Of a stretch of DNA of 64,000 nt, positions 1 through 64,000 are shown in pieces. The position numbers were made by a program, and so were the translations under genes. This DNA comes from Cyanobacteria bacterium CYA. GTDB lineage: Bacteria > Planctomycetota > Phycisphaerae > Phycisphaerales > UBA1924. Where the stretch lies: positions 186,001 to 250,000 of the forward strand of contig RHKP01000003.1 of NCBI GenBank assembly GCA_008363215.1, read 5' to 3'. Numbering within the stretch: the first letter of the stretch is position 1; each line of letters opens with the position of its first letter. The notes under the pieces were generated by a model that saw only the letters and a program-made list of their open reading frames with translations, did not search any database and was not told the origin of the DNA.

Positions 1-156
1 GTGTATCGAGACCTGATTCGCTCAGGCGAGCAGACGACGCTGGAGACTTCGTCGGTGACGGAATATCAACAGATGTTCTGGATTTTCCTGGCGATCGGGC
101 TGGCCGGATTGTTCGTCGAGCCCTTGCTGGAGGACCAGCGGAGGTGGAGCGCATGA
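1..156 (+). CDS. C-terminal end of a BatA/BatB-like VWA-domain membrane protein (partial)
   Basis: Only the last 51 codons are in the window; the gene begins upstream. The visible part ends with one hydrophobic segment (residues about 34-46 of the fragment, FWIFLAIGLAGLFVEPLL) followed by a short polar tail, which is how BatA/BatB von Willebrand factor A proteins of the aerotolerance operon end: a C-terminal membrane anchor after the VWA domain. The VWA domain itself cannot be seen. The stop codon overlaps the next start as ATGA, and the following genes are a TPR protein, BatD and a BatE-like protein, so the Bat assignment rests mainly on operon context. An unrelated membrane protein cannot be excluded from this fragment alone. 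Confidence 0.6.
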   Translation: MYRDLIRSGEQTTLETSSVTEYQQMFWIFLAIGLAGLFVEPLLEDQRRWSA

Positions 157-1247
157 TCGAAGCGATGGTTGCCATCGCCATGCTGGTGCAGACCGAGGAC
201 GCCGAGCAGGCGGCGCGGCGGCTCTACCGAGAGGGTCGGTTTCCCGAGGCTGCGGCCGCGTACGCCGAGATGCCGGCCTCGGCGGAGCATGCGTACAACC
301 GCGGATGTGCGTTGCTGGAGAGCGGCGCGTTCGAACAGGCGGCCGAGGCGTTCCGCCTCGCGGGCGACGCTCCGGGCTCTCTGGCAGCCAAAGCGCGGTT
401 CAACCTGGGGCACGCGCTGCTCAGGCAGGCACAGTCGCCGCAGGCGGCGCAACCGAAGGGGAACCGAGGGGAAGAGGCGCCCGTCTCTGCTCCCGCGGCG
501 TCAAACCCGCAGAAAGTGCTCGATCAGTTGCGTCGCAGTGCGGCGGCTTTTCGATCGGTGCTCGATGTGGATCCGAATGACGCTGAGGCGGCCCGCAATA
601 CCGAGTTGGTGCGCCGGATGATCCGCGACCTCGAAGAGCAGATGAAGCAGGCCGAGCAGCAGCAACAGCAGTCGAACGAACAGGCTCAGAAGATGCAGGA
701 GCAGGCCGACAAACTCGATGCGTTGGCCAATCAGCAGCAGGCGCTGGCTGACCAGAGCCGCAACTCGCCCCCGAGCCAGGCCGAGCAGCGCGTGCAGGAG
801 CAGCAGGAGATCAACGAGAAGACACGTGAGCAGATGCAGGAACTGGCCGAGGAACTCGGGGCTGATCCTGCGGCCGGGGAAGCGGCGCGACACATGCAGG
901 AGGCGATGCAGGAGCAGAAGGAGACGATGCAGGATCTGTCCGACCGTCGCCCGGATCGTGCAGCGGAAGACATGCAGGAGGCGGCAGACAAGTTGCGTGA
1001 GGCCGCGGAGAGACTCCGCGAGGCCGCCCGGCAGCAGCAACAAGAGCAGGGGCAGGAGTCAGACCAGCAGCAGCCGGGTCAGGAGGGAGAGCGGCAGCAG
1101 GCCTCGCAGCAGGAGCAGGCCGAGCAGAAGAGCCCGGAAGAACAATTGGCCGAGCGGATTTTGCAGGTGGAAGAGGCGCAGCGCGAGCAGCGAGCGACAA
1201 ACCGGCGTCGGTATGCGATGCCCGTGCCCGTGGAGAAGGACTGGTAG
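153..1247 (+). CDS. TPR and glutamine-rich coiled-coil protein of the Bat operon (BatC-like)
   Basis: A 364-residue protein. The first 20 residues are hydrophobic (IEAMVAIAMLV) and may be a signal or anchor. Residues about 20-165 form tetratricopeptide-like helices (YNRGCALLESGAFEQAAEAF, FNLGHALLRQ, DPNDAEAARNTEL). From about 165 to 330 the protein is an extremely Q/E/A-rich coiled coil. In Bat operons such TPR proteins are thought to scaffold the VWA proteins at the inner membrane. I chose the ATG at 153, not the GTG at 144, because it overlaps the previous stop (ATGA) and has GGAGG eight bases upstream. The poly-Q tract is low complexity, so similarity there says little about function. Confidence 0.75.
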   Translation: MIEAMVAIAMLVQTEDAEQAARRLYREGRFPEAAAAYAEMPASAEHAYNRGCALLESGAFEQAAEAFRLAGDAPGSLAAKARFNLGHALLRQAQSPQAAQPKGNRGEEAPVSAPAASNPQKVLDQLRRSAAAFRSVLDVDPNDAEAARNTELVRRMIRDLEEQMKQAEQQQQQSNEQAQKMQEQADKLDALANQQQALADQSRNSPPSQAEQRVQEQQEINEKTREQMQELAEELGADPAAGEAARHMQEAMQEQKETMQDLSDRRPDRAAEDMQEAADKLREAAERLREAARQQQQEQGQESDQQQPGQEGERQQASQQEQAEQKSPEEQLAERILQVEEAQREQRATNRRRYAMPVPVEKDW

Positions 1248-1249
1248 GA

Positions 1250-2992
1250 ATGCGACATGTGCTGGTCATCCTGAGTGCATTGCTGATGCTGGCGCCGTGG
1301 GCGCGGGGGCAGGAGGAAATCGAGGTTGAGGCCGCCGTCTCGCCGGCACAGGCCTATCTCGGCTCAACCTTCACCTATACCGTGCGGATCCAGACGATCG
1401 GGCAGCACGACATCGGCGAGCCGGCGCTCAACCTGCCGGGCTCGGTGCGACTGCTGGGCTCGCCCGGAACCTCATTCCGTTCGGCCCAGGGACGTGTGCG
1501 AAATCGAGACGGAACGACGCGCATCGCCACTGTCATCAGCCAGTCCTTCAACTACACGCTGGCGGCCGACGTCATCGGACCGATCACCATTCCCCCGGCC
1601 ACGGTGCTCATCGACGGCACACCGATGCAGACGGACGAAGTACGCATCGAAGTGATCGAACCGGACGAGATCGAAGGCTTTGATCTCGAGGCCCGATTGA
1701 GCAAGCCGCGAGCGTACGTGGGTGAGCCCATCACGCTGCGACTGACCTGGTACGCCGGGGAAAGCGTTCGATCGTTCTCGATCGCCTCTGACCTGCCGGA
1801 CGGGATGAAAGCCGAGGCGATCAACCCGCCTGCGGCCGCACGCGACCCCTCGCAGTATCCGCGCGGGGTGATCTTCGAGCAACAGGCCTTCGGGCAAGCG
1901 CGCCAGGTCACTCGCAACGGCCGGAACGTGGTGGCGGTGACTTTTGAGGTGCGGGTCCGCCCCACTACGACGGGCACATTTGACTTCGGTTCGTTGGCGA
2001 TCGTGTTCGACACTGCGGAGGTGTTCGACTCGCGCCGGGGCATTTCGCGCTCCGAGCCGATCAGTCTCGAAGTCATCCCGCTGCCGACGCAGGGGCGACC
2101 GGACGATTTCACCGGGCTGATCGGCCGTTACCGCATTTCGGCGACCGCAGGGCCAAACGAGGTGAGCGTGGGCGACCCGATCGGGCTGCGCATTGCCGTC
2201 ACCGGGACGGACCCGCTCGCGGTGCAGCAAGGCCCGCGACTGGCCGCCGATCCCGCCTTTGCCGATCGATTCAAACTCGATCCGGGCGGATGGGAGCGCG
2301 ACCTGACGGGGCGCGAAGAGGCCCGGTTTCAGACGACGATTCGCGCCCTCTCGGCCGACGTGCGTGAGATTCCGCCGGTGCGCCTGCCCTATTTCGACGC
2401 CGACGCCGGCGTGTATCGTGTAGCCGAGTCGGAGCCGATTTCGATCACCGTGCACGCGGCCGGCAACGTGACACTTGCCGACGCGGTGACATCATCGATT
2501 CTCCCTCCGAACGTGCGGGAGGAATTGGGAACTCCCAGCCCGGGCTTGTGGTCGATCGCGGCGGCGCCGGTGCTCGAGGCCGAGCCTTCCGATCCGTGGC
2601 TGCGACAACTGCTTCCGATCGTGCTGGTCGTGCCGCCGCTGCTGCTGATCGGGCATGCGGGATGGGAGTCGCTGCGGCGTCGCGGATCGTCGCAGCAAGC
2701 GGCCTTGCACCGCGCCGAGTCTGCCTCCATGAGACTCGCCCGCCGAGGCCGGCAAGAGGACGCCGTGCGCACGCTTCTGAGCGCGCGGCTGGGTCAGCAT
2801 CCGGACGCGATCACCGCAAGCGACTGCGCGCGCGCGACCGATGATCCCGTCGCAGCGGGTGTCCTGGCAACCTGTCTGCGATCAACTGAGTTTTCCCGCT
2901 TCGGCGGGGCGTCGCAGGCAGGGGTCGTGAGCACCGGTGAACTGCTCGAGGCCCTGCGGCGTGTGCGCGGCGTGGACGGAGGCCGGGCATGA
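1250..2992 (+). CDS. BatD family protein (aerotolerance operon)
   Basis: A 580-residue protein with a signal peptide (MRHVLVILSALLMLAPWARG, cleavage near residue 20) followed by Ig-like beta-rich repeats. 'VSPAQAYLGSTFTYTVRI' resembles the opening of the first BatD repeat, and 'LSKPRAYVGEPITLRLTWY' opens the second. A single transmembrane helix lies near residues 455-472 (LLPIVLVVPPLLLIG), followed by a cytoplasmic tail rich in Arg/Ala helices. BatD is a membrane-anchored periplasmic protein that accompanies the VWA BatA/BatB proteins. The gene starts two bases after the previous stop and its own stop overlaps the next start (ATGA), so translation is probably coupled. Its enzymatic role, if any, is unknown. 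Confidence 0.8.
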   Translation: MRHVLVILSALLMLAPWARGQEEIEVEAAVSPAQAYLGSTFTYTVRIQTIGQHDIGEPALNLPGSVRLLGSPGTSFRSAQGRVRNRDGTTRIATVISQSFNYTLAADVIGPITIPPATVLIDGTPMQTDEVRIEVIEPDEIEGFDLEARLSKPRAYVGEPITLRLTWYAGESVRSFSIASDLPDGMKAEAINPPAAARDPSQYPRGVIFEQQAFGQARQVTRNGRNVVAVTFEVRVRPTTTGTFDFGSLAIVFDTAEVFDSRRGISRSEPISLEVIPLPTQGRPDDFTGLIGRYRISATAGPNEVSVGDPIGLRIAVTGTDPLAVQQGPRLAADPAFADRFKLDPGGWERDLTGREEARFQTTIRALSADVREIPPVRLPYFDADAGVYRVAESEPISITVHAAGNVTLADAVTSSILPPNVREELGTPSPGLWSIAAAPVLEAEPSDPWLRQLLPIVLVVPPLLLIGHAGWESLRRRGSSQQAALHRAESASMRLARRGRQEDAVRTLLSARLGQHPDAITASDCARATDDPVAAGVLATCLRSTEFSRFGGASQAGVVSTGELLEALRRVRGVDGGRA

Positions 2993-3798
2993 ATCGCTTG
3001 GCGCTGCTGATCTCGCTGATCCTGGCTTTCGGGTCCGCCATCGCCCGTGCCGATCGGGCGAGCCTGATCGAGCAGGGCTCGCAGTGCTACGACGAGGCGG
3101 TGGCTGCCGTGACCGACGACCCGACCCGTGCTCGGGCGCTGTTCGCAGAAGCGGCGGCTGCGTTCGATCAGGCTGCGGCAGAGAGCCCCGCGCCCGGTGC
3201 CGAGTTGTACCGGGCGGCAGGTAACGCGCACCTGCTGGCGGGCGCGCATGGGCGGGCCGTGCTCGCATTCCACCGAGCCCTGCGACTCGACCCGTCGAAC
3301 CGGCGCGCCGCCGACGGGTTGGCCGCCGCTCGCGCGTCGATCAACCTCGAAGCTCCCCCTTCGCGCTTGCGCCACTGGCTGGCCGTGATTGACCTGTGGC
3401 CGCGCTTCGTGCCGGTGTGGATGATGCTGGGCGTCTTTGCCAGCGTCTGGAGTTGCTTCTGGGTTGTGTGGCTGGTTGCACGCGTGCGACATCGCCCGGC
3501 ACCCGTGGCCACGTTGACGACGTTGGGCATCGTGACGGCCGCGTCGGGCTTGAGCCTGCTCGCCCACGAGTGGCAGCAACGCCACGCCCGCGAAGTGGTG
3601 CTCATGGAGCGCGCCATCGGGTACAACGGGCCCAGCGCCGACGTATATCTGCCCACATTCGAAACACCGCTTCTGCCGGGGTTGGAAGGCCTGCTGATCG
3701 AAACCCGGAGCGGCTGGTCGCAGGTGGAACTTCGCAGCGGCGCCCGGACATGGGTGCCCGAATCGACGGTGGAACTGGTTGTGCCCGGGAGCAAGTAG
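2989..3798 (+). CDS. BatE-like TPR protein with C-terminal SH3-like region
   Basis: A 269-residue protein. It has a signal peptide (MNRLALLISLILAFGSAIARA), TPR-like helices at residues about 25-115 (ELYRAAGNAHLLAGAHGRAV, FHRALRLDPSNRRAADGL), two hydrophobic helices at about 140-165 and 175-190 (VWMMLGVFASVWSCFWVVWLV, TLTTLGIVTAASGLSLLAHE) and a final 65-residue region (PGLEGLLIETRSGWSQVEL, TWVPESTVELV) that reads like a bacterial SH3 fold. This order of TPR, two helices and SH3 is typical of BatE. It closes the Bat operon: its ATG overlaps the BatD stop, and 44 bases separate it from the histidine kinase, which seems to have its own promoter. Confidence 0.75.
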   Translation: MNRLALLISLILAFGSAIARADRASLIEQGSQCYDEAVAAVTDDPTRARALFAEAAAAFDQAAAESPAPGAELYRAAGNAHLLAGAHGRAVLAFHRALRLDPSNRRAADGLAAARASINLEAPPSRLRHWLAVIDLWPRFVPVWMMLGVFASVWSCFWVVWLVARVRHRPAPVATLTTLGIVTAASGLSLLAHEWQQRHAREVVLMERAIGYNGPSADVYLPTFETPLLPGLEGLLIETRSGWSQVELRSGARTWVPESTVELVVPGSK

Positions 3799-3831
3799 AT
3801 CGACTGCCCGATGCCCGTCCGGCTCGCACCG

Positions 3832-3837
3832 TACACT
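3832..3837 (+). promoter_or_regulatory. -10-like box TACACT for a leaderless kinase mRNA
   Basis: TACACT ends five bases before the ATG at 3843, and no Shine-Dalgarno is present. The same arrangement recurs before several other genes here, so transcription probably starts at or next to the start codon. No convincing -35 element is seen. Confidence 0.45.
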
Positions 3838-3842
3838 TGCGC

Positions 3843-5459
3843 ATGTCGCTGGCGCGCTTGCGCAACCTGTCGCTCTCGAACAAGTGCCTGCTGCTCTTCG
3901 GCGGAGCGATCACCATTCTCATTCTGATCGCGCTGACGGTGCCGTGGCTGCGGATGAACGCGCTGGTGCGGGCCGGGCAGTTGGAGGTCAGCCGCGAACT
4001 GATCGCCCTGTGGAGCGACCTGGACGCGACTGATCGCGATGTGGTGCTGCTGGCCGGGGTGACGTTTGAGGAACTGTCCGTTGCCCAGGCCGAAGCGCTC
4101 GGGCAGAGTGACGAGTTCATCCGACGTTCGCTGGCGGCGTTCTCGCGGGAGAAGCCGGCCAACGAGCGGTTGGTCAGTTCGTGGGAGGGCGGATCGAAGC
4201 GTTATCGGTATACGCGGGCCCGGCGCGACGATGCGGGCAGCCTGATCGGGCTGATCATTCTCGAGCGCCGCTCTCCCGGGGCGGCCGTGCAGTTGGTCGT
4301 CAACGCGCTCTACCTGCTGGCGGCCGGCATGGTGGTGCTGGGTGTGGCGGTGCTGCTGTTCCACGGGATTCTGACGCGGATCATTCTCTCGCCGGTGCGA
4401 TCACTCAAGCACACGGCCGAGCGGGTGCGTGACGGTGACCTGTCCACGCGATCGAGCATCCGGACCGGTGACGAGTTCAGTCAACTGGCCGAGACGTTCA
4501 ACCTGATGCTTGGCGATCTGCAGATCAAGCAGGACCAGTTGCGTGCGATCAACACGGCCCTGGACGGACGACTGACCGAACTGGCCGAGGTCAACCGCAC
4601 GCTGGCGCACGCGGCCCACCTGAAAGGCGAGTTTGTCGCCAACGTCAGCCACGAACTGCGCACTCCGATGAACTCGATACTCGGCTTTGCCGAACTGCTG
4701 CTGGAAATCGCCAAGGGCGAGCGCGAGCAGTTGACCGACGGCAACCAGAGCATTCCGACGGCCCTTTCCAAGCGCGAACGGTACCTGCGCAACATCGTCG
4801 ACGCCGGGCGCACGCTGCTGGAGATGATCGAAAGTCTGCTGGAAATGGCCAAACTCGAAGCCGGGCGGGTGGACGTCAAGGTCGAGCCGATGAGCGTCGG
4901 GCAGACGTGCGAGAGCCTGGCGGCATTGATCGATCCGCTGGCCAAGCGCAAGGGCGTGGACGTGACGCTGGACGTGCGGGCTGACATGCCGATCATCCAG
5001 ACCGACGTCAAGAAGTTCAGCCAGATCGTGTTCAATCTGCTGTCGAACGCGGTGAAGTTTACCGGCGGGACCGACCACAGGGGCAAGATCATTCTGCGGG
5101 CCGAGCGGCTGGCGCCGTCCGGGCTGGACGCGCAGGACGCACGAGTGCGAGTCAGTGTGATCGACAACGGTCCGGGCATTTCCAAGGAAGACCAGAAGAA
5201 GTTGTTCGAGAAGTTCAGCCGGCTGGACCGTGATCGCGACGGCTCGCAACCGGGAACGGGGCTGGGGCTTGCGATTTCACGCGAACTGGCGTCGTTGATC
5301 CAGGCCGAGATCCAACTCGACAGCCAGGAGGGACACGGCTCGATGTTCAGCCTGATCGTGCCGCTGCGGCTGGACACGGCCAAGATCGAGGAGACGAAAC
5401 TCGAAGCCCGCTTCCGCGGCGCCCTGCACGGGCGGCGTTCGTGGACCGACGCAGGCTGA
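3843..5459 (+). CDS. Membrane-bound sensor histidine kinase
   Basis: A 538-residue two-component kinase. TM1 lies at residues about 15-36 (LLLFGGAITILILIALTVPW), a short periplasmic sensor at 37-150, TM2 at about 152-178 and HAMP at 178-232 (ILSPVRSLKHTAERV). The dimerisation helix follows with the phosphoacceptor H270 in FVANVSHELRTPMNSILG. The HATPase_c domain has its N box (FNLLSNAVKF), G1 (VIDNGPGI) and G2 (GTGLGLAIS). There is no receiver domain and no response regulator next door, so its partner is unknown; this looks like an orphan kinase. The reading frame is open much further upstream, but the hydrophobic TM1, the in-frame ATG and a TACACT box just before it favour 3843. Confidence 0.9.
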   Translation: MSLARLRNLSLSNKCLLLFGGAITILILIALTVPWLRMNALVRAGQLEVSRELIALWSDLDATDRDVVLLAGVTFEELSVAQAEALGQSDEFIRRSLAAFSREKPANERLVSSWEGGSKRYRYTRARRDDAGSLIGLIILERRSPGAAVQLVVNALYLLAAGMVVLGVAVLLFHGILTRIILSPVRSLKHTAERVRDGDLSTRSSIRTGDEFSQLAETFNLMLGDLQIKQDQLRAINTALDGRLTELAEVNRTLAHAAHLKGEFVANVSHELRTPMNSILGFAELLLEIAKGEREQLTDGNQSIPTALSKRERYLRNIVDAGRTLLEMIESLLEMAKLEAGRVDVKVEPMSVGQTCESLAALIDPLAKRKGVDVTLDVRADMPIIQTDVKKFSQIVFNLLSNAVKFTGGTDHRGKIILRAERLAPSGLDAQDARVRVSVIDNGPGISKEDQKKLFEKFSRLDRDRDGSQPGTGLGLAISRELASLIQAEIQLDSQEGHGSMFSLIVPLRLDTAKIEETKLEARFRGALHGRRSWTDAG

Positions 5460-5693
5460 ACCTGCATCCGGATACCCGGGAAGTTCAGAAAGGGCGATGT
5501 GTGACGCTCGCTCGGGACTGTGCCTCATTTCAAACTGACATCGGCCCCGACGCTGAGAGACTCAGACCTGTTGGGCAGGAATTTCTCAGACATCAGCAGC
5601 ACGCGGCGAGGAAACGGAAGTCGAGGCGCAGGGGCGCCGGCCGCGCGATAAGCATGTCTGAGAGCCCGCAGAAAGCGGACAGGAGGCAGATCG

Positions 5694-6380
5694 ATGAAGC
5701 AACTTTCATTGTTCAGCGGATGCATGATCGGGTTCGCCGCGGGCCTGTGCGCCCCGGCCCCGGCGAGCGTGGTGGAACCCGGAGTGCTGATTCCAACCCA
5801 GATACTGATGGGGCTCCTTCACCATGACTTGCTGACGCTGCGTGACCTGGTCGGACCCGACAACCAGCGATTCGACGTCGGATTCAACGTGTCTTCGGGA
5901 AACATCTCCTACTCGATTGCCGCGGACACGCCGATCGGAGACGGACGGGTCGGTCTCAACGCCACCGTGACCCGCCAGGATGAATTGACTTGGACCGGAA
6001 CGACGCAGTTCGGTGTCCTGCGGGCTTCCAGCGCCAAGACGTACATGGTCACCGCAGAAGTGAACGGCAACATCTGAAACCTGGAAGTCATCGGGGAAGT
6101 CGGGCCCGGGAACAGGTATACACACGGGTGGACCGTGACCGAGATCAGGAAGAGCAAGAAATGGGAGAGCACTCACAGCACGGGCGCAACGGATGTTCTC
6201 GTCAAGAAGACTCTCCATGAAATGTATGACTGGACTGTGACCATTCCCGACACGGCCGCTGCTCACGGTACGGTCTCCGCCTTGCCGTCGGGTGGAGTCG
6301 CGACGGCCGTTGTTCCCAGTCCGAGTGCAGCCGCGCTGCTCGTCCTGGGTACGGTCATGTGCGCCCGCCGTCGTCGCTGA
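5694..6380 (+). pseudogene. PEP-CTERM-type secreted protein interrupted by one in-frame TGA
   Basis: The ATG at 5694 has a strong AGGAGG six to seven bases upstream and opens a signal peptide (MKQLSLFSGCMIGFAAGLCA). Reading stops at TGA 6075-6077 after 127 codons. The same frame then stays open for another 100 codons and ends with a PEP-CTERM-like anchor (VVPSPSAAALLVLGTVM followed by CARRRR), then a good terminator. A single TGG-to-TGA change, giving NGN-I-W-NLEVIGEV, would restore a 228-residue protein. Its role is unknown; PEP-CTERM proteins are normally exported and sorted to the exopolysaccharide surface. Either it is a recent nonsense mutation, a sequencing error, or the stop is read through. 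As written, the product would lack its anchor. Confidence 0.75.
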
Positions 6381-6403
6381 CATCTCGTTGTGAGCGGGAC
6401 AGG

Positions 6404-6440
6404 CCCGGGCGAAGTTCGCACGTATCGCCCGGGTCTTTTC
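6404..6440 (+). terminator. Rho-independent terminator after the PEP-CTERM gene
   Basis: CCCGGGCGA (6404-6412) pairs perfectly with TCGCCCGGG (6425-6433) around a 12-base loop, followed by TCTTTTC. It lies 24 bases after the restored stop codon at 6380, which suggests that the full 5694-6380 frame was once one gene. Confidence 0.75.
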
Positions 6441-6452
6441 GTGTGTGCGCGA

Positions 6453-7106
6453 TCAGTGGACCCGCGCCACCAGCAGCCCGTCATAGCCCTTGACGCCGAC
6501 GGTCTGAATCGTGGTTGCTGACACGCGATCGTCGCGGGCGATCATCTCGTGCAGGCGGCGCACGCCGAGCACCGCCGGGTCGGTGGTGTCCCCGTCGGCC
6601 AACCGACCATCGCGCACGACGTTGTCCACCACGATCACCGCGCCGGGTCGCGCCAGCGCGATCGACTGCTCGAAGTATGCCGGGATGTTCTCCTTGTCGG
6701 CGTCGATGAAAACAAAGTCGAACGGCGCGGTCAGTTGCGACATGCTCTCGATCGCCGGCCCGACGATGACCTTCACCCGTTCGCCCAGCCCGGCCCGCAT
6801 GATATTGCCCCGGGCGACCTGCGCGTGCAAAGCACTGATTTCGAGCGAAATCAGTTCGCCGGAAGCAGGCAGGGCGCGGGCGAGCCAGATGGTGCTGTAG
6901 CCCCCCAGCGTGCCGACTTCGAGGATGCGCCTTGCTCCGACCGACTGCGCAAGCGTTTGCAGCAACTTGCCCTGGTTGGGCGCGACCTGGATGGGCGGCA
7001 ACCCGGCGGCCGCACTCTCGCGCACGGCGGCTTGCAGTAATTCGTCTTCGACCACGATCGTCTGATTCACATACTCGTCAACGCGAAGCCAGCGAGGGTC
7101 GCTCAT
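6453..7106 (-). CDS. Class I SAM-dependent O-methyltransferase (family 3)
   Basis: A 217-residue protein. Motif I of the Rossmann-like SAM fold is ILEVGTLGGYSTIWLARALP (residues about 62-81). Motif II carries the acidic ribose ligand in GELISLEI. The metal and substrate region is DFVFIDADKENIPAYFE, and VVDNVVRDG is the family signature found in caffeoyl-CoA/catechol-type O-methyltransferases. These Mg-dependent enzymes methylate vicinal hydroxyls of small aromatic substrates in the cytosol; the substrate here is unknown. I took the ATG at 7106 because the typical N-terminus (VDEYVNQTIV) begins a few residues later and the extra 22 residues upstream look unlike the family. It is divergent from the 7201 gene. 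Confidence 0.88.
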   Translation of the reverse strand: MSDPRWLRVDEYVNQTIVVEDELLQAAVRESAAAGLPPIQVAPNQGKLLQTLAQSVGARRILEVGTLGGYSTIWLARALPASGELISLEISALHAQVARGNIMRAGLGERVKVIVGPAIESMSQLTAPFDFVFIDADKENIPAYFEQSIALARPGAVIVVDNVVRDGRLADGDTTDPAVLGVRRLHEMIARDDRVSATTIQTVGVKGYDGLLVARVH

Positions 7107-7200
7107 GGGAAACTCCGAAGAGGTGTGGGCGGCGTGCCGGCCGCAGCCGGGCATGGTATCTTTGCCTGGCAATGCACCACGCGCCGGTCAGGGGAGAATA

Positions 7201-8535
7201 ATGCCCATGCTCGTGGCGCTGCTCATTCTGGCGTTTCTGCTGGGAATCAACGGGATCCTGGCGATGTCCGAACTGGCGATGATGACTTCGCGCCAGTCGC
7301 GACTTGCCCATGCCGCGGCAAAGGGAAGCCGGGGGGCGGAGGCCGCCCTGGCGCTGGCACGCGAACCCACGCGATTTCTCTCCACCGTTCAGGTGGGTAT
7401 CACGCTGGTCGGCATTCTGGCAGGCGCGTACGGCGAAAAAACCATATCGACAAAACTGGAGCACTGGCTGGAGCATTGGCCCGCGCTGCAACCCTACGCC
7501 GACGTCTTCTCGCTGGCGATCGTCGTGATCGGTATCACGTATTTCTCGCTCGTGTTCGGCGAACTGGTGCCCAAGCGCCTCGCACTGGCGTTTCCCGAAC
7601 GCATCGCCTCGCTCATTTCGCGTCCGCTCACGCTGCTCTCGGTGCTGGCGGCATGGCCCGTCCGGCTGCTGACCATCTCCACCGAGTCAATCATCCGCAT
7701 TCTACGGGTCCAGTCGCAGCGCGGAGATGACGTCTCGGAGGAGGACGTGCGATCGCTGGTAGCGCGGGCGGCGACGACGGGCGTCTTCTCGCGGCAGGAA
7801 CACGCGATCTTCACGCGGCTGCTCAGCGTCGGTGACTATACGGTGCGTGAACTGATGGTGCCTCGCCGCGACATCGTGTGGATCGAAGAGCACACGACAC
7901 CTGAAGAACTCCGCGTGCTCATCGGAACCAGCCCCTACTCCCACTTCCCGGTGTGCCGCGGCAGCCTCGACCGCATGATCGGCGTGGTGCATATCAAGGA
8001 TCTGATCGCGTACGGACTGCTCGCCGGAGCCAACTTCAAGGCCGCAGCCGTGGCTCACAAGCCGCTGTTCGTCCCTGAGACGCTCCCTGCCCTGAGGCTG
8101 CTCGAACAATTCAAGAGCACGAAGGTCCACGTGGCATTCGTGGTCAATGAGCACGGGGGTACGCTGGGCATGCTCACGCTCAATGACGTGGTCGGCGCCC
8201 TGGTCGGCGACATCGGGCGCCGCGGAGAAGAACCACGTCCGCGGGCCGTGCCGCGGGCCGACGGCTCATGGCTGGTTGACGGACGGCTCCCGTTGCCCGA
8301 GACGCTGGCGACACTGAGCATTTCTCCGGAAGCCTGCCCCTTCGTTCCCGATGTGAGCACTGCGGCCGGGCTCGTGCTGGCGATACTCGGGCACATTCCC
8401 AGGGAAGGCGAGTTCGCCGTGTTTGCCGGCTGGATCCTGGAAGTGGTTGACATGGATGGAACACGGATCGACCACATCCTCGCGCGACGAGAGAGCGTTG
8501 CGACGGATGCACGATCAACACAGGCGCGCCCATGA
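7201..8535 (+). CDS. CNNM-domain / CBS-pair membrane protein (hemolysin/CorC-type)
   Basis: A 444-residue protein in the HlyC/CorC family. The DUF21/CNNM membrane domain covers residues about 1-180, with at least three hydrophobic helices (LVALLILAFLLGINGILAMS, STVQVGITLVGILAGA, VFSLAIVVIGITYFSLVFGE). 'GELVPKRLAL' is a hallmark of the family. A CBS pair follows at about 205-335 (VRELMVPRRDIVWIEE, FPVCRGSLDRMIGVVHIKDL) and a CorC_HlyC accessory domain at 350-435. Such proteins are implicated in Mg/Co or other divalent-cation efflux; the name haemolysin is historical. The ATG at 7201 follows GGGGAGA. The stop overlaps the next ATG by four bases. Confidence 0.88.
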   Translation: MPMLVALLILAFLLGINGILAMSELAMMTSRQSRLAHAAAKGSRGAEAALALAREPTRFLSTVQVGITLVGILAGAYGEKTISTKLEHWLEHWPALQPYADVFSLAIVVIGITYFSLVFGELVPKRLALAFPERIASLISRPLTLLSVLAAWPVRLLTISTESIIRILRVQSQRGDDVSEEDVRSLVARAATTGVFSRQEHAIFTRLLSVGDYTVRELMVPRRDIVWIEEHTTPEELRVLIGTSPYSHFPVCRGSLDRMIGVVHIKDLIAYGLLAGANFKAAAVAHKPLFVPETLPALRLLEQFKSTKVHVAFVVNEHGGTLGMLTLNDVVGALVGDIGRRGEEPRPRAVPRADGSWLVDGRLPLPETLATLSISPEACPFVPDVSTAAGLVLAILGHIPREGEFAVFAGWILEVVDMDGTRIDHILARRESVATDARSTQARP

Positions 8536-9692
8536 CGGACCGCCGCATGGACATGCTCGCCGACGTGCTCGTCACCCACTGCACTCGCGTGCGCCCGGGC
8601 GATCTGGTCGCCATCCTGGGCGGGCCTGACTGCATGTCGGCGGTGGAGGCGGTCTATCGAGCGGCCTTGCGGGCGGGCGGGCATCCGAGTTTCCATCCTC
8701 GCAGCGACGTGCTGCGGGATGTACTGCTTCGACACGGCAGCGAGGAACAGATCCGGCACACCTGCCCGTTTGAGCGGCACCGCCTGGCATGTTGCGACGT
8801 GCTGCTGGTGCTCAATGCACCCGCTGACGGGCACGAGGCGATCGAGCCTGCGAGGCTGGCAATGGCGCAGGCCGCCCGCGCCCCGCTCTTGACCCTGTCG
8901 CTGGATCGAATGGCGCGCGGCGAGGTCCGGTACTGCTGCACGGAACTTCCCACCGATGCGGGCGCTCGCCGTGCGGGCATGACCCAGCGCGACTACGCCG
9001 ACTGGGTGTATCGCGCCGGGCTCCTTCACATGCCCGATCCGGCCGGCGCCTGGGCGCGCTTGCGCGAGCAGCAGCAACGCGCCATCGATGACCTTGCGGG
9101 AGCGACCACGCTTCGGTTTCGTTCGCTCCCGTCGACAAACCCGGCCACCGGACAACAGAACGAAGGCACCGACCTCAAAGTCGACATTAGCGGCGGCAAG
9201 TGGCAGAACCACGCCGGGGTGAGCAACTTCCCCGACGGCGAAATCGAAACCGGCCCGCGATCGGCTGACGGCGTGGTCTGCTTCAACGTACCGGCTGCGT
9301 ACCAAGGGCACGAAGTCCGCGACGTGCGACTGCGATTCCGCGATGGTCAGGTCGTCGACGCCGGCGCAACACAAGGTGAGGAGTTTCTTCTCGCGATGAT
9401 CGATCAGGATCCCGGCGCCAGACGCATGGGCGAAATTGCCATGGGCACCAACTACCACATCACCCGCCTGACCGGCAATCCGTTTTTCGACGAAAAGGCC
9501 GGTGGCACCTTTCACCTGGCTCTTGGGGCCGGGTATCCGGCATCAGGAAACACCAATCGCTCGGGGCTGCATTGGGACATGGTGTGCGACTTGCGCGCAC
9601 GCGCCGACACGCCGGGCGGCACGATCGAGGCAGACGGCGAGATCATTCAGCAGAACGGTCGCTTCGTTCTTCACGGCTGGCCCGGGATGTGA
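8532..9692 (+). CDS. M29-family metallo-aminopeptidase (aminopeptidase T type)
   Basis: A 386-residue cytosolic exopeptidase. Family motifs are clear: NFPDGEIETGP (around residues 236-246, metal-ligand Glu), GEIAMGTN (around 300), DEKAGGTFHLALG (around 325) and SGLHWDMVCDL (around 346), which carries the His and Asp ligands of the two-metal site. The length matches thermophilic aminopeptidases of this family (about 390-410 residues). It overlaps the previous gene as ATGA, so the two are co-transcribed. Why a CNNM-type cation transporter and a metal-dependent peptidase share an operon is unclear; divalent metal supply is one possibility, but that is inference. Confidence 0.88.
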   Translation: MTDRRMDMLADVLVTHCTRVRPGDLVAILGGPDCMSAVEAVYRAALRAGGHPSFHPRSDVLRDVLLRHGSEEQIRHTCPFERHRLACCDVLLVLNAPADGHEAIEPARLAMAQAARAPLLTLSLDRMARGEVRYCCTELPTDAGARRAGMTQRDYADWVYRAGLLHMPDPAGAWARLREQQQRAIDDLAGATTLRFRSLPSTNPATGQQNEGTDLKVDISGGKWQNHAGVSNFPDGEIETGPRSADGVVCFNVPAAYQGHEVRDVRLRFRDGQVVDAGATQGEEFLLAMIDQDPGARRMGEIAMGTNYHITRLTGNPFFDEKAGGTFHLALGAGYPASGNTNRSGLHWDMVCDLRARADTPGGTIEADGEIIQQNGRFVLHGWPGM

Positions 9693-10149
9693 ACGCCGGC
9701 CTGCATGCCGACCCGGCCGTCCCACAAGTGCAGCCCACCGGGCTCGGTGATTCACCACATAGGTTCGCTTCCTGCTGCACATTCTTCTGACGCGGCGCAG
9801 CAAAGTCTGGTGCCATCAATGGGGCGGCCGAACGGCTGGGCGTGCGAACCGGAGCAATCATGGAGGCGGTTCACTGTTCTTGACGGCATTCATATCGTCC
9901 CGCGCGGCTGCACACTCGTGCGGGTGAGCGACGACACGATTTCGCGTCTGCGCGGTGTATGCGTCGTCCTGAACGTGCGGCGTGACGAACTTCATGGCGC
10001 GCGCCGGCCGCCGACGGCACGCGGCTGCGCGTCCTGCCCGCCGGCGACATGGGACTTGCCGACCAGGAACCGGCTGTCCTTGTGGAGGACGTGATCATCC
10101 CGCAAATCGGTGCATGGGAGGCCCGCGTGATCGCCGCCCATCTGCGCCA
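9693..10149. other. Non-coding or decayed stretch after the aminopeptidase gene
   Basis: No intact gene is supported. Short open stretches occur in several frames, for example a 54-codon piece in frame at 9986-10147 containing LPAGDMGLADQEPAVLVED, but none has a start, a Shine-Dalgarno and family features together. It joins the decayed NuoF/HoxF-like piece downstream, so the block may be one eroded locus. Confidence 0.45.
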
Positions 10150-10518
10150 ACGTTTGACCGCATCACCGAAGTGAACGAGCATTACGTCGTGCGCATCGCC
10201 TGCGACCCCGGGCCGGGATCGTTCCGCAACGGCGTGATCCTGACCGAATGCGCCGAGCGTGTCTTCGCCGGGATGACCATCGCAGGCTATGCCGTGGGCG
10301 CACACCTCGGGCTGCTGTACGTGCGCGAGGAATACGCCTATCTCGTCGCCTACCTCGATGTGCTGATTGCCAAACGCATCGAGGACGGACTGCTCGGGCC
10401 AGACATCTGCGGCCAGAGCGGCTTCAACTTCAAGATTCAGGTGCGGCTGGGCGCTCACTCCCACGTGCTCGGCGAGCAGACCGGCATCATCGCCGCCTGT
10501 GAAGGACGTCCCGGCGGC
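10150..10518 (+). pseudogene. Remnant of a NuoF/HoxF-like NADH-binding flavoprotein gene
   Basis: About 120 codons resemble the middle of the FMN/NADH-binding subunit of complex I or NAD-reducing hydrogenase. Features that match are GSFRNGVILTECAERVFAGM (compare PGSFKDRVILT...FEGM), IAGYAVGAHLGLLYVREEYA (compare IAAYAIGA..GYIYIRGEYP), GLLGPDICG and QVRLGAHSHVLGEQTGIIAA (compare GAGAYICGEETAL). The usual DEGEPG and GAGAYICGEE residues are degraded, there is no credible start, no flavodoxin-like N-terminus and no [4Fe-4S] cysteine region, and the frame ends among low-complexity Arg codons. It also overlaps the 3' end of the regulator on the other strand. I read it as an eroded gene fragment, not a working enzyme. 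Confidence 0.55.
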
Positions 10519-10549
10519 GTGCATCGGCGCGGTGCCCGGGCGGCCCGGC

Positions 10550-12097
10550 TCAACCTTCCGACGCGACTTCGCCCGTAGCGGCCCGCGGGCGGATGCCATG
10601 CTTGCGCATCTTCGACCGCAGCGTATTGGGATTGATCTTGAGCAACTCGGCCGCCCCGCCGGGCCCTTCGACCTTCCCACGGCTCCGCCGAAGCGCTGAT
10701 TGGATAGCCGCGCGGATCGCCTCGTCAAGCGAGACCGGCGCATGGTCAGGCGCGGGCGCCGGCGCTGACGGCAGGGCCGCGTGCAGCGGCGCACTCAAGC
10801 CCATCGCGGCCGGGAGCGCCAGCCGCCCGTCGCGCCCGAGCAGAGCGGCGCGATCGACGACGGCCGCCAACTCGCGAATGTTTCCCGGCCAGGGATAGGC
10901 CCTCAACAGGTCCAGGTCGGCCCCGGAGACCTCGAACTCAGGCAGACCGAAACGAAGGCTTGCTCGATGCGCAAAATGCTGCACGAGTTCGGGCAAATCC
11001 TCGTGACGTTCGCGCAGCGGGGGCAGCAGCAGCGGGAAGACCGCCAACCGGTACCACAGGTCTTCACGGAACGTCCGCAGACGCACCATCTCCGCCAGGT
11101 CGCGGTGCGTGGCGGCCACGATGCGGCAGTCGACACGAATCGACTCTTGCCCGCCGACCCGCTCCAGCGTCGCATCCTGAAGCACCCGCAGCAGGCGCAC
11201 CTGGGCCGCCAGCGGGAGTTCGCCGACCTCGTCGAGGAACAGCGTGCCCCCGTGCGCCCGCTCGAACCAGCCTTGGCGCTGATCGACGGCTCCTGTGAAC
11301 GAGCCGCGCTCGTGCCCGAACAACTGCGAGTCGATCAGGTCGGGCGGAATGGCCCCGCAGTTGACGCGGACGAACGGACCTTCGTGCCGGCGCGATGCGT
11401 CGTGAATCGCCCGCGCGATCACTTCCTTGCCCGAGCCCGTCTCGCCGAGGATCAGCACCGGAAGGTCCGACTCGGCCACCACGCCTACGCGCTCCATGAC
11501 TCCGGCCAGTCCCGCCCGGGCGCCCACGATCGGTTCGTGCAGCGACTGGCGACCGAGCCGGCGCAGCGCCGCCTGCCGCTCGGCTTCGGCGGCCCGGCGC
11601 AGGTCTTCAAGTTCGTGAAACCGATTCGAGGTGTCGAGTGCCACGGCCAGCGGCTCGAGCGTCGCGGCCAGCAGGGTCGAGGTGCGCTCGTCCAGATCGA
11701 CACCCTTGCGCAGGCTCCACGCGACCACGCCCTCGCCCCCGGCCCGTTGCAGCGATCCACACACGACGGGTTGTCCGCCCAGCGCCGACGCAATGGGGCG
11801 CAGCAGGCTTCGTCCGGTGCGCAGCGGGTTGAAAAGGCACAGTCCGCCGCGATCGATGAACCGCGCGATCGATTGCGCCTCTTCGCCCTCGCAAATGACT
11901 CGTCCCGACATCCCGCTCGCCGAGCCGGCCAGCCCGACCAGCACGCAGCGAGCCTGGTGCAGGCTGAAGATCCACATCGAGTCGATGCCGACGAAAGGTC
12001 GGATAACCGCGGCGAGGTCGGCGATGGACTCAGCCAGGTCGATGTGCCGACAGGCCTCTCGCCAGAGCGCCAGTTGCATCTCCTTGAGCCGTTCCAT
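10550..12097 (-). CDS. Sigma-54-dependent transcriptional activator (GAF, AAA+, Fis HTH)
   Basis: A 515-residue bacterial enhancer-binding protein. A GAF-like sensor occupies residues about 18-155. The AAA+ domain spans about 188-425, with Walker A GETGSGKE (218-225), the sigma-54 contact loop GSFTGA (265-270, Ser in place of the usual Ala of GAFTGA), Walker B LFLDE (286-290) and YPWPGNIREL. A Fis-type helix-turn-helix lies near 460-500 (GGAAELLKINPNTLRSKM). The layout resembles NorR/FhlA-type activators that sense a ligand through GAF. It is transcribed away from the cysteine dioxygenase-sulfate importer operon, whose promoter matches the sigma-54 consensus, so it very likely controls that operon. 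The ligand is unknown; a sulfur compound is an inference. Confidence 0.92.
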   Translation of the reverse strand: MERLKEMQLALWREACRHIDLAESIADLAAVIRPFVGIDSMWIFSLHQARCVLVGLAGSASGMSGRVICEGEEAQSIARFIDRGGLCLFNPLRTGRSLLRPIASALGGQPVVCGSLQRAGGEGVVAWSLRKGVDLDERTSTLLAATLEPLAVALDTSNRFHELEDLRRAAEAERQAALRRLGRQSLHEPIVGARAGLAGVMERVGVVAESDLPVLILGETGSGKEVIARAIHDASRRHEGPFVRVNCGAIPPDLIDSQLFGHERGSFTGAVDQRQGWFERAHGGTLFLDEVGELPLAAQVRLLRVLQDATLERVGGQESIRVDCRIVAATHRDLAEMVRLRTFREDLWYRLAVFPLLLPPLRERHEDLPELVQHFAHRASLRFGLPEFEVSGADLDLLRAYPWPGNIRELAAVVDRAALLGRDGRLALPAAMGLSAPLHAALPSAPAPAPDHAPVSLDEAIRAAIQSALRRSRGKVEGPGGAAELLKINPNTLRSKMRKHGIRPRAATGEVASEG

Positions 12098-12108
12098 TAT
12101 GCATTGAT

Positions 12109-12152
12109 ATGCAACGGGTTCCCTCGAAATCCAGCGGCGTAATCCGTTGTAT
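12109..12152. promoter_or_regulatory. Dyad, candidate activator binding site upstream of the sulfur operon
   Basis: ATGCAACGG (12109-12117) and CCGTTGTAT (12144-12152) form an inverted repeat with one mismatch in nine, separated by 26 bases. It sits about 70-110 bases upstream of the -24 element, the usual distance for a sigma-54 enhancer site, and 12 bases from the start codon of the divergent activator, so it could also mediate autoregulation. Confidence 0.45.
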
Positions 12153-12220
12153 GTCGCGGCTCATGAATCTTTCCAGGGCACGGGCGGCCCCGCGTGGTGC
12201 CTCTCGGCCCCTCGCCCCGA

Positions 12221-12236
12221 TGGCACGCGGGTTGTA
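12221..12236 (+). promoter_or_regulatory. Sigma-54 (-24/-12) promoter of the cysteine dioxygenase-sulfate operon
   Basis: TGGCACGCGGGTTGTA fits the consensus TGGCACG-N4-TTGCW with one departure (TTGTA for TTGCA) and exact spacing. The predicted start of transcription, about 12 bases after the -12 element, is near 12246, leaving only about five bases before the ATG at 12252. A sigma-54 activator gene lies divergently upstream. Confidence 0.75.
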
Positions 12237-12251
12237 CCGCAGGTCAGAACG

Positions 12252-12779
12252 ATGACCAACCCCGCCACACATCCTCTGCCGCCAACGCTGCCGCGCGGGA
12301 TTGAAGCCTTTGCCCGTCAAGCCGCATCCCGGACCTCGCTCGAAGCCCTCCGCGATGCTCTTGCGGCCCTCCCTGAGCACCTGCTCCCACTCGCCCGCTG
12401 CGCGACGTTTGAACCCATCGGACACACGCGGCGCGTTCTCTTCGACACACCCACGCTGGTTCTCGAACTGTGCGGGTGGCTGCCCGGGCAGCGCACTGAA
12501 CCCCATGACCATGGTCCGGCCCGATGCGCCTTCCGCGTGATGGCCGGCGTCGCCGTCGAATCGCGCCACCATCGCGACGCGCAGGCCCGAGTCTGCGAAA
12601 TCGCCTGTGACGGATTCCTCACCGGCTCGGTGCTGGTGTGCGAGCCCGGAGAGATTCACGCGATCGCCAATGACCCAGCCGAAAGCGAGCCGCTGGTCAC
12701 GCTGCACCTGTTCAGCCCCGCGCCGCGAATGCGCACGTATCCCCTTACGCCTCAAGATACAAAGGAGACCCGGGCATGA
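12252..12779 (+). CDS. Cysteine dioxygenase (cupin, type I)
   Basis: A 175-residue cupin of the PF05995 family that oxidises L-cysteine to cysteine sulfinate using non-haem iron and O2. The first cupin motif contains the iron ligands H85 and H87 and the conserved Cys ([18 protein letters not shown]92); the third ligand is probably H136 in [10 protein letters not shown]. The length is close to bacterial homologues (about 190-200). It is the first gene of an operon with the complete sulfate ABC importer and shares an ATGA overlap with the binding-protein gene. There is no good Shine-Dalgarno and the predicted transcript starts about five bases upstream. Its place with sulfate uptake suggests a role in cysteine/sulfite balance; alternatively it acts on another thiol such as mercaptopropionate. 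Confidence 0.85.
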
Positions 12780-13831
12780 AGACCAGGCGGCTGATTCTCG
12801 CCTCACTCGTCGGACTTGGCATGTGTGCCGGTGGCACGCTTGCACAGGCGCGCTCGATGCTCAACGTCTCGTACGACCCCACCCGTGAACTCTACAAAGA
12901 CTTCAACGCCGAGTTCGTCAGGATGTGGAAAGAGAAGACCGGTGAGAGCGTCGAGATCAATATGTCGCACGGCGGCGCCGGCAAGCAGGCCCGAGCCGTC
13001 ATCGACGGACTCGAGGCCGACGTTGTCACGCTGGCTCTCGCCTACGACATCGACGCGATCAGCGAGCACGCCGGGTTGATGCCCAGAGAATGGCAGTCCC
13101 GCCTTCCCAACGCCAGTGCGCCGTACACCTCGACCATCGTCTTCCTGGTGCGCAAGGGCAACCCGGAGAACATCCGAGACTGGGATGATCTCCTCAGGCC
13201 CGGTATCGAGGTCATCACACCCAATCCCAAGACCTCCGGCGGCGCTCGCTGGAACTACTTGGCCGCGTGGGGATTCGCTCTCAAACGCGAACTGGGTGAC
13301 CTTGCCAAACTCGAGAACCCCCAGGCCGGCGAAGAAGTGAAGGCCGCCCAGGACAAGGCCCGCCAGTTTGTGACCGACCTGTACCGGCGTGTGCCCGTGC
13401 TCGACACCGGCGCTCGGGGTTCGACCACGACGTTTGTGCAGCGCAACATCGGCGACGTGCTTCTGGCGTGGGAGAACGAGGCCTTCCTCGCCGTCGAGGA
13501 ACTCGGCAAGGACAAGTTCGAGATTGTGGTTCCCTCCATCAGCATTCTCGCCGAGCCGCCAGTGACGCTCATCGACAAGTTCGCCGACAAGCACGGCAAC
13601 CGCGATCTCGCGCAGGCGTATCTCGACTACCTCTACTCGCCCGCCGGCCAGCGCCTGGCGGCCAAGCACTTCTATCGCCCCTCCGACCCGTCTCAAGCCG
13701 ACCCGGAAGACCTCAAACGCTTCCCCAAGGTCGAACTGCTGAGCATCGACACCGTGTTCGGCGGGTGGAAGAAGGTGCAGGCCGAGCACTTCGACGACGG
13801 CGGCGTGTTCGACCAGATCTACAAGCCCTGA
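12776..13831 (+). CDS. Sulfate ABC transporter, periplasmic binding protein
   Basis: A 351-residue periplasmic protein with a signal peptide ending near ALA-like GGTLAQA (residues about 18-24). The mature start [19 protein letters not shown] is the signature of Sbp/CysP sulfate-thiosulfate binding proteins. Further conserved stretches are [36 protein letters not shown] and [19 protein letters not shown]. Homologues bind sulfate by hydrogen bonds alone in the cleft. Start: AAAGGAGA precedes the ATG, which overlaps the cysteine dioxygenase stop. It works with the two permeases and the ATPase that follow. Whether sulfate or thiosulfate is preferred cannot be told from sequence. Confidence 0.93.
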
Positions 13832-13946
13832 ACGCTTGCTCCGTCGGCACGGCGATGGCCGCGCGGGCGGATTGACACGGGCCCCAGTTCGACTTCCCGG
13901 GCGCTTTCCCAGGCGTCCGGGAAGATTTGGAAGGACAGAGAATCCC

Positions 13947-14783
13947 ATGCGACGCCTCTTCAAACGCAGGCCCGGCAAGATCCCGGGATTCCCGCTCACC
14001 ATGGGAATCACCGTGACCTATCTCGGTTTGATCGTGCTCATCCCGCTGGCCGGACTTGTTCTCAAGACCGCCAACCTGTCCTGGAGTCAGTTCTGGGCCA
14101 CGATCACCGATGACCGTGTCACGGCGTCGCTCCGCCTGAGCATCGGCGCATCGCTGGCGGCTGCGACGATCAATCTCTTCTTCGGCTTCATGGCCGCGTG
14201 GGTGCTGGTCCGCTATCCCTTTCCCGGGCGCAAGATCGTCGATGCGCTCGTCGATCTGCCCTTCGCCATGCCCACAGCCGTCTCGGGCATCGCGCTCACC
14301 GCCCTCTATGCCCGAAACGGCTGGCTGGGCGGGCCACTCTCGCACGTCGGCATCGACGGCGCCTTCAGCCGCTTCGGCATCGTCATCGCGCTCACTTTCA
14401 TCGGATTACCCTTCGTCGTGCGGACGCTGCAACCGGCACTGTCCGACCTTGACGCCGAGATCGAAGAGGCGGCCGCCAGTCTTGGCGCCGGTCGCCTCCA
14501 GACCGTCGGCCGCGTGGTGGTGCCGGCGGTGCTGCCGGCGCTGCTGGCCGGATTCGCAATGGCCTTCGCCCGGGCCGTCGGCGAGTACGGCTCAGTCGTC
14601 TTCATCAGCGGCAACATGCCGATGAAGACCGAGATCACTCCCCTTCTCATCGTCACCAAACTCGAGCAGTACGACGTGGCCGGTGCAACCTCCATCGCGC
14701 TGACGCTGCTCGGGTTCTCTTTCACGATGCTGCTGGTCGTCAACGGCATCCAGGTCTGGAACACGGCGCGCACCCGCGCCTGA
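13947..14783 (+). CDS. cysT: Sulfate ABC transporter permease CysT (CysU)
   Basis: A 278-residue inner-membrane protein with about six helices (for example ITVTYLGLIVLIPLAGLVL, IGASLAAATINLFFGFMAA). The EAA loop that docks on the ATPase is EEAAASLGAGRLQTVGRVVV (residues about 172-191). 'DLPFAMPTAVSGIALTALY' is typical of CysT. The ATG at 13947 places the first helix normally; the frame is open upstream but without family features. A 115-base gap separates it from the binding-protein gene, the longest in the operon, with no terminator seen. It forms a heterodimer with the following CysW-type permease. Confidence 0.92.
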   Translation: MRRLFKRRPGKIPGFPLTMGITVTYLGLIVLIPLAGLVLKTANLSWSQFWATITDDRVTASLRLSIGASLAAATINLFFGFMAAWVLVRYPFPGRKIVDALVDLPFAMPTAVSGIALTALYARNGWLGGPLSHVGIDGAFSRFGIVIALTFIGLPFVVRTLQPALSDLDAEIEEAAASLGAGRLQTVGRVVVPAVLPALLAGFAMAFARAVGEYGSVVFISGNMPMKTEITPLLIVTKLEQYDVAGATSIALTLLGFSFTMLLVVNGIQVWNTARTRA

Positions 14784-14793
14784 GGAGCCAGTC

Positions 14794-15690
14794 ATGGCCA
14801 ACGCCGTCACATCCTCACTCTCACTCCCGGCCCGGGCCGGTGCTCCGGCGACACGTGACACCGCTCTGACGCGGTGGCTGCTCACCGGCGTCGCCCTGAC
14901 GTTCCTGGGTGTGTTCCTCATCCTCCCGCTCGTCGTCGTCTTCGCCGAAGCATTGCGCGAGGGATTCGGCGTCTACCTCAAGATATTCCAGGATCCTGAC
15001 GCCCTGGCCGCCATCCGCCTCACGCTGATCGCCGCCGGTGTCTCGGTGCCGCTCAACGTCGTTTTCGGGCTCTGTGCCGCCTGGGCGATCACCAAGTTCA
15101 AGTTCCGCGGGCGTTCGCTGCTGGTCACGCTCATCGACCTACCCATTGCCGTTTCGCCCGTCGTCGCAGGCCTGATCTACGTGCTCGTCTTCGGGCGCCA
15201 AGGCTGGTTGGGCCCCTGGCTGGCTGAGCACGACATCAAGATCATCTTCGCGGTCCCGGGCATCGTGCTGGCCACGGTCTTCATCACCTTTCCCTACGTC
15301 GCCCGCGAACTGATCCCGCTCATGGAAGAGCAGGGCGTCGAGGAAGAGCAGGCCGCGATGACGCTGGGCGCCCGCGGCTGGACCATGTTCCGTCGCGTAA
15401 CGCTGCCGAACATCCGCTGGGCGCTGCTCTACGGCGTCATTCTGTGCAATGCCCGTGCCATGGGTGAGTTCGGGGCCGTCTCGGTTGTGTCCGGGCACAT
15501 CCGCGGGCAGACCAACACACTGCCGCTGCATGTCGAGATTCTCTACAACGAGTATTCGTTTGTCGCGGCCTTTGCCACTGCCTCGCTGCTGGCCATTCTG
15601 GCGATCATCACGCTCGTGCTCAAGTCCGCGGTCGAGTATCGCGTGCGCCGGCAGATGGAACTGTCGGCACGCATGGGGGATGAGTCATGA
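14794..15690 (+). CDS. cysW: Sulfate ABC transporter permease CysW
   Basis: A 298-residue inner-membrane permease, second half of the heterodimeric channel. It has about six hydrophobic helices ([60 protein letters not shown]). The EAA loop is [20 protein letters not shown] (residues about 185-204), followed by [20 protein letters not shown] and [11 protein letters not shown], as in CysW. GAGGAG precedes the ATG by about seven bases. The stop overlaps the cysA start (ATGA). The N-terminal 20 residues are polar and probably cytoplasmic. Confidence 0.92.
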
Positions 15691-16739
15691 GTATCAAGGT
15701 TCGCAACGTCAGCAAGAGTTTCGGCTCGTTCAAGGCGCTCGACGATGTTTCGTTCGACATTCCGACAGGCGAGATGGTCGCGCTGCTGGGGCCTTCGGGC
15801 TCGGGCAAGACAACGCTGCTCCGTTTGATCGCCGGGCTGGAAGACCTCGACCCGGGTGCCGGCTCGATCCGCTACTACGAGGAAGATATCGCCGGTCAGC
15901 CGGTCCGCAAGCGCCGCGTCGGCTTTGTCTTCCAGCACTATGCGCTCTTCCGCCACATGTCGGTCTTTGAGAACATCGCCTTCGGACTCCGTGTTCTCCC
16001 TCGCGCCGAACGTCCCTGCCGCAGGCGCATTCGCAATCGCGTGCACGAACTGCTCGGGCTTGTGCAACTCGAAGGCATGGCCGGTCGGTACCCCAGCCAG
16101 TTATCCGGCGGGCAGCGCCAGCGCGTCGCCCTGGCCCGGGCCCTGGCCGTCCAGCCGCGCGTCCTGCTGCTCGACGAGCCCTTCGGCGCCCTCGACGCCA
16201 AGGTCCGCGCCGAACTGCGCCACTGGATCCGCAAACTGCACGACGAACTGCACATCACCAGCGTCTTCGTCACGCACGACCAGGAAGAGGCGCTGGAAGT
16301 GGCCGACCGCGTCGTCGTGATGAACCAGGGCCGCATCGAACAGATCGGCCCGCCCGGCGAGGTTTATCACGCACCGCAGACCGAGTTCGTAATGAACTTC
16401 CTGGGACAGGTCAACACCTTCCGCGGTCACGCCGTCGGACGCGAGGTCCAGTTCGCCGACATTGCCCTCGCGGCTTCGGACGGCGTCGAACGCCACGGCG
16501 ACGTGCGCGTCTTCGTCCGCCCACACGAACTCGATGTGCTCCCGCAGAAGAACGGAAAGCCCGGCTTCCCCGCCACGATTCTCCGCGTCAATGCCGCCGG
16601 CGCCGTCGCACGCCTCGACCTGCAACTGCCCGACGGCGCGCTCATTACGGCTGAACTGCCGCAGGACCGATACGCCCGCTTGTCCACCGAGGCCGGCGCT
16701 CGCGTGTTTGTCACGCCGCGCCGCGTGCACGTCTTCTGA
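15687..16739 (+). CDS. cysA: Sulfate ABC transporter ATPase CysA
   Basis: A 350-residue ATPase. It has Walker [10 protein letters not shown] (residues about 32-40), the Q-loop in [14 protein letters not shown], signature [16 protein letters not shown] (around 135), Walker [12 protein letters not shown] and the switch histidine in [20 protein letters not shown]. The C-terminal 115 residues form a TOBE-like regulatory domain with the typical [14 protein letters not shown] and [11 protein letters not shown]. It powers import through CysT/CysW. It starts inside the cysW stop codon. It is the last importer gene; a perfect GC palindrome follows at 16744. Confidence 0.93.
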
Positions 16740-16743
16740 CTCC

Positions 16744-16759
16744 GCCGCGCCGGCGCGGC
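16744..16759. promoter_or_regulatory. Perfect 16-base GC palindrome between cysA and the porin gene
   Basis: GCCGCGCCGGCGCGGC begins five bases after the cysA stop. Such a stem could stabilise the 3' end of the importer mRNA or act as a weak terminator, but no U-tract follows. The porin gene starts 57 bases later with no clear Shine-Dalgarno. Confidence 0.35.
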
Positions 16760-16815
16760 ACGCGTCGGTCCGATCGCAGACCTGGGGCTGGTCGATGCGC
16801 CCTCTGGAATAACCC

Positions 16816-18060
16816 ATGCTCACGAACTTGAACGCCCGGCTGCTCCGCATGAGTACCACGCTGCTCCTCTCGGTTTGCGGGGCTGCAACGGCCGAGAGCA
16901 CCCTGACCTCCCGCGAGACTGTCCCCGACTCCGCCGATCACACCTCGCTTCAGAACGCCGCCGCCGTGGGACACGACGGCCGCTTCTTCCTCGCCCGCAA
17001 CGACGGCACGTTCAGACTCCAGATCGCCGGAGAACTCCAGTTCCGCTACTACGGTACTTTCAACGCCACATCGAGCGTCGACGACTACGAGAGCGGGTTC
17101 CAGCACAACCGCACCCGGCTTGAGTTCCGCGGCAACGTCATCGATCCACGCCTCACCTACCGCATCCTCACCAACTTCAACCGCGAGACCGGCGTTCTCG
17201 AACTTCAGGATGCTTATGCCGAGTACGAACTCGAAAACAACACCAGGATCCGCTGGGGGCAGTTCAAACTCCCGTTTGACCGCGAGTCCTTCGCAACCGG
17301 CCCGACAAGCGTGCAGGGCGTCGAAGCCTCCGTGCTCTCCTCGATCTTCCGCCTTGATCGCTCGCAGGGAATCATGCTCAACTTCCAGGCGGAACGCTGG
17401 CAGATCCATGCCGCCCTCTCTGACGTCCGCCGCGCTCTCAATACCGCCTACCAATCGGGAGCCGAAGCCGAGTTCGCCCTGACCGGACGCGCCGAGTTTC
17501 GGCTCGGCCATGCCCCGTGGAAGCAGTTCCGCGATCAGACTGCCTTCCGCGGCGACAAGACCGGATTCCTCATCGGGCTCGGCGGGCACTGGCAGCAGGA
17601 AGGCGCGACCGGCGCCCCCGCCTCGACGACCGGCACCGTCAACCTTTACCAGTGCACCATCGACGTGGGCTTCGAGGCCGACGGCTGGAACGCCCTTGCG
17701 GCCTACACCGGGCGCGTGTTTGATGGCACCGGCGATTCTGTGTACGACAGCGGCGGCCTGATTCAGGCCGGTGTGTTCGTCAGCGAAAAGGCGGAGTTGT
17801 TCGCGCGATACACACACCTCGTCCCGGACGACGATCGCACCGGCGGACATGACGACTTCGCCGCGGTCACCGGGGGGCTCAACTGGTACTTCATCCCGAG
17901 CAGCCACGCGCTCAAGTTCACCGGCGAAGTCACCTGGTATCCCGATCCTCAGGCCGACTCGGCTTCGCTCGTCAAGGCGCCCGACACTGCGATCGGACTC
18001 CTGGGCGACAGTGACGGCGGGCAGTTCACCCTCGGGCTTCAGATGCAGTTGCTCTTCTAG
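16816..18060 (+). CDS. OprO/OprP-family outer-membrane porin
   Basis: A 414-residue protein with a signal peptide (STTLLLSVCGAATAES, cleavage near residue 27). After a short polar linker comes an amphipathic beta-strand pattern through the C-terminus, ending in an aromatic (FTLGLQMQLLF), the usual barrel ending. 'FRLQIAGELQFRYYGTF', 'YAEYELENNTRIRWGQFKLP' and 'FDRESFATGPTSVQGVEASV' match the phosphate-selective porin family, which is anion-selective in characterised members. Downstream of a sulfate importer, an anion-uptake role at the outer membrane is plausible, though sulfate selectivity is inference. A 76-base gap with a GC palindrome separates it from cysA, so it may be in the operon or have its own promoter. 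Confidence 0.82.
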   Translation: MLTNLNARLLRMSTTLLLSVCGAATAESTLTSRETVPDSADHTSLQNAAAVGHDGRFFLARNDGTFRLQIAGELQFRYYGTFNATSSVDDYESGFQHNRTRLEFRGNVIDPRLTYRILTNFNRETGVLELQDAYAEYELENNTRIRWGQFKLPFDRESFATGPTSVQGVEASVLSSIFRLDRSQGIMLNFQAERWQIHAALSDVRRALNTAYQSGAEAEFALTGRAEFRLGHAPWKQFRDQTAFRGDKTGFLIGLGGHWQQEGATGAPASTTGTVNLYQCTIDVGFEADGWNALAAYTGRVFDGTGDSVYDSGGLIQAGVFVSEKAELFARYTHLVPDDDRTGGHDDFAAVTGGLNWYFIPSSHALKFTGEVTWYPDPQADSASLVKAPDTAIGLLGDSDGGQFTLGLQMQLLF

Positions 18061-18084
18061 ATTCATGACAACCCTCTTCATTCC

Positions 18085-18116
18085 TTGACTATCCGGCAAT
18101 CGCTCCGGTGTAAACT
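18085..18116 (+). promoter_or_regulatory. Candidate sigma-70-type promoter for the phosphoesterase gene
   Basis: TTGACT (18085-18090) is followed by TGTAAA at 18 bases or TAAACT (18111-18116) at 20 bases. The TTG here could be taken as a start codon of the downstream frame, but as part of a -35 element it argues for the ATG at 18169, which has AGGGAGG eight bases upstream. Confidence 0.4.
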
Positions 18117-18168
18117 CCTCCGTCGGCCGGGCCCGATCTCACGCGGCCGCGCCAAGGGAGGACTGCAC

Positions 18169-20958
18169 ATGACATCTGGCCGCCACACATCGAACTGCGT
18201 TGCGTCAAACGGCCCCAGCCGGCGGAATCCGTCGCGCACCACCGCATCTCTGGCGGCACTGGCCTTTACCGCGTCGACCGTTCTGGCGCAGCCTGTTTCC
18301 GCTCGCCCCGATGACGAAACCGTCGGGCACGCTCCCGACGGCAGCATGATCACGCCGGTCAACCAGATCGTCACGCCCATCGGGCGGCAACTCGACCTGC
18401 CCGGCCTGCGTCCGCAGGCGGTCGCGCTCTCTCCGGATGGTCAGATCCTCGTCACCGCGGGCAAGACCAACGAACTGGTCGTCATAGACCCTGCCGGCGC
18501 GTCCATCCGCCAGCGCGTGCCGCTCCCTCCTGAAACCTCGGGCGCCGAACCTGCCGAGCCGGTATCAGACCAGGTGCTCGAACCCGACACGCACGGGCAA
18601 CTCAGTTACACCGGCCTGATCTTCTCTCACGACGGCAAGCACATCTACATGAGCAATGTCAACGGTTCGATCAAGGTGTTTCGCGTCGCCGACGATGGTG
18701 TCGTCACGCCGGAGAGGACGATTCCCCTCCCCCCCGCCAACGCTCCCAGGCGGGCGCCCGAGATTCCCAGCGGGCTGGCCCTTTCATCCGATCAGGCCAC
18801 CCTCTTCGTCTGCGGCAATCTTTCCAACCGACTTCTCGAAATCGACGTCGCGACCGGAAAGGTCAAACGCACGTTTGACGTGGGCGTGGCGCCCTACGAC
18901 GTGCGTCTGGTCAACGACAAGGCCTACGTGAGCAACTGGGGCGGGCGCCGTCCCGGGCCGGGGGATCTGACCGGACCTGCCGGCCGCGGCACCACCGTCC
19001 GCGTCGATTCCGTCCGCTACATCGCCAGCGAGGGCTCCGTCAGCGTCATCGACCTGTCCGAACAAGAACCCGTCGCCGAAATCCTCACCGGGTTGCACGC
19101 CAGCGGGCTGGCGGTCTCGCCCGATGGCACGCTGCTGGCCTGCTGCAACGCCGGCAGCGACACGCTCAGTCTCATCGACACGCGGCAGGACCGTGTTGTG
19201 GCCCGCGTCTGGCTCAAGTCCAACCCTTCCGACCTGCTCGGCGCCGCCCCGAACGCCGCCGTCTTCAACAACACCGGGCAGAGCCTCTACGTCGCCAACG
19301 GCTCGCAGAACGCCATTGCCCTGATCGAGATCGACCCCGACGCGCCGGAAGAATCGAAACTCGAAGGACTCATCCCCGTCGGCTGGTATCCCGGTGCGCT
19401 CGTTCTCGACCAGGACCGGAACGCGCTGATCGTGGCCAACATCAAGGGGCTGCCGAAGCAGCCGCGCAATTACCGAGGCGGATCGGTCCCGGAAGCCACC
19501 GGCTTCAACTCGCACCACTACTCCGGGTCACTGACCTTCGCGCCCATTCCGCCTGAAGCCGATCTCCCGAGCCTGTCCGAGCGTGTCATGCTGAACCTGC
19601 GGGCCCCGCGCATCGCCGAGGCGCTGCTGCCTCCGCGCCCGAACCAGCCTCCCCGCGCCATTCCTCAACGCATAGGAGAGCCCAGCCTGATCCGGCACGT
19701 CGTCTACATCATCAAGGAGAATCGGACCTACGACCAGGTCTTCGGGGCCATGGGCCGCGGCAACAGCGACCCCTCGCTCTGCATCTTCGGGCGCGACATC
19801 ACCCCCAATCAGCACGCCATCGCCGACCAGTTCGTACTCCTCGACAACACCTACTGCTGCGGCATCCTCAGCGCCGACGGGCACCAGTGGAGCACCACCG
19901 CCTACTCCACCGACTACATGGAAAAGTCCTTCGCCGGCTTCCCCCGCAGTTACCCCGACGGCATGGGCGTCGACGAAAACGACGCACTCGCCTACGCCCC
20001 CAGCGGATTCATATGGGACAGCGCGCTGGCCCACGGGTGCACCATCCGAAACTACGGCGAGTTCATGGGCCCGTCCGTCCGCTGGCGTGACTCCTCACGA
20101 CCCGGCGAGCCCGACTTTGCGGCCTGCTACAACGCATGGCTCAACAAGACCGACGACGTGATCTTCGAGTGCTGGCCTTCCGTCGAGTCGCTCCGGCCGA
20201 TTTCACCCACCAACTACGTCGGATGGAACATGTCGGTCCCCGACCAGTACCGGGCCGACTTCGTTCTCAACGAACTCAAGGCATTCGAGGAGAAAGGTGA
20301 GTATCCGCAACTCACGCTCATCTGCCTGCCGCAGAACCACACGAGCGGCACGTCGGAAGGATGCCCAACCCCGGCGGCCACCGTGGCCGACAATGACCTG
20401 GCGCTGGGGCGCATTCTCGAAGGATACAGCCACTCTCGCTTCTGGAAAGACATGGCGGTCTTTGTCATCGAAGACGATCCGCAGGCCGGTTGGGATCACG
20501 TCAGCGGGTATCGAACCGTCGCCCTGTGTGCCGGTCCCTACGTCAAGAGGGGCGAGATCATCAGTACCCAGTACAACACGACCAGTCTGCTTCGCACCAT
20601 GGAGCAGATCCTCGGCCTGCCGCCGATGAACGCCTTTGACGCCAGCGCCGAACCCATGTTCGACTGCTTCACCGACGAACCCGACCTGACGCCCTACGTC
20701 GCGCTGCCCGCCAACATCCCTCTCGACCAGATGAACCCGGTCGCGCTCAACATCGAAGATCCGGCCCTCCGCGAGGACGCACTGGTATCCGCAACACTCA
20801 ACTTCCGGCAGGTGGACCGCGCTCCGGAAGGGGTTCTCAATCGCATCCTCTGGCGAGCCATGCGCGGGACGGGCGATCCATACCCGGAATGGGCAATCAG
20901 CAACGTCGCGGAGGACGAGGAGTCCGAGCATTTCGACGGGCAGCCCGAATCAGACTGA
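18169..20958 (+). CDS. Secreted beta-propeller / phosphoesterase fusion protein
   Basis: A 929-residue exported protein. The signal peptide lies at residues about 22-45 (ASLAALAFTASTVLAQ). Residues about 75-450 form a YVTN-like beta-propeller with repeats such as GLRPQAVALSPDGQILVTA, SGLALSSDQATLFVCG and GLAVSPDGTLLACCNAG. Residues about 505-860 form a phosphoesterase of the PF04185 type: HVVYIIKENRTYDQVFG, the metal-site stretch CCGILSADGHQWSTTAYS, and FVIEDDPQAGWDHVSGYRT. PF04185 members include phospholipase C and acid phosphatases. The fusion is known in planctomycetes and acidobacteria, usually of unknown substrate. The gene stands alone with its own candidate promoter. Confidence 0.85.
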   Translation: MTSGRHTSNCVASNGPSRRNPSRTTASLAALAFTASTVLAQPVSARPDDETVGHAPDGSMITPVNQIVTPIGRQLDLPGLRPQAVALSPDGQILVTAGKTNELVVIDPAGASIRQRVPLPPETSGAEPAEPVSDQVLEPDTHGQLSYTGLIFSHDGKHIYMSNVNGSIKVFRVADDGVVTPERTIPLPPANAPRRAPEIPSGLALSSDQATLFVCGNLSNRLLEIDVATGKVKRTFDVGVAPYDVRLVNDKAYVSNWGGRRPGPGDLTGPAGRGTTVRVDSVRYIASEGSVSVIDLSEQEPVAEILTGLHASGLAVSPDGTLLACCNAGSDTLSLIDTRQDRVVARVWLKSNPSDLLGAAPNAAVFNNTGQSLYVANGSQNAIALIEIDPDAPEESKLEGLIPVGWYPGALVLDQDRNALIVANIKGLPKQPRNYRGGSVPEATGFNSHHYSGSLTFAPIPPEADLPSLSERVMLNLRAPRIAEALLPPRPNQPPRAIPQRIGEPSLIRHVVYIIKENRTYDQVFGAMGRGNSDPSLCIFGRDITPNQHAIADQFVLLDNTYCCGILSADGHQWSTTAYSTDYMEKSFAGFPRSYPDGMGVDENDALAYAPSGFIWDSALAHGCTIRNYGEFMGPSVRWRDSSRPGEPDFAACYNAWLNKTDDVIFECWPSVESLRPISPTNYVGWNMSVPDQYRADFVLNELKAFEEKGEYPQLTLICLPQNHTSGTSEGCPTPAATVADNDLALGRILEGYSHSRFWKDMAVFVIEDDPQAGWDHVSGYRTVALCAGPYVKRGEIISTQYNTTSLLRTMEQILGLPPMNAFDASAEPMFDCFTDEPDLTPYVALPANIPLDQMNPVALNIEDPALREDALVSATLNFRQVDRAPEGVLNRILWRAMRGTGDPYPEWAISNVAEDEESEHFDGQPESD

Positions 20959-20972
20959 ATACTCGCGGCCGT

Positions 20973-21782
20973 TCACGCGACAACGTTGACCAGGCGTTCG
21001 GACCCCACCCCCACCGCCACTTCATCACCCACCTGGAGAGTGAAGGCTTCTCCGGGGACAAGTCCGGTGCCGGTCATGAGCAGCGCGCCGTCGGGGAAGG
21101 ACAGTTCGGCCCCGAGCCAGCGGCACAGTTCCGCAGGATCGCGCTTCATGCGCGCGCTGCTGGTCATTCCCTCGAACACGGTCTTTCCCGCCCGCCTGAT
21201 TTCCAGCGTGATCGGCAGGTCTCGCACGCCGGCGCGGTCGGTCAGCACGATGCCCGGTCCCAGCGCGGCGGCGGCGTCGTAGATCTTTGCCTGCGGGAGG
21301 AACAACGCGTTGGCCCCCTCGATCGAGCGCGACGAGACATCATTGCCCGCCGTGTACCCAATGATCTCAAGCCTGGTGTTCACAAGCAGCGTCATCTCCG
21401 GCTCGGGCACGTTCCAGTCGCTGTCGCGCCGAATGCGGATCGGCCGCCCCTCTGCGACCACTCGCCAGCCGGGAGACTTGAAGAACAACTCCGGACGCTC
21501 GGACTCGTACACATGCGCGTACAGCCGGGCGCCGATGTCCGACTCCTCGGCCCGGGCTTCCATGCTGCGCAGATACGTGACGCCGGCCGCCCACAACTCC
21601 TGGTGCGGATCGATCGGCGCGAGCAGGTCGCCCCGTGCCGATTCTTCCGTCCGGCAGGCTCTCAGCAGGCCCTGCGCATCGGTCGCCTGTGCCAAGAGCG
21701 AAAGCGAAAACGCAGGAGAGAGAAAGGCGCCGTCCAAGGCCCAACGGGGCCCGGTCGGGCAGGCATGACGAGTCAGGCGCAT
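20973..21782 (-). CDS. Fumarylacetoacetate hydrolase (FAH) family protein
   Basis: A 269-residue protein. The FAH catalytic core is clear: [20 protein letters not shown] supplies acidic metal ligands (EPE), [20 protein letters not shown] follows, then the [17 protein letters not shown] substrate-pocket region and [20 protein letters not shown] near the C-terminus. The family cleaves or dehydrates beta-keto or 2-keto-3-deoxy acids using Mg. The motif order is closest to 2-keto-3-deoxy sugar-acid dehydratases/hydrolases, but the substrate is not identifiable. The ATG at 21782 has AAGGAG seven bases upstream, so the open frame to 21866 is not used. It is divergent from the metallo-hydrolase gene and probably belongs to the same catabolic locus. 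Confidence 0.82.
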
Positions 21783-21889
21783 GGGTGCTCCTTGTGGGGC
21801 AAGTGTACCACGACACCGTCGTATGAGTCGATCCGGGCAGCGGCGCACCGGTGAGTGCGTATCCACGGTGCATCGAGAAGCCCTGCCGC

Positions 21890-21895
21890 TATGAT
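21890..21895 (+). promoter_or_regulatory. -10-like TATGAT box for a leaderless metallo-hydrolase mRNA
   Basis: TATGAT ends seven bases before the ATG at 21903. The ATG inside this box (21891) is in the same frame, but the box position and the lack of any Shine-Dalgarno favour 21903 as the start of both transcript and protein. Confidence 0.5.
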
Positions 21896-21902
21896 CCGGA
21901 TC

Positions 21903-22844
21903 ATGCCCGGATCATTCGATTCCATCTCCCGCGTGGCTTCGACGAGCCTGACGGACGTGATCGCCCTGCATGTGCCCATCGTCGTTGGGCGGCGGGCCAG
22001 CGCCATCATCGACACGGGCGTCAAGCCCATGTTCACACAACTGCGTGCGCTGGCGGATGATGCGGGCATTGGGCGTGCGGGCACTCCCGGCGGGCTGCAA
22101 TGGATCCTGCACACGCACTCGCACCACGATCACATCGGTTGCAATGCGCAGATGCAGGACGCCTTCGGCTCGCTCATCGCCGGACCAGGGTATTACGCGG
22201 CCTGGCACGAGGACTTTGAGCAGCACTACCACGAGTTCGCCCGCTCCTGCCCTGACCTCGTGCCCGACACACCCGAACTGCGTGCCGAGGTGCTCGACAT
22301 TCTCGACCAGCCGCGTCCGCTGGACGTGCACCTGAGTCCCGGCGACGTGATCGACCTGGGAGGGGGCGTGCAACTGGAGGCGATCGACGCACGCGGGCAC
22401 ATGCTGGCCGAACTGGCGTATCTGGAGCGATCGACCGCGACGCTCTTCCTTGGCGACGCCATCACAGGCCTGGACTGGCCGATCTTTCACAGCCACCTCG
22501 ACGTGGCTGCGTACCGGGCGACACTCGATCGTCTGGAGGCGTTGATGCCTGCCCGCAAGGTCACGGCGGTGCAGGCGGCCCATTACGGGCGGATGACGCC
22601 GGCGGAGACCCTTGCCCTGATTGAACGGGCGCGGGTCTACATCGACGACGTCGAAGCCGGTGTTCTCAGCGAACTGGCCGGGGCCCGCCGGGTCTCTCTC
22701 GAGCAGGTCTGGACCGGGGTATGCACGTCGATGGGGCGGGTTCGGGAGTTCCGCGCGTTGAACATGGTGCGGGCGCACCTGGCCGACCTTGAGGCCCGCG
22801 GGCTGTGCCGCCTGATCGGCAGGAGCGAGTACGAGTTGCGCTAA
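21903..22844 (+). CDS. MBL-fold metallo-hydrolase
   Basis: A 313-residue protein. The metal-binding signature is [10 protein letters not shown] (residues about 72-81), with an upstream Asp in [10 protein letters not shown]. Further ligands are expected in [11 protein letters not shown] and FLGDAIT. The fold is the metallo-beta-lactamase type, which covers thioesterases, glyoxalases and lactonases. The C-terminal 90 residues ([32 protein letters not shown]) form a helical cap like those of thioesterase/lactonase members. Next to CoA-transferase and enoyl-CoA hydratase genes, a thioesterase or hydrolase role in acid catabolism is reasonable but unproven. The CoA-transferase gene follows 73 bases later on the same strand. 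Confidence 0.82.
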
Positions 22845-22917
22845 TCTCGCCCCGGGCTTGGGGCTCGCGCAGGGCGCCGCAATCACCCTACAGTCATGCC
22901 ACAGCGGAGAATCCGGC

Positions 22918-24105
22918 ATGCCGATGGCTCTTGAAAACGTACGCGTCCTTGACTTTTCCCAGATGATGATGGGGCCCTGGGGCACGCAGTTCCTCGGCGA
23001 CATGGGGGCCGAAATCATCAAGATCGAACGCCCGAGACTCGGCGAGTGGGAACGCTCGCTGCACGCCATGGGCGAACTGATGCCCAACGGAGAGAGCCCG
23101 TACTTCGTCGCGATGAATCGCAACAAGAAGAGTCTGACGCTCAACCTCAAGAGTCCACAGGCTCGCGAGATCATCTACAAACTGGCCGGAGACAGCGACC
23201 TCGTCGTCGAAAATTTCCGACCCGGCGTGCTCGATCGACTGGGTATCGGGTACGAGGATCTGCGCAAGATCAACCCCTCGATCGTCTATGTCGCCGGAAG
23301 CGGATGGGGACGCGACGGGCCTTATGTTGATCGTCCCGGGCAGGACATGCTGGCGCAGTGCATGTCCGGGCTGGCCGCCTACGGCGGTCGGGCGGATGAC
23401 CCGCCGACACCGTGCGGCTCGTCGATCGTCGACGCGATCACGGCCATGCACCTGGCGTTCTGCTCGATGGTCGGACTCTACCACAAGCAGCGCACCGGAC
23501 AGGGGCAGCGCATCGATGTGGATCTCTTCAGCACGATCATCGCGGCCCAGTGCCAGGAATTGTCAGTGTTTCTCAACATGGATCGCAAGTTTGAGCGCAG
23601 CAAGGCCGGCATCGGCGGCGCATGGCTGAGCGCACCCTTCGGCATCTACCAAACGGCCGACGGGCACATGGCCATCTCGATGAATCCGCTGCCCGTGCTG
23701 GCCGACCTGCTCAACCTGCCCGAACTCAAGCAGTATGACACGGAGCGCAAGGCCTACGACGAGCGCGACACCATCAAGCCGATCATCGAACAGGTGATCC
23801 GGACCAAGACCACCGCCCACTGGCTCGAACTGTTTGCCACACGTGACTTGTGGTGCGCCAAGGTGCAGGACTTCGGCGACTTGGAACGCGACCCGCAGGT
23901 GGCGCACAACAACATGATCGTGGAAATCGAGCATCCGCGTGAAGGCAAAATCCGGCTGGCGGGCATCCCGAGCCGGTTCAGCCGGACGCCCGGCACCGTG
24001 CGACTGGCTCCGCCGACGGTAGGACAGCACAATCACGAGATTCTGTCGAGGCTGGGCTACGCACGCGAGCAGATCGAGCAACTGGAGTCGGAGGGCGTCA
24101 TCTGA
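22918..24105 (+). CDS. CaiB/BaiF family (class III) CoA-transferase
   Basis: A 395-residue enzyme that moves CoA between carboxylic acids. The N-terminal Rossmann half is typical: VRVLDFSQMMMGPWGTQFLG then DMGAEIIKIERPRLGEWE. 'NRNKKSLTLNLKSPQARE', VVENFRPGVLDRLGIGYEDL and VYVAGSGWGRDGPYVDRPGQ match well. The catalytic Asp should be near residue 200, in GQRIDVDLFSTI. The length matches the family (about 390-410). The ATG at 22918 begins the family's MPMALENVRVLDFS-type start. It is followed by an enoyl-CoA hydratase gene whose ATG overlaps its stop, so the two steps are coupled. The substrate acid is unknown; a carnitine-like role is only one of many. Confidence 0.92.
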   Translation: MPMALENVRVLDFSQMMMGPWGTQFLGDMGAEIIKIERPRLGEWERSLHAMGELMPNGESPYFVAMNRNKKSLTLNLKSPQAREIIYKLAGDSDLVVENFRPGVLDRLGIGYEDLRKINPSIVYVAGSGWGRDGPYVDRPGQDMLAQCMSGLAAYGGRADDPPTPCGSSIVDAITAMHLAFCSMVGLYHKQRTGQGQRIDVDLFSTIIAAQCQELSVFLNMDRKFERSKAGIGGAWLSAPFGIYQTADGHMAISMNPLPVLADLLNLPELKQYDTERKAYDERDTIKPIIEQVIRTKTTAHWLELFATRDLWCAKVQDFGDLERDPQVAHNNMIVEIEHPREGKIRLAGIPSRFSRTPGTVRLAPPTVGQHNHEILSRLGYAREQIEQLESEGVI

Positions 24106-24890
24106 TGAACGACGAACTGATCCTGTGCGCATCGCCGACGCCCGGCGTGCAGGTCTGGACCTTCAATCGCCCGGACAAGTTGAACGCGCTGAGCACCGCA
24201 CTGCTGCACCGACTGGACGGGCTCCTGCGAACGGCCGCCGCTGACGGGTCGCTTCGCTGCGTCATCCTCACCGGCGCAGGCGAGAAGGCCTTTGTCGCCG
24301 GAGCGGACATCGAGGAATACTCGCAGCAGACGCGCGAGCAGTTCGTGGACTATCAGCACTTCAGCCGTGACCTCTTCTGTCGGCTGGAACGACTGGAGGT
24401 GCCCACCATCGCGGCGATCAACGGATATGCCCTCGGCGGGGGCTTTGAGATCGGATTGTGCTGCGACATCCTCATCGCGGCCCGGCACGCGGAGATGGGG
24501 CTGCCGGAGGGTCGATTGGGACTCTGTCCCGGCGGCGGCGGCACGCAGCGGCTCGTACGCTCGATCGGGCGATACGCCTCGGCCGACGTCCTCCTGGCGG
24601 CACGGAGGCTTTCGGCGGAACGAGCGGCAGAACTGGGGCTGGTCACCCAGGTCGTGCCCGGGGCGCAGTTGATGGCAACGGCGCTGGAGAAGGCCGCGCA
24701 GATCGCGACCATCGGTCCGCTGGCGGCACGTGCCATGAAGCGGCTGCTGCGAGAGGGGATGGATATGCCGCTGGATGAAGCGCTGACCATCGAGCAGGCG
24801 GCGCTGGCGAGATTGTTCGATAGTGCCGACGCGGGTGAGGGTGTGCGGGCGTTCATGGAAAAACGCCGCCCGACGTTCACCGGACACTAG
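24105..24890 (+). CDS. Enoyl-CoA hydratase/isomerase family protein
   Basis: A 261-residue crotonase-fold protein. The oxyanion-hole segments are KAFVAGADIEEYSQQTREQ (residues about 63-81) and GYALGGGFEIGLCCDILIA (around 106-124). 'MGLPEGRLGLCPGGGGTQRL' carries the Glu used in hydratases (LPE); the second catalytic Glu position would fall near GYALGGGFE. The C-terminal helix region (GPLAARAMKRLL) is normal and the length fits. It is translationally coupled to the CoA-transferase and lies 31 bases before an SDR gene, giving a CoA-ligation, hydration and oxidation series as in beta-oxidation-like routes. The exact reaction is unknown. Confidence 0.92.
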   Translation: MNDELILCASPTPGVQVWTFNRPDKLNALSTALLHRLDGLLRTAAADGSLRCVILTGAGEKAFVAGADIEEYSQQTREQFVDYQHFSRDLFCRLERLEVPTIAAINGYALGGGFEIGLCCDILIAARHAEMGLPEGRLGLCPGGGGTQRLVRSIGRYASADVLLAARRLSAERAAELGLVTQVVPGAQLMATALEKAAQIATIGPLAARAMKRLLREGMDMPLDEALTIEQAALARLFDSADAGEGVRAFMEKRRPTFTGH

Positions 24891-24921
24891 TTCATCCTTT
24901 CCGCCGCGAACGGAGGTACCA

Positions 24922-25692
24922 ATGGGAAGACTCGACGGCAAGGTGGCGGTGGCGACGGGCGCAAGCGCGGGGATCGGCCGTGCCGGGGCCGTCGCCATGG
25001 CCCGCGACGGGGCCTCGGTTGTGCTGGCGGACATCGACGACGCCACGGGCGCACGCACGCTGGCGGAAATTCGGGCCGCCGGTGGCAAATCCGTGTACGT
25101 CCACTGCGACGTCGGCATCACCGGCGACATGAAGCACGCGATCGACACCGCCGCCGGCGAGTTCGGCAGACTCGACATCCTCTTCAACAACTGCGGCGTA
25201 GCCATTCCCGGGCGCGTGCATGAAATGAGCGAAGAAGACTTCATGCGCGTGCTCAACGTCAACCTGATGAGCATCTATCGCGGAATGCACTTTGCGATCC
25301 CGCACATGCTCAAGGGCGGCGGCGGGTCGATCATCAACACCAGCAGCGTGCAGAGCCTGGTCGGTTTCGTCGGCTGGTCGGGATACGCGGCCACAAAAGG
25401 AGCGATCAATGCGTTGACTCGGCAGACCGCCGTGGACTATGCAAAGAACAACATCCGCGTGAACGCCGTGGCGCCCGGCACGATCATGACGCCGATGAAC
25501 GAGAAAGTGTTCCGCGAGGCCAAAGATCCCGAAGCACTGTTTGCGCAATGGAATGCGATGCATCCGCTGGGGCGGTTCGGGCGGGCCGAAGAAGTCGGCG
25601 AACTGGTCGCGTTTCTTGCCAGCGACGCGGCGAGTTTCATCACCGGTGAGGTGATCCGCGTGGACGGGGGAATGTGCATCAAGGGTGGGTAA
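24922..25692 (+). CDS. SDR-family NAD(P)-dependent oxidoreductase
   Basis: A 256-residue classical short-chain dehydrogenase. The cofactor motif is TGASAGIG (residues about 13-20). An Asp after the second strand (LADIDDA) suggests NAD over NADP. NNCGVA stands for the usual NNAG, the catalytic Ser lies in INTSSVQSL, and YAATK (around 155-159) is the YxxxK pair. 'AVAPGTIMTPM' and the FITGEVIRVDGG ending are typical. CGGAGG lies seven bases before the chosen ATG. It probably oxidises the hydroxy product of the neighbouring enoyl-CoA hydratase, as judged by position. It is the last plus-strand gene of the cluster. Confidence 0.92.
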   Translation: MGRLDGKVAVATGASAGIGRAGAVAMARDGASVVLADIDDATGARTLAEIRAAGGKSVYVHCDVGITGDMKHAIDTAAGEFGRLDILFNNCGVAIPGRVHEMSEEDFMRVLNVNLMSIYRGMHFAIPHMLKGGGGSIINTSSVQSLVGFVGWSGYAATKGAINALTRQTAVDYAKNNIRVNAVAPGTIMTPMNEKVFREAKDPEALFAQWNAMHPLGRFGRAEEVGELVAFLASDAASFITGEVIRVDGGMCIKGG

Positions 25693-25886
25693 GAACGCAC
25701 CGAAGCAACGACGCGCCGGCGAGGGTACAGGCACGAAGCGGGGTCGTCGTCGATTGCCCGAGTCAGTGGTTCGTGCCGGCAATGTCCGCCTTCGGATGTT
25801 GCCGGTATTGGCAGGACACCCTCGCGACCGGCAACAATCGGATCGACAAGCCCGGCGCCACGGCGCGGCCGGTTGAACTTGCCATC

Positions 25887-27077
25887 CTACGGCTCCACGG
25901 CATCGAGCGACTGCTGATAGCGGCTCTCCACCGCTCGCAGGCATGCGGCGTGATCCGACCTGGAGAGCAGCGTGCTTCGAATCGTGTTCCCCGCCCATTC
26001 CTGAAACGCCGGCCAACCGACATGTCGCGGCCGCACGAACGCATTCTCGATAACCTGCCGCGTGCCGCTGAAGAACCCGCCGGTCACTTCGTCCGCAGCA
26101 TCATCGCGCCAGGCTTCGATGTTGCCCGGCTGCCCGCCGTGTCGGACATAGAGCCCCCGCTGCACGGCCGCGCTGCACAACCACAGGCCGTAGTTGCACG
26201 CCTCTCGCGGATGCCTGCAGCGCGCCGAGACGCCCAGGCCCGCGCCGCCCAGGACAGACCCACGAGGCTGCGGAACCGGGCCGAACGCGATCTGACGCGG
26301 GCGGAAACCCGTCCTGGAGTAGTTGGTGTAGCAGAAGGCGAGCGGGCAATATGCCACGTCGTCGTGCGTACTCATGTGCTCGTACATCGCGATCGGGTTC
26401 CAATGCGGCGACTGCGGGTGGCACACCTCGAGCAGACGCTGCAGCACGCCCAGCGCCCAGAGTCCCACATCGTGCTTCACGAAACACCTGGCCGGTTCGT
26501 TCATGCCGTCGCGCCCCGCACACAGCGAGATGAAACTGCACACGGCGTCCGTCGGAGCCAGTGGAATCGCGAGGCGGGAGACGCCCTTCGTCAACTCTGT
26601 GCCAAGCGCCATCACGCTCTCCCAGTCGCCCGGCCAGTCGAACGAGCCCAGGTCGGTGCGGCGCGAGCCGGCCTGCATGGCGCCGTCGTTGCCCAGGGCC
26701 CATTGATGTCCGGCCAGCATGTAACTCTCGTGGCTGGGTCCGGCGCTTTGCCCGGCAAGCGTTTGAAGATCGGCGGGGTCGATGTACGTGTCGAGCGGGA
26801 GCAGCGGCCGCCGCCCCGTCAGCGCAATGCCCACGTGCGGGTGGTCGAGGATGATGATGTCGTACCGCTCGGCCAGCGCGTCGATCGGCGCGTCGCCGAA
26901 GTCCTTCAGCGAACGGGCTGACCACTCCACGCGCACACCGAACCGGTCGGCGTAGAAGTCGGCGGTTTCTTCGAGCGGCTGCCGCCCGCGCGGATGGTCC
27001 CAGGTGATGCCTCGCAACGTGATCACGTCCTGTCCTCCGGCGCCGCAAACCGCGGCCAAGCCGACCCGTGCGATCAT
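25887..27077 (-). CDS. ABC-transporter-like extracellular solute-binding protein
   Basis: A 396-residue protein resembling family 1 sugar-type binding proteins: YDIIILDHPHVGIALTGRR, LLPLDTYIDPADLQTLAGQS, GHQWALGNDGAMQAGSRRTD and FAFGPVPQP-type stretches. There is no normal signal peptide; the recognisable start is ITLRGITWDHPRGRQPLEET. The ATG at 27077 overlaps the upstream alkaline-phosphatase-like stop (ATGA), favouring it, though a GTG at 27026 would begin exactly at that motif. WDHPRG-type, leaderless binding proteins occur beside CaiB-type CoA-transferase genes in other bacteria, matching this locus. No permease or ATPase is adjacent, so whether it serves transport or cytosolic binding is open. 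Confidence 0.75.
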   Translation of the reverse strand: MIARVGLAAVCGAGGQDVITLRGITWDHPRGRQPLEETADFYADRFGVRVEWSARSLKDFGDAPIDALAERYDIIILDHPHVGIALTGRRPLLPLDTYIDPADLQTLAGQSAGPSHESYMLAGHQWALGNDGAMQAGSRRTDLGSFDWPGDWESVMALGTELTKGVSRLAIPLAPTDAVCSFISLCAGRDGMNEPARCFVKHDVGLWALGVLQRLLEVCHPQSPHWNPIAMYEHMSTHDDVAYCPLAFCYTNYSRTGFRPRQIAFGPVPQPRGSVLGGAGLGVSARCRHPREACNYGLWLCSAAVQRGLYVRHGGQPGNIEAWRDDAADEVTGGFFSGTRQVIENAFVRPRHVGWPAFQEWAGNTIRSTLLSRSDHAACLRAVESRYQQSLDAVEP

Positions 27078-28387
27078 TCGCCCGATGCGAAGAGCGTCTG
27101 ACGCATGAGTTCAGCCACGCGCGTGTTGTCGAACGAACCGCAGATGAGATGGCTGTTCAGCCCGTCGCCCCGCACCACCACGCCGCCGCTGACGTCGTCA
27201 AAGCCTGCCCACACCACGCCGAAGGGAAGCCGACGCCCTGAACGGTCGGGCGCAGCCAAGAACGGGGCTGAGCCGGTCCCCGCGACGCCGTCCACCGGAG
27301 AGCCATTGTCCGTGCGCTCCGGGAGTTTTTCCGGCAGGGCCTGGCCGGGGTCCAGCGCGATGCCCAGCATGCGCATGCCGCCGGCGTCGCTGTCGGCGCA
27401 GGTCATCACCAGCGTCCTGGGGTGATCCGCGACGAAGGATCTCGCCACGCCGATGGCCTCGTCGGCCCGCCGCACCGCCTCGAACACGCCCGAGGCGTTG
27501 TTGTGGTTACCGAAATTGTCCGTGCCCTCCTCCTCGACCACCAGCATGAACTGCCGATCGCCGGCCGAAAGCACCCGCAGCGCCGCGATGGTCATCTCCG
27601 CAACGCTCGGCGCATCGGGCTCATAGAGCGGAAGCCCTGCAGCCGCCAGTTCCTCTTCGGACTGATCGTAGAACGTCGCGTCATGGCTGAACACACCGAG
27701 CAACCGCTTCGTGCCGGCGGGCACGCTTGTAAGTTCTACGCGCGTGCGCACGACGTGATAGCCCGCGTGCTGGGCCTCCTTGAACAAGTTGCGATCATCC
27801 TTGCGGGCGCCGGGGCCGTACACGCCCATCGCGCCCTCGGGCAGGAAAAACCGCTCGCCGCCGCACAGGATCACGTCAGCGCCGCTCTCGATCAACCCGC
27901 CCGTGATCTCGTCGTAGTTGCCACGCTGTGTGGTCGACACCAGGAAGCACCCGGTCCCCGGCTCAGGGGCAGCCCCGGTCTGGACGATGCCGACCGCAAT
28001 GCCCGCGCGAATCGCCTGCAACGCGACACTTGCTGAATATCCATCCGGCCCGAGGATATCGCGCCCATCTTCGCCGCCGGCCGTCCGACCGTACGCATCG
28101 CTGGCGACTTTGACGCCAAAAGCGTGCGTCGTAGCGCCGCCGTTGCTTGTCGCCGTGAGTGAATCGGCCATGTGCCCGCGATACAACGCAATCGAAGGAA
28201 GCAGATCCCAGTTCAGGTCTGCATCAGGCCCGACATGCAACGCCCGGGCGGCGGCCCACGTGGCCGCAGACGCCCCGTCGGGGTGGATGAAGATCACGCT
28301 GCCCCGCTCTGTTCCACCCGCGCGCGCCACGCTGGCCGTCAGCACAGCCGTCGCGATCCCCGGCACCACCGACCTTGAGAGGCTCAT
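27074..28387 (-). CDS. Alkaline phosphatase family protein with altered metal-site motif
   Basis: A 437-residue exported protein (signal MSLSRSVVPGIATAVLTASV, cleavage near ARA-GG). The fold is that of PhoA: VIFIHPDGASAATWAAARAL (first Asp ligand), the nucleophile region DSLTATSNGGATTHAFGVK, and FMLVVEEEGTDNFGNHNNAS (Glu, Asp, His ligands). In the place of the usual TADHETGG it has TCADSDAGGM, so the Asp stays but the following His is Ser. The final His may be supplied by GLNSHLICG. One zinc or metal site may therefore be altered, or the enzyme has a different activity. The ATG at 28387 is preferred over GTG 28393 because AAAGGGG is well spaced. It is coupled to the binding-protein gene. Confidence 0.78.
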   Translation of the reverse strand: MSLSRSVVPGIATAVLTASVARAGGTERGSVIFIHPDGASAATWAAARALHVGPDADLNWDLLPSIALYRGHMADSLTATSNGGATTHAFGVKVASDAYGRTAGGEDGRDILGPDGYSASVALQAIRAGIAVGIVQTGAAPEPGTGCFLVSTTQRGNYDEITGGLIESGADVILCGGERFFLPEGAMGVYGPGARKDDRNLFKEAQHAGYHVVRTRVELTSVPAGTKRLLGVFSHDATFYDQSEEELAAAGLPLYEPDAPSVAEMTIAALRVLSAGDRQFMLVVEEEGTDNFGNHNNASGVFEAVRRADEAIGVARSFVADHPRTLVMTCADSDAGGMRMLGIALDPGQALPEKLPERTDNGSPVDGVAGTGSAPFLAAPDRSGRRLPFGVVWAGFDDVSGGVVVRGDGLNSHLICGSFDNTRVAELMRQTLFASGE

Positions 28388-28837
28388 TCGCACCCCTTTC
28401 GTGCCCCATCGCCCGCCCGAAACCGGCGCTCGGCACTCATGGACTCACCGGCCGACGAAACGGGCCTGATCGTATGCGCCTGCCCGCATTCAACATGCTC
28501 GCGGGTCCACGCTGGTTTCGCCGTCCGGTCGGCCTGTCCGGACACCGACGTACCAAAGAACGCGGAGACGCCTGGCACACCACCCTCCAAACCTGGCACG
28601 TCGGCGCCAAGTCCAGGCTCCGCAAGATCCCGGTCCTGCATGCGGTACCGGCGACGATCTCGCCGGCGGCGACCCCCAGGCGAGCACTTCGAACACCTCT
28701 CGTTCGCACCTCGGAAGTCAAGCACATTGCAATTTGCCTTCGTGGTGCTACATGGTCCGTCAATCCGCTTGCCAGGACGAGAGTCCCACGCACGCTTCCA
28801 GTTGGCAGAATCACTGCGCCACCGCTCCGGCGAGGGG
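28388..28837. other. Gap upstream of the alkaline-phosphatase-like gene, no supported gene
   Basis: This stretch should hold the promoter of the minus-strand phosphatase gene and perhaps the lost 5' part of the broken PEP-CTERM gene that follows on the plus strand. Long Arg-rich open frames exist on both strands, but none has a start signal, a signal peptide or a recognisable domain. Confidence 0.4.
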
Positions 28838-29212
28838 GGAGGAGCAGACTTTGCGTCCAATGGCTCCGTCGTCGGCGCTGACGTGATTGACACCTCCGGC
28901 GGGCAACCGGCCATCCTTTTCGGGCTCCTCAACCCCAACATCAACATAAGCAACCAGATCCTGCTCCTCTCGTTCGACCTCGCCACCCTCCCCTTGGTCG
29001 CCGGCTGAATCAACTACACCCCCGTCAACCCCAATCCCAACGGCATCCTGAGTTGCGTTGTCGTCAGCACGGACGGCGCCGCCGTTCTCACGCCCAATGA
29101 CCCCGGCACCACCCTGACCTATGCCGGTGTGGAGACGCACATCTTCATCCCGGCCCCCGCCACGTTGGCGCTTCTCGCAATCGGCGAACTGTTCACCTCT
29201 CGCCGCAGGTAA
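28838..29212 (+). pseudogene. Decayed PEP-CTERM-type gene with an in-frame TGA
   Basis: The recognisable part reads ADFASNGSVVGADVIDTSG, QPAILFGLLNPNINISNQIL, then TGA at 29006-29008, then without a frame change INYTPVNPNPNGILSCVVVS, LTYAGVETHIFIPAPATLAL and LAIGELFTSRRR before TAA. The last part is a PEP-CTERM-like anchor (PAPATLALLAIG plus basic tail). No start codon with a signal peptide can be assigned upstream; the frame is open to 28439 but its first part is Arg/Ser/Pro-rich and unlike an exported protein, so the 5' end has probably been lost by a frameshift or deletion. It is the second broken gene of this class in the window. Confidence 0.6.
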
Positions 29213-29252
29213 GACCGATTCGCGGTGAAACTCGGCCGTAGAGAGATGCTCA

Positions 29253-29285
29253 AGAAGTGCCCGTCCTCGGGCACCTCTCCGGGTC
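29253..29285. repeat. 33-base palindromic repeat, copy 1
   Basis: GTGCCCG and CGGGCAC form a perfect 7-bp stem around a 4-base loop, flanked by AGAA on one side and CTCTCCGGGTC on the other. The same 33 bases occur at 31720 with one substitution, in the loop. It lies 40 bases after the broken PEP-CTERM gene. No T-tract follows. Confidence 0.65.
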
Positions 29286-29538
29286 CAGCGGCGATGATTC
29301 TGCGAATCAGGGAAAAGCCGAGCCCGGGCCGGTCGGCTCAGCGGCGCACAAGTCCGGCGGTCGCCGGCGCATGAGATTCCACACCAAGCCGCCAAGGCGG
29401 ACCCGTGCCGGAAGCCCCGGGGGACGCATCGCCGATCACGGTCAGAAATGGCCAACAGGCTTCCGGCCGACCAGAGGAAATGGTCGCTGCGAACCGGCAG
29501 TGTGAGGGAATCGTCGCAGGTCGGCCGGCTTGGCGCGC
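29286..29538. other. Gap between the repeat and the acetyltransferase gene
   Basis: Together with the repeat, the interval from 29213 to 29538 is 326 bases without a supported gene. I see no promoter or terminator; it is downstream of genes on both strands. Confidence 0.4.
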
Positions 29539-30153
29539 TCACCCCGCGCCGCCATGCTCAGTCACGGCCTTGGAAAGGGACTTGGCTTCCAACTGGTCGA
29601 ATAGAGTGGGCCCGAGCAGCGCAGCATCGCCGATGTCGAGCGGGCGGCAGAAACTCAGCCCATGCTGCCCAGGTCCGTAGTAATCTCGCAGCATGCACAC
29701 CTGACGAAAGCCCAGCGAGACGTACAGCGAGATCGCCGGCGTGTTCTCCACCCGCACCTCCAGATACGTCCTCCTCGCCCCGGCCTCGCTGAAACGGGTA
29801 AGCAAGGACTCGGCCAAGCGGCGACCCGCGCCCAGCCCGCGTGCCTCTGGATGCACCGCGACCGAGTAGATGCGAGCCGAGACCCCTGACGTATGCTGGC
29901 GTATCAGCCCGACGGCGTTGCCCATCGCCCGGCCGTCGTGCTCGTACACATACACCGGAGCGCGGTGATTGAGCAGCAGCCCGCGGATGCGCCGTCGCGA
30001 GAATCGGTCCTCCGCCTGCGAGAAACAAGCCGCCTCGAGCCGCACCAGAAGATCCAGGTCGCTCATCGACGCGGGTCGGATCAGGTGCTCTGGCGGTTCA
30101 TCGTTCCCGCGGAGTCCGTTTGAATCGTTGTTGCCGTTTGCGTGCCCGTGCAT
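29539..30153 (-). CDS. GNAT-family N-acetyltransferase (RimI-like)
   Basis: A 204-residue protein with the GNAT fold. The N-terminal strand-helix is HLIRPASMSDLDLLVRLEAA followed by CFSQAEDRFSRRRIRGLL. The acetyl-CoA-binding motif A is IYSVAVHPEARGLGAGRRLA (Q/RxxGxG/A in RGLGAG). Motif B is YLEVRVENTPAISLYVSLGF with the usual R..Y. These features are those of RimI-type enzymes that acetylate protein N-termini, but many other GNATs share them. A 50-residue tail after YGPG (SFCRPLDIGDAALLGPTLFD) is extra compared with RimI (about 150 residues). The first 25 residues (MHGHANGNNDSNGLRGNDEP) are polar and low in complexity; a later start is possible. Confidence 0.82.
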   Translation of the reverse strand: MHGHANGNNDSNGLRGNDEPPEHLIRPASMSDLDLLVRLEAACFSQAEDRFSRRRIRGLLLNHRAPVYVYEHDGRAMGNAVGLIRQHTSGVSARIYSVAVHPEARGLGAGRRLAESLLTRFSEAGARRTYLEVRVENTPAISLYVSLGFRQVCMLRDYYGPGQHGLSFCRPLDIGDAALLGPTLFDQLEAKSLSKAVTEHGGAG

Positions 30154-30437
30154 GCGGCCAGCGCTGGCGACCTCCGGATCCTCGCCGTCAGGGCAACGGC
30201 GCGGAAGCGATGAGCATAGCGAGAATTACGACCAGTCAAGTGGTCCCCGTCCCGCAAGCCTCGCCCGGTGGAAAAATCGCCTTTGATCACCACACGACGT
30301 GTCCGAGAACGGCGTCCGGCGGGCCGGGCCGCCCGAATATGTTCCGCGCGAGGCCCCGGCTCTCTGAGGCCTGCGCTCCCCCCTGGACGGGCGTCCGGCA
30401 CCGGCTCGACCGAAGATCCACTCAACCCGGCACGATC

Positions 30438-31478
30438 TCAGTTACACCCCTGTGCAAAGTTCGCCAGGAAGGCTTGGGCGTCAAAGAAGTTGAACACACC
30501 GTCGTCATTGAAGTCACCCATGTCGTCGCCGGCCGCGAACGCCTGCAGGAACAACTGCACGTCGAAGAAGTTGAGGGCGCAGTCGCGGTTGAGGTTGGCC
30601 CGCACGTCGCAATCGGGCGTAAAGCCGCGGACCACGACCACGCGTCCGACGCCGCCAAAGGTGCTGAACAGGAAGTCGCCGCTCACGGGGTCGCGGGTGC
30701 CGCCCTCGGCGCCCGACAACCCGGTCAAGAACAGGCGACGGGTCCCTGGGACCGGATCGCCGTTGGCATCGATCTCATACGAAGTCACCGCCCCGCTGCC
30801 GTACTCGCTGATGAGGACGCCGCCGTTGGGGAACAGGGAGGCGCCGGCCTCGATGTAGACGATCCCCTCCGGCCCGCCACCCAGCGGGATGGAGTTGGTC
30901 GGCGCGGAGATCTGGAATGTCCCGTTGCCGTCGGGCGACAGCGTCGCGTCGTGCCAGACACTTGAGTTGTACGGGAAGATCTTGAAGCGTCCAGCGCCGG
31001 GCGAACCAGGGGGAACGAGCATGAACGCGCCGACCGAGCCGCTGAATCCGAGCGCATACAGGTCATCGTCGCGCGCCGTGGAAGTCTGTCCGGGGAGAAT
31101 CTGCCCGATGTGGTTCATGCTGTAGCGCGAATAGAACAGCACCCCGTCGGGCCCGTAGCACAACCCCCCGTCGATGTAGGACGCCGGCGCAAACTGAGTG
31201 CCCGCGCCCGAGAACCCGATCACGTGACTCTCCGCGTCGCGCACGACGGCGATTTGGTAGATGGCGCCCGCGCCGCCGTTGGCCGCCCCGCCGATGAGCA
31301 GCGTGTCAGGGTCGCCGTCCTTGAAGACCAGGCCGCCGAGAAGCTGGGGCACGCCGGCAGGTGCCCCCAGGTCCGAATACTCGTACGCGCACGAATAGTA
31401 CGGATCGATCATCAACTGGGAATGGGCAGACCCGGCGCACAACGCCACCGCCCCGCATACATGCACGAACGCCTTCAT
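30438..31478 (-). CDS. Secreted propeller-like protein with C-terminal GC-dockerin module
   Basis: A 346-residue exported protein (signal MKAFVHVCGAVALCAGSAHS). The body has repeated Gly/Asp-rich strands (GGLVFKDGDPDTLLIGGAAN, YIDGGLCYGPDGVLFYSRYS, SGDFLFSTFGGVGRVVVVRG) like a small beta-propeller. The last 60 residues form a two-repeat dockerin-like module: RANLNRDCALNFFDVQLFLQ and DFNDDGVFNFFDAQAFLANF, ending in GCN. Each repeat has the Asp/Asn pattern of a calcium loop. This ending matches the 'GC-type dockerin' class described in Phycisphaerae, thought to anchor exported proteins. GAGGAGAG lies well before the ATG. The body's function is unknown. Confidence 0.8.
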   Translation of the reverse strand: MKAFVHVCGAVALCAGSAHSQLMIDPYYSCAYEYSDLGAPAGVPQLLGGLVFKDGDPDTLLIGGAANGGAGAIYQIAVVRDAESHVIGFSGAGTQFAPASYIDGGLCYGPDGVLFYSRYSMNHIGQILPGQTSTARDDDLYALGFSGSVGAFMLVPPGSPGAGRFKIFPYNSSVWHDATLSPDGNGTFQISAPTNSIPLGGGPEGIVYIEAGASLFPNGGVLISEYGSGAVTSYEIDANGDPVPGTRRLFLTGLSGAEGGTRDPVSGDFLFSTFGGVGRVVVVRGFTPDCDVRANLNRDCALNFFDVQLFLQAFAAGDDMGDFNDDGVFNFFDAQAFLANFAQGCN

Positions 31479-31719
31479 GCCTCTCTCCTCTTTATCTTCG
31501 TGTCACCCGCGACGATGCGGTTCTATCCTACATCGAAGACACCGGTAGACAAGCAGAAAGTCTGCGTGGTGCCCACATTGTGGGGCGGTACGAGCCCGGT
31601 AAGTATCCGCCGGGGCCCGGGAAACGCCTCCCGATCAACCCGAGCGTGCGCGATGTCGGGCCGATCTGCAGAGGGCTGACACGGATTCCACTTGAATCTT
31701 GGGCCCGTGGGGAAGCCGG

Positions 31720-31752
31720 AGAAGTGCCCGTCTTCGGGCACCTCTCCGGGTC
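31720..31752. repeat. 33-base palindromic repeat, copy 2
   Basis: Same sequence as at 29253-29285 except one base in the loop (T for C). The stem GTGCCCG/CGGGCAC is intact and the flanks AGAA and CTCTCCGGGTC are conserved, so identity extends beyond the hairpin. It is about 230 bases from the nearest gene end. Confidence 0.65.
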
Positions 31753-31926
31753 GCAACCGACGAGAACTCCGGGGGCGCACGTGGGTGCGATCCGCGCCCG
31801 CGTTCGAGCACTCACAAAGGAACTGCGTTCGACAGCGCACGAGTTTCGAGTTTCCGGTTCCGAGTCGAAACGGTATCAGCCTCCTGCGGCTCTTGCACAC
31901 CGGCGGCGCCAGCCGGCGACGCGCAT

Positions 31927-31950
31927 GAAAAAGCCCGTGCATGGCGGGCT
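31927..31950 (-). terminator. Rho-independent terminator after the PEP-CTERM gene
   Basis: Read on the minus strand, AGCCCG pairs with CGGGCT around a 7-base loop and is followed by TTTTT. It lies 32 bases after the stop of the minus-strand PEP-CTERM gene. Confidence 0.7.
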
Positions 31951-31981
31951 GGCTTGAAAGCATCCAGAGTGTCGTGCGATT

Positions 31982-32689
31982 TCAGCGGCGACGACGGGCG
32001 ATGGTCAGCCCGCCCAGCCCGAGCAGCGCCACGGCGCTTGGAGCCGGGACGATGGTGTACGCCAGGAAGTTGCCGGCCACCGAGGTCGTGCCCCAGTTGT
32101 CGGTCGCATAGTCGAAGCGGCTGAGGTGGTCGACGCCGGGGTCGTTGCCGCCGCCGGTGCTGATCACGTCGAACAGGATCACGTCGCCGAAGCCCACGCC
32201 CAGCGAGGCCAGGGAGACCGAGAAGATCTGGTGCCCGGCGCCGTGCTGGGAGGCGTCGGCGCTGGTCAGCCCGTCGGTGAGGTTCCAGCCGACCCCGTCA
32301 TACGACCAGACCTGCCCGCCGATGTCGTCGCCGTTGTCGTCGGCCCAGGTGCCGATCCAGTGAGTGATGTGTGCCCCGCCCCAGTTGATGTTGCGTCCCC
32401 AGCCGTTGCCGTCGCTGGAGGGCCCGCCCTGAGAGTTGTTGATGCCGACGCAGTACTTGCCCCAGTTGGTGACGTCGAGGCTGGCGTTCAACTGAATGTC
32501 GAAGTAGAGATTGGTGGCGTCGTTGGTCACACCGACCGAGACGATGTCAAGATGGTTGAAACCCTGCGAGGCGAAGAAGTCGTGCAGATCCCCCCCGGCC
32601 AGATGGTTGCCCACGTTGTCGTTGTACACATCGCCTGACGCCATGCCGGCGACCAGCGCGACCACACAAGCGGTCAAGATGCATTTCAT
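31982..32689 (-). CDS. PEP-CTERM sorting-domain protein
   Basis: A 235-residue exported protein. Signal peptide MKCILTACVVALVAGMASGD, then a beta-rich body with many Gly, Asn and Asp (FFASQGFNHLDIVSVGVTND, YFDIQLNASLDVTNWGKYCV, GQVWSYDGVGWNLTDGLTSA). The C-terminus IVPAPSAVALLGLGGLTIA followed by RRRR is a complete PEP-CTERM anchor: Pro-rich motif, hydrophobic helix, basic cluster. These proteins are exported, trimmed by an exosortase-type enzyme and placed on the cell surface or in matrix. No exosortase is in the window. AGGAGCGAGAG lies before the ATG at 32689. This is the intact counterpart of the two broken genes at 5.7 and 28.8 kb. Confidence 0.85.
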   Translation of the reverse strand: MKCILTACVVALVAGMASGDVYNDNVGNHLAGGDLHDFFASQGFNHLDIVSVGVTNDATNLYFDIQLNASLDVTNWGKYCVGINNSQGGPSSDGNGWGRNINWGGAHITHWIGTWADDNGDDIGGQVWSYDGVGWNLTDGLTSADASQHGAGHQIFSVSLASLGVGFGDVILFDVISTGGGNDPGVDHLSRFDYATDNWGTTSVAGNFLAYTIVPAPSAVALLGLGGLTIARRRR

Positions 32690-32818
32690 GTCTCTCGCTC
32701 CTTTGAGCAGGTGGTCCCTCGGCCCAGGCGCTCCACAGCCACGGACCGACCCTGATCGAGGGCCCTTCATGGTAACCGGATTCCCGAACCGATCCAAGGG
32801 AATTCGCCGTTTGATTCG

Positions 32819-34102
32819 TCACTCGTCTCGCGCGGGGTAGAGGAACCGGAGTGCCTCCGGCAGCCGCCCGGCCCAGGCCTCTTCGTTGTGGGCCGCTTCG
32901 GGCTCCAGCCGGAACCGCACCGAACCGGGCTCACCCGTGCTCGAAAGATGGTCCGAGAACCCCCGCGACCATTCCACGAACGCCTTGCCCCGCGACGCGG
33001 CCTGCTCTCCTTCCCCAAACTCACGCCCCCCCACCCCCACGAACGTGCGAATCGGCCAGTGCCGCACGTCATCGAGCCAGTCGCGGGCTTCTGCATTGTC
33101 GGCTCGATCGAGCGGAGCCGTGCTCTCCAGCAGCAGCAGCCCGAACGCTTCCGGGTTCTCGCCGGCGATGTACAGCGCGATCGTCCCGCCCAGCGAGGCC
33201 CCGCCGATGCCAGTGTGCTCCCGGTGCGGCGACACGCGAAACGCACGTTCCACACGCGGCTTGAGTTCACCCATGAACCACTGCGCAAACGCCTGCCCGC
33301 CCGGCTCGGCCCGCAACCCCATGTCGAAGGGCTGGTACTCGCTCATACGTCCCGCCCCCGCGTGCGGTATGCCGACGACGATCAGCGGCTCGACTTCTCC
33401 CGCAGCGATCAATCGCGTGGCCGTCTCGTCGACGCCCCATTCCTTCGGCCCGCCCTTGCGGCTCGCGAACAGGTTCTGTCCGTCGAAGAGATAGAGGACC
33501 GGATATCGCCGATCCGCATTGGACGCATCGTCATACTCCGGCGGGAGCCACACGAGCAGGTCGCGCATCGCTCCCTGGGCTGGGCCTGCGCCGCCGGAGA
33601 CCTGCAGCCGCCGCAGCGAGCCGGTCACCTGCCAGTCGCGGTACTCGGTCGAATCACGTTCGTTGGCAATGTCGGACGGATTGCGGAACTTTGGCACACG
33701 CAACTCGAACACCGGGCGCTCGCCGGCCAGTGCGGCTCGATCAACCTTGGGAAGCGTGCGGTTGTCAATGTCGTTCCCGTCAGGGTCGGTCTCGACAAAG
33801 TCCCACGAGCCGAGCGTGAACTTGAACTGAAGCGTGGCGTCGGGGCGAGGATGCTCAAAGACGATCTGCCAGCGCCCGTCCGAGCGCGGCGTCATCAGAT
33901 AATCGTGGTTGGCCGGATCCCACCCTCCGAAGTTGGAGGCCAGGTACATCGGACGCTCCTTGGTCGCCACGCGAGCGATGTCGTCAACCACGATGACGAA
34001 CCCCTGTTCGAGTTCCTCGGGCTGGACCATATCCTGCGCCAGTGCGGCCGAGACGCTCACCGAGACGAACAACGCGGAGATGCAGCGACGGATGCGGGTC
34101 AT
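32819..34102 (-). CDS. Secreted alpha/beta-hydrolase esterase (enterochelin-esterase-like)
   Basis: A 427-residue exported protein (signal MTRIRRCISALFVSVSVSAA, cleavage near LAQ). Residues about 40-150 form an Ig-like or carbohydrate-binding-like domain (MYLASNFGGWDPANHDYLMT, WQIVFEHPRPDATLQFKFTL), as in the CBM48/E-set domains that precede Fes/esterase D enzymes. The hydrolase follows: YPVLYLFDGQNLFASRKGGP, IVVGIPHAGAGRMSEYQPFD, nucleophile Ser in GIGGASLGGTIALY (G-x-S-x-G), and a late His in EAAHNEEAW. It probably cleaves esters outside the cell; the substrate is unknown. TACCAT ends six bases before the ATG, so the mRNA is probably leaderless. Confidence 0.82.
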   Translation of the reverse strand: MTRIRRCISALFVSVSVSAALAQDMVQPEELEQGFVIVVDDIARVATKERPMYLASNFGGWDPANHDYLMTPRSDGRWQIVFEHPRPDATLQFKFTLGSWDFVETDPDGNDIDNRTLPKVDRAALAGERPVFELRVPKFRNPSDIANERDSTEYRDWQVTGSLRRLQVSGGAGPAQGAMRDLLVWLPPEYDDASNADRRYPVLYLFDGQNLFASRKGGPKEWGVDETATRLIAAGEVEPLIVVGIPHAGAGRMSEYQPFDMGLRAEPGGQAFAQWFMGELKPRVERAFRVSPHREHTGIGGASLGGTIALYIAGENPEAFGLLLLESTAPLDRADNAEARDWLDDVRHWPIRTFVGVGGREFGEGEQAASRGKAFVEWSRGFSDHLSSTGEPGSVRFRLEPEAAHNEEAWAGRLPEALRFLYPARDE

Positions 34103-34108
34103 GGCTGG

Positions 34109-34114
34109 ATGGTA
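34109..34114 (-). promoter_or_regulatory. -10-like TACCAT box for a leaderless esterase mRNA
   Basis: On the minus strand TACCAT ends six bases before the ATG at 34102, and no Shine-Dalgarno is present. It is identical to the box before ispG at 51085. Confidence 0.45.
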
Positions 34115-34255
34115 AGCGGGCAGAAAAAGGAGGGGCGGCACCTGACGAAAAGCCCTTCGGGCTCCGCGTCCGTCGCTTCCGCAGCGTGTGCCACGCCCGT
34201 GTCGACCGAGCAGGGCACGACTCACAGAGTCGCGGCACACGCCGGCGAGACCGAC

Positions 34256-34289
34256 AAAAAACAGCAACCCCGGTTTCCCGGGGCTGCTG
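34256..34289 (-). terminator. Strong Rho-independent terminator after the GC-dockerin gene
   Basis: On the minus strand CAGCAGCCCCGG, loop GAAA and CCGGGGTTGCTG form a 12-bp stem (one G-U pair) followed by six T. It begins 24 bases after the stop codon at 34313. Confidence 0.85.
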
Positions 34290-34312
34290 ATTTCAGATTC
34301 TGCCGAAGCCGA

Positions 34313-36379
34313 TCACGGGCACCCAGCCGAGAACTCAGCCAGGAACGTCTGCACGTCGAAGAAGTTGAACATGTCGTCGTCCACGAAGTCGGCGCGGTCG
34401 TCGTGAGCGCTGAACCACGCCAGGAACGTCTGCACGTCGAAGAAATTCAGTTGGTCATCGCCGGTGGTGTCGGCGCGGCAGACCGGCGGGGCAGCCATCA
34501 GGTTGACGTACTGCGTGCCTGCGATGTTGTTGAAGTTGATCGCGCTGACCTCACCCAGGTTGTCGCCCGCGGGCAGCCCGCCGATGACCTGGTTGGAGAC
34601 GTAGTCGAAGCCGCCGTTGGCGACCCAGCCGGCCAGCAGAATGTCCTGCTGCCCGTCCCAGCCCAGTTCGACCAGATCGATGCAGATTTCGATGCCGGTG
34701 TTGACCGCGTCGCTGCCGGCTGCGCTGCTCGCACTCACCCCCGCCACGTTGGAGTTGTCGATCGCGGTGCGAAGCAGCCCGCCGGCCGGAACGTCGTCCG
34801 GATCGGCAAAGCCCTGGAGAATGTCCAGCCCCAGATCCGCCGAAGCACGCGGAGCGTAGTTCGAGTACAGGTTGGCCAGGAAGCCGTCCTGCAAATCGAA
34901 GCGCGTGCCCGAGAAGTCCATGACTTCAACCGGGTTGTCCACCGGCTGCCCCGTGCCCGTCGTCACGTACCCGCCGAAGTAGCACCCGTAGTCGGCCCGC
35001 AGGGCGAAGAACGGGTCGACGATCGGCCCGTTGGTGCGCAGCACGGCGCAGTCCGTGTAGTTCTGCAGGTTGCCGCTGCCCCCGTCGACGCCGTTGTTGA
35101 CGTTGAGCCAGTAGTCGGCCGCGAAACCATCATCGAAGATCAGGCCGGCGTGCCGGTTGAGTCCGTTGAAGGAGATGTCCACGTTGTCGTTGCGCAGCGT
35201 GCTCTGTCCGCCCGGAGCGCAGTCGATGAACAGACTCAACTTGTTGTAGTTCACCTCCATGTTGCCGCCGATGAAGATGTACAACTTGCCGTTGACCTCG
35301 TCGAGGTACGAGCGGACGTTGTCCACTTCCGAGCCGTACCCCCAGTTGGCGTCGGGCGAAACCGGGGAGGACTGCGACGGGCTGCCGATCACCCCAAGCG
35401 TGTTCGAGTTGTCGACGCCCAGGGCGTAACCACCCGAAAGAGCGCCCGCGTTGCCCGCGCCGTAGCCGGCCAGCGAGCCAAGGTCGGCAATCGTGCCGGA
35501 AATCGGCCCGGCGTACGCACGCGGCACATTCGGCGTCGTCCCGTCATCACTGTCATGGTTCCACGAGTCGGCCGACACGACGAAATCAGCCCCGAAGCCC
35601 GCGTCAAAGTCCAGCCCGCTCTGCCCCGTGACGATGTACCCGCCCGCGCCCGCGCCCGTGCCCAGCGTCGTTGAGCCCGTGCCCGCGTTGTTGTCGCTGT
35701 CCAGGAACAGGTCCAGCCCGTTGCCGTTGTACTCGAGGTTGCCGGCCACGAAGACGTACAGGTACGTCCCGTCGGTGGCCACGTACACCGCGTCGACTTC
35801 CGACCCGCCGCCGTTCGACCCGGCCCCGTCCACCGTGCCGTCGGTCTCGTTGCCGAAGCCCGTGTAGTTGGTCTGGAGGAACTTGGCAGCCCCATACGCA
35901 GCGTCGCGGGCGCCGTCGACCGTGATCGCGCCGGCCACCGTTGCCGTCACGGAGATGTGCGACGTGCCGCCGATGCCCGTGAAGTCCGGCGCATTGCCGA
36001 TATTGCCCGTGTCAATCGTCAGCCCGGAGTGGATGATCTGGTTCGACATGAACGTCCGGTCACTCGAGTTGACCCACCCCGCCAGTTTGAACTCTGCCGT
36101 CCCGCCCGACGATTGCAGCGAGCCCCCGATAGCCGACAGCGGGATCTTGAACTCCACTCCCGTGGTCACGTCGGCCGGCGGGTCACCGAAATCGCCGCCG
36201 GTGAACATCCCGGCGACGTTATCGCCGAAGCCGGTCGGCTGGTTCTGGCTCCACAGCACGTCGCCGTAGAACGACCCTTCCGTTCCCGGGCTGAAGATGC
36301 CGTCCACGGTGGGTTGGGCCATGGCCGACCCCGCGACCGAAGCGAGAACGGCCGCGCACAAAACACGCTGATTCTTCAT
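34313..36379 (-). CDS. Large secreted protein with internal repeats and GC-dockerin module
   Basis: A 688-residue exported protein. Signal peptide KNQRVLCAAVLASVAGSAMA, mature start QPTVDGIFSPGTEGSFYGDV. Two internal units of about 150 residues share GSEVDAVYVATDGTYLYVF or GSEVDNVRSYLDEVNGKLYI, then GNLEYNGNGLDLFLDSD or GNMEVNYNKLSLFIDCA, then a GLDFDAGFGADFVV or LIFDDGFAADYWL piece, so the gene arose by internal duplication. The last 55 residues are a two-repeat dockerin-like module (DDQLNFFDVQTFLAWFSAHD, DDMFNFFDVQTFLAEFSAGC) ending in GCP. GAGGGAG precedes the ATG and a strong terminator follows. The function of the body is unknown; a surface or matrix role is likely. Confidence 0.82.
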   Translation of the reverse strand: MKNQRVLCAAVLASVAGSAMAQPTVDGIFSPGTEGSFYGDVLWSQNQPTGFGDNVAGMFTGGDFGDPPADVTTGVEFKIPLSAIGGSLQSSGGTAEFKLAGWVNSSDRTFMSNQIIHSGLTIDTGNIGNAPDFTGIGGTSHISVTATVAGAITVDGARDAAYGAAKFLQTNYTGFGNETDGTVDGAGSNGGGSEVDAVYVATDGTYLYVFVAGNLEYNGNGLDLFLDSDNNAGTGSTTLGTGAGAGGYIVTGQSGLDFDAGFGADFVVSADSWNHDSDDGTTPNVPRAYAGPISGTIADLGSLAGYGAGNAGALSGGYALGVDNSNTLGVIGSPSQSSPVSPDANWGYGSEVDNVRSYLDEVNGKLYIFIGGNMEVNYNKLSLFIDCAPGGQSTLRNDNVDISFNGLNRHAGLIFDDGFAADYWLNVNNGVDGGSGNLQNYTDCAVLRTNGPIVDPFFALRADYGCYFGGYVTTGTGQPVDNPVEVMDFSGTRFDLQDGFLANLYSNYAPRASADLGLDILQGFADPDDVPAGGLLRTAIDNSNVAGVSASSAAGSDAVNTGIEICIDLVELGWDGQQDILLAGWVANGGFDYVSNQVIGGLPAGDNLGEVSAINFNNIAGTQYVNLMAAPPVCRADTTGDDQLNFFDVQTFLAWFSAHDDRADFVDDDMFNFFDVQTFLAEFSAGCP

Positions 36380-36936
36380 GAAAAATCTCCCTCTGCAAAT
36401 CAGACCGACCCCGTGTGCGGGGCTTCGGACACTGTGAAACAAGTGCGCGGCGCGCCTCCCGAGCGGCCGCGAACGGATCCCTCTGAACCCGAAAGCATAG
36501 TGAAAAGCGATTCCCAAGGCCAGCGAACGCGGGTGGATTGGCACCGATCTGGGACCGGTAAGACAGGTCGCGTCGCACGGGTTCAGTCAAATCTCGGGCG
36601 CGCGAGGGCGCCTGTGAAGTCCCCGGCTCCGGGCGGCACGCCGGGCGGGTTCTTGTGGAACATCCGGCGAGGAATGGTGCTGTCGCCCACTCTCTCTCGC
36701 TGGCGCGTCGGGCTCGTACCGGAGGCTCCCTCGCCGACGCGTCGGCCCATCAGCACCGCAGGCGGGACGCATCGAACGGGGTTCGTATCCTGCGAAGCCC
36801 GGACCGCAATCGAGTCATTGACCCCGACGAGAAGTGCCTGTAAGATCCGCAATTGGAGTCGCCTGCGCGTTCTGCGCGGCCGGTGCGACCGGGGGATCGA
36901 CTCCACGGGGACCACGTATCGAGAGATTGGGACACC
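36380..36936. other. 557-base divergent gap between a dockerin gene and a prepilin-like gene
   Basis: It holds the leader of the minus-strand dockerin gene and, near its right end, a good plus-strand promoter (36818-36846). Short open frames across it are Arg/Pro-rich and lack start signals. Confidence 0.5.
36818..36846 (+). promoter_or_regulatory. Sigma-70-type promoter for the 36937 prepilin-like gene
   Basis: TTGACC (36818-36823), exactly 17 bases, TAAGAT (36841-36846). Transcription should begin near 36853, giving an 84-base leader. The promoter at 60028 has almost the same boxes and spacing. Confidence 0.65.
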
Positions 36937-37938
36937 ATGCCGACCGCACGCGCCCGCCGGGGCCAAGCCGCGTTCACGTTGATCGAACTGCTGGTAGTCA
37001 TCGCCATCATCGCCCTGCTCATCGGCATCCTGCTGCCGGCCCTGTCCAAGGCCCGAAAGTCAGCCCAGCAGATGGGCTGCCTCTCAAACACTCGGCAGAT
37101 CAGCCTGGCGATGAACGGGTACACAAGCGACAACCGAGAGTGGTACCCGTTACTCCCCTTCACCAACGCCGGACTTGCGGGGTGGACCAACAGCAATCCT
37201 GGAGTCAATGGTGGTCGGCCGTATCTCACCGATCAGGGTGTATTCGGCGGGGTCGCAGGTCTTTTCAGCACGTTCCAGATTGGGCAGGGCATTGCCAGCC
37301 GCCCGCCCTCGGGGGATGTGGGACACACCGGAAGCATCGTACCTGGTCGAGGCTTCGTGTACGAAGCGTACCCGAACGGCGTGACTACCCCCATCCTCGC
37401 TTCCTATCTGGAGGGCTTCCCGGTTCTCACCTGTCCAGCGGATCGAGAGACGATCTACTGGGGTCGGTTCTACGGTTCCTTGGAGCGCAACCTGCCCGCG
37501 GCCGTAGCGGCAAACCGCACCAAAGTGCCTGAGGCTCCCGGCTCGTCCGAAGACGTCATTGGCTACAACATCAGTTACATGTACATCGCAGGGTTCCGCG
37601 CCGGTGACCCCGAAATTCTCAAGCCGGCGCCTCTCTGGGGCGATGAAACGCAAGGGCCCGATGTCGGCGTCAACTCCTGGTACGGACAGGACGTGGACGC
37701 GGAATACGTCGGGCTCTCCGTGACCGCTGACGACGGACACCGCCACTATGCCAAGGTGGATAATCACGGAGATGCAGGCGCGAACTGGGCCTTTACCGAT
37801 GGGCATGCTGAGTTCGTCACGGGCAGCGTCCACAACGTTTTCTTTGAGAGACCGACTCCTGCCAAGCCCCATGTCAACGGCCAGAGCGTGAACGTGGTCA
37901 ATGAATACCGAAGCGATACTCTCCACACATTCGATTGA
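36937..37938 (+). CDS. Prepilin-type N-terminal methylation protein with H-X9-DG-like end
   Basis: A 333-residue pseudopilin-like protein. After a basic leader ([12 protein letters not shown]) comes the type IV prepilin cleavage site and helix, [20 protein letters not shown], with the conserved Glu5. The body is globular ([40 protein letters not shown]). Near the C-terminus [20 protein letters not shown] is the planctomycete H-X9-DG-like motif (ten residues here). Such proteins are expanded in planctomycetes; they are presumed cargo or structural parts of a type II secretion or pilus-like machine, but no function is proven. It is separate from the 40-48 kb prepilin cluster, whose members lack the H-X9-DG ending. 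The 3' end overlaps a small gene on the other strand by 41 bases. Confidence 0.85.
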
Positions 37939-38095
37939 CCCTCCCGACCAGGGCACGTTCCACCACCCGATTGCGGCGCATGCGGGTGTATCTCGGAATC
38001 AACGCCACGCGCAGCCGTCCCAGCAGCAACGGCACCAGCCCCGCGCACAGCAGGAGCGCCAGCAGGTCATCCCCTGGTGTTCCAGCCGCCAGCAT
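37898..38095 (-). CDS. Small membrane protein coupled to mnmG (hypothetical)
   Basis: A 65-residue frame whose ATG overlaps the mnmG stop (TGATG). It has one hydrophobic segment ([20 protein letters not shown], residues about 9-28) and a strongly basic C-terminus ([20 protein letters not shown]). I do not recognise it. Its stop lies 41 bases inside the 3' end of the convergent prepilin-like gene, which is unusual and lowers confidence. The coupling, hydrophobicity and positive-inside tail are consistent with a real single-pass inner-membrane protein, but the frame could equally be chance in GC-rich DNA. Confidence 0.35.
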
Positions 38096-40113
38096 CAGCA
38101 AGTCTCGCCCTGCCCCCACGCTCGCTTGGCCAGCACTGCCACCAGCGTCAGGTCGGCCGGCGTGATCCCCTCCAACCGCCCGGCCTGCCCCAGCGTATCC
38201 GGACGGAACCGGGCCAGCGCCTGACGCGCCTCGTGGCGCAGAGTCGAGCACTCTTCCCAGCGAATCCACCCGGGGATGCGCCGTCGCTCCGTGTCGGCCC
38301 GCCGCGCCACCTCGCGCCGCTCACGCTCGATATACGGCTCGTAGCGCACCTCGGCCAGCACGGTTTCGAGCACCTGGCGATCAAACCCGTCGCCCACGGC
38401 CCGCTGCACATCCTCCCAGGTCGCCTCTGCCCGGCGCAGCGACCTGAATAGATCACCATTGTGCAGTGCAGGGCGGCTTCCCGCCGCCTTCGCACCGCTC
38501 AAGATCGCGCGCACCGTCCGCATCTGCTCTGTGCGCCTCGCGTGCACACGCCGCCGCAACGCCCCGAGTTCGGAATGCGCGAGCAGCCCCAATCCCTCGG
38601 CCACCTCCGTCAGCCGATCGTCCGCATTGTCACTCCGCAGCATCAGCCGATGCTCGGCCCGGCTTGTGAACATGCGATACGGCTCGGTCGGCGTCTTGGT
38701 GACCAGGTCGTCCATCAACACGCCGATGTACGCCTCGTCACGCCGCGGAACCCACTCCCCCTGCCCGTGGCTCCAACGCACTGCATTCACGCCCGCGACC
38801 AGGCCCTGCGCGGCCGCCTCTTCGTACCCGCTCGTGCCGTTGATCTGCCCTGCCAGAAAAAGCCCGTCAATGAGTTTGGTCATCCCGGTCGCATGGATCT
38901 GGTGCGGGCGCACCATGTCATACTCGACGGCGTACCCGTAACGCAGGATCTCCGCTCGCTCGCACCCCGGCATCGCGCGCACCATCACGTCCTGCACGTC
39001 GCGCGGCAGACTCGTGGAGATGCCATTGCAGTAGACCCACTCCGTCCGCAAACTCTCAGGCTCAAGGAACACTGTGTGCGACTCGCGCTCGGCGAATCGC
39101 ACCACCTTGTCCTCGATGCTCGGGCAGTACCGCGGGCCGGCGCCCTCGATCTGCCCGCTGAACATCGGCGCCCGATGCAGATTCGCCCGGATCAACTCGT
39201 GCGTGCCCGCGTTGGTCGACGTCTTGCGACAGTGAACCTGCTCCAGCACCGGGAAACGCGAAAGCACCTCCCAACGAGCCCGCAGCGCCGGAGAGGGGGT
39301 ACACGGATCGATTCGTTGCTCACTTGCTTGCTCTTCGGGCTCGTTTGCATCGCCGGCACACACCCCGCTGAGCGCGCAAAATCGTTCCGGCTCCCCGTCC
39401 CCCTCCTGCACTTCCAGCGATTCCCAGTCGATCGTTGATCGCCGAAGCCGCGGCGGAGTCCCCGTCTTCAGCCGCCCCAGTTCAAACCCGAGTTTCCGTA
39501 ACGCCCCCGAGATCCCGACGGCCGCACCCTCGCCAAAGCGCCCCCCCGGCGTGCGATCCTCGCCGGTGTGCATGAGCCCGCGCATGAACGTGCCCGTGGT
39601 CAGCACCACAGCCGGGCTCGACAGGGCTTCCATCCGCCCGTCTGGAGTCTCGATGACAACCCCGGTGACTCGGCGCCAGCGCCCGCCCGCCGTTCCACCT
39701 GTTGATTCGCAGCCGATCTGCTCGACTCGACCGGCGACGACCTCGATCTCAGGCCGCGACGCCACCAACGCCCGCACCGTTTCCGCATACGCGTGCTTGT
39801 CGCACTGGCACCGAGGCCCGCGCACCGCCTGCCCGCGCGACGTGTTCAGCACCTTGAACATGATGCCCGCCGCGTCGGCCGCCAGTCCCATGATCCCGCC
39901 CAAGGCGTCGATTTCTCGGACCAACTGCCCTTTTGCCAGTCCCCCGATCGCCGGGTTGCAACTCATCTCCCCGATGCGGGAGGGATCCAGCGTCACCAAC
40001 GCCACCGATGCCCCACCGGGTCCGGGCCCCAGCAGATTGGCCGCCGCGCACGCCGCCTCGACCCCCGCGTGCCCGCCCCCGACCACGATGACTTGGTATT
40101 CTCTTCTGGGCAC
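38095..40113 (-). CDS. mnmG: tRNA uridine 5-carboxymethylaminomethyl modification enzyme MnmG (GidA)
   Basis: A 672-residue FAD enzyme that, with MnmE, adds the cmnm5 group to U34 of tRNAs. The FAD motif is VIVVGGGHAGVEAACAAANL (residues about 8-27). 'MSCNPAIGGLAKGQLVREID' and GGIMGLAADAAGIMFKVLNT, then RGPRCQCDKHAYAETVRALV, are family signatures. 'GRFGEGAAVGISGALRKLGF' and LKTGTPPRLRRSTIDWESLE follow, and later GQINGTSGYEEAAAQGLVAG and FTSRAEHRLMLRSDNADDRL. Slightly longer than E. coli MnmG (629), mainly through an insertion near 245-280 (AGDANEPEEQASEQRIDPCT). It starts with GTG, with TAGACT five bases upstream, so it is probably leaderless. Confidence 0.95.
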   Translation of the reverse strand: MPRREYQVIVVGGGHAGVEAACAAANLLGPGPGGASVALVTLDPSRIGEMSCNPAIGGLAKGQLVREIDALGGIMGLAADAAGIMFKVLNTSRGQAVRGPRCQCDKHAYAETVRALVASRPEIEVVAGRVEQIGCESTGGTAGGRWRRVTGVVIETPDGRMEALSSPAVVLTTGTFMRGLMHTGEDRTPGGRFGEGAAVGISGALRKLGFELGRLKTGTPPRLRRSTIDWESLEVQEGDGEPERFCALSGVCAGDANEPEEQASEQRIDPCTPSPALRARWEVLSRFPVLEQVHCRKTSTNAGTHELIRANLHRAPMFSGQIEGAGPRYCPSIEDKVVRFAERESHTVFLEPESLRTEWVYCNGISTSLPRDVQDVMVRAMPGCERAEILRYGYAVEYDMVRPHQIHATGMTKLIDGLFLAGQINGTSGYEEAAAQGLVAGVNAVRWSHGQGEWVPRRDEAYIGVLMDDLVTKTPTEPYRMFTSRAEHRLMLRSDNADDRLTEVAEGLGLLAHSELGALRRRVHARRTEQMRTVRAILSGAKAAGSRPALHNGDLFRSLRRAEATWEDVQRAVGDGFDRQVLETVLAEVRYEPYIERERREVARRADTERRRIPGWIRWEECSTLRHEARQALARFRPDTLGQAGRLEGITPADLTLVAVLAKRAWGQGETC

Positions 40114-40118
40114 CGCAG

Positions 40119-40124
40119 AGTCTA
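40119..40124 (-). promoter_or_regulatory. -10-like TAGACT box for a leaderless mnmG mRNA
   Basis: On the minus strand TAGACT ends five bases before the GTG start at 40113. No Shine-Dalgarno is present. Confidence 0.45.
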
Positions 40125-40300
40125 AATCCGGGGGGATGTCCCGGCCACAACCTCATTCCCACGACGGAGCGCGCGCGGGCTGTGCCCCGGCGAATCCCGG
40201 ACCACAGCATTCGCGAGCTTCGCCTTGTCCGAACATATGCCGAATATCTGATGCCCTGACCCGGTACCTTCTCACCAGACCCCAAAAAAGGCAAGACCCA

Positions 40301-40329
40301 TTGGCAAAGTCAAACCGGCGCTCTACAAT
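40301..40329 (+). promoter_or_regulatory. Sigma-70-type promoter of the first prepilin-cluster gene
   Basis: TTGGCA (40301-40306), 17 bases, TACAAT (40324-40329). It predicts a start near 40336 and a leader of about 164 bases before the gene at 40500, unusually long for this window. Confidence 0.65.
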
Positions 40330-40499
40330 GCCCCCTGTCTTTGGCTGGTTCCCAAAGGCAAGTATGAGTTTTGGCGGAACACGTCGTGGTTCCGATACGA
40401 ATACAATGGGCGTCTGGCGGGCGCGTTCTGTGCCCGGCCTCGGCGTGCGACGGTCAAGTTCACGCAACTTTCAGTGAACCTCGTTGAAGGGGTGAAGAC

Positions 40500-41579
40500 A
40501 TGGCAAAACTGGGTCTCAGTCGTTTTGGGCACAAGAGAGCGCTCGGCTTCACGCTCATCGAGTTGCTCGTCGTCATCGCGATCATCGCGCTGCTCATCGG
40601 CATCCTGCTCCCGGCCCTGGCCAAGGCACGCCGCGCCGGCCGCGGCGCCGTCTGCAAGTCCAATCTGAAGAGTCAGGGCACCGGCATGGCGTCCTACGCC
40701 ACCGACTTCCAGGACAAGATCGCCTCGTATTCCTGGCACGCCGGCATGGTACCCAACAGCGAGTTCATCGATTTCGACCCGGGGCCGAACGGCTTCTCGG
40801 ACGACATGCTGGCCGCTCAGTGGCAGAACACTGAAATCCTCCGTCGCCGCACCGGGCGCACCGAAGGCGCTGGCCGAATCCTCAGCAACACGCTGACCAT
40901 GCCTCACCGCATCTACAACCACCTCGTCCTCTTCGACTACCTCTCCAGCCAGTTGCCCGAAGCGATCGCCGCCTGCCCGGAAGACCGCAACCTCCTGCTC
41001 TCGGCCGCCAACCCGCTCGACTCGAGCCTCTGGGCTCAGATGCGCCCCGAGTACCCCAACGCCAGCCAGCACAATGGCGAGCGCGTCGCGCAGCGCTACC
41101 CCTTCTCTTCCACCTACCAGACCGTCCCGGCGACATGGGTGCCTGACACCGGTGGGTATGTGCGTCCCATCGCCAGCACCACGCACCTGTTCAGCACCGC
41201 CTCCGTCGACGGAATCTACGGCAGGCGCAGGATGAGCCAGGTCATGTTCCCCGGCGCCAAGGTGCAGATGTTCGAGTTCAATGACTACCACGGGAACACC
41301 AAGAACCCGTTCTACGCCTACCAGGAGGCCGCCTGCCAGATCCTCTTCTTCGACGCCTCGGTCCGCGCGATTCCGTCGGCCGATGCAAATCTCGGTTGCG
41401 ACCCCGGCACGCCCACCAGCCCTGACACCTTCTACTACGCGTACACACCATTGAACACGGAACCCGATCGGCTCAACGACGACTTGGTTCCCGTCCTCTA
41501 CCGGTTCACCCGTGGTGGTCTGGCCGGCGTCGACTTCGGTGCCAAGGAAATCAACACGGGCCAAGGCAACGTGCCCTGA
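40500..41579 (+). CDS. Prepilin-like protein, 'TRGG' family (copy 1, plus strand)
   Basis: A 359-residue pseudopilin-like protein. A basic leader ([15 protein letters not shown]) precedes the cleavage site and helix [20 protein letters not shown]. The body contains [48 protein letters not shown] and [20 protein letters not shown]. It ends with [22 protein letters not shown] instead of H-X9-DG. Three minus-strand paralogues at 45143, 46334 and 47523 share all these blocks; the one at 46334 is closest, with 47-base exact identities. GAAGGGGTG precedes the ATG, and a promoter lies 170 bases upstream. I infer a secretion-apparatus or surface-fibre subunit; no function is known for this family. 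Confidence 0.82.
40959..41005 (+). repeat. 47-base exact inverted repeat arm A (partner 46920-46966)
   Basis: This tract in the 40500 gene is identical to the reverse complement of 46920-46966 in the 46334 gene. It encodes part of the [15 protein letters not shown] block. It is one of two such exact tracts in the gene pair. Confidence 0.8.
41283..41329 (+). repeat. 47-base exact inverted repeat arm B (partner 46578-46624)
   Basis: Identical to the reverse complement of 46578-46624 in the 46334 gene; encodes the [16 protein letters not shown] block. The conservation of synonymous positions suggests recent duplication or gene conversion. Confidence 0.8.
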
Positions 41580-41630
41580 ACGCCTGACGGCGCAGGCTCC
41601 CAGACCTGACCTCATGTCAAGCAGGCATCC

Positions 41631-41665
41631 ACAGCCCCGGCCAAACAGGTCGGGGCTGTTCCTTT
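41631..41665 (+). terminator. Probable Rho-independent terminator after the 40500 gene
   Basis: ACAGCCCCG (41631-41639) pairs with CGGGGCTGT (41651-41659) around an 11-base loop, followed by TCCTTT. It is 52 bases after the stop. The T-tract is weak. Confidence 0.6.
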
Positions 41666-41932
41666 GGAGGAAATTAGCGAAGGACAAGTGAACTCGGCCC
41701 GGGTGGAATGAGGGCTCGTCCTCCTCACCCTGCCCCGCCTCCCGGTCTCCCGGCGTTCGGTATGGTTCCTCCGACCGCCCCCTTTGTTCCGGCCTGCGAA
41801 AAAGCGGATCTGAAAAGCCGGCTCACCCGAACAGACCCGTGCAGGACCGAGGTTCTCTCGGTACACTGTTTCTCAATGGCCCCGTTCGGGGTATCAGGGC
41901 GGTTCATCCACCCGGTTGATTTTGTCGTTTCA

Positions 41933-41950
41933 CCCGGTCCTTCGACCGGG
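41933..41950 (+). promoter_or_regulatory. 7-bp hairpin directly before the ribosome binding site of 41967
   Basis: CCCGGTC, loop CTTC, GACCGGG, immediately followed by GAGGGGG and the ATG at 41967. A stem this close to the ribosome binding site could affect translation, or mark the 5' end of a processed mRNA. Confidence 0.4.
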
Positions 41951-41966
41951 GAGGGGGTATCTGGAT

Positions 41967-42893
41967 ATGACACGCCGGAATGCGTTCACGCTGATCGAGT
42001 TGCTCGTCGTCATCGCAATCATCGCGCTGCTGATCGGGATTCTGCTCCCGGCGCTGAGCAAGGCCCGCGGCGCAGCCCAGAAGATCGCCAGCGGCGCCAA
42101 CCTCAAGGAGTGCTCGACGATCCAGTTCCTCTACGCCAACGACTTCAAGGACGAGTGGGTCAATCCGTTCGAGCGTGACGGATGCAACGGGGTCAGTTCG
42201 GCCTGGCTCTGGGTAGTCGGAGATGAGTGCCGCGTCGGCTGGGATTATCAGAGCGGTTCGCAGCAGTCTGAGAGTTACGGGTGGCACTGGCTGGCCCACA
42301 CGCTCTATGCCTATGACCAGGTCGAGTCGCGTCTGGGCATCATCGCCGCACCCGGCGACCGCGCGCTCCAGAACTGGCTGCGCGAGAACCGCGATGCCAA
42401 CGCTCAGTCCAACCTGAACTGGATCTTCCCGACCAGTTACTGGTACTCGCCGGTCTTCTGGCAGGACAAGGCGCGCTTCACCAGTTTCGTCGAGCAGTTC
42501 GCCGGTCCGGCGGCCGACTTCTGGTTCAAACGTAACCGCGTCTCTGACGTGCTCTACACTACGCAGAAGGTCGTGCTGATGGAGAACAAGGACTTCGTCA
42601 AGCCCGACCAGCCCCAGTTCAACAAGCCGGGCGCCGAGCCGCAGACCATGCTGGCCGACGGCAGCGTTCGGGCCGTCTCGCTCAACGAGATCATCGCCGA
42701 AACAGACCTTCAGACTTCGTTCTCCCAACCCGATCGTGCCGATGGGCTCTGGTATCCCTCCGGGCGATTCGCCCCAGGCACCGCATTCACCCGGCAGATG
42801 TACGGCGAGCCGCAGGGCTTTTACTGGGACGTCACCCAGCCCGCATATCTCTGGCGCACCCGCTTCGGCATCACCGGCCGTGACTTCAGGTAA
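41967..42893 (+). CDS. Prepilin-like protein, 'GRD' family (copy 1)
   Basis: A 308-residue pseudopilin-like protein with a very short leader (TRRNA) before [20 protein letters not shown]. The body is rich in Trp, Tyr and Phe: [60 protein letters not shown]. It contains [20 protein letters not shown] and a 'LADGSVRA' strand, and ends [24 protein letters not shown]. The gene at 43176 shares the same plan and the TR.G..GRD ending. Both lack H-X9-DG and the TRGG tail, so I treat them as a second family. It is the first of four closely spaced genes (13, 30 and 3 bases apart) with two small membrane proteins, clearly one operon. Confidence 0.8.
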
Positions 42894-42905
42894 AGGAACT
42901 CACTC

Positions 42906-43145
42906 GTGAACGCTCGCAAGGGGTTGATGATCGGGCTCGTGATCGTGTGTCTTGGACTGGCGGTCCTCACCTATTTCGCCCTGTCGCCCAAGAAGGCGAC
43001 CGAATCGTCCGAGTACGAGAAGATGAAGGCCCGATCGGACGAGATGACTCAGAAGGCGCAGGAGGCCGCGCCCAAGCAGCCTCAGATTCCCGAGGAGGAC
43101 TTCACGCCGCCGACGGGCAAGGGCCCGCAGCGCGTGGGAGGATGA
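42906..43145 (+). CDS. Small single-pass membrane protein between two prepilin-like genes
   Basis: A 79-residue protein. The N-terminus is basic (MNARKG), then one transmembrane helix (LMIGLVIVCLGLAVLTYFAL, residues about 7-26), then a charged, Glu/Lys/Pro-rich tail (YEKMKARSDEMTQKAQEAAP, EEDFTPPTGKGPQRVGG) that should face the periplasm. AAAGGA lies about 8-13 bases before the GTG/ATG region. It has the same plan as the 103-residue protein at 44190, although the sequences differ. I do not recognise a family. Its position right after a prepilin-like gene suggests an accessory of that protein, for example an assembly or anchor factor; this is inference. Confidence 0.7.
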   Translation: MNARKGLMIGLVIVCLGLAVLTYFALSPKKATESSEYEKMKARSDEMTQKAQEAAPKQPQIPEEDFTPPTGKGPQRVGG

Positions 43146-43175
43146 GCGCCACAGCGGCGGAGATCGGAGGGGGAC

Positions 43176-44186
43176 ATGGGCCCACGTCGGGCGTTCACGC
43201 TGATTGAGTTGCTCGTCGTCATCGCGATCATCGCGCTGTTGATCGGCATCCTGCTACCAGCGCTGGGAAAGGCGCGGCGCAGCGCCCAGAATCTCCAGAG
43301 CGAATCGAACCTCAAATCGCTCGCCCAGATCAGTGCGCTCTACAACAACTCCAACTCTGATTCATTCATCAATCCCTTCCCGCAGAACTACGTGGCCGGC
43401 GGAAACGTGGGCGGCGACTGGGCACGCGCCAAGAAGCCCGGCTATGGCGGGACGTGGATCTTCAGCGGCCCGGGCGCCTGGTACAGCGAGATGTACGCCT
43501 TCCACTGGTACAGCCTCGTGGCCAGTGAACTCAACGAAGGCGACTGGGCGAGCGAAGTGCAGTTCGCTCCTCTCGATCCGGCCCCCTACCGTCGCTTCGC
43601 AGACATGTTCTCGAACGGATACGCCGACTTCTGGCGATGGATCTGGGACTCGTCCTACTGCCTCAGCCCGACGCTGTGGTTTGCGCCGGAGCGGTATGAC
43701 GACGACTTCCGCCCCGCGCCGGTCAGGGCCAACGCCCCCTCCTCCCTGGTCCGCCGCAACCGCGTTGATCACGTCGTGTTCACATCCTCGAAGGTCACCA
43801 TGTGGGAACGCTTTGATACCACCGTGCAATCTCGAACCGCGTCGACGGTGATTCCCGGGTCGAACATCACGGTGGGTTTCGGGCAGCAGCCGTACTCACC
43901 CAACTGGAACAACCCCTACGCGACGCCCAACGTCGCAACGGCCGACGGGAGCGTCGCTCGCGTCGACATGGCCGACCTCTACGATCGCACCGCCGACAGC
44001 AATCCCAACCGAGCCATCGAATGGAAGCCCACGGACGTCTGGAACCCGCCTTCGACTACCGTGCTGCGAGCCTACGGCATGGACCAGGACAACCTGGAGA
44101 ACGGCACCACCGAGAACCCCGGCAGTTACCCGGCCTTCTTCTGGGCGACCCGCAACGGCGTCAAGGGGCGTGACATCCCAAGGTGA
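43176..44186 (+). CDS. Prepilin-like protein, 'GRD' family (copy 2)
   Basis: A 336-residue pseudopilin-like protein. A five-residue leader (GPRRA) precedes [20 protein letters not shown]. Shared blocks with the 41967 protein are [20 protein letters not shown] followed by INPF, an aromatic middle ([40 protein letters not shown]), [31 protein letters not shown], and the ending [27 protein letters not shown] precedes the ATG. It lies 30 bases after one small membrane-protein gene and three bases before another. The role is unknown; the Trp/Tyr-rich surface could bind polysaccharide or another protein, which is speculation. Confidence 0.8.
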
Positions 44187-44189
44187 GAC

Positions 44190-44501
44190 GTGGACCCGGG
44201 TCAGAAGCAGAAAGTCATTGGCGCCCTGGCTGTGCTGCTGCTGCTCGCCGGCAGCCTGCTGATCGTCCGCGCGTTGCTCCCACCCCGGTCCGCAGGCGGC
44301 GGGGAACTGAATGAGCGGGCCCAACGCGGACTGGGTGCGGCCGGCGCACTCAACGCCGATCCGTCCCAACTTCCCCCTCGCGGAAACATGACCGACGACG
44401 AGTACGCGCGGCATCTCATGCACCTGCGCGAGGAGGCCGACCGTCGCGCCGGCGAGAGCATCGAGCCCGGCTCAGCCCGAGGCCCGGCTAAAGGCGGGTG
44501 A
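44190..44501 (+). CDS. Small single-pass membrane protein after the second GRD-family gene
   Basis: A 103-residue protein starting with GTG three bases after the prepilin-like stop. One transmembrane helix (VIGALAVLLLLAGSLLIVRA, residues about 9-28) follows a short Lys/Gln N-terminus; the tail is polar and helical (GGGELNERAQRGLGAAGALN, MTDDEYARHLMHLREEADRR). It parallels the 79-residue protein at 42906 in topology and in position right after a GRD-family prepilin gene, but I see no clear sequence match, so the resemblance may be convergent. It ends the plus-strand operon. I do not recognise a family. Confidence 0.7.
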   Translation: MDPGQKQKVIGALAVLLLLAGSLLIVRALLPPRSAGGGELNERAQRGLGAAGALNADPSQLPPRGNMTDDEYARHLMHLREEADRRAGESIEPGSARGPAKGG

Positions 44502-44611
44502 ACCCCACCGTCAATCCGGATGCAGGAACGGAGGCGTCGCGCCCCAGGGCAGCCGAACGAGGCCGCCCACTACGGCATGGTCGCTGGCCCGGGGCTGCGC
44601 GTGCATCGGCG

Positions 44612-44944
44612 TCAACAGGCCGCGCGGACCTGCCCGGAGATCTGGGAGAGCAGAACTCCACCCCGCTCGGTGATCGTCAGTTCGTCGCGCAGCCCGCCGA
44701 CCTGGCGGATGTACCCGGTTTTGAGCAGGCGTTGGCGCAGCGGCCACCACTCGTTGCCGAAGCCGAGCCACAGTTCGTCCTCGAAGCGTCCGCTGTGCCC
44801 GTGGTCGAGCAACTCGAGGGCGCGTTTCAGGCATTCGGTCTGAGTGTGGGTGAGATTCAAGTCCAACCCCTCCTGCGTGGCGTCCTCTGTTGCCTTACAC
44901 AACGCTTCAGAGGGCCGCCCGGTTGCATCGGAGTCATGGGTCAC
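44612..44944 (-). CDS. Small protein of unknown function at the convergence of the prepilin operons
   Basis: About 110 residues if it starts at GTG 44944; the frame is open to 45079, but a TATAAT box at 44978-44983 falls within that extension and argues for the shorter form. Two parts are visible: an acidic helical N-terminus (DLNLTHTQTECLKRALELLD) and a C-terminal stretch WWPLRQRLLKTGYIRQVGGL then LTITERGGVLLSQISGQ, which could be a winged-helix-like unit as found at the ends of small regulators. No catalytic motif is seen. It lies between two converging prepilin groups but has its own promoter. The family is not recognised, and a regulatory role is only a guess. Confidence 0.5.
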   Translation of the reverse strand: MTHDSDATGRPSEALCKATEDATQEGLDLNLTHTQTECLKRALELLDHGHSGRFEDELWLGFGNEWWPLRQRLLKTGYIRQVGGLRDELTITERGGVLLSQISGQVRAAC

Positions 44945-44977
44945 TTGCTGGAATCTCTTGTCAGACAACAAGTTGCG

Positions 44978-44983
44978 ATTATA
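44978..44983 (-). promoter_or_regulatory. TATAAT -10 element for the 44612 gene
   Basis: An exact TATAAT on the minus strand, with transcription expected near 44971 and a leader of about 27 bases to GTG 44944. The leader contains the inverted repeat CTTGT-N6-ACAAG (44958-44973), which overlaps the expected start and could be an operator. No good -35 element is seen at 16-18 bases. Confidence 0.5.
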
Positions 44984-45142
44984 CGGCGCCGGGCCCGACC
45001 GACGCCACACCCGACAAAGACCATTCTTGCACGAGCATAATCTGCCGAAACAGGTTGACAAAAGACCGCCGGGCGACAAAACAAGCCATACCCCGTTCTC
45101 GGACCATCACCTGTTGTCGAACCCCGGAAACAACCCGACAGA

Positions 45143-46153
<1,011 letters not shown>

Positions 46154-46257
46154 GTGTTTCCCCGTTCCGCTCGGCCACTGGCTCCGAGAGGACTGCCATT
46201 GAACCAGCAAGACTGGGCCGGAGCAAGCGCCGCCCGGGGTAAAAGTCCCCCTCGCCG

Positions 46258-46281
46258 GTGGCACGGGTGTCTCGGTGCCAC
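46258..46281. promoter_or_regulatory. Stem-loop between two minus-strand prepilin-like genes
   Basis: GTGGCAC (46258-46264), a 10-base loop and GTGCCAC (46275-46281). It could be a processing or attenuation signal within the three-gene group. No T-tract follows on either strand. Confidence 0.4.
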
Positions 46282-46333
46282 GGGGCGTCCCGCCCGTGAG
46301 CCCTCCCCTCCGGTCGGGTCCGGCTCTGCCACT

Positions 46334-47392
46334 TCACTGCGGCTGCCCGGTGTCGATCTCGCTGCCTCCGAAGTCGATGCCCGACAGCCCGCCGCGGGTG
46401 AAGCGGTACAACACCGGGACGGGATCGTCATTGAGCCGATCGGGCTCGGTCGACAGCGGCGTATACATGTAGTAGAAGGTGTCGGCACTGGTCGGATCGC
46501 TGGGGTTCCAACCCCGGTTTGCGTCGGCAGAAGGCACCGAGCGCACCGAGGCGTCAAAGAACAGGATCTGGCAGGCAGCCTCCTGGTAGGCGTAGAACGG
46601 GTTCTTGGTGTTCCCGTGGTAGTCGTTGTGCTCGAACATCTGCACCTTGGAGCCGGGGAAGACGACCTGACTCATGCGGCGTTTGCCGTGCATGCCGTCG
46701 GCCTGAACTACGGTGAACAGGTGCGTGGTCGCAAAGATCGGCGAGACCCAGGCCTGTCCGGCGTAGGCCAGCCCCTCAGGCGCCCAGGCGTTCGGGATGG
46801 TTTGGTAACTCGATGAGAACGGGTAGCGCTGCTGCACGCGCTCCCCGTTGAACTTGTTGAGGCTGATGCCGGGCCAGGCGGGCATCGATGCCCACAGCGA
46901 GGGGTCCAGCGGACTGGCAGCCGAGAGCAGGAGGTTGCGGTCTTCCGGGCAGGCGGCGATCGCTTCAGGCAACTGGCTGGAGAGATAGTCGAACAGGACG
47001 AGGTGGTTGTAGCGCCGGTGCGGCATGGTCAGCGTGTTGTTGAGAATGCGCCCTTCTCCATCGACACGGCCCGTGCGGCGTCGGAGTATTTCGGTCTGCT
47101 GCCACATGGCCGCCTGCATGTCGTCCGGGAAGCCGTTGGCCGGCCCGTTGATCCACTCGTTGATGACGACCATCCCGGCGCGCCACGAGTAGGACGCGAT
47201 CTTGTCCTGGAAGTCGGTGGCGTACGAGGCCATGCCCGTACCGGTGTTCTTGAGATTGGACTTGCAGACGGCCCCGCGCCCGGCGCGGCGCGCCTTGGCC
47301 AGAGCCGGGAGCAGGATGCCGATGAGAAGCGCGATGATCGCGATCACCACCAGCAGTTCGATAAGCGTGAACCCTCGCCGAGGCTTGTGCAT
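46334..47392 (-). CDS. Prepilin-like protein, 'TRGG' family (copy 3, minus strand)
   Basis: A 352-residue pseudopilin-like protein. The leader MHKPRRG precedes [20 protein letters not shown]. It is a close paralogue of the 40500 protein: [80 protein letters not shown] and [20 protein letters not shown] are the same or nearly so, and it ends [31 protein letters not shown] lies nine bases before the ATG, an excellent ribosome binding site. It has two exact 47-base inverted matches to the 40500 gene. The function is unknown; the low divergence points to recent duplication or ongoing conversion. Confidence 0.82.
46578..46624 (-). repeat. 47-base exact inverted repeat arm B (partner 41283-41329)
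   Basis: Reverse complement of 41283-41329, in the coding region for [16 protein letters not shown] of the 46334 gene. Confidence 0.8.
46920..46966 (-). repeat. 47-base exact inverted repeat arm A (partner 40959-41005)
   Basis: Reverse complement of 40959-41005, in the coding region for [15 protein letters not shown] of the 46334 gene. Confidence 0.8.
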
Positions 47393-47522
47393 GGCCTGTC
47401 CTCCTTTGGCCGACCAGAGCCGCCGGCCCGGCTTCCAATGAACCAGAGCACCTACAAAAGTGCAAATCCGAAAAATGACGATCGCGCGCAGGTGACGCGC
47501 GACGTCGAGGAGGGGAGTTCTC

Positions 47523-48575
47523 TCAGTCTCGCGGCTGCCCGGTGTCGATTTCCTTGCCGCCGTAGTCGATGCCGGTCAATCCCCCGCGTGTCCAGCGGTA
47601 CGACACCGCCAGCAGTTCGGCCGGATCGCCCAGCGGCCTCGGTTCGAGATCCAGGGGAGTATAACGGCACATCGACGGATTCGGCGAAGTGGGGTTCTGC
47701 GGGTTCCAGCCGCGGTTGGCGTCGCTGGTCGCGTTGGCGCGCACGGATGCGTCGAAGAACAACTGATTGCAGCGCGCTTGCTGATAGGCGTAAAAGGCGT
47801 ATTCCTTCGAGTTGTGCCAGTCGTGGAACTCGAACATGAAGACCTTGCTGCCGGGGAAGACCACTTCGCTCAACTTGCGTCGTCCGGCCCACCCGTCAAC
47901 GTTCATGACCCAGAAGAGGTGCGTGGTGGTGTGCGGCCAGACGTAGTCGCCGTTGTCGGGCGCCCAGGCCTGCGGAATCGTCTGGTACGTTGACGCGAAG
48001 GGCCAACGCTGACGCACCTCGAGTTGGTTGAAAGATCCGGCGATGTCGGCGCTGTACTGTGGGTCAGCCTGTGCCCAGAGCGACTCGTTGAGCGGGTCGC
48101 TCTGCGAGAGAATGAGCCCGCGATCTTCCGGGCAGGCGGCGATCGATTCGGGCAACTGGCTGGAGAGATAATCGAAGAGGATGAGGTGGTTGAAGCGCCG
48201 ATGCGGCATCGTCGTCCAGTTGTTGAGGATCTTGTAGTCCCCGTCACCGCGTCCGGTCAGACGCCGCAGAATCTCCGTCGCCTGCGCCATGCCGGCGCGG
48301 ATGTCGCTGGAATGCGGCCCGTTGATGGGGGGCCACGGCGTGTTGTACGTCTCGCCGGAACGCCAGGTGTACGACGTGACTTTGTCCTCGAAGTCGGTGG
48401 CATACGACGCCATTGCCACTCCGAGTTGCTTGAGGTTGCCCGCGCACACCACGCCGCGTCCAGCCCGGCGCGCCTTGGCCAGCGCCGGAAGCAGGATGCC
48501 GATCAGCAACGCGATGATTGCGATCACCACCAGCAGTTCGATGAGGGTAAATGCACGATGGCGCGGCCTGGACAT
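47523..48575 (-). CDS. Prepilin-like protein, 'TRGG' family (copy 4, minus strand)
   Basis: A 350-residue pseudopilin-like protein. The leader MSRPRHRA precedes [20 protein letters not shown]. Family blocks: [100 protein letters not shown] and the ending [23 protein letters not shown] central [20 protein letters not shown] replaces the [20 protein letters not shown] of copies 1 and 3. It is the first gene of the minus-strand group. GCAGGAGCA lies before the ATG at 48575; the frame is open far upstream but without a leader-like sequence. Role unknown. Confidence 0.82.
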
Positions 48576-48978
48576 AGGCGTGCTCCTGCTCCCGACGAGC
48601 TCGGTCGACCGCCCCATCCATACGCGAACGGGGAGGAAAGCCCGGAACCGGGCACACGCATTGGAACCGAAAACCGTGCCCGTGTCAATGCCGGGCCCGG
48701 GTGTTGGGGCCCGGTCGGTCGCGGACGCCGAGGGCCTGGCTCGCCGGTACGTGGCGTGCCACCCATCCCCCCGTATGCCGGCACTCGCCGTCGGCACGCC
48801 CGGGTCGCACGCCGTGAGTTCGGGATATTCGCCCTCCGGCGCGGCTCGCGCCCCAATGTTTTCGGTCCGGGTGCGCCGCCCCCCCTCCGTCGGCCGATGA
48901 AAGATGTCCGGAGGAAGGTCCGGGCGTGTCGTTCTATGCTCGCGTCGGCGGGGGCGGCCGCGGTGGCTGGAGAAGTGC
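48576..48978. other. 403-base divergent gap between prepilin group and GH15 gene
   Basis: It should hold the promoter of the minus-strand prepilin group and of the plus-strand GH15 gene. A TATGCT box near 48931 could serve the latter. No convincing -35 element or gene is seen; the open frames are Arg/Gly/Pro-rich shadows. Confidence 0.4.
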
Positions 48979-50982
48979 ATGGCTCGCGACATCCCGGTGG
49001 GCAACGGCAGCCTGCTGATTACATTTGACCGCACGTACCGCGTGCGGGACATCTATTACCCCAACGTGGGTCGACACGACCACACCGGCGGGCACGCACA
49101 GCAGTTCGGGGTCTGGGCGGATGGTCAGTTCGCGTGGATCGACCACGAGAGTTGGCACCGCGAACTGCGCTACCGGACCGACACGCTGGTCACCGACGTA
49201 CGGCTGGTCAACGAGAAACTCGGGCTGGAACTGACCTGCAACGATGCGGTCGACTTTCACGAGGCGGTGTACTTTCGCCGCTGCGAGGTGCGAGACCTGC
49301 TGGGCAAGCCGCGCGACGTGCGGGTTTTCTTCCACGTCGATCTGTCGATCAAAGGGTCGGCGGTGGGCGACACGGCCAACTACGACCCGCAGACCAACGC
49401 CGTGGTGCTCTACAAGGAAGATGCCTACTTCCTGATCAACGCGTGTGACCAGCACAAGTGCGGAATCGACCACTGGGCGATCGGCACCAAGCGCATCGGC
49501 GACGCGGAGGGCACGTGGCGTGATGCCGAGGACGGACAACTGGGGCGCAACGCGATCAGCCAGGGCTCGGTTGACGCGACGGTGGGCTTCAACCTGCAGG
49601 TGCAGCCCAATCAGGAGGCGTACGTCATCTCGTGGATCGCGTGCGGGAGTTCGTACGAGCAGGTCAAGAAACTGAATCGGCGGATCTGGGACAAGAGCCC
49701 GGACCGCATGCTGGCGCGCACGGAGGCCTACTGGCGCCTCTGGGCGCGCAAGGAGCCGCTGGACACCTCACCCCTGCCCGAGCACATCCGCGACCTTTTC
49801 TACCGCTCGATGCTGATCCTGCGGACGCAGATCGACAACGGGGGAGCGATCATCGCGGCCAACGATTCGGACATCACACAGTTCGGCGGCGATCACTATT
49901 CCTACTGCTGGATGCGTGACGGGGCGCTGGTGACGCACGCGCTGATTCTCGCGGGGCAGAGCGAACTGTCACGCAACTTCTTTCGCTTCGCAGCCCGCTG
50001 CATCGACGAGGACGGGTATTTCCTGCATAAGTACACGCCTCGCGGCGAACTGGCTTCGAGTTGGCACCCGTGGATGCTCGGCGGACACCAGGTGCTGCCG
50101 ATCCAGCAGGACGAGACGGCCCTGGTGCTGTGGGCGCTGCGCCGACACTTCGAGGCCTTCCGCGACGTCGAGTTCATCAAGGGACTCTACAGCCCGCTGG
50201 TCGCCCGTCCGGCCGAATGGCTGCTCGACTATCGCGATCACCACGGACTGCCCAAGCCATCGTGGGATCTGTGGGAGGAACGGCGCGGCGTGCACACGTT
50301 CACCGTCGCGGCGACAATCGGAGCGCTTGAAGCGGCCGCATTGTTCGCACGCGACTTCGGCGAGCCCGACCGCGCCTCAAAGTTCAAGGAAGGCGCCGAA
50401 CGCATGCGCGGCGCCCTGCGACGCTACCTGTGGCACGAGGAGCAGCAGCGCTTTGCCCGCATGGCCATTCCGCTCGAGGACGGGACGTACCGGCTCGACC
50501 TGACGGCCGACTCGGCCAACTACGCGCTGTTCGCCTTCGCCGGGCTGGAGCCGCACGACGAGATGGTCAGCGCCGAGATGGACCGCATTCGCGAGCGGCT
50601 GTGGGTGCAGACCGAAGTGGGCGGATTCGCCCGCTACGAGCATGATTACTACCACCAGATCGAGTCCAACGACATTCAGCGCGTGCCGGGCAACCCCTGG
50701 GTGATTTGCACCCTGTGGCAGGCGCAGTACTTCATCGCGCGGGCCCGCACCATGCCCGAACTCCGGCGTGCACTCCCGCTGCTGGAGTGGACCGTGCACC
50801 GGACCGGACTCTCAGGCGTCTTGGCCGAGCAGTTCCACCCCTACACGGGAAAGCCCATGAGCGTGAGCCCGCTGACGTGGAGCCACGCGACCTACGTCAT
50901 CGCGTGCGCCGAATACGTGCGGAAATTCGAGCAGATCCGGTCGGCCGAACGCCGGGCGACGCCGAGCGAACCGGGGATCTGA
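48979..50982 (+). CDS. Glycoside hydrolase family 15 (glucoamylase-like) protein
   Basis: A 667-residue enzyme, cytosolic as no signal peptide is present. Residues about 1-260 form a beta-rich N-terminal domain ([40 protein letters not shown]-like). The (alpha/alpha)6 barrel follows from about 275. Typical GH15 motifs are [40 protein letters not shown] and [20 protein letters not shown], which holds the proposed general acid Glu. The general base Glu is probably in [20 protein letters not shown]. These enzymes release glucose or trehalose-derived glucose from alpha-glucans. With a GT4 glycogen-synthase-like gene at 54 kb a role in storage-glucan turnover is possible. AGAAG lies just before the ATG; the site is weak. 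Confidence 0.88.
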
Positions 50983-51084
50983 TGATTCGGCGGCCCGGCT
51001 CGCCGAGCGGCGGATTCCACGCGCTTCGGCGAATCTGCCACCAACGGCAGGCGGTCGGCCCAAACCCGGCTGCGCCGGCGGCCG

Positions 51085-51090
51085 TACCAT
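51085..51090 (+). promoter_or_regulatory. -10-like TACCAT box for a leaderless ispG mRNA
   Basis: TACCAT ends seven bases before the ATG at 51098; no Shine-Dalgarno precedes it. Confidence 0.5.
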
Positions 51091-51097
51091 CCTCGCG

Positions 51098-52423
51098 ATG
51101 ACTCCACGGCGTGCAACGCGACAGGTGAAGGTGGGTGATGGGCGGACAGGGATCGTGCTCATCGGCGGGGGGATCGGACACGGGCAGGACACCCGCGCCG
51201 CCGTGAGCAGGATCCACCGGCTGGAAGCCGGTCCCGCTGAGATCGAGGCGCCTGCGCCGGTCACCGTCCAGAGCATGGCCAGCGGGTACACGCACGATGT
51301 TGACAAGTGCGTCGCGGAAATTCACAAGTTAGCCGCCGCGGGGGCGGACATCGTCCGAGTGGCTGTGCCCGAGCGCAAGGACACGCATGCTCTGCCTGCG
51401 ATTCTGCGGCAGACCACGGTGCCGATCGTCGCCGACGTGCATTTTCACTACAAGCGGGCGCTCGAATCGATCGAGGCCGGGGTGCACAAGATCCGTCTCA
51501 ACCCCGGCAACATTTCCGATCGGTCCCAGGTTGAGGAGGTCATCCGTGCCTGCCGCGACGCGAAGATTCCCATCCGCGTCGGCGTCAACGAGGGGTCGAT
51601 CGTCGAGCGCAAGGACAAGCAGAAGCGGGCGGCTGAACTGGCCGGCGTCTTCGGCGACCGCAGGCACGGCGCGATGCTGGCGATCATGATCGCCAAACTC
51701 GAGGAATACCTCGACATCTTCTACGACAATGACTTTTTCGACGTGGTCATCAGCGCCAAGTCAATCGACCCGACACTGGTGATCGACGCGTACACGGAGA
51801 TCGCGCGGCGCTTCGATCATCCGCTGCACCTGGGCGTGACGCACGCGGGCCCGAAGGAAACCGGGTGCATCCGCAGCGTGGTCGCGCTGGGCACGCTGCT
51901 GGCCAACGGCATCGGCGACACCATCCGCATCAGTTACGCCAACGACCCGATCTACGAGGTTGAGGACGGGCTGGAACTGCTGTGGTCGCTGGGGCTGCGC
52001 GAGCGCAAGGGGGCCGAACTGATCGCCTGCCCGACGTGCGGACGCATCCAGGTCGACCTGTTCACGCTGACGCAGAACGTGCGGGCAAAACTGGCCGAGC
52101 AGATCACGGTGCCCATGAAGGTGGCGGTGATGGGCTGCGTGGTCAACGGGCCCGGCGAGGCCGAGGGAGCCGACGTGGCGGTGTTCGCCGGGGATCGCAA
52201 GGGCATCATCTATGTGCAGGGGGAGCGCGTCGCGACGGTGGGCGAGAGCGAGATCCTTGATCGGCTGCTGGCCGAGTGCGTCGCGTTTCAGAATCGAGTG
52301 CGCTCGGGCCAGGCCAAACTCGGTGAGAAAAAAGTTCACATCACTCCGCCAGACCCGATCGGCGAACTGGGGAGCGGGTGGGAGAAGATGGCCGCGACGC
52401 GGCTGACGGTCGAAGGGCAGTGA
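51098..52423 (+). CDS. ispG: 4-hydroxy-3-methylbut-2-enyl diphosphate synthase IspG with N-terminal insertion
   Basis: A 441-residue iron-sulfur enzyme of the MEP isoprenoid pathway. After RRATRQVKVGD the usual six- or seven-residue turn before PVTVQSM is replaced by about 39 residues (GIVLIGGGIGHGQDTRAAVS, then RIHRLEAGPAEIEAPA). The TIM barrel follows: VTVQSMASGYTHDVDKCVAE, GADIVRVAVPERKDTHALPA, KIRLNPGNISDRSQVEEVIR, LGVTHAGPKETGCIRSVVAL and GIGDTIRISYANDPIYEVED. Cluster ligands are the two Cys in CPTCGR and the third in MGCVVNGPGEAEGADVAVFA, followed by the conserved Glu. The rest is normal. The ATG at 51098 is preceded by TACCAT, so it is probably leaderless. The insertion is odd and may affect the active-site lid. 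Confidence 0.93.
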   Translation: MTPRRATRQVKVGDGRTGIVLIGGGIGHGQDTRAAVSRIHRLEAGPAEIEAPAPVTVQSMASGYTHDVDKCVAEIHKLAAAGADIVRVAVPERKDTHALPAILRQTTVPIVADVHFHYKRALESIEAGVHKIRLNPGNISDRSQVEEVIRACRDAKIPIRVGVNEGSIVERKDKQKRAAELAGVFGDRRHGAMLAIMIAKLEEYLDIFYDNDFFDVVISAKSIDPTLVIDAYTEIARRFDHPLHLGVTHAGPKETGCIRSVVALGTLLANGIGDTIRISYANDPIYEVEDGLELLWSLGLRERKGAELIACPTCGRIQVDLFTLTQNVRAKLAEQITVPMKVAVMGCVVNGPGEAEGADVAVFAGDRKGIIYVQGERVATVGESEILDRLLAECVAFQNRVRSGQAKLGEKKVHITPPDPIGELGSGWEKMAATRLTVEGQ

Positions 52424-52754
52424 TCGCAGGACGCACGCGTGCCCGGCGTGATTCGTTCTGTCAGGCCCGCCCCGACGGCTCCATCTCCGACGTCTCAACG
52501 CGGCACACACTCTCCGGAGCGCCCCATGACTTGAAGAACAACGTCTGGGCGAGCATCGCTTCGGCCATGATCTGCAGAATCCAGAAAACGACCTCCGAAG
52601 GATTGGAAGCGACGCCCGATTCGGTCCTCTTCCGATTCTTTGCGGCCGGTGGCTTCCACGAACACAACGCCTGATTGGCGCTTCCGCGGTCTGCGCGATA
52701 GTCGTCGATCTTTTCGCGGTGGTCGCGCGGCGAACTACCGGTTGATCCTGAAAG
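52424..52754. other. 331-base convergent gap after ispG
   Basis: The interval between two convergent genes is less GC-rich than its neighbours. No terminator with a T-tract is obvious. A 68-codon minus-strand frame at 52461-52667 has no Shine-Dalgarno and no family features, so I do not call it. Confidence 0.4.
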
Positions 52755-54071
52755 TCAGTCTCCGCGCTTCATCTGCTGTTCGATCGTTCTTCGCATCATC
52801 GAGCGGAACGACTTGACCTGCTCGGCACTCAGGCCCGATTCTTTCACGTCGACCGTGATCGCCGGTATCCACGTCGTGCTCTCGTACCTGTACCCCAGTT
52901 CTTCGCAGATGCGCTTCTCCAGGTCGGCAAAGTGCCCGGCCCCGTAAAAGATGGCTACCGACCTGGCCCCTGGTTCCTTTTCCACGACCTCGCGCAGATC
53001 GGCCACCACCTGCTTGTTGCGGTCGACCGTGAGCACCTTCATCAGTTCGCCGAGCGCGCCCGGCTGCGACTCGAGAATCGCGTCGGCATTGCACAGCGTG
53101 TCGGACAGCACAATCTTGATCATCGCCCGCCCTTGCTGGCTCGATCCCATCAGTTTGACCAGGAAACCCATCGATTTGGCCAGGAACGAATCGCCCGACA
53201 GCGCGCCGAACAGCATGTCGGCCGCCTTTTCGGCGTCGGTACGATCGCCCGACCGCTCCTCGGCCGGGGCCGGCTGGGAGTCTCCCGCAGGTTCAGTCGC
53301 CCCGATTTTCCGCTTCGGCGGGATCGGCTCACCCGCCAGGGCCGCCCGGATCTGCTCGACGTTCAGGTCGCTGTTCCGCCAGTGCGGGTGCGAGTAGTCG
53401 ATACCATCCAACTGAAACGCCAGCCCGAGCGCGTCCGCCAGGTCGCGCTGCAATCCCTTGGCCTCGGCCCCCTCGGGCTTGAACACCTGATGGGGCTGGA
53501 TCTTTGAGAAACGCCGGTCGGCATCGTCGCCTTCACCACCGGGGCGCCCGTCGGCCCCGAAACTCATCGCGTCGAAGCCATCCCGCACCTGGAGTTGCAC
53601 CGGATTACCCCAAGCATCTTCAAACGCCGAGGCCACAAAAGTGCGCGTCGCACCCTCGAACGATTCAACAATCTGCGCACTCGATGTCGGATAGCGCCCG
53701 GTGTCGCGGTGCATCTGCTCGGCCAACATGCCGATCAGGCGCAGTCTGCGGTCGGTCGCCAGCGTCGCCGCTGCCTCAGCAGGCTCGGGCTGCGGCTCGT
53801 GCCCCCCGCCCACACCTTCGTACAGCACCAGATCGTGTGCATCGAGCCATGCCTGGAGTTCCTCATAGAAAGAAGGGTCGGCAATGTGCACCGCGCCGAC
53901 CAAACGCACCACCGGTCCGTTCTCGTCCGGCACGAGCGTCCGCACGGCCACTTCGAGCCGGCTGGTCTGATCGTTCGGCTCGGTGACCCGTACAAAGGGC
54001 GACTCTTGAGCAACAGCGATTCCCGCACAGGAAATCAGCGCAGCGACGGCTCGGAACAGGTGCTTGTTCAT
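52755..54071 (-). CDS. TraB/GumN-like protein carrying a GspG-like pseudopilin domain
   Basis: A 438-residue exported protein (signal NKHLFRAVAALISCAGIAVA). Residues about 45-90 look like the first half of a TraB/GumN-type domain: VVRLVGAVHIADPSFYEELQ then AHDLVLYEGVGGG. Residues about 107-190 match the globular part of the type II secretion major pseudopilin GspG: RLIGMLAEQMHRDTGRYPTS, a 'DAWGNPVQLQVRDGFDAMSF' strand and GADGRPGGEGDDADRRFS, including the GADG.GG.GDDAD calcium-loop-like motif. The TraB-like part then resumes (QLDGIDYSHPHWRNSDLNVE) and ends with AIFYGAGHFADLEKRICEEL. There is no prepilin helix. AAGGAG precedes the ATG. The product may dock to, or mimic, secretion-apparatus pseudopilins; that is inference. 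Confidence 0.78.
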   Translation of the reverse strand: MNKHLFRAVAALISCAGIAVAQESPFVRVTEPNDQTSRLEVAVRTLVPDENGPVVRLVGAVHIADPSFYEELQAWLDAHDLVLYEGVGGGHEPQPEPAEAAATLATDRRLRLIGMLAEQMHRDTGRYPTSSAQIVESFEGATRTFVASAFEDAWGNPVQLQVRDGFDAMSFGADGRPGGEGDDADRRFSKIQPHQVFKPEGAEAKGLQRDLADALGLAFQLDGIDYSHPHWRNSDLNVEQIRAALAGEPIPPKRKIGATEPAGDSQPAPAEERSGDRTDAEKAADMLFGALSGDSFLAKSMGFLVKLMGSSQQGRAMIKIVLSDTLCNADAILESQPGALGELMKVLTVDRNKQVVADLREVVEKEPGARSVAIFYGAGHFADLEKRICEELGYRYESTTWIPAITVDVKESGLSAEQVKSFRSMMRRTIEQQMKRGD

Positions 54072-54147
54072 GCACACTCCTTCGGATTCCTCCGCGCTCT
54101 TGTTCGCGCGGCGTCGACCCGGCGCGATGAGCCCTGATTCCGGACGC

Positions 54148-55605
54148 TCAATGCTGCCCGGCAATCGCCCGACCATAGGTCCGGACGCACTTCTCGGCCG
54201 CCCCGCCCCAGGTCAGCCCGCGCAACTCGAGCGATCCGTGCGCCCGCAGGGTCTGGCTCAGAGGCGGATACTTGAGTACGGCCACGATCTTGTTGGCCAT
54301 CTCATCCACATCCCAGAAGTCGACTTTCAGCGCGTGCGTCAGCACCTCGGACACGCCCGACTGCTTGGAGATGATCACCGGCGTGTCGTGATGCATCGCC
54401 TCCAGGGCTGCGATGCCGAACGGCTCGGACACGCTGGGCATGACGTAACACGACGCAAGGTCGAAAATCCGCTTGACATCGCGACCTCGCAGGAAGCCTG
54501 TGAAGAGCACCTTCTGCCCGATGCCCAGCGCCGCCGCCTCGTGGATCATCCGCATCGCAAGGTCGCCCGAGCCGGCGACGACAAACTTGGCATTGGGAAT
54601 CTTCGTCAGCACCTTTTGCGCAGCCCGGATGAAGTACTCCGGACCCTTCTGCATGGTGATGCGCCCGAGGAACAGCACGATCTTGTCGTCGCGCTCGATC
54701 CGGGCGCCCTGACTCGGCTGGTCGTCTTCCTGCTCGACGCCGTTGTACACCACATCAACCTTGTCGGCCCGAACGCCGTAACGCCGGGTGATGATGTTCT
54801 TGGTCAGTTGGCTGACTGCCACGACGCGGTCGGAGCCGTGCATGCCGGCCCGCTCGATTTCGTAGACCTGCTGGTTCACGTGGTCGCCGGAACGGTCAAA
54901 CTCGGTCGCGTGCACGTGCACGACGAGCGGCTTGCCGGTCAGCGCCCGCACCGCCAGCCCGGCCGGATAGGTCAGCCAGTCGTGCGCGTGAATCACATCG
55001 AAATAGCGTTGACTGGCAAGCGCCACGCACAGCACAGCGTACCGCTGGGCGTCACCCATGAGGTCGTGCCCGTATTGCCCGTCACCTCCGCCCAGGTTCG
55101 ACGCCTGCTCCCAGGCACGCTGGATCAACTCGGCCGCCGCAGCGCTGGCGGGCACCTCGATGCCGGCGATGCGCATCGTCTGTCGAGAGCGCACCAGGCG
55201 GGCTTCTTCGATCAGCATCTCCAGCGACTTGCCCCCAAGCGTCCGGAACTCCGGATACGGCGAGGTGAAGCCCGACGGGATCGCGACCGTCTCAATCCGC
55301 GAGCGAATGCTCTCGTCCAGCCGCTCGGTCGCGATCTCCGTGTCCGTTTTCCGCGGGGCCCCGGGTATGCTCGGGGCAACCGGGCCCGATCCTGAGTCCG
55401 ACTGAATCGACGCCACGGCCGAACGCAGTTCATCGGGGGTCAGCAACTCCACGTGCGAGGAAAGTGAGCGATCGATGGCCTTGGGAAGGACAAAGAGCAC
55501 TTCGTGACCCTGCCTGGCGAGGGCTTTGGTCAGCCCGTAGCAGGCGGTGCCGAGCCCACCGGCGATGAAGGGGGGGAATTCCCAGCCGAGCATCATGATG
55601 CGCAT
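54148..55605 (-). CDS. GT4-family glycosyltransferase (glycogen-synthase-like)
   Basis: A 485-residue GT-B enzyme. The N-terminal domain begins RIMMLGWEFPPFIAGGLGTA, with the glycine-rich loop that binds the nucleotide-sugar phosphate. 'YFDVIHAHDWLTYPAGLAVR' and HATEFDRSGDHVNQQVYEIE are typical of glycogen/starch-synthase-like GT4 members. The C-terminal domain has RIERDDKIVLFLGRITMQKG and the E-x7-E nucleotide motif in SEPFGIAALEAMHHDTPVII. An insert near 75-100 (SGSGPVAPSIPGAPRKTDTE) is low in complexity. GGGAGC lies about ten bases before the ATG. The donor and acceptor are unknown; ADP- or UDP-glucose is likely by family. It is 77 bases upstream of the TraB-like gene on the same strand. 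Confidence 0.88.
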   Translation of the reverse strand: MRIMMLGWEFPPFIAGGLGTACYGLTKALARQGHEVLFVLPKAIDRSLSSHVELLTPDELRSAVASIQSDSGSGPVAPSIPGAPRKTDTEIATERLDESIRSRIETVAIPSGFTSPYPEFRTLGGKSLEMLIEEARLVRSRQTMRIAGIEVPASAAAAELIQRAWEQASNLGGGDGQYGHDLMGDAQRYAVLCVALASQRYFDVIHAHDWLTYPAGLAVRALTGKPLVVHVHATEFDRSGDHVNQQVYEIERAGMHGSDRVVAVSQLTKNIITRRYGVRADKVDVVYNGVEQEDDQPSQGARIERDDKIVLFLGRITMQKGPEYFIRAAQKVLTKIPNAKFVVAGSGDLAMRMIHEAAALGIGQKVLFTGFLRGRDVKRIFDLASCYVMPSVSEPFGIAALEAMHHDTPVIISKQSGVSEVLTHALKVDFWDVDEMANKIVAVLKYPPLSQTLRAHGSLELRGLTWGGAAEKCVRTYGRAIAGQH

Positions 55606-55799
55606 GCGATGCTCCCGTCGTTCTGAGCGCGCACAATGAGTGTGATTTCAGTGTTCATTTGGTTTCTGTTTGTACGCACAGTCTGGCCTCAGGCACAACC
55701 GCGCGGCTTCGAGCACCCCGGTTCTCACCGCGGGGCGTAAGGATAGGCAGGCTCAATTGCCGCGCCACTCCTCTTGAGACAACTTCACGCACGGGCGGC

Positions 55800-55805
55800 T
55801 ATACT
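55800..55805 (+). promoter_or_regulatory. -10 box TATACT of the tRNA gene
   Basis: TATACT lies 36 bases before the tRNA, predicting a start near 55812. A TTGAGA at 55774-55779 is a possible -35 element, but the 20-base spacing is too long, so the match is incomplete. Confidence 0.5.
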
Positions 55806-55840
55806 CCGGCCCTTCATGCCCAACGGCATGGAGTTCCTTG

Positions 55841-55924
55841 GCCCAGGTGGCGGAACTGGCAGACGCGCTACCTTGAGGTGGTAGTCCCAGAAATGGGGTG
55901 GAGGTTCGAGTCCTCTCCTGGGCA
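55841..55924 (+). tRNA. tRNA-Leu (anticodon GAG)
   Basis: An 84-base class II tRNA. The acceptor stem GCCCAGG pairs with CCTGGGC, leaving A as discriminator. The D-arm is GGCGGAACTGGCAGACGCGC. The anticodon stem CTACC/GGTAG encloses the loop TTGAGGT with anticodon GAG, reading CUC (and CUU) leucine codons. A long variable arm (TCCCAGAAATGGGG) is diagnostic of tRNA-Leu. The T-arm has GGTTCGAGTCC. CCA is not encoded. A terminator follows at once, so the gene is transcribed alone. Confidence 0.95.
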
Positions 55925-55928
55925 TTGA

Positions 55929-55961
55929 GCGACCGGGCTGCGGCTCGGTCGCGGTGTTTTT
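55929..55961 (+). terminator. Rho-independent terminator of tRNA-Leu
   Basis: GCGACCG (55929-55935) and CGGTCGC (55946-55952) form a 7-bp stem extended inward by GC/GC, followed by GGTGTTTTT. It starts five bases after the tRNA. Confidence 0.8.
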
Positions 55962-56119
55962 GCCCTCGGCCCCCGGTTCGGAAGGGCCGGAACAGCACAA
56001 GCCCAAGCCGCGAATAGCCGCCCGTGGCCCGCCGACGGGCGCGGCGGCTGGGGAAGCGCTCCTGCGCCGTGAGCAGCGTGTGCAGGGATGTGTGGGGCCC
56101 CCACTCCTCCGGGTGATGG

Positions 56120-56125
56120 TACGAT
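56120..56125 (+). promoter_or_regulatory. -10-like TACGAT box for a leaderless mRNA
   Basis: TACGAT ends seven bases before the ATG at 56133. Confidence 0.5.
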
Positions 56126-56132
56126 CGTGAAG

Positions 56133-57506
56133 ATGCAGTTCATGGTGCGACTTGGCGTCGGCGCGTCGGGGCTCCTTGCCCTGGGACTGGTTGCGCCTCT
56201 GCCGGCGGGCGGACAGGATTCCGGGTCGGGGCCGCAAGAGTCTGCGCCGTCAACCCAACCGCCTGCTTCGCCCGATGCTGTGCCGATTGCGCCGGATACC
56301 CCTCGGCCGGAGACGCCCGAGGCCAAGCCCGGCGCCGCTCCCGAGGGCCCGCGCGAGGTCGTGCTTTCGCTACGCGGAGGGCGCGAGGTCTCCGGGGTTC
56401 TGGTGCGTGAGGACGCGAAGATCATCACACTGCGGATCGAAGGGATCGAGACCGGCTTTGAGAAGTCGAGCCTGACGGGCATGCGCGAGTTGCCCCCGGT
56501 GCTCGAACGCTACGTCACGATGCGATCGCTCCTGTCCGACGACGACCTGGACGGACGCGTCCTCCTGGTCGAGTGGCTGCGTTCACGCCAGATGTACCAA
56601 CTCGCTCTGTTTGAGATCAACGCCGTGCTCGACCGGGATCCGATGCACGCACGGGCCCGCGAACTGAAGTTGTGGCTTGACCTGCAGGTGAACCTGACCG
56701 AATCACGGGCCGCGGGCGAGCAGCCGGGCGGAGCCGACGCCGACGCCAAGGCGGCCTATCAAGCACGCCAGCGGGCCAAGAACGAGTTTCCGCTGCTCTC
56801 CCCGGATCAGATCAACTTGATCAAGGTGTACGAGGTCGATCTGCGCCATCCGCCGCCGCTGCTGATCAAGCGTGCGACGATCGAGCAGTTGATCAGGATG
56901 TTCCCGGCAAGCCCGCTGATCCCAGCCACGCCGGAGGGACGCGAAGCACTCCTGCGGCAAACGCCTGAGCGATTGCTCGAACTGATGTTCCGCCTCCAGG
57001 CGCGGGAGTTGTATGGGCAGGTGCTTGTGCGGGGTCATCCCGACTCGCTGGAACGCTTCCGCAACGAGGTGCACGGGCGATGGCTGGTCAACACGTGCGC
57101 CACGGCTCAGTGCCACGGCGGAGGTGAGGCGGGGCGGTTATGGCTCTACGACCGCAAGCCGTTTTCGGACGAGACGGTGTATACCAACTTCCTGATCCTG
57201 GAGCGGTTCAGACTGGCGGACGGGACGCCGCTGCTGAACTACTCCGAGCCGGCGCGGTCGCCGTTGCTTCAGATGGGGCTGCCCACTGAGTTGAGCCTCT
57301 ATCCGCACCCTTCGGTGCCGCGAACCAAGGGCTCGCGTGGGTGGCATTCGGTGTTCAGGACTGCGGAGGACAAGCGATTTCAGGAGGCGGTCGGGTGGCT
57401 TTCGACGATGTATCGCCCTCGCCCGGAGTACCCCATCAAGTATGAACCACCGAGGTTTGAGATGAAGGACGAAACCGGAGCAGAAGCGGGCAAACCGGAT
57501 CGTTGA
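56133..57506 (+). CDS. Secreted protein with a CX4CH motif (possible c-type haem protein)
   Basis: A 457-residue exported protein (signal RLGVGASGLLALGLVAPLPA). A Pro/Ala/Glu-rich linker is followed by a small beta-rich region (VVLSLRGGREVSGVLVREDA). Helical repeats cover residues about 115-260. Near residue 318 comes WLVNTCATAQCHGGGEAGRL, with C322, C327 and H328. This is C-x4-C-H, not the usual C-x2-C-H of c-type haem, although CX4CH haem sites are known. Similar NTCATAQCHGG stretches occur in other planctomycete secreted proteins of unknown role. The C-terminal part (RTKGSRGWHSVFRTAEDKRF, EAVGWLSTMYRP) resembles the end of cytochrome-like planctomycete domains. It probably faces the periplasm. 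Confidence 0.7.
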   Translation: MQFMVRLGVGASGLLALGLVAPLPAGGQDSGSGPQESAPSTQPPASPDAVPIAPDTPRPETPEAKPGAAPEGPREVVLSLRGGREVSGVLVREDAKIITLRIEGIETGFEKSSLTGMRELPPVLERYVTMRSLLSDDDLDGRVLLVEWLRSRQMYQLALFEINAVLDRDPMHARARELKLWLDLQVNLTESRAAGEQPGGADADAKAAYQARQRAKNEFPLLSPDQINLIKVYEVDLRHPPPLLIKRATIEQLIRMFPASPLIPATPEGREALLRQTPERLLELMFRLQARELYGQVLVRGHPDSLERFRNEVHGRWLVNTCATAQCHGGGEAGRLWLYDRKPFSDETVYTNFLILERFRLADGTPLLNYSEPARSPLLQMGLPTELSLYPHPSVPRTKGSRGWHSVFRTAEDKRFQEAVGWLSTMYRPRPEYPIKYEPPRFEMKDETGAEAGKPDR

Positions 57507-57596
57507 GAGTGGGAAGCGGGACACAGGCGTCCTAAAGTTTGCGGAACCCTGCGCTGGGGAGCCGGACCACTACCGTTGTCGAGGGAATCAGCAACA

Positions 57597-58994
57597 ATGG
57601 CACGTTCGATCAGGCTTGGAAGCACGGCGAAGAAGTTGTTGACGGCGGGCCTTTTGGGCGCAGGCGTGCTGACCGCCTGTGACCAGAGCAGCCAGGCCGG
57701 TCGCGCCATTGATGAGGCGGGGCGCTCGATTCACGCCATCGCCGGAGGCGGCGGGGCGGCGATGGAGCCTTCGATCACCGTCGAGCATTTTGAGCAGGCG
57801 CAGAAGGCGCTGGAGCGTCCGTCGCTGGACGGTACCGATGCGGAGAAAGCCGGAGTGATGGTGCTCAAGGCACGCACCGGGGCCGGGCTGGCGGCCGGAG
57901 ACGCGCTGACGATGGGCGCGCTGGAGCGTCAGAGTGAGTCCTTCGCGGCCGAGATCCGCTCGCTGCTGCGGCGCTGGGAAGAGGAGAGCGCGCTGGCAGC
58001 CGCGGCCGAGAGTTACGACCCTGCTTCCGAACTGGCCGAACTGGCCGAGGTGGAGTCGGACATCAGGTCGCAGATGCAACGGGTGGAGCAGGAGAAGCGT
58101 GAGATTGACGGGCGTATTGCCGATCTGGAGTCGCAGATCGCCCGGTTGCAGCAGGAAGCCCATGTTGAGCGGGCGAAGAGCGCCGAACTGGAACTCAAGG
58201 CGGCAGGGATGACGGCAGTGGCGGCGGCGGAGGTCGCCCCGCAGATTCAGCAGCACGCGCAAGCGGCCGAGGGCAAGTTGTTCGAGGTTTCGCGTTTGCA
58301 GGCTCGTGTCGACCACATGCGGACGGGCGCGACCGAGGCGGCGCTGACGATGGAGAAGTTCTCGCAGCAGTTGACGCTCAATGAGCAGGCCAAGGCCGAC
58401 GTGGCCGCTCTCCAGCAGGCCGGTCGGCAGGAAGCCGAACAGGCCTGGGCGCAGGCCCGCCAGGCCGCCGAACAGATTCGTGCTCAGGCCGAGGCGATGC
58501 TCACGTTCCGCCAGTCAGGCCCGGGCGGCGAAGGCATCGGGCTCGACCAGGTATCGACAGATCAGATTTCCAAACTGCGCAACGCCGTGAGCAACGCCCG
58601 ACAGGGGGTGTCGGCGATGCGCGTGAGCGCTCGGGCGGCGTTGGGTTCGGGCAACGTGGCGCTGGGAGACGCTTTGTCGAAGAGAGCCCGGTCGTTTGAA
58701 GACCTGGCCTTGCTGATGGAGCGGGTGGCAACGGCGACGCCCGCGCTGCCGGACTCGGCCTGGTTTGCCGACCAGGCAACCAAGGCCCGCGAGCAGTCCG
58801 AAGCGGCCCTGACCGAGGCTCGTGAAGCCTATGGCGCGGCTGCGGAGGACTTTGCGGGCCTGGGGGGCAAGGCCGAGACGGCCGATCTGCTCAGTAAACT
58901 GTCGGACCGGCTCAGGACGAGCGCGGGCGGGGGGCCGGCGTCTGAAGATGAGCCCACCGGCGGCGATGCCTCCGCCGACGAAGACGAGGGCTGA
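57597..58994 (+). CDS. Coiled-coil lipoprotein of unknown function
   Basis: A 465-residue protein with a lipobox (LLTAGLLGAGVLTAC, Cys near residue 28), so it should be a lipoprotein. Residues about 145-300 are a long coiled coil (AELAEVESDIRSQMQRVEQE, KREIDGRIADLESQIARLQQ) and the rest is Ala-rich helix (EAEQAWAQARQAAEQIRAQA). The C-terminus is acidic (ASADEDEG). No enzymatic motif is seen. GAGGG lies about 11 bases before the ATG at 57597; a TTG at 57576 is possible but would spoil the lipoprotein signal. A structural or scaffolding role in the envelope is the most that can be said. It lies 90 bases after the CX4CH protein gene. Confidence 0.72.
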   Translation: MARSIRLGSTAKKLLTAGLLGAGVLTACDQSSQAGRAIDEAGRSIHAIAGGGGAAMEPSITVEHFEQAQKALERPSLDGTDAEKAGVMVLKARTGAGLAAGDALTMGALERQSESFAAEIRSLLRRWEEESALAAAAESYDPASELAELAEVESDIRSQMQRVEQEKREIDGRIADLESQIARLQQEAHVERAKSAELELKAAGMTAVAAAEVAPQIQQHAQAAEGKLFEVSRLQARVDHMRTGATEAALTMEKFSQQLTLNEQAKADVAALQQAGRQEAEQAWAQARQAAEQIRAQAEAMLTFRQSGPGGEGIGLDQVSTDQISKLRNAVSNARQGVSAMRVSARAALGSGNVALGDALSKRARSFEDLALLMERVATATPALPDSAWFADQATKAREQSEAALTEAREAYGAAAEDFAGLGGKAETADLLSKLSDRLRTSAGGGPASEDEPTGGDASADEDEG

Positions 58995-59022
58995 GTCATC
59001 GAGGCGCTATGAAGGCGAGTCT

Positions 59023-59985
59023 ATGAGCGTTCAAGTCGAAGCGGGGAACCCCAAACTTCCCGAGGTCAGGGTCAATGTGGCTACTCCGACCTCCCCGGTG
59101 GTCGGCAAGGTTGTCTCGACCAGGCCTGTAACCCGCGGGGGGCGCAAGTCTGCGTCCTTCGTGCGGCACGTTTCCTTCGACGTGAGCGGGACTCCGCTTG
59201 CCAAGTCATTCCGCGCCGGGCAGTCATTTGGTGTGCTGCCCCCAGGCACCGACTCCAGGGGCAAGCCCCACAAACTGCGCCTCTATTCGCTCGCCTGTCC
59301 CAGCACCGGCGACGATGGACAGGGCAACGTGGTCGCGACGGTGTGCAAGCGCGTCCTCGATGAACACTGGGAGAATCACAAACTCTTCATCGGCGTGGCC
59401 AGCAACTACATCTGTGACCTTCAGGAGGGCGACGAGGCGCTGTTGACCGGCCCCAGCGGAAAGCGGTTCATCCTCCCTGAAAACCCCAGCGACCACGACT
59501 ACATCTTCTTCGCCACCGGCACGGGCATCGCCCCGTTCCGCGCCATGGTGCTCGATCTGCTCAATCAGCGAGCCGACGCCCGAATCGTCCTGATTATGGG
59601 CTCGCCCTACACGACCGATCTGCTCTATGACGAAGAGTTCACCACATGGTCGAAGGAGCACTCCAACTTCCGGTACCTTACAGCCATCAGTCGCGAGTAC
59701 GTCCGTGAAGAAGGGGCCAGCAAAATCTACGTGCAGGAACGGCTGAACACCAACGCGGACGAGTTGGTTCCGATGCTGATGAATCCGCGGACGCTCATAT
59801 ACGTATGCGGAATCGCGGGGATGGAGGTCGGGATCATCCGCCAGATGGCCAAGTTGCTCCCGCCCGAGGTATTCGGACAGTACGTGACAGTCAGAGAAGG
59901 CGCCGGCCCGATCGAGTCACTGGATCGCAAGGAGTTCGGCAAGGTGGTTCACGCGGGGGAACGGCTGTTCCTTGAGGTGTACTGA
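59023..59985 (+). CDS. Ferredoxin-NADP reductase (plant-type FNR fold)
   Basis: A 320-residue flavoprotein. The FAD-binding RLYSLA (RxYS) motif is in KPHKLRLYSLACPSTGDDGQ (residues about 83-102). 'GDEALLTGPSGKRFILPENP' follows. NADP-binding motifs are FFATGTGIAPFRAMVLDLLN and LIMGSPYTTDLLYDEEF, and later LIYVCGIAGMEVGIIRQMAK. The ending is FGKVVHAGERLFLEVY with the C-terminal aromatic that stacks on FAD. This is the plant/cyanobacterial type that exchanges electrons between ferredoxin or flavodoxin and NADPH. A 60-residue N-terminal extension is unlike the family. GAAGGCGAG precedes the ATG. No ferredoxin gene is adjacent. Confidence 0.88.
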   Translation: MSVQVEAGNPKLPEVRVNVATPTSPVVGKVVSTRPVTRGGRKSASFVRHVSFDVSGTPLAKSFRAGQSFGVLPPGTDSRGKPHKLRLYSLACPSTGDDGQGNVVATVCKRVLDEHWENHKLFIGVASNYICDLQEGDEALLTGPSGKRFILPENPSDHDYIFFATGTGIAPFRAMVLDLLNQRADARIVLIMGSPYTTDLLYDEEFTTWSKEHSNFRYLTAISREYVREEGASKIYVQERLNTNADELVPMLMNPRTLIYVCGIAGMEVGIIRQMAKLLPPEVFGQYVTVREGAGPIESLDRKEFGKVVHAGERLFLEVY

Positions 59986-60027
59986 TCCCCGGTCGAGGGG
60001 CGATGAAGCGGGCGAGGGGTGCTAAAG

Positions 60028-60056
60028 TTGACCCCGTGAGAGGGGGCTGGTAAGTT
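60028..60056 (+). promoter_or_regulatory. Sigma-70-type promoter for the 60142 gene
   Basis: TTGACC (60028-60033), 17 bases, TAAGTT (60051-60056). The start is expected near 60063, giving a leader of about 80 bases. Boxes and spacing almost repeat those of the promoter at 36818. Confidence 0.6.
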
Positions 60057-60141
60057 CCCCGATCCCGGAACGAAAGCCAGGGTTGTCGGGGGTGCGGCTC
60101 CGGCTGTGTGCGAAGTTCCCTCACGATAAGGGGATGGCGTC

Positions 60142-61266
60142 TTGGGACCAGCGGTCTTGACCAGAATGTGGGTGCTCGGCGCGCTCTTGGTCTGCGCGAT
60201 CGGCGGTCGGGCATGGGCCCAGGCGACGCTTCCGCCCGGCATCCAGGAAGCCCCCACCCTGTCCTCGCAGCAGCAGGCCGACCTGGAGGCGTTCATCCAG
60301 GCTCAGGTTGAGACCATGCGAACCGGCTCGACCCTTCGGGCCCGCTCGCAGGCCCGCGACCAGTTGCTTGCGATGTTCGACCGACCTTCGGTCTCAACGG
60401 CCTTCCGCTTCGCCACCGGGTCGGCGCTGTCCGATCCCATCGCGCAGTTGATCGAGTCGGAGGAGGGCTTCCTGCGGTACGCCGGCTACCGGCTGGCGGC
60501 CCGCACGGCCACCGAGGCATCGGCGCGGGTGTTTGAGCGCGGAGTGGCGACCTCGAACAAGTCAGACCAGTTCATCGCGCTGGGCCAGGTTCGCGTGCTG
60601 TTCCTCGAGGCCGACCGCGGCGGACTGGCGATGCAGTCGTCCACACTGGAGCGTCTGGCGGGCACCATCGGTCGCCTGCTGGCCGAGGAAACCGACCCGC
60701 ACGTAGCGCTCTATCAGGTGCGTGCGTTGCGGGCGCTCTCAGCGATTCGTCGCGCCGAACTCTCGCCCGCCGCCCGTCGCGGGCTGATGGAACTGTCGCG
60801 GGGTGTGAGTGAGCGATTGCAGAGCATCCCGGCCCGCTCGTTCGGCCAGAGTGATGAAGACCTCACACACCTGCTGGTGTTCATGGAGAGCATGGACGCC
60901 GTACGTTCATCGCTTGCCACCTTGGCCGGGCCACTCAACGGCGACCTCGCCGCCGAGATGGCTCACTTGGCCGGGCAGAATCTGGCGCTGGTGACGCGGG
61001 TCTATGGGCGGGTGCCCCCGACGGCTGAGAACGCCCGGCGACATCTTGAACGCCTCGTCGAGCGCTCGATGGAGTCGACCAAGCAGATCTTCGCGGCGAT
61101 GCAGGTGCCCAATCCCCCGCCGCTGCCCGATCCGGCCACGCTCGTGCGATCCCTCTCCGGCGGGAATATGAACAACTTCCGCATCGAGGTCATCAAGTTG
61201 ATCGGCGAAAACGGGCTGCTCTATCGCCAGTTCAACTTCAAACCCGATACGTTCCAACTGGACTGA
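60142..61266 (+). CDS. Secreted helical protein of unknown function
   Basis: A 374-residue protein that I do not recognise. A signal peptide is clear (MWVLGALLVCAIGGRAWA, with A-W-A before the mature QATLPPGI). The rest is mostly alpha-helical with HEAT-like pieces (RFATGSALSDPIAQLIESEE, FLRYAGYRLAARTATEASAR, VALYQVRALRALSAIRRAEL), and ends GENGLLYRQFNFKPDTFQLD. The TTG at 60142 has AAGGGG about ten bases upstream; an ATG at 60166 would remove eight residues but has no ribosome site, so I chose TTG. It lies downstream of FNR with its own promoter and upstream of the oligopeptide transporter genes. No catalytic motif is visible. Confidence 0.65.
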   Translation: MGPAVLTRMWVLGALLVCAIGGRAWAQATLPPGIQEAPTLSSQQQADLEAFIQAQVETMRTGSTLRARSQARDQLLAMFDRPSVSTAFRFATGSALSDPIAQLIESEEGFLRYAGYRLAARTATEASARVFERGVATSNKSDQFIALGQVRVLFLEADRGGLAMQSSTLERLAGTIGRLLAEETDPHVALYQVRALRALSAIRRAELSPAARRGLMELSRGVSERLQSIPARSFGQSDEDLTHLLVFMESMDAVRSSLATLAGPLNGDLAAEMAHLAGQNLALVTRVYGRVPPTAENARRHLERLVERSMESTKQIFAAMQVPNPPPLPDPATLVRSLSGGNMNNFRIEVIKLIGENGLLYRQFNFKPDTFQLD

Positions 61267-61310
61267 CCCCCGGACCCCCGGATCCTCGGACCATCGCACG
61301 CCCCCTGCCC

Positions 61311-61316
61311 TACCCT
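61311..61316 (+). promoter_or_regulatory. -10-like TACCCT box for a leaderless oligopeptide-binding-protein mRNA
   Basis: TACCCT ends seven bases before the ATG at 61324; no Shine-Dalgarno is present. Confidence 0.45.
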
Positions 61317-61323
61317 CTTCGTC

Positions 61324-63282
61324 ATGGGCCGGCTCATTGCGCCATTTCTCGCACTCGTGCTGCTGGTGGCCGTGTCGGTGCTCTCCGATCGCCCGCTGCC
61401 CAAGGCCGACTTTACCTTCATCAACGGCACCGGCGTGACTACGCTCGACCCGCAGCGGGCCAGTTGGATGCCAGATCTACGCATCTGCCGCACGCTCTTT
61501 GAGCCGCTCGTGCACAACGACGTGTTCACGTGGGGGTACGACATCACCCCCGCGGCCGCCGAACGCTGGGAAGTCTCGGACGACGGGCTGACTTACACGT
61601 TTCACCTGCGAGGTGACGGCAAGTGGTCCAACGGCGTGCCGCTGGTCGCCGGGGACTTCGTCTATTCGTGGCGGCGGGCGCTTCTGCCCGACACGGCCAG
61701 CGACTATTCCGGCCTGTTCCAACTCATCGCCGGCTCAAAGGAGTTCTACGCGTGGCGCGAGCAGGCGCTCGATGCGTACGTCGCCCGCCCTCCGGGCGAG
61801 CGCACAGACGAGTCGGCCGAGGCGCTGTGGCAGGAGACGCTGACGCGTTTCGACCAGATGGTGGCGCTGGACGCGCCCGACGACCACACGCTGGTGGTCA
61901 GACTGTACGAGCCGACGCCGTACTTCCTCGACCTGGCCGCATTTGCGACCTTTGTGCCGGTGTATCCCCCGCTGGTCTCGCAGTATGAGCACGTCGACGC
62001 GAGCAGCGGCGTGCTGAAGATCGAGCCGGGGTGGACCAAGCCGCCGCTGATCGTATCGAACGGGCCCTTCGTGCTTGAACGCTGGCGCTTCAAGCGCGAC
62101 ATGTACCTGGTGAAGAACCGGCATTACTGGAACCGCGACGCCATCGCAATCGACTCGATCATCTGTCCGGAGGTCAGCGATCCGAACGCGCAGGTGCTCG
62201 CATTCGAGACCGGCTCGGCCGACTGGATCACCGACGTGGGCGTGAGTTACCGCGCCGACCTGTGGGCGGCCAAGGAGCGCTTCTACGACGAGCATCGCGC
62301 CGAGTATGAGCGGCTCAAGGCGTCGGGGCTCGACCAGTTCGAGATCGACCGACACCTCCCACCGGACCCGCGGAAGAACGTACACGCAATTCGGTCGTTT
62401 GCGACCTACTGGTATAACTTCAACTGCAAGCCGACACTGCCGGACGGGCGCGAAAACCCGTTCCACGACCCGCGCGTGCGCCGCGCGTTTGCACTGGCGC
62501 TCGACAAGGAAGCGATCGTGCGAGACGTGAAGCGCACCGGCGAGCCGATCGCGTCGACCCTGATCCCGCCGGGCTCGATCGCCGGGTACAAGTCGCCCGC
62601 CGGTCTGCCCTACGACCCGCAGCGAGCGCGACAGGAACTGGCCGCCGCGGGCTGGAGCGATCCGTCGCAGTTCCCCACCGTCGAACTGCTGTTCAACAAG
62701 GACTCAGGGCACGACCTGATCGCCCAATCCATCGCGCGCAACTGGCAGGAGAACCTGGGCGTCCGGACGCGACTGGCCCAGAAGGAACTCAAGGTCTACA
62801 AGGACGATCTGAAACAGGGCAACTACATGACCAGCCGCGCGGGCTGGTACGGCGACTACGGTGACCCCACCACTTTCCTCGACGTCAACCGCACCGGTGA
62901 CGGCAACAACGATCGCAAGTACTCGAGCCCGCGCTTCGACGCGCTGATGGCCCAGGCCCGCACGGAGCGCGACCCGCAGAAGCGGCTCGACATTCTCAGC
63001 GAGGCCGAACGCATCCTTGTGGAGGAGGATCTGCCGCAGATCCCGATCTTTCACTACGTCACCGTGTATCTGTTCGACGCCGACAGGATCAGCGGCATCA
63101 ACCCCCACCCGCGCACGACCCAGAATCCGTTCCTGATCGACGTGCTCGGCGACGGCAAGGGGCCGGACGTGCCGCGGGTGATGCAGGAGAGCAGGCACGG
63201 AGGCACGAATGGGGAAGAGACGAGTTGGGGAGAGGCGACGGAGGAGAACGAACCCGAAGCACCAGCGAGAGAGACTGACTGA
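61324..63282 (+). CDS. Oligopeptide ABC transporter, substrate-binding protein
   Basis: A 652-residue periplasmic protein, long for the OppA family (about 540). An N-terminal hydrophobic stretch (RLIAPFLALVLLVAVSVLSD) serves as signal or anchor. The SBP_bac_5 core is clear: FTFINGTGVTTLDPQRASWM, CRTLFEPLVHNDVFTWGYDI, TYTFHLRGDGKWSNGVPLVA, DFVYSWRRALLPDTASDYSG, NGPFVLERWRFKRDMYLVKN and RRAFALALDKEAIVRDVKRT. It binds peptides and delivers them to an Opp permease. Extra material lies at residues about 150-190 (RPPGERTDESAEALWQETLT) and in the C-terminal tail. Its stop overlaps the permease ATG, so they are one operon. The peptide specificity is unknown. Confidence 0.9.
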   Translation: MGRLIAPFLALVLLVAVSVLSDRPLPKADFTFINGTGVTTLDPQRASWMPDLRICRTLFEPLVHNDVFTWGYDITPAAAERWEVSDDGLTYTFHLRGDGKWSNGVPLVAGDFVYSWRRALLPDTASDYSGLFQLIAGSKEFYAWREQALDAYVARPPGERTDESAEALWQETLTRFDQMVALDAPDDHTLVVRLYEPTPYFLDLAAFATFVPVYPPLVSQYEHVDASSGVLKIEPGWTKPPLIVSNGPFVLERWRFKRDMYLVKNRHYWNRDAIAIDSIICPEVSDPNAQVLAFETGSADWITDVGVSYRADLWAAKERFYDEHRAEYERLKASGLDQFEIDRHLPPDPRKNVHAIRSFATYWYNFNCKPTLPDGRENPFHDPRVRRAFALALDKEAIVRDVKRTGEPIASTLIPPGSIAGYKSPAGLPYDPQRARQELAAAGWSDPSQFPTVELLFNKDSGHDLIAQSIARNWQENLGVRTRLAQKELKVYKDDLKQGNYMTSRAGWYGDYGDPTTFLDVNRTGDGNNDRKYSSPRFDALMAQARTERDPQKRLDILSEAERILVEEDLPQIPIFHYVTVYLFDADRISGINPHPRTTQNPFLIDVLGDGKGPDVPRVMQESRHGGTNGEETSWGEATEENEPEAPARETD

Positions 63283-64000
63283 TGCTCGCGCTGGTCATCC
63301 GTCGTCTGCTGCAACTACCGGTCATCCTGCTGGTGATCTACACGCTCACGCTCACGCTGGCCTGGGCGATACCCGGCAATCCACTCGACAATGACGAGGG
63401 ACGCCGTCCGCCTCCGGCTGTGGTCGAGCGCATGCAGCAGCAGTACAACCTCGACTCGTTTCCCAGGTTCTACCTGTCCTACCTGAGCAGCGCGACGGGC
63501 TGGAAGTATGCGGTTGACCGACTCGACGGCACGATCGCACGCGACCGTGAGCGGGCGGCCGAAATGAGGCTCGCTCCGCGCCCGCGCCGCGTGTTCGACC
63601 TCGGCCCGTCGCTCTACTATGAAGACTGGTCGGTGAACGAGATCATTGGCTCGGCCCTGCCCGTCTCGGCCACGCTGGGCGTGTTTGCCATCCTCATCGC
63701 CACAGGCATCGGCGTGACCGCGGGCGTCGTCGGCGCTATTCGCCCCAACTCACCGGCCGACCTGACGACGCTGGGCGTTGCGCTCATCGGCATCAGTCTG
63801 CCGAGTTTCGTCACCGGCACCGTGCTGCTGCTGCTGTTCAGCGTGTGGATTCCCATCTTTCCCGTCGCCGGCTGGGGCACGCTTGACCGGCTGATTCAGC
63901 CATCGATCGCATTGTCGCTGCCTTTCGCGGCCTACATCGCGCGCCTGACACGCATGGGCATGATCGAAACCCTCTCGGCCGACTACATCCGCACGGCACG
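63282..64000 (+). CDS. Oligopeptide ABC transporter permease (OppB/DppB-like), partial
   Basis: The first 239 codons of an inner-membrane permease; the gene runs past the window edge. TM1 is LVIRRLLQLPVILLVIYTLT. 'SVNEIIGSALPVSATLGVFA', TGIGVTAGVVGAIRPNSPAD and LGVALIGISLPSFVTGTVLL follow the OppB pattern. The visible end, AAYIARLTRMGMIETLSADY, is the start of the EAA-like loop that contacts the ATPase. A 75-residue soluble stretch near residues 40-110 (ATGWKYAVDRLDGTIARDRE) is longer than usual. Its ATG overlaps the stop of the binding-protein gene. Confidence 0.9.
   Translation, partial: MLALVIRRLLQLPVILLVIYTLTLTLAWAIPGNPLDNDEGRRPPPAVVERMQQQYNLDSFPRFYLSYLSSATGWKYAVDRLDGTIARDRERAAEMRLAPRPRRVFDLGPSLYYEDWSVNEIIGSALPVSATLGVFAILIATGIGVTAGVVGAIRPNSPADLTTLGVALIGISLPSFVTGTVLLLLFSVWIPIFPVAGWGTLDRLIQPSIALSLPFAAYIARLTRMGMIETLSADYIRTA

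What the first reader, a model, noticed from the sequence alone, without database searches (positions are those of the whole stretch)
40500..48575. Cluster of six prepilin-like proteins in two new-looking families
Between 40.5 and 48.6 kb there are six genes encoding the same N-terminal methylation helix ([20 protein letters not shown]) but bodies unlike the usual planctomycete H-X9-DG proteins. Four share one body plan (TRGG family) and two another (GRD family). Plus-strand genes converge on minus-strand genes around a small gene. No secretion ATPase, platform protein, secretin or prepilin peptidase is present, so this looks like a cassette of alternative fibre or tip subunits served by a machine elsewhere. 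Seen: motifs, layout. Known: such helices are processed by prepilin peptidase. Inferred: a variable-subunit locus.
Basis: partly seen in the sequence, partly recalled or inferred. Interest (0 to 1): 0.7.

Follow-up and report, generated by a model that had tools for sequence, protein, structure and literature searches.

The report
Pilin-like gene cluster with partner proteins
A planctomycete carries a cluster of six large pilin-like proteins that belong to one apparently undescribed branch of a known protein class, and the genes of one half of that branch are often followed by a gene for a small membrane protein that may help them work.

Summary
In detail: six genes with an identical prepilin helix lie at 40.5-48.6 kb, four TRGG (T1-T4) and two GRD (G1, G2). 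They are not two unrelated families. Profiles of their bodies align over 255 columns (E=3e-19), and all 55 TRGG and 19 GRD bodies aligned end in T-x2-G-x2-G-x-D. The bodies keep a core module weakly shared with two ordinary single-copy prepilin-type proteins of this genome, so they look like a derived branch of the large planctomycetal prepilin-type class. Strong TRGG matches occur in 97 of 301 genomes of the order, all in one family.

TRGG genes multiply by tandem duplication. All six genes are under purifying selection (dN/dS 0.06-0.09), which argues against fast-varying subunits. A prepilin peptidase, secretion ATPases and secretins lie elsewhere in the genome.

Most likely: processed minor or tip subunits of a type-IV-filament-like machine. 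Cleavage and assembly were not tested; both structure predictions failed.

The parts
40500..41579 (+). T1, TRGG-type prepilin-like protein, 359 aa
   Evidence: N_methyl 30 bits; TRGG profile match; helix 24/24
41967..42893 (+). G1, GRD-type prepilin-like protein, 308 aa (TTG start at 41916 possible)
   Evidence: N_methyl 29.1 bits; GRD profile match
42906..43145 (+). p1, 79-aa one-helix membrane protein gene, 12 nt after the G1 stop codon
   Evidence: counterpart of the same length in G001
43176..44186 (+). G2, GRD-type prepilin-like protein, 336 aa
   Evidence: N_methyl 29.5 bits; GRD profile match
44190..44501 (+). p2, 103-aa one-helix membrane protein gene, 3 nt after the G2 stop codon
   Evidence: 74% identical in L085/G001
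44612..45079 (-). conserved small gene of unknown role between p2 and T2 (up to 155 aa; true start uncertain)
   Evidence: 81% identity over 148 residues in L085, 53% over 85 residues in L087; no Pfam match
45143..46153 (-). T2, TRGG-type prepilin-like protein, 336 aa
   Evidence: N_methyl 29 bits; TRGG profile match
46334..47392 (-). T3, TRGG-type prepilin-like protein, 352 aa
   Evidence: N_methyl 37.1 bits; TRGG profile match
47523..48575 (-). T4, TRGG-type prepilin-like protein, 350 aa (open frame extends to 49052)
   Evidence: N_methyl 33.1 bits; TRGG profile match
36937..37938 (+). H1, neighbouring prepilin-type protein with an H...DG motif, outside the branch
   Evidence: N_methyl 30.7 bits; DUF1559 24.8 bits over positions 2-35 of 268 only; TRGG profile on its body only 4.7 bits

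Best explanation
T1-T4 and G1-G2 are two sister subfamilies of one lineage-specific branch of the large planctomycetal prepilin-type proteins. The precursor is cut before F1 of [24 protein letters not shown] by the genome's prepilin peptidase, leaving an inner-membrane protein with a body of about 300 residues outside the cytoplasm. Most likely they enter a type-IV-filament-like structure (T2SS or pilus type) as minor, tip or decorating subunits, built by a machine encoded elsewhere. Many GRD proteins are encoded with a dedicated one-helix membrane protein whose outward tail probably holds, delivers or anchors the GRD body. TRGG genes multiply by tandem duplication while each copy stays under purifying selection, so the copies look like stable, specialised paralogues. 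Shown: family unity, distribution, duplication, selection, frequent partner pairing, machinery genes in the genome. Inferred: cleavage, filament entry, topology and role of the partner. The confidence given is for the whole mechanism; for the family statement alone it is about 0.9.
For: One branch: profile-profile E=3e-19 over 255 columns; each subfamily one side of a branch with support 100; end motif in 55 of 55 and 19 of 19. Prepilin class: N_methyl over cut-off in six of six; the first 41-69 residues of mature T1 match PilA and geopilin structures. Shared helix: of 52 prepilin-type genes recovered, 26 keep at least 20 of 24 helix residues and 17 are identical, with median pS 0.50 and pN 0.020, so the helix is held by selection on the protein, as expected if many bodies share one filament core or one machine. 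Machinery in the genome. Partner: 47 of 88 GRD (33 of 63 in loci fetched after the rule was set) against 3 of 88 on the reverse strand, 0.2 expected in shuffles, 1 of 58 after TRGG; all 47 have exactly one hydrophobic helix; N-flank more positive than C-flank in 39 of 47.
Against: No structure: both predictions failed (pLDDT 41.6 and 35.7). No prepilin-type gene shorter than 220 aa among the 52 has at least 20 of the 24 helix residues, so no matching small major pilin was seen. Genes found near ATPases or a secretin have other helices (6-13 of 24). No link between the cluster and any one machine was found. 41 of 88 GRD lack a partner by the rule, among them all 10 of genus g51 and all 6 of g25. 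Codon adaptation is ordinary (0.60-0.68; window median 0.61; ribosomal genes 0.57-0.77), so nothing suggests an abundant fibre.
Confidence: 0.45

Rival explanations
1. The helix is only a processed membrane anchor. The proteins stay in the inner membrane and act in the periplasm as binding or structural proteins, never entering a filament; p1 and p2 are part of such a membrane complex.
For: No machine gene near them and no matching small major pilin. Many copies under steady purifying selection. In Tuwongella immobilis, N_methyl + SBP_bac_10 proteins were mostly found in both detergent-soluble fractions S2 and S3 (PMC8567305, passages), which does not show filaments; those proteins have the full DUF1559 domain, which these lack.
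Against: A helix held almost identical in 17 proteins of one genome is more than an anchor needs.
Confidence: 0.38
2. A variable-subunit cassette: bodies diversify quickly or are swapped to change what the fibre binds.
For: Twelve genome-specific TRGG clades of 2-4 copies; stretches where T1 and T3 are more alike than T3 and its orthologue (0.93 against 0.88, 0.92 against 0.89).
Against: dN/dS 0.062-0.087 and 88-94% identity between orthologues in the same order, inverted, in the sister species.
Confidence: 0.1
3. Surface or periplasmic enzymes that use a prepilin leader for export.
For: Large bodies with many conserved charged and aromatic residues.
Against: No enzyme family match in Pfam or NCBIfam; body profiles find nothing convincing among solved structures (best E 0.053 and 0.61).
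Confidence: 0.05

Closest known systems
H-X9-DG-CTERM prepilin-type proteins (TIGR04294)
   Same: Same helix; a DG motif within a KV...DGS core that is weakly shared with two ordinary single-copy prepilin-type proteins of this genome
   Different: No TIGR04294 match at E<=1 in any of the six or in 19 TRGG; no H...DG motif by pattern; an end motif T-x2-G-x2-G-x-D
DUF1559 / SBP_bac_10 (PF07596) of Planctomycetia
   Same: Helix, and about 30-40 residues after it (18 of 19 TRGG at E<=1; T2 25.6 bits passes the whole-protein cut-off of 23.3); large paralogous families; neighbours that are exported or membrane proteins (PMC8567305 passages)
   Different: Only positions 2 to 42 of 268 are matched; no full-length DUF1559 at E<=1e-20 in this genome
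Pilin accessory proteins TfpX/TfpY/TfpZ (PMC11841053, abstract and passages)
   Same: Membrane proteins encoded downstream of a pilin gene
   Different: Reported there with three transmembrane helices and a globular domain; the partners here have one helix and a tail of median 54 residues. No sequence comparison was made
T2SS pseudopilins and type IV pilins (GspG/H/I/J, PilA)
   Same: N-terminal helix with E5; the first 41-69 residues of T1 match PilA and geopilin structures
   Different: Bodies about 300 aa; no equivalog cut-off reached; not encoded with the machine

Membership tests
Prepilin-type proteins (PF07963, TIGR02532) | N-terminal methylation helix over the curated cut-off, with E5 | tested here: met
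   Six of six
Prepilin-type proteins (PF07963, TIGR02532) | Cleavage by prepilin peptidase | not testable with these tools
   A peptidase candidate exists in the genome; processing is inferred
DUF1559 (PF07596) | Match over the whole domain | tested here: not met
   Best stretch covers positions 2-42 of 268; only T2 of the six passes the whole-protein score, on that stretch alone
H-X9-DG-CTERM (TIGR04294) | The 22-residue H-X9-DG domain | tested here: not met
   No match at E<=1 in the six or in 19 TRGG members
GspG/GspH/GspI/GspJ and PilA-type equivalogs | Curated equivalog cut-off | tested here: not met
   Helix-region matches only, all below cut-off
Type IV filament subunits | Assembled into a filament | not testable with these tools
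   Needs experiment
TfpX/TfpY/TfpZ accessory proteins (for p1, p2) | Encoded downstream of the pilin gene | tested here: met
   p1 and p2 follow G1 and G2
TfpX/TfpY/TfpZ accessory proteins (for p1, p2) | Three transmembrane helices | tested here: not met
   One hydrophobic stretch in p1, in p2 and in all 47 partners; criterion from a passage of PMC11841053

The most novel reading that the evidence does not exclude
Planctomycetes use two-gene surface modules as a general principle: a prepilin-type body plus its own membrane-tethered partner (lipoprotein-like partners for DUF1559 in Planctomycetia-type genomes, one-helix membrane partners for GRD here). The partner selects or releases its body into a shared filament core, so that one machine can serve dozens of interchangeable heads.
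Probability: 0.2. Interest if true: 0.7.

Novelty: new variant of a known kind. Interest (0 to 1): 0.45.

Why it matters
Planctomycetes hold tens of prepilin-type proteins whose role is unknown: 68 DUF1559 paralogues in Planctopirus limnophila, two of them essential (PMC10632474, passages), and 74 in Rhodopirellula baltica (PMC2754498, passages). Pili-like fibres that bind dextran were seen in P. limnophila and Gemmata obscuriglobus (PMC5394234, passages), but nothing I read names their subunits. A prepilin-type body with a co-encoded membrane partner gives a concrete interaction to test, and the shared, selected helix suggests that many bodies use one core or machine.

Tried and rejected
Structure: AlphaFold2 of TRGG (19 sequences) and GRD (15 sequences) gave mean pLDDT 41.6 and 35.7; no fold search was run on such models and both jobs are spent.

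Operon reading: genes that follow TRGG at several loci proved to be 2-hydroxyacid dehydrogenase and class-V aminotransferase genes, i.e. shared genome position and not a functional partner. Other neighbours scanned were likewise housekeeping-like.

Promoters: a promoter-like pair seemed to precede each gene by eye, but the scan found 2 against 1.2 expected. A hairpin CCCCGTTCGGGG before G1 occurs once in the window with up to one mismatch, 1.27 expected; dropped as evidence.

High expression: codon adaptation is ordinary.

Limits. In some searches only the best 6-8 first-look candidates per genome were scored, so copy numbers and absences there are lower bounds. Cross-matches exist: the TRGG hit of G060 is its GRD place, and the GRD hit of G129 is a TRGG place; no count was corrected for this. 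The partner rule (55-165 aa, start within 260 nt, one 19-residue stretch of Kyte-Doolittle 1.9 or more, codon-position signal) was set after I had seen examples; the 63 genes from later loci are the fairer test. I fetched 60 GRD regions chosen from the list to spread over genera, not all. GRD genes with under 330 nt downstream, partial matches or scores under 60 bits were left out of the 88. For the tree and genus count one gene (L051) was added as paired by a relaxed rule, making 48 of 88. In one search, 30 loci were read, one gave no gene, 14 of 29 had a hit, and one of the 14 (L219) looks spurious to me; hence 13 of 29. 58 N_methyl places were reported for the genome; my script recovered 52 prepilin-type genes from the stretches fetched.
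Full report
What is there. The window is bases 186001-250000 of contig C25 of a 3.57-Mb genome. A named relative is Phycisphaerales bacterium isolate PLA8; its contig has the same length (457817) as contig C5 of the same-genus genome G001, so I take the two as one (inference). Six prepilin-type genes occupy 40.5-48.6 kb: T1, G1 and G2 on the plus strand converge on T2, T3 and T4 on the minus strand. The same set exists, in inverted order, in PLA8/G001.

One branch, not two. Profiles of 4 TRGG and 2 GRD bodies already align (E=1.4e-7). With 55 and 19 bodies the alignment covers 255 columns at E=3e-19. T..G..G.D stands in the last 70 residues of 55 of 55 and 19 of 19. In a tree of 83 bodies each subfamily is one side of a branch with support 100.

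Relation to the ordinary class. After the helix, 18 of 19 TRGG proteins match DUF1559 at E<=1; in the window proteins the match covers only profile positions up to 42 of 268, and only T2 passes the cut-off. Otherwise Pfam, NCBIfam and the PDB give nothing convincing for the bodies. With about the first 60 mature residues removed, the TRGG profile still finds two ordinary single-copy prepilin-type proteins of this genome, at 16.8 and 13.7 bits, against a best of 4.3 in 1320 shuffled bodies; the aligned part is the FPS-x-K ... DGS module. The GRD profile gives 12.8 and 11.3 bits on the same two (no shuffles were run for GRD). The neighbour H1 gives only 4.7 bits with TRGG and -0.9 with GRD, so the link to classical H-X9-DG proteins is indirect and weak. 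Full-length DUF1559 at E<=1e-20 was found in 2 of 59 genomes of the phylum, both of another class, and not in this genome.

Distribution. TRGG at E<=1e-30: 97 of 301 genomes of the order, 47 of 148 genera, all in one family; at least 20 more genomes of that family had no such match. Across the phylum at E<=1e-6: 10 of 392; six are strong, all in the family; the other four are weak partial matches, two in the family (one of them, G060, is its GRD gene) and two in another family of the order. GRD at E<=1e-10: 78 of 301, 77 in the family and one genome of another family with 7 matches; at least one of the 78 (G129) is a cross-match to a TRGG gene.

Duplication. One search holds 25 genomes of the family: 19 have TRGG and 13 of these have at least one tandem pair. 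The tree shows slots at the window locus: T2 and T4 each have one counterpart in G001, G002 and L087, while the T1/T3 slot is two genes here and in G001 and four in L087. Twelve genome-specific clades of 2-4 copies (support 82-100) speak for repeated duplication. The array lies next to, or within two genes of, one conserved gene (mnmG by its sequence, recalled, not tested) in the window, PLA8, L066, L087, L088 and L089; a second site, beside 2-hydroxyacid dehydrogenase and class-V aminotransferase genes, recurs in five loci.

Selection. dN/dS between the two species is 0.062-0.087 for the six genes and identity 88-94%. In two 90-base stretches T1 and T3 are more alike than T3 and its orthologue (0.93 against 0.88; 0.92 against 0.89), a hint of gene conversion that was not tested formally.

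Helix. Of 52 prepilin-type genes recovered, 26 share at least 20 of 24 helix residues and 17 are identical; silent sites differ widely (median pS 0.50, pN 0.020 over 325 pairs). The 26 mature proteins are 220-351 aa long. Those in stretches around ATPases or a secretin have 6-13 of 24.

Machinery. One prepilin peptidase candidate (A24_N E=3.1e-31; catalytic half 25.3 bits, cut-off 26.5), 15 T2SSE-family matches, 13 over cut-off (the family also covers retraction and Tad ATPases, from recall), and 4 secretins. One secretin lies on this contig about 30 kb before the window, beside three short pseudopilin genes. Which machine would serve the cluster is unknown.

Partner genes. G1 is followed after 12 nt by a 79-aa and G2 after 3 nt by a 103-aa one-helix membrane protein gene. 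Of 88 distinct GRD genes with at least 330 nt downstream, 47 have such a gene by a fixed rule; 3 on the reverse strand of the same stretches; 0.2 expected from shuffles. Among genes from loci fetched after the rule was set: 33 of 63; earlier loci: 14 of 25. After TRGG genes 1 of 58; after other prepilin-type genes of this genome 7 of 44, five of them inside short-pseudopilin gene runs (L103, L126) and two (L113, L132) real-looking small membrane proteins. The 47 have a median of 88 aa, a median gap of 21 nt, one hydrophobic helix each, a more positive N-flank in 39, and a tail of median 54 residues with 15% proline. With L051 added by a relaxed rule, 26 of 37 genera have at least one pair; none of the 10 genes of genus g51 and none of the 6 of g25 has. 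The trait needs 17 changes on that tree (29.4 in shuffles), so it is lost, missed or gained repeatedly.

Context in print. Searches of the held open-access library for DUF1559 (4 papers), H-X9-DG (1 unrelated paper), Phycisphaer + prepilin (none) and SBP_bac_10 + Planctomycet (1 paper) showed no description of these two families; most subscription papers are not held. PMC8567305 (passages) reports 100 N_methyl proteins in Tuwongella immobilis, 91 of them with SBP_bac_10, spread around the genome and often flanked by genes with signal peptides, so linked neighbours as such are not new. In 29 DUF1559 genes from two genomes of another class I saw a small lipoprotein-like gene downstream in 13. 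TfpY (PMC11841053, abstract and passages) is the nearest functional precedent for a downstream pilin accessory protein, with a different topology.

Verdict. A real, apparently undescribed branch of a known class. A filament role is somewhat favoured (0.45) over an anchored, non-filament role (0.38). The GRD-partner pair is the most testable new lead.

Noticed in passing
L140 1605-3125 (-), G000:C36 near 165248: The prepilin peptidase candidate has a clear A24_N domain but the match to the catalytic half lies about 290 residues further on, as if a long insert splits the enzyme.
   Followed up: partly
L222, L223, L224, L226 and others of L217-L245: In two genomes of another planctomycete class, 13 of 29 DUF1559 genes have a small lipoprotein-like gene downstream, some with a VTG.VTLDGKP-type stretch.
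   Followed up: partly
window 44612-45079 (-); L087 13692-13946: A small gene conserved between the array and mnmG in two genera, without Pfam match; its end reads like a winged-helix DNA-binding domain by eye.
   Followed up: partly
window 41880-41891 (+) and about 48640-48653 (-): Short GC hairpins with a GTTC loop lie before G1 and T4, and similar ones before relatives in L085, L086 and L087; in the window alone the motif is no rarer than chance.
   Followed up: partly
L113 1231-1965 (-) and L132 211-1005 (+): Two ordinary prepilin-type genes of this genome are also followed, at +2 and +17, by small one-helix membrane protein genes.
   Followed up: no
L134 265-951 (+): A 229-aa prepilin-type protein carries TRHGVAGVD, the end motif of the branch, without a TRGG or GRD body match.
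   Followed up: no
window 40500-41579 and 46334-47392: T1 and T3, in opposite orientation, are more alike in two stretches than T3 is to its orthologue, a hint of gene conversion.
   Followed up: partly
G000:C7 83880-88128: Three T2SSE-family ATPase matches in a row beside four prepilin-type genes.
   Followed up: no
window 34313-36544 (-): A large secreted-looking protein ending in two FFDVQTFLAxFSA repeats that look dockerin-like to me (recall); it has the highest codon adaptation of the 44 window genes picked (0.708).
   Followed up: no

Follow-up and report, generated by a model that had tools for sequence, protein, structure and literature searches.

The window, the whole stretch of 64,000 nucleotides that was analysed, carries on its reverse strand a gene for a 438-residue protein in which a GspG-type globular domain interrupts a TraB-like fold (Table 1). 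The start methionine is identical in the closest homologue (L002), and the protein is apparently exported, judging by its Sec-type N-terminus, a region modelled by AlphaFold as a helix of low pLDDT in the context of the whole protein. The gene is neighboured by ispG and glycosyltransferase genes, with no T2SS operon around it, and ispG lies near the homologous gene in eight of the 13 neighbourhoods compared, the window included. Two adjacent 472-residue ORFs at 56088-58994 of the window, neither with a Pfam match at 1e-5, both have counterparts in a genome of the same genus (L154).

Table 1. Positions in the window of the gene, its encoded domains and motifs, and the convergent neighbour.
Feature	Position	Strand	Basis or remark
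Gene for the 438-residue TraB-like protein with GspG insert	52755..54071	-	Stop codon included; coding part 52758-54071
Apparent Sec-type signal peptide, about residues 1-22 (MNKHLF...CAGIAVAQ)	54006..54071	-	Cleavage site placed by eye
TraB-like fold, N-terminal part, residues 23-92, with GxxH (H62) and E85	53796..54005	-	Alignment, AlphaFold
Inserted GspG globular domain, residues 96-197	53481..53786	-	Pfam T2SSG, AlphaFold, PDB comparison
Calcium-type loop, S170-D185 (SFGADGRPGGEGDDAD)	53517..53564	-	D174 and D185 kept wherever the loop exists
TraB-like fold, C-terminal part, residues 207-438, with R351 and GAGH (H380)	52758..53453	-	Alignment, AlphaFold, Pfam TraB_PrgY_gumN at 334-382
E85 codon, predicted catalytic Glu, about 10 residues ahead of the insert	53817..53819	-	Invariant in 77/77
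H62 codon, first GxxH motif	53886..53888	-	Invariant in 77/77
H380 codon, second GxxH (GAGH) motif	52932..52934	-	Invariant in 77/77
ispG/gcpE, convergent neighbour	51098..52423	+	Pfam GcpE, E 1.4e-115

The identity of the insert was determined by both profile and fold comparisons. By hmmscan against Pfam, residues 100-185 matched T2SSG with an E-value of 8.2e-7 (29.5 bits versus a cut-off of 21), and the same profile was matched by 32 of 33 homologues, at best with 3.7e-12; the score against TIGR01710, the GspG equivalog of NCBIfam, was 21.9 bits, far under its cut-off of 88.85. The best sequence matches in the PDB were solved GspG structures, reaching 5.5e-12 with the family profile. AlphaFold modelling of the whole protein on the family alignment yielded a pLDDT of 87.6 and a pTM of 0.85, Foldseek comparison of this model with the PDB returned GspG structures on top, and its residues 96-197 were realigned to EpsG with a Z of 11.7. 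When modelled alone, the insert reached a pLDDT of 93.1, its best Foldseek matches were all GspG (E 4.7e-4, Z 11.5), and a Z of 9.7 was obtained against the calcium-bound PulG. The GspG globular domain that the initial annotation had placed at about residues 107-190 was thus confirmed, spanning about 96-197, and its position between two TraB-like halves, likewise upheld by AlphaFold and fold comparison, turned out to be true of the whole protein family. An independent GspG fold was recovered both within the whole protein and in isolation, by which an uninterrupted TraB fold lacking any separate GspG unit was ruled out, and the T2SSG score together with the fold comparisons eliminated a chance or low-complexity resemblance. 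No relative was found among viral contigs, nor a convincing viral fold match.

The insert shares with the T2SS major pseudopilins (GspG/EpsG/PulG/XcpT) the globular fold (Z 11.5-11.7), the D-x-W-G core and the calcium-type loop S-x-G-x-D-G-x-x-G-G...D, and differs from them in lacking the prepilin peptide, the hydrophobic polymerisation helix and the alpha-beta-loop signature (GL..L...W.GPY), the last being kept in the pseudopilin rows of the alignment but lost in the inserts. In the 438-residue sequence neither a type III prepilin motif nor a hydrophobic helix with E5 precedes the domain; ahead of its start at about residue 96 lies the TraB part, with the Sec-like end of the protein, and the prepilin helix had correctly been noted as missing at the outset. 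In further distinction from GspG, the domain sits inside another protein, and the gene lies outside any gsp operon.

The part surrounding the insert is probably related to the TraB/PrgY/GumN and TIKI proteins. The Pfam profile TraB_PrgY_gumN (PF01963) matched the protein at residues 334-382 below threshold (18.9 versus 26.8 bits), and was matched by 28 of the 33 homologues at an E-value of 0.1 or better (best 6.7e-10), above the cut-off in three genomes. Residues 15-397 around the insert aligned with chain 8b6h_DQ of the Tetrahymena complex IV (Z 8.8 over about 200 residues), and this chain is probably the TraB-family subunit reported for that complex (PMC10060162). Across 77 sequences, insert-bearing and insert-free, H62, E85, Q220, D235, R351, Y376, G377 and H380 are all invariant, while the first Gly of the first GxxH motif is sometimes replaced by Ala or Ser. 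The two GxxH motifs, the Glu after the first of them, the conserved Arg and the weak but repeated profile matches are common to the family in question and to the protein studied here, in which, unlike in that family, the GspG domain interrupts directly after the first Glu and the Pfam score stays under the cut-off. To our knowledge, no activity is known for any close homologue. Since TIKI and erythromycin-esterase (Ere)-type enzymes rely on a His-Glu pair (PMC6254334), H62 and E85 with H380 constitute a plausible active site, and the TraB part may be enzymatically active. The invariance of these putative catalytic residues would be needless in a mere carrier, and so speaks against a TraB part that only carries a soluble protein competing with, or chaperoning, pseudopilins; a GspG-like fold freed of its membrane helix and provided with an apparent Sec-type signal would suit such a protein, but no conserved pilus or T2SS neighbourhood was found among the 13 neighbourhoods compared, and we regard this explanation as very improbable.

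In an alignment of 33 rows, no variation was seen at, among others, H62 and E85 in the TraB part and D152, W154, S170, G172, D174 and D185 in the insert. Purifying selection acts on the insert, as its dN/dS against the same-genus genome is 0.04, and its near-invariant residues are those of the fold and the calcium loop. Like pseudopilins, the inserts possess the D-x-W-G core and, in most copies, the loop, whose D174, G178, G179 and D185 are preserved as in pseudopilins. In E. coli GspG the corresponding loop binds calcium, with its ligands described (PMC3396595), and the same capacity is likely for the insert. Three homologues of one family (f63; L159, L160 and L161) have lost the loop with the helix, the DAWG core and the TraB part intact, and calcium is therefore not always essential. 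These data bear on a possible calcium switch, in which the ion bound to the loop would order a lid and activate or inactivate the adjoining hydrolase. The ligand Asp residues retained in nearly all inserts, the resemblance of the loop to the pseudopilin calcium site (PMC3396595) and the closeness of the insert to E85 in sequence are all consistent with such a switch; however, calcium in pseudopilins is known for stability and function and not for enzyme switching, L159-L161 retain the insert without the loop, and the insert is confidently folded without calcium in the model, which as an AlphaFold prediction is no test of a calcium requirement. Calcium switching thus appears improbable to us.

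The distribution was surveyed in 61 genomes of 55 genera, namely the genome that holds the window and 60 relatives, by taking a best E-value of 1e-17 or lower as a full-length or near full-length homologue. Such a homologue was present in 39 of the 61 genomes, and the other 22 gave either no match or matches to pseudopilin-like segments alone. About 50 insert-bearing homologues were collected, mostly from one order of Planctomycetota, probably the Phycisphaerales; the same-genus genome (84% identity), labelled as a Phycisphaerales MAG, was the sole one found in the scan of genome contigs. With the insert located at the identical place in about 50 homologues of many genomes, a gene fusion confined to one genome or an assembly artefact was ruled out. 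Searching the whole class with the profile of the family revealed insert-free homologues, whose matches covered profile positions 1-100 and 200-400 and left out the insert. The distance from the Glu motif to the next conserved helix was measured as 20-28 residues in these, versus 118-147 in the insert-bearing ones. Searching the phylum greatly enlarged the set of TraB-part matches, with many insert-free sequences and several insert-bearing ones from beyond the class (L157-L162); insert-free homologues occur within the class as well as in other groups of the phylum. The insert-free planctomycete proteins (for example L074-L093 and L168-L174) share the core and the putative active-site residues, and most of them differ in having a linker of 20-28 residues where the GspG domain would be.

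In a tree of GspG domains, all 50 inserts were grouped in one clade (support 0.92) with no pseudopilin inside, and in a tree of the TraB part one clade (support 0.84) held all 48 insert-bearing sequences and no insert-free one. A single clade in both trees makes a single insertion the likeliest and most parsimonious origin, at a tree support that is moderate and compatible with transfer between lineages; repeated independent insertions need not be invoked under the same, moderately supported, topology.

Since the insert-free relatives keep the putative active-site residues, the insert would not be needed for the basic chemistry. Mean identity across the family is 33% in the insert versus 48-50% in the adjacent core, and the insert varies in length among homologues. 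Faster divergence of this kind, variable length and the identical core residues of insert-free relatives would all be expected of a structural appendage that became fixed while contributing little itself (solubility or stability). On the other side, all members of the clade that were recovered retain the insert, six of its residues (D152 to D185 above) are invariant, and the within-genus dN/dS is low, so we consider a passive appendage as doubtful as the calcium switch.

The window holds, at 36967-48557 and on both strands, seven ORFs of prepilin-like character that contain FTLIELL segments, and four of these have a TRGG motif at their end. The initial annotation had put the gene beside a locus rich in prepilin-like proteins, which is correct as to the richness but not as to the adjacency, as the cluster lies 4-17 kb away, at least 4 kb at its nearest, with GH15 and ispG genes between. 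Among 12 other neighbourhoods, prepilin-like ORFs were located near the gene in one, that of the same-genus genome (two ORFs, L154), so a conserved association with such a cluster was ruled out, the ORFs not being found near homologues outside the genus. Genes of the T2SSG type are present in 60 of the 61 genomes, and presence or absence of pseudopilins can therefore not show a link with the fusion. They are also present in 21 of the 22 genomes that gave no full-length fusion match, the remaining one (G049) having neither, which indicates that the fusion is not required where pseudopilins occur.

These observations weigh on the idea of the insert as a docking module, which by attaching to the pseudopilus, to pseudopilins or to prepilin-like proteins would recruit the TraB hydrolase to a secretion or pilus machine, where the enzyme could, for example, trim or clear misassembled pilins. 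Docking of this kind would fit a true GspG homologue of the same predicted fold, the pseudopilin-type genes of nearly all relatives and the cluster elsewhere in the window. It is made unlikely, in our view, by the missing polymerising helix and the lost alpha-beta-loop signature (W.GPY, GL..L), by the restriction of the nearby cluster to the same genus, by the T2SSG-type genes in all but one of the genomes that lack a full-length fusion match, and by the persistence of insert-free homologues in other groups. No specific support emerged for the proposals of the initial annotation, a mimic that could bind the secretion fibre or a decoy, sensor or chaperone, and the location of the insert next to a predicted catalytic Glu instead favours a role at the TraB active site.

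The genome that holds the window also has two pseudopilin loci (L040 and L042, on contigs C36 and C1), with ORFs resembling GspF, GspG and minor pseudopilins; the loops of their GspG-like products (GPDGEDGTEDD and GPDRQAGTMDD) differ from the insert type GADG..GG.G.DAD.

The safest statement is that the protein is apparently an exported TraB/TIKI-like protein with a domesticated GspG head domain within its active-site loop. As our leading explanation, tentative and held at somewhat less than even confidence, we propose that it is an exported TraB/TIKI-type hydrolase, in which the domesticated and probably calcium-stabilised GspG domain on the active-site loop serves as a lid or a substrate-recognition module. 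In this scheme, a GspG globular domain, devoid of the prepilin peptide and the hydrophobic helix, would have been inserted a single time, in an ancestor of the host genome's order or of a wider group, into the short loop of the TraB fold behind the Glu that is predicted to be catalytic. Outside the cytoplasm, the insert may then form a rigid, calcium-stabilised cap by the mouth of the active site, as suggested by the domain folding alone and by most copies keeping the loop residues, and the cap would restrict or select the substrate. The position of the insert in the sequence would place it near the predicted active site. A lid or recognition role was judged the likeliest because the insert adjoins the invariant Glu and its pilus-type features are lost; in our ranking docking comes after it, followed by calcium switching and the passive appendage together. 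The neighbouring genes, which suggest no substrate, count against the lid, and the faster divergence of the insert than of the core is also compatible with a loosely constrained appendage.

Other GspG domains without a prepilin segment were encountered in the survey. Four proteins of about 450-490 residues (L164, L165, L166 and L167, in genomes G474, G578, G396 and G413) carry three to four tandem GspG domains behind an apparent signal peptide and no prepilin helix, L164 matching T2SSG in four stretches with an E-value of 2e-33. An apparent membrane protein (L140, in G133) has a GspG domain at its end (T2SSG, E 5.7e-21), not preceded by a prepilin motif. These five resemble the protein described here in having GspG domains free of the prepilin segment, and differ from it in having no TraB link and in being placed apart from the insert clade in the GspG tree. 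A bolder form of the proposal, for which they are cited in support, is that in an exported hydrolase of the TIKI type the pseudopilin head has become a lid or a determinant of specificity that depends on calcium, and that the GspG fold is a reusable soluble calcium module in Planctomycetota; this we hold to be possible, rather than probable.

Type IV pilin-like proteins are usually viewed as filament subunits held by an N-terminal helix. Here, the loop at the predicted active site of an unrelated fold has received a pseudopilin head, apparently in a single event, and the head has been kept through the radiation of an order, so that a building block of the secretion fibre is reused in soluble form within another protein. 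In the open-access papers searched, no description of the TraB plus GspG-insert architecture was found. A T2SSG match in a planctomycete genome need not signal a secretion system, and the homologues with and without the insert offer a natural experiment on what a lid would bring to a TraB/TIKI-type enzyme. If the calcium-dependent lid is true, a building block of the secretion fibre would now control an enzyme.
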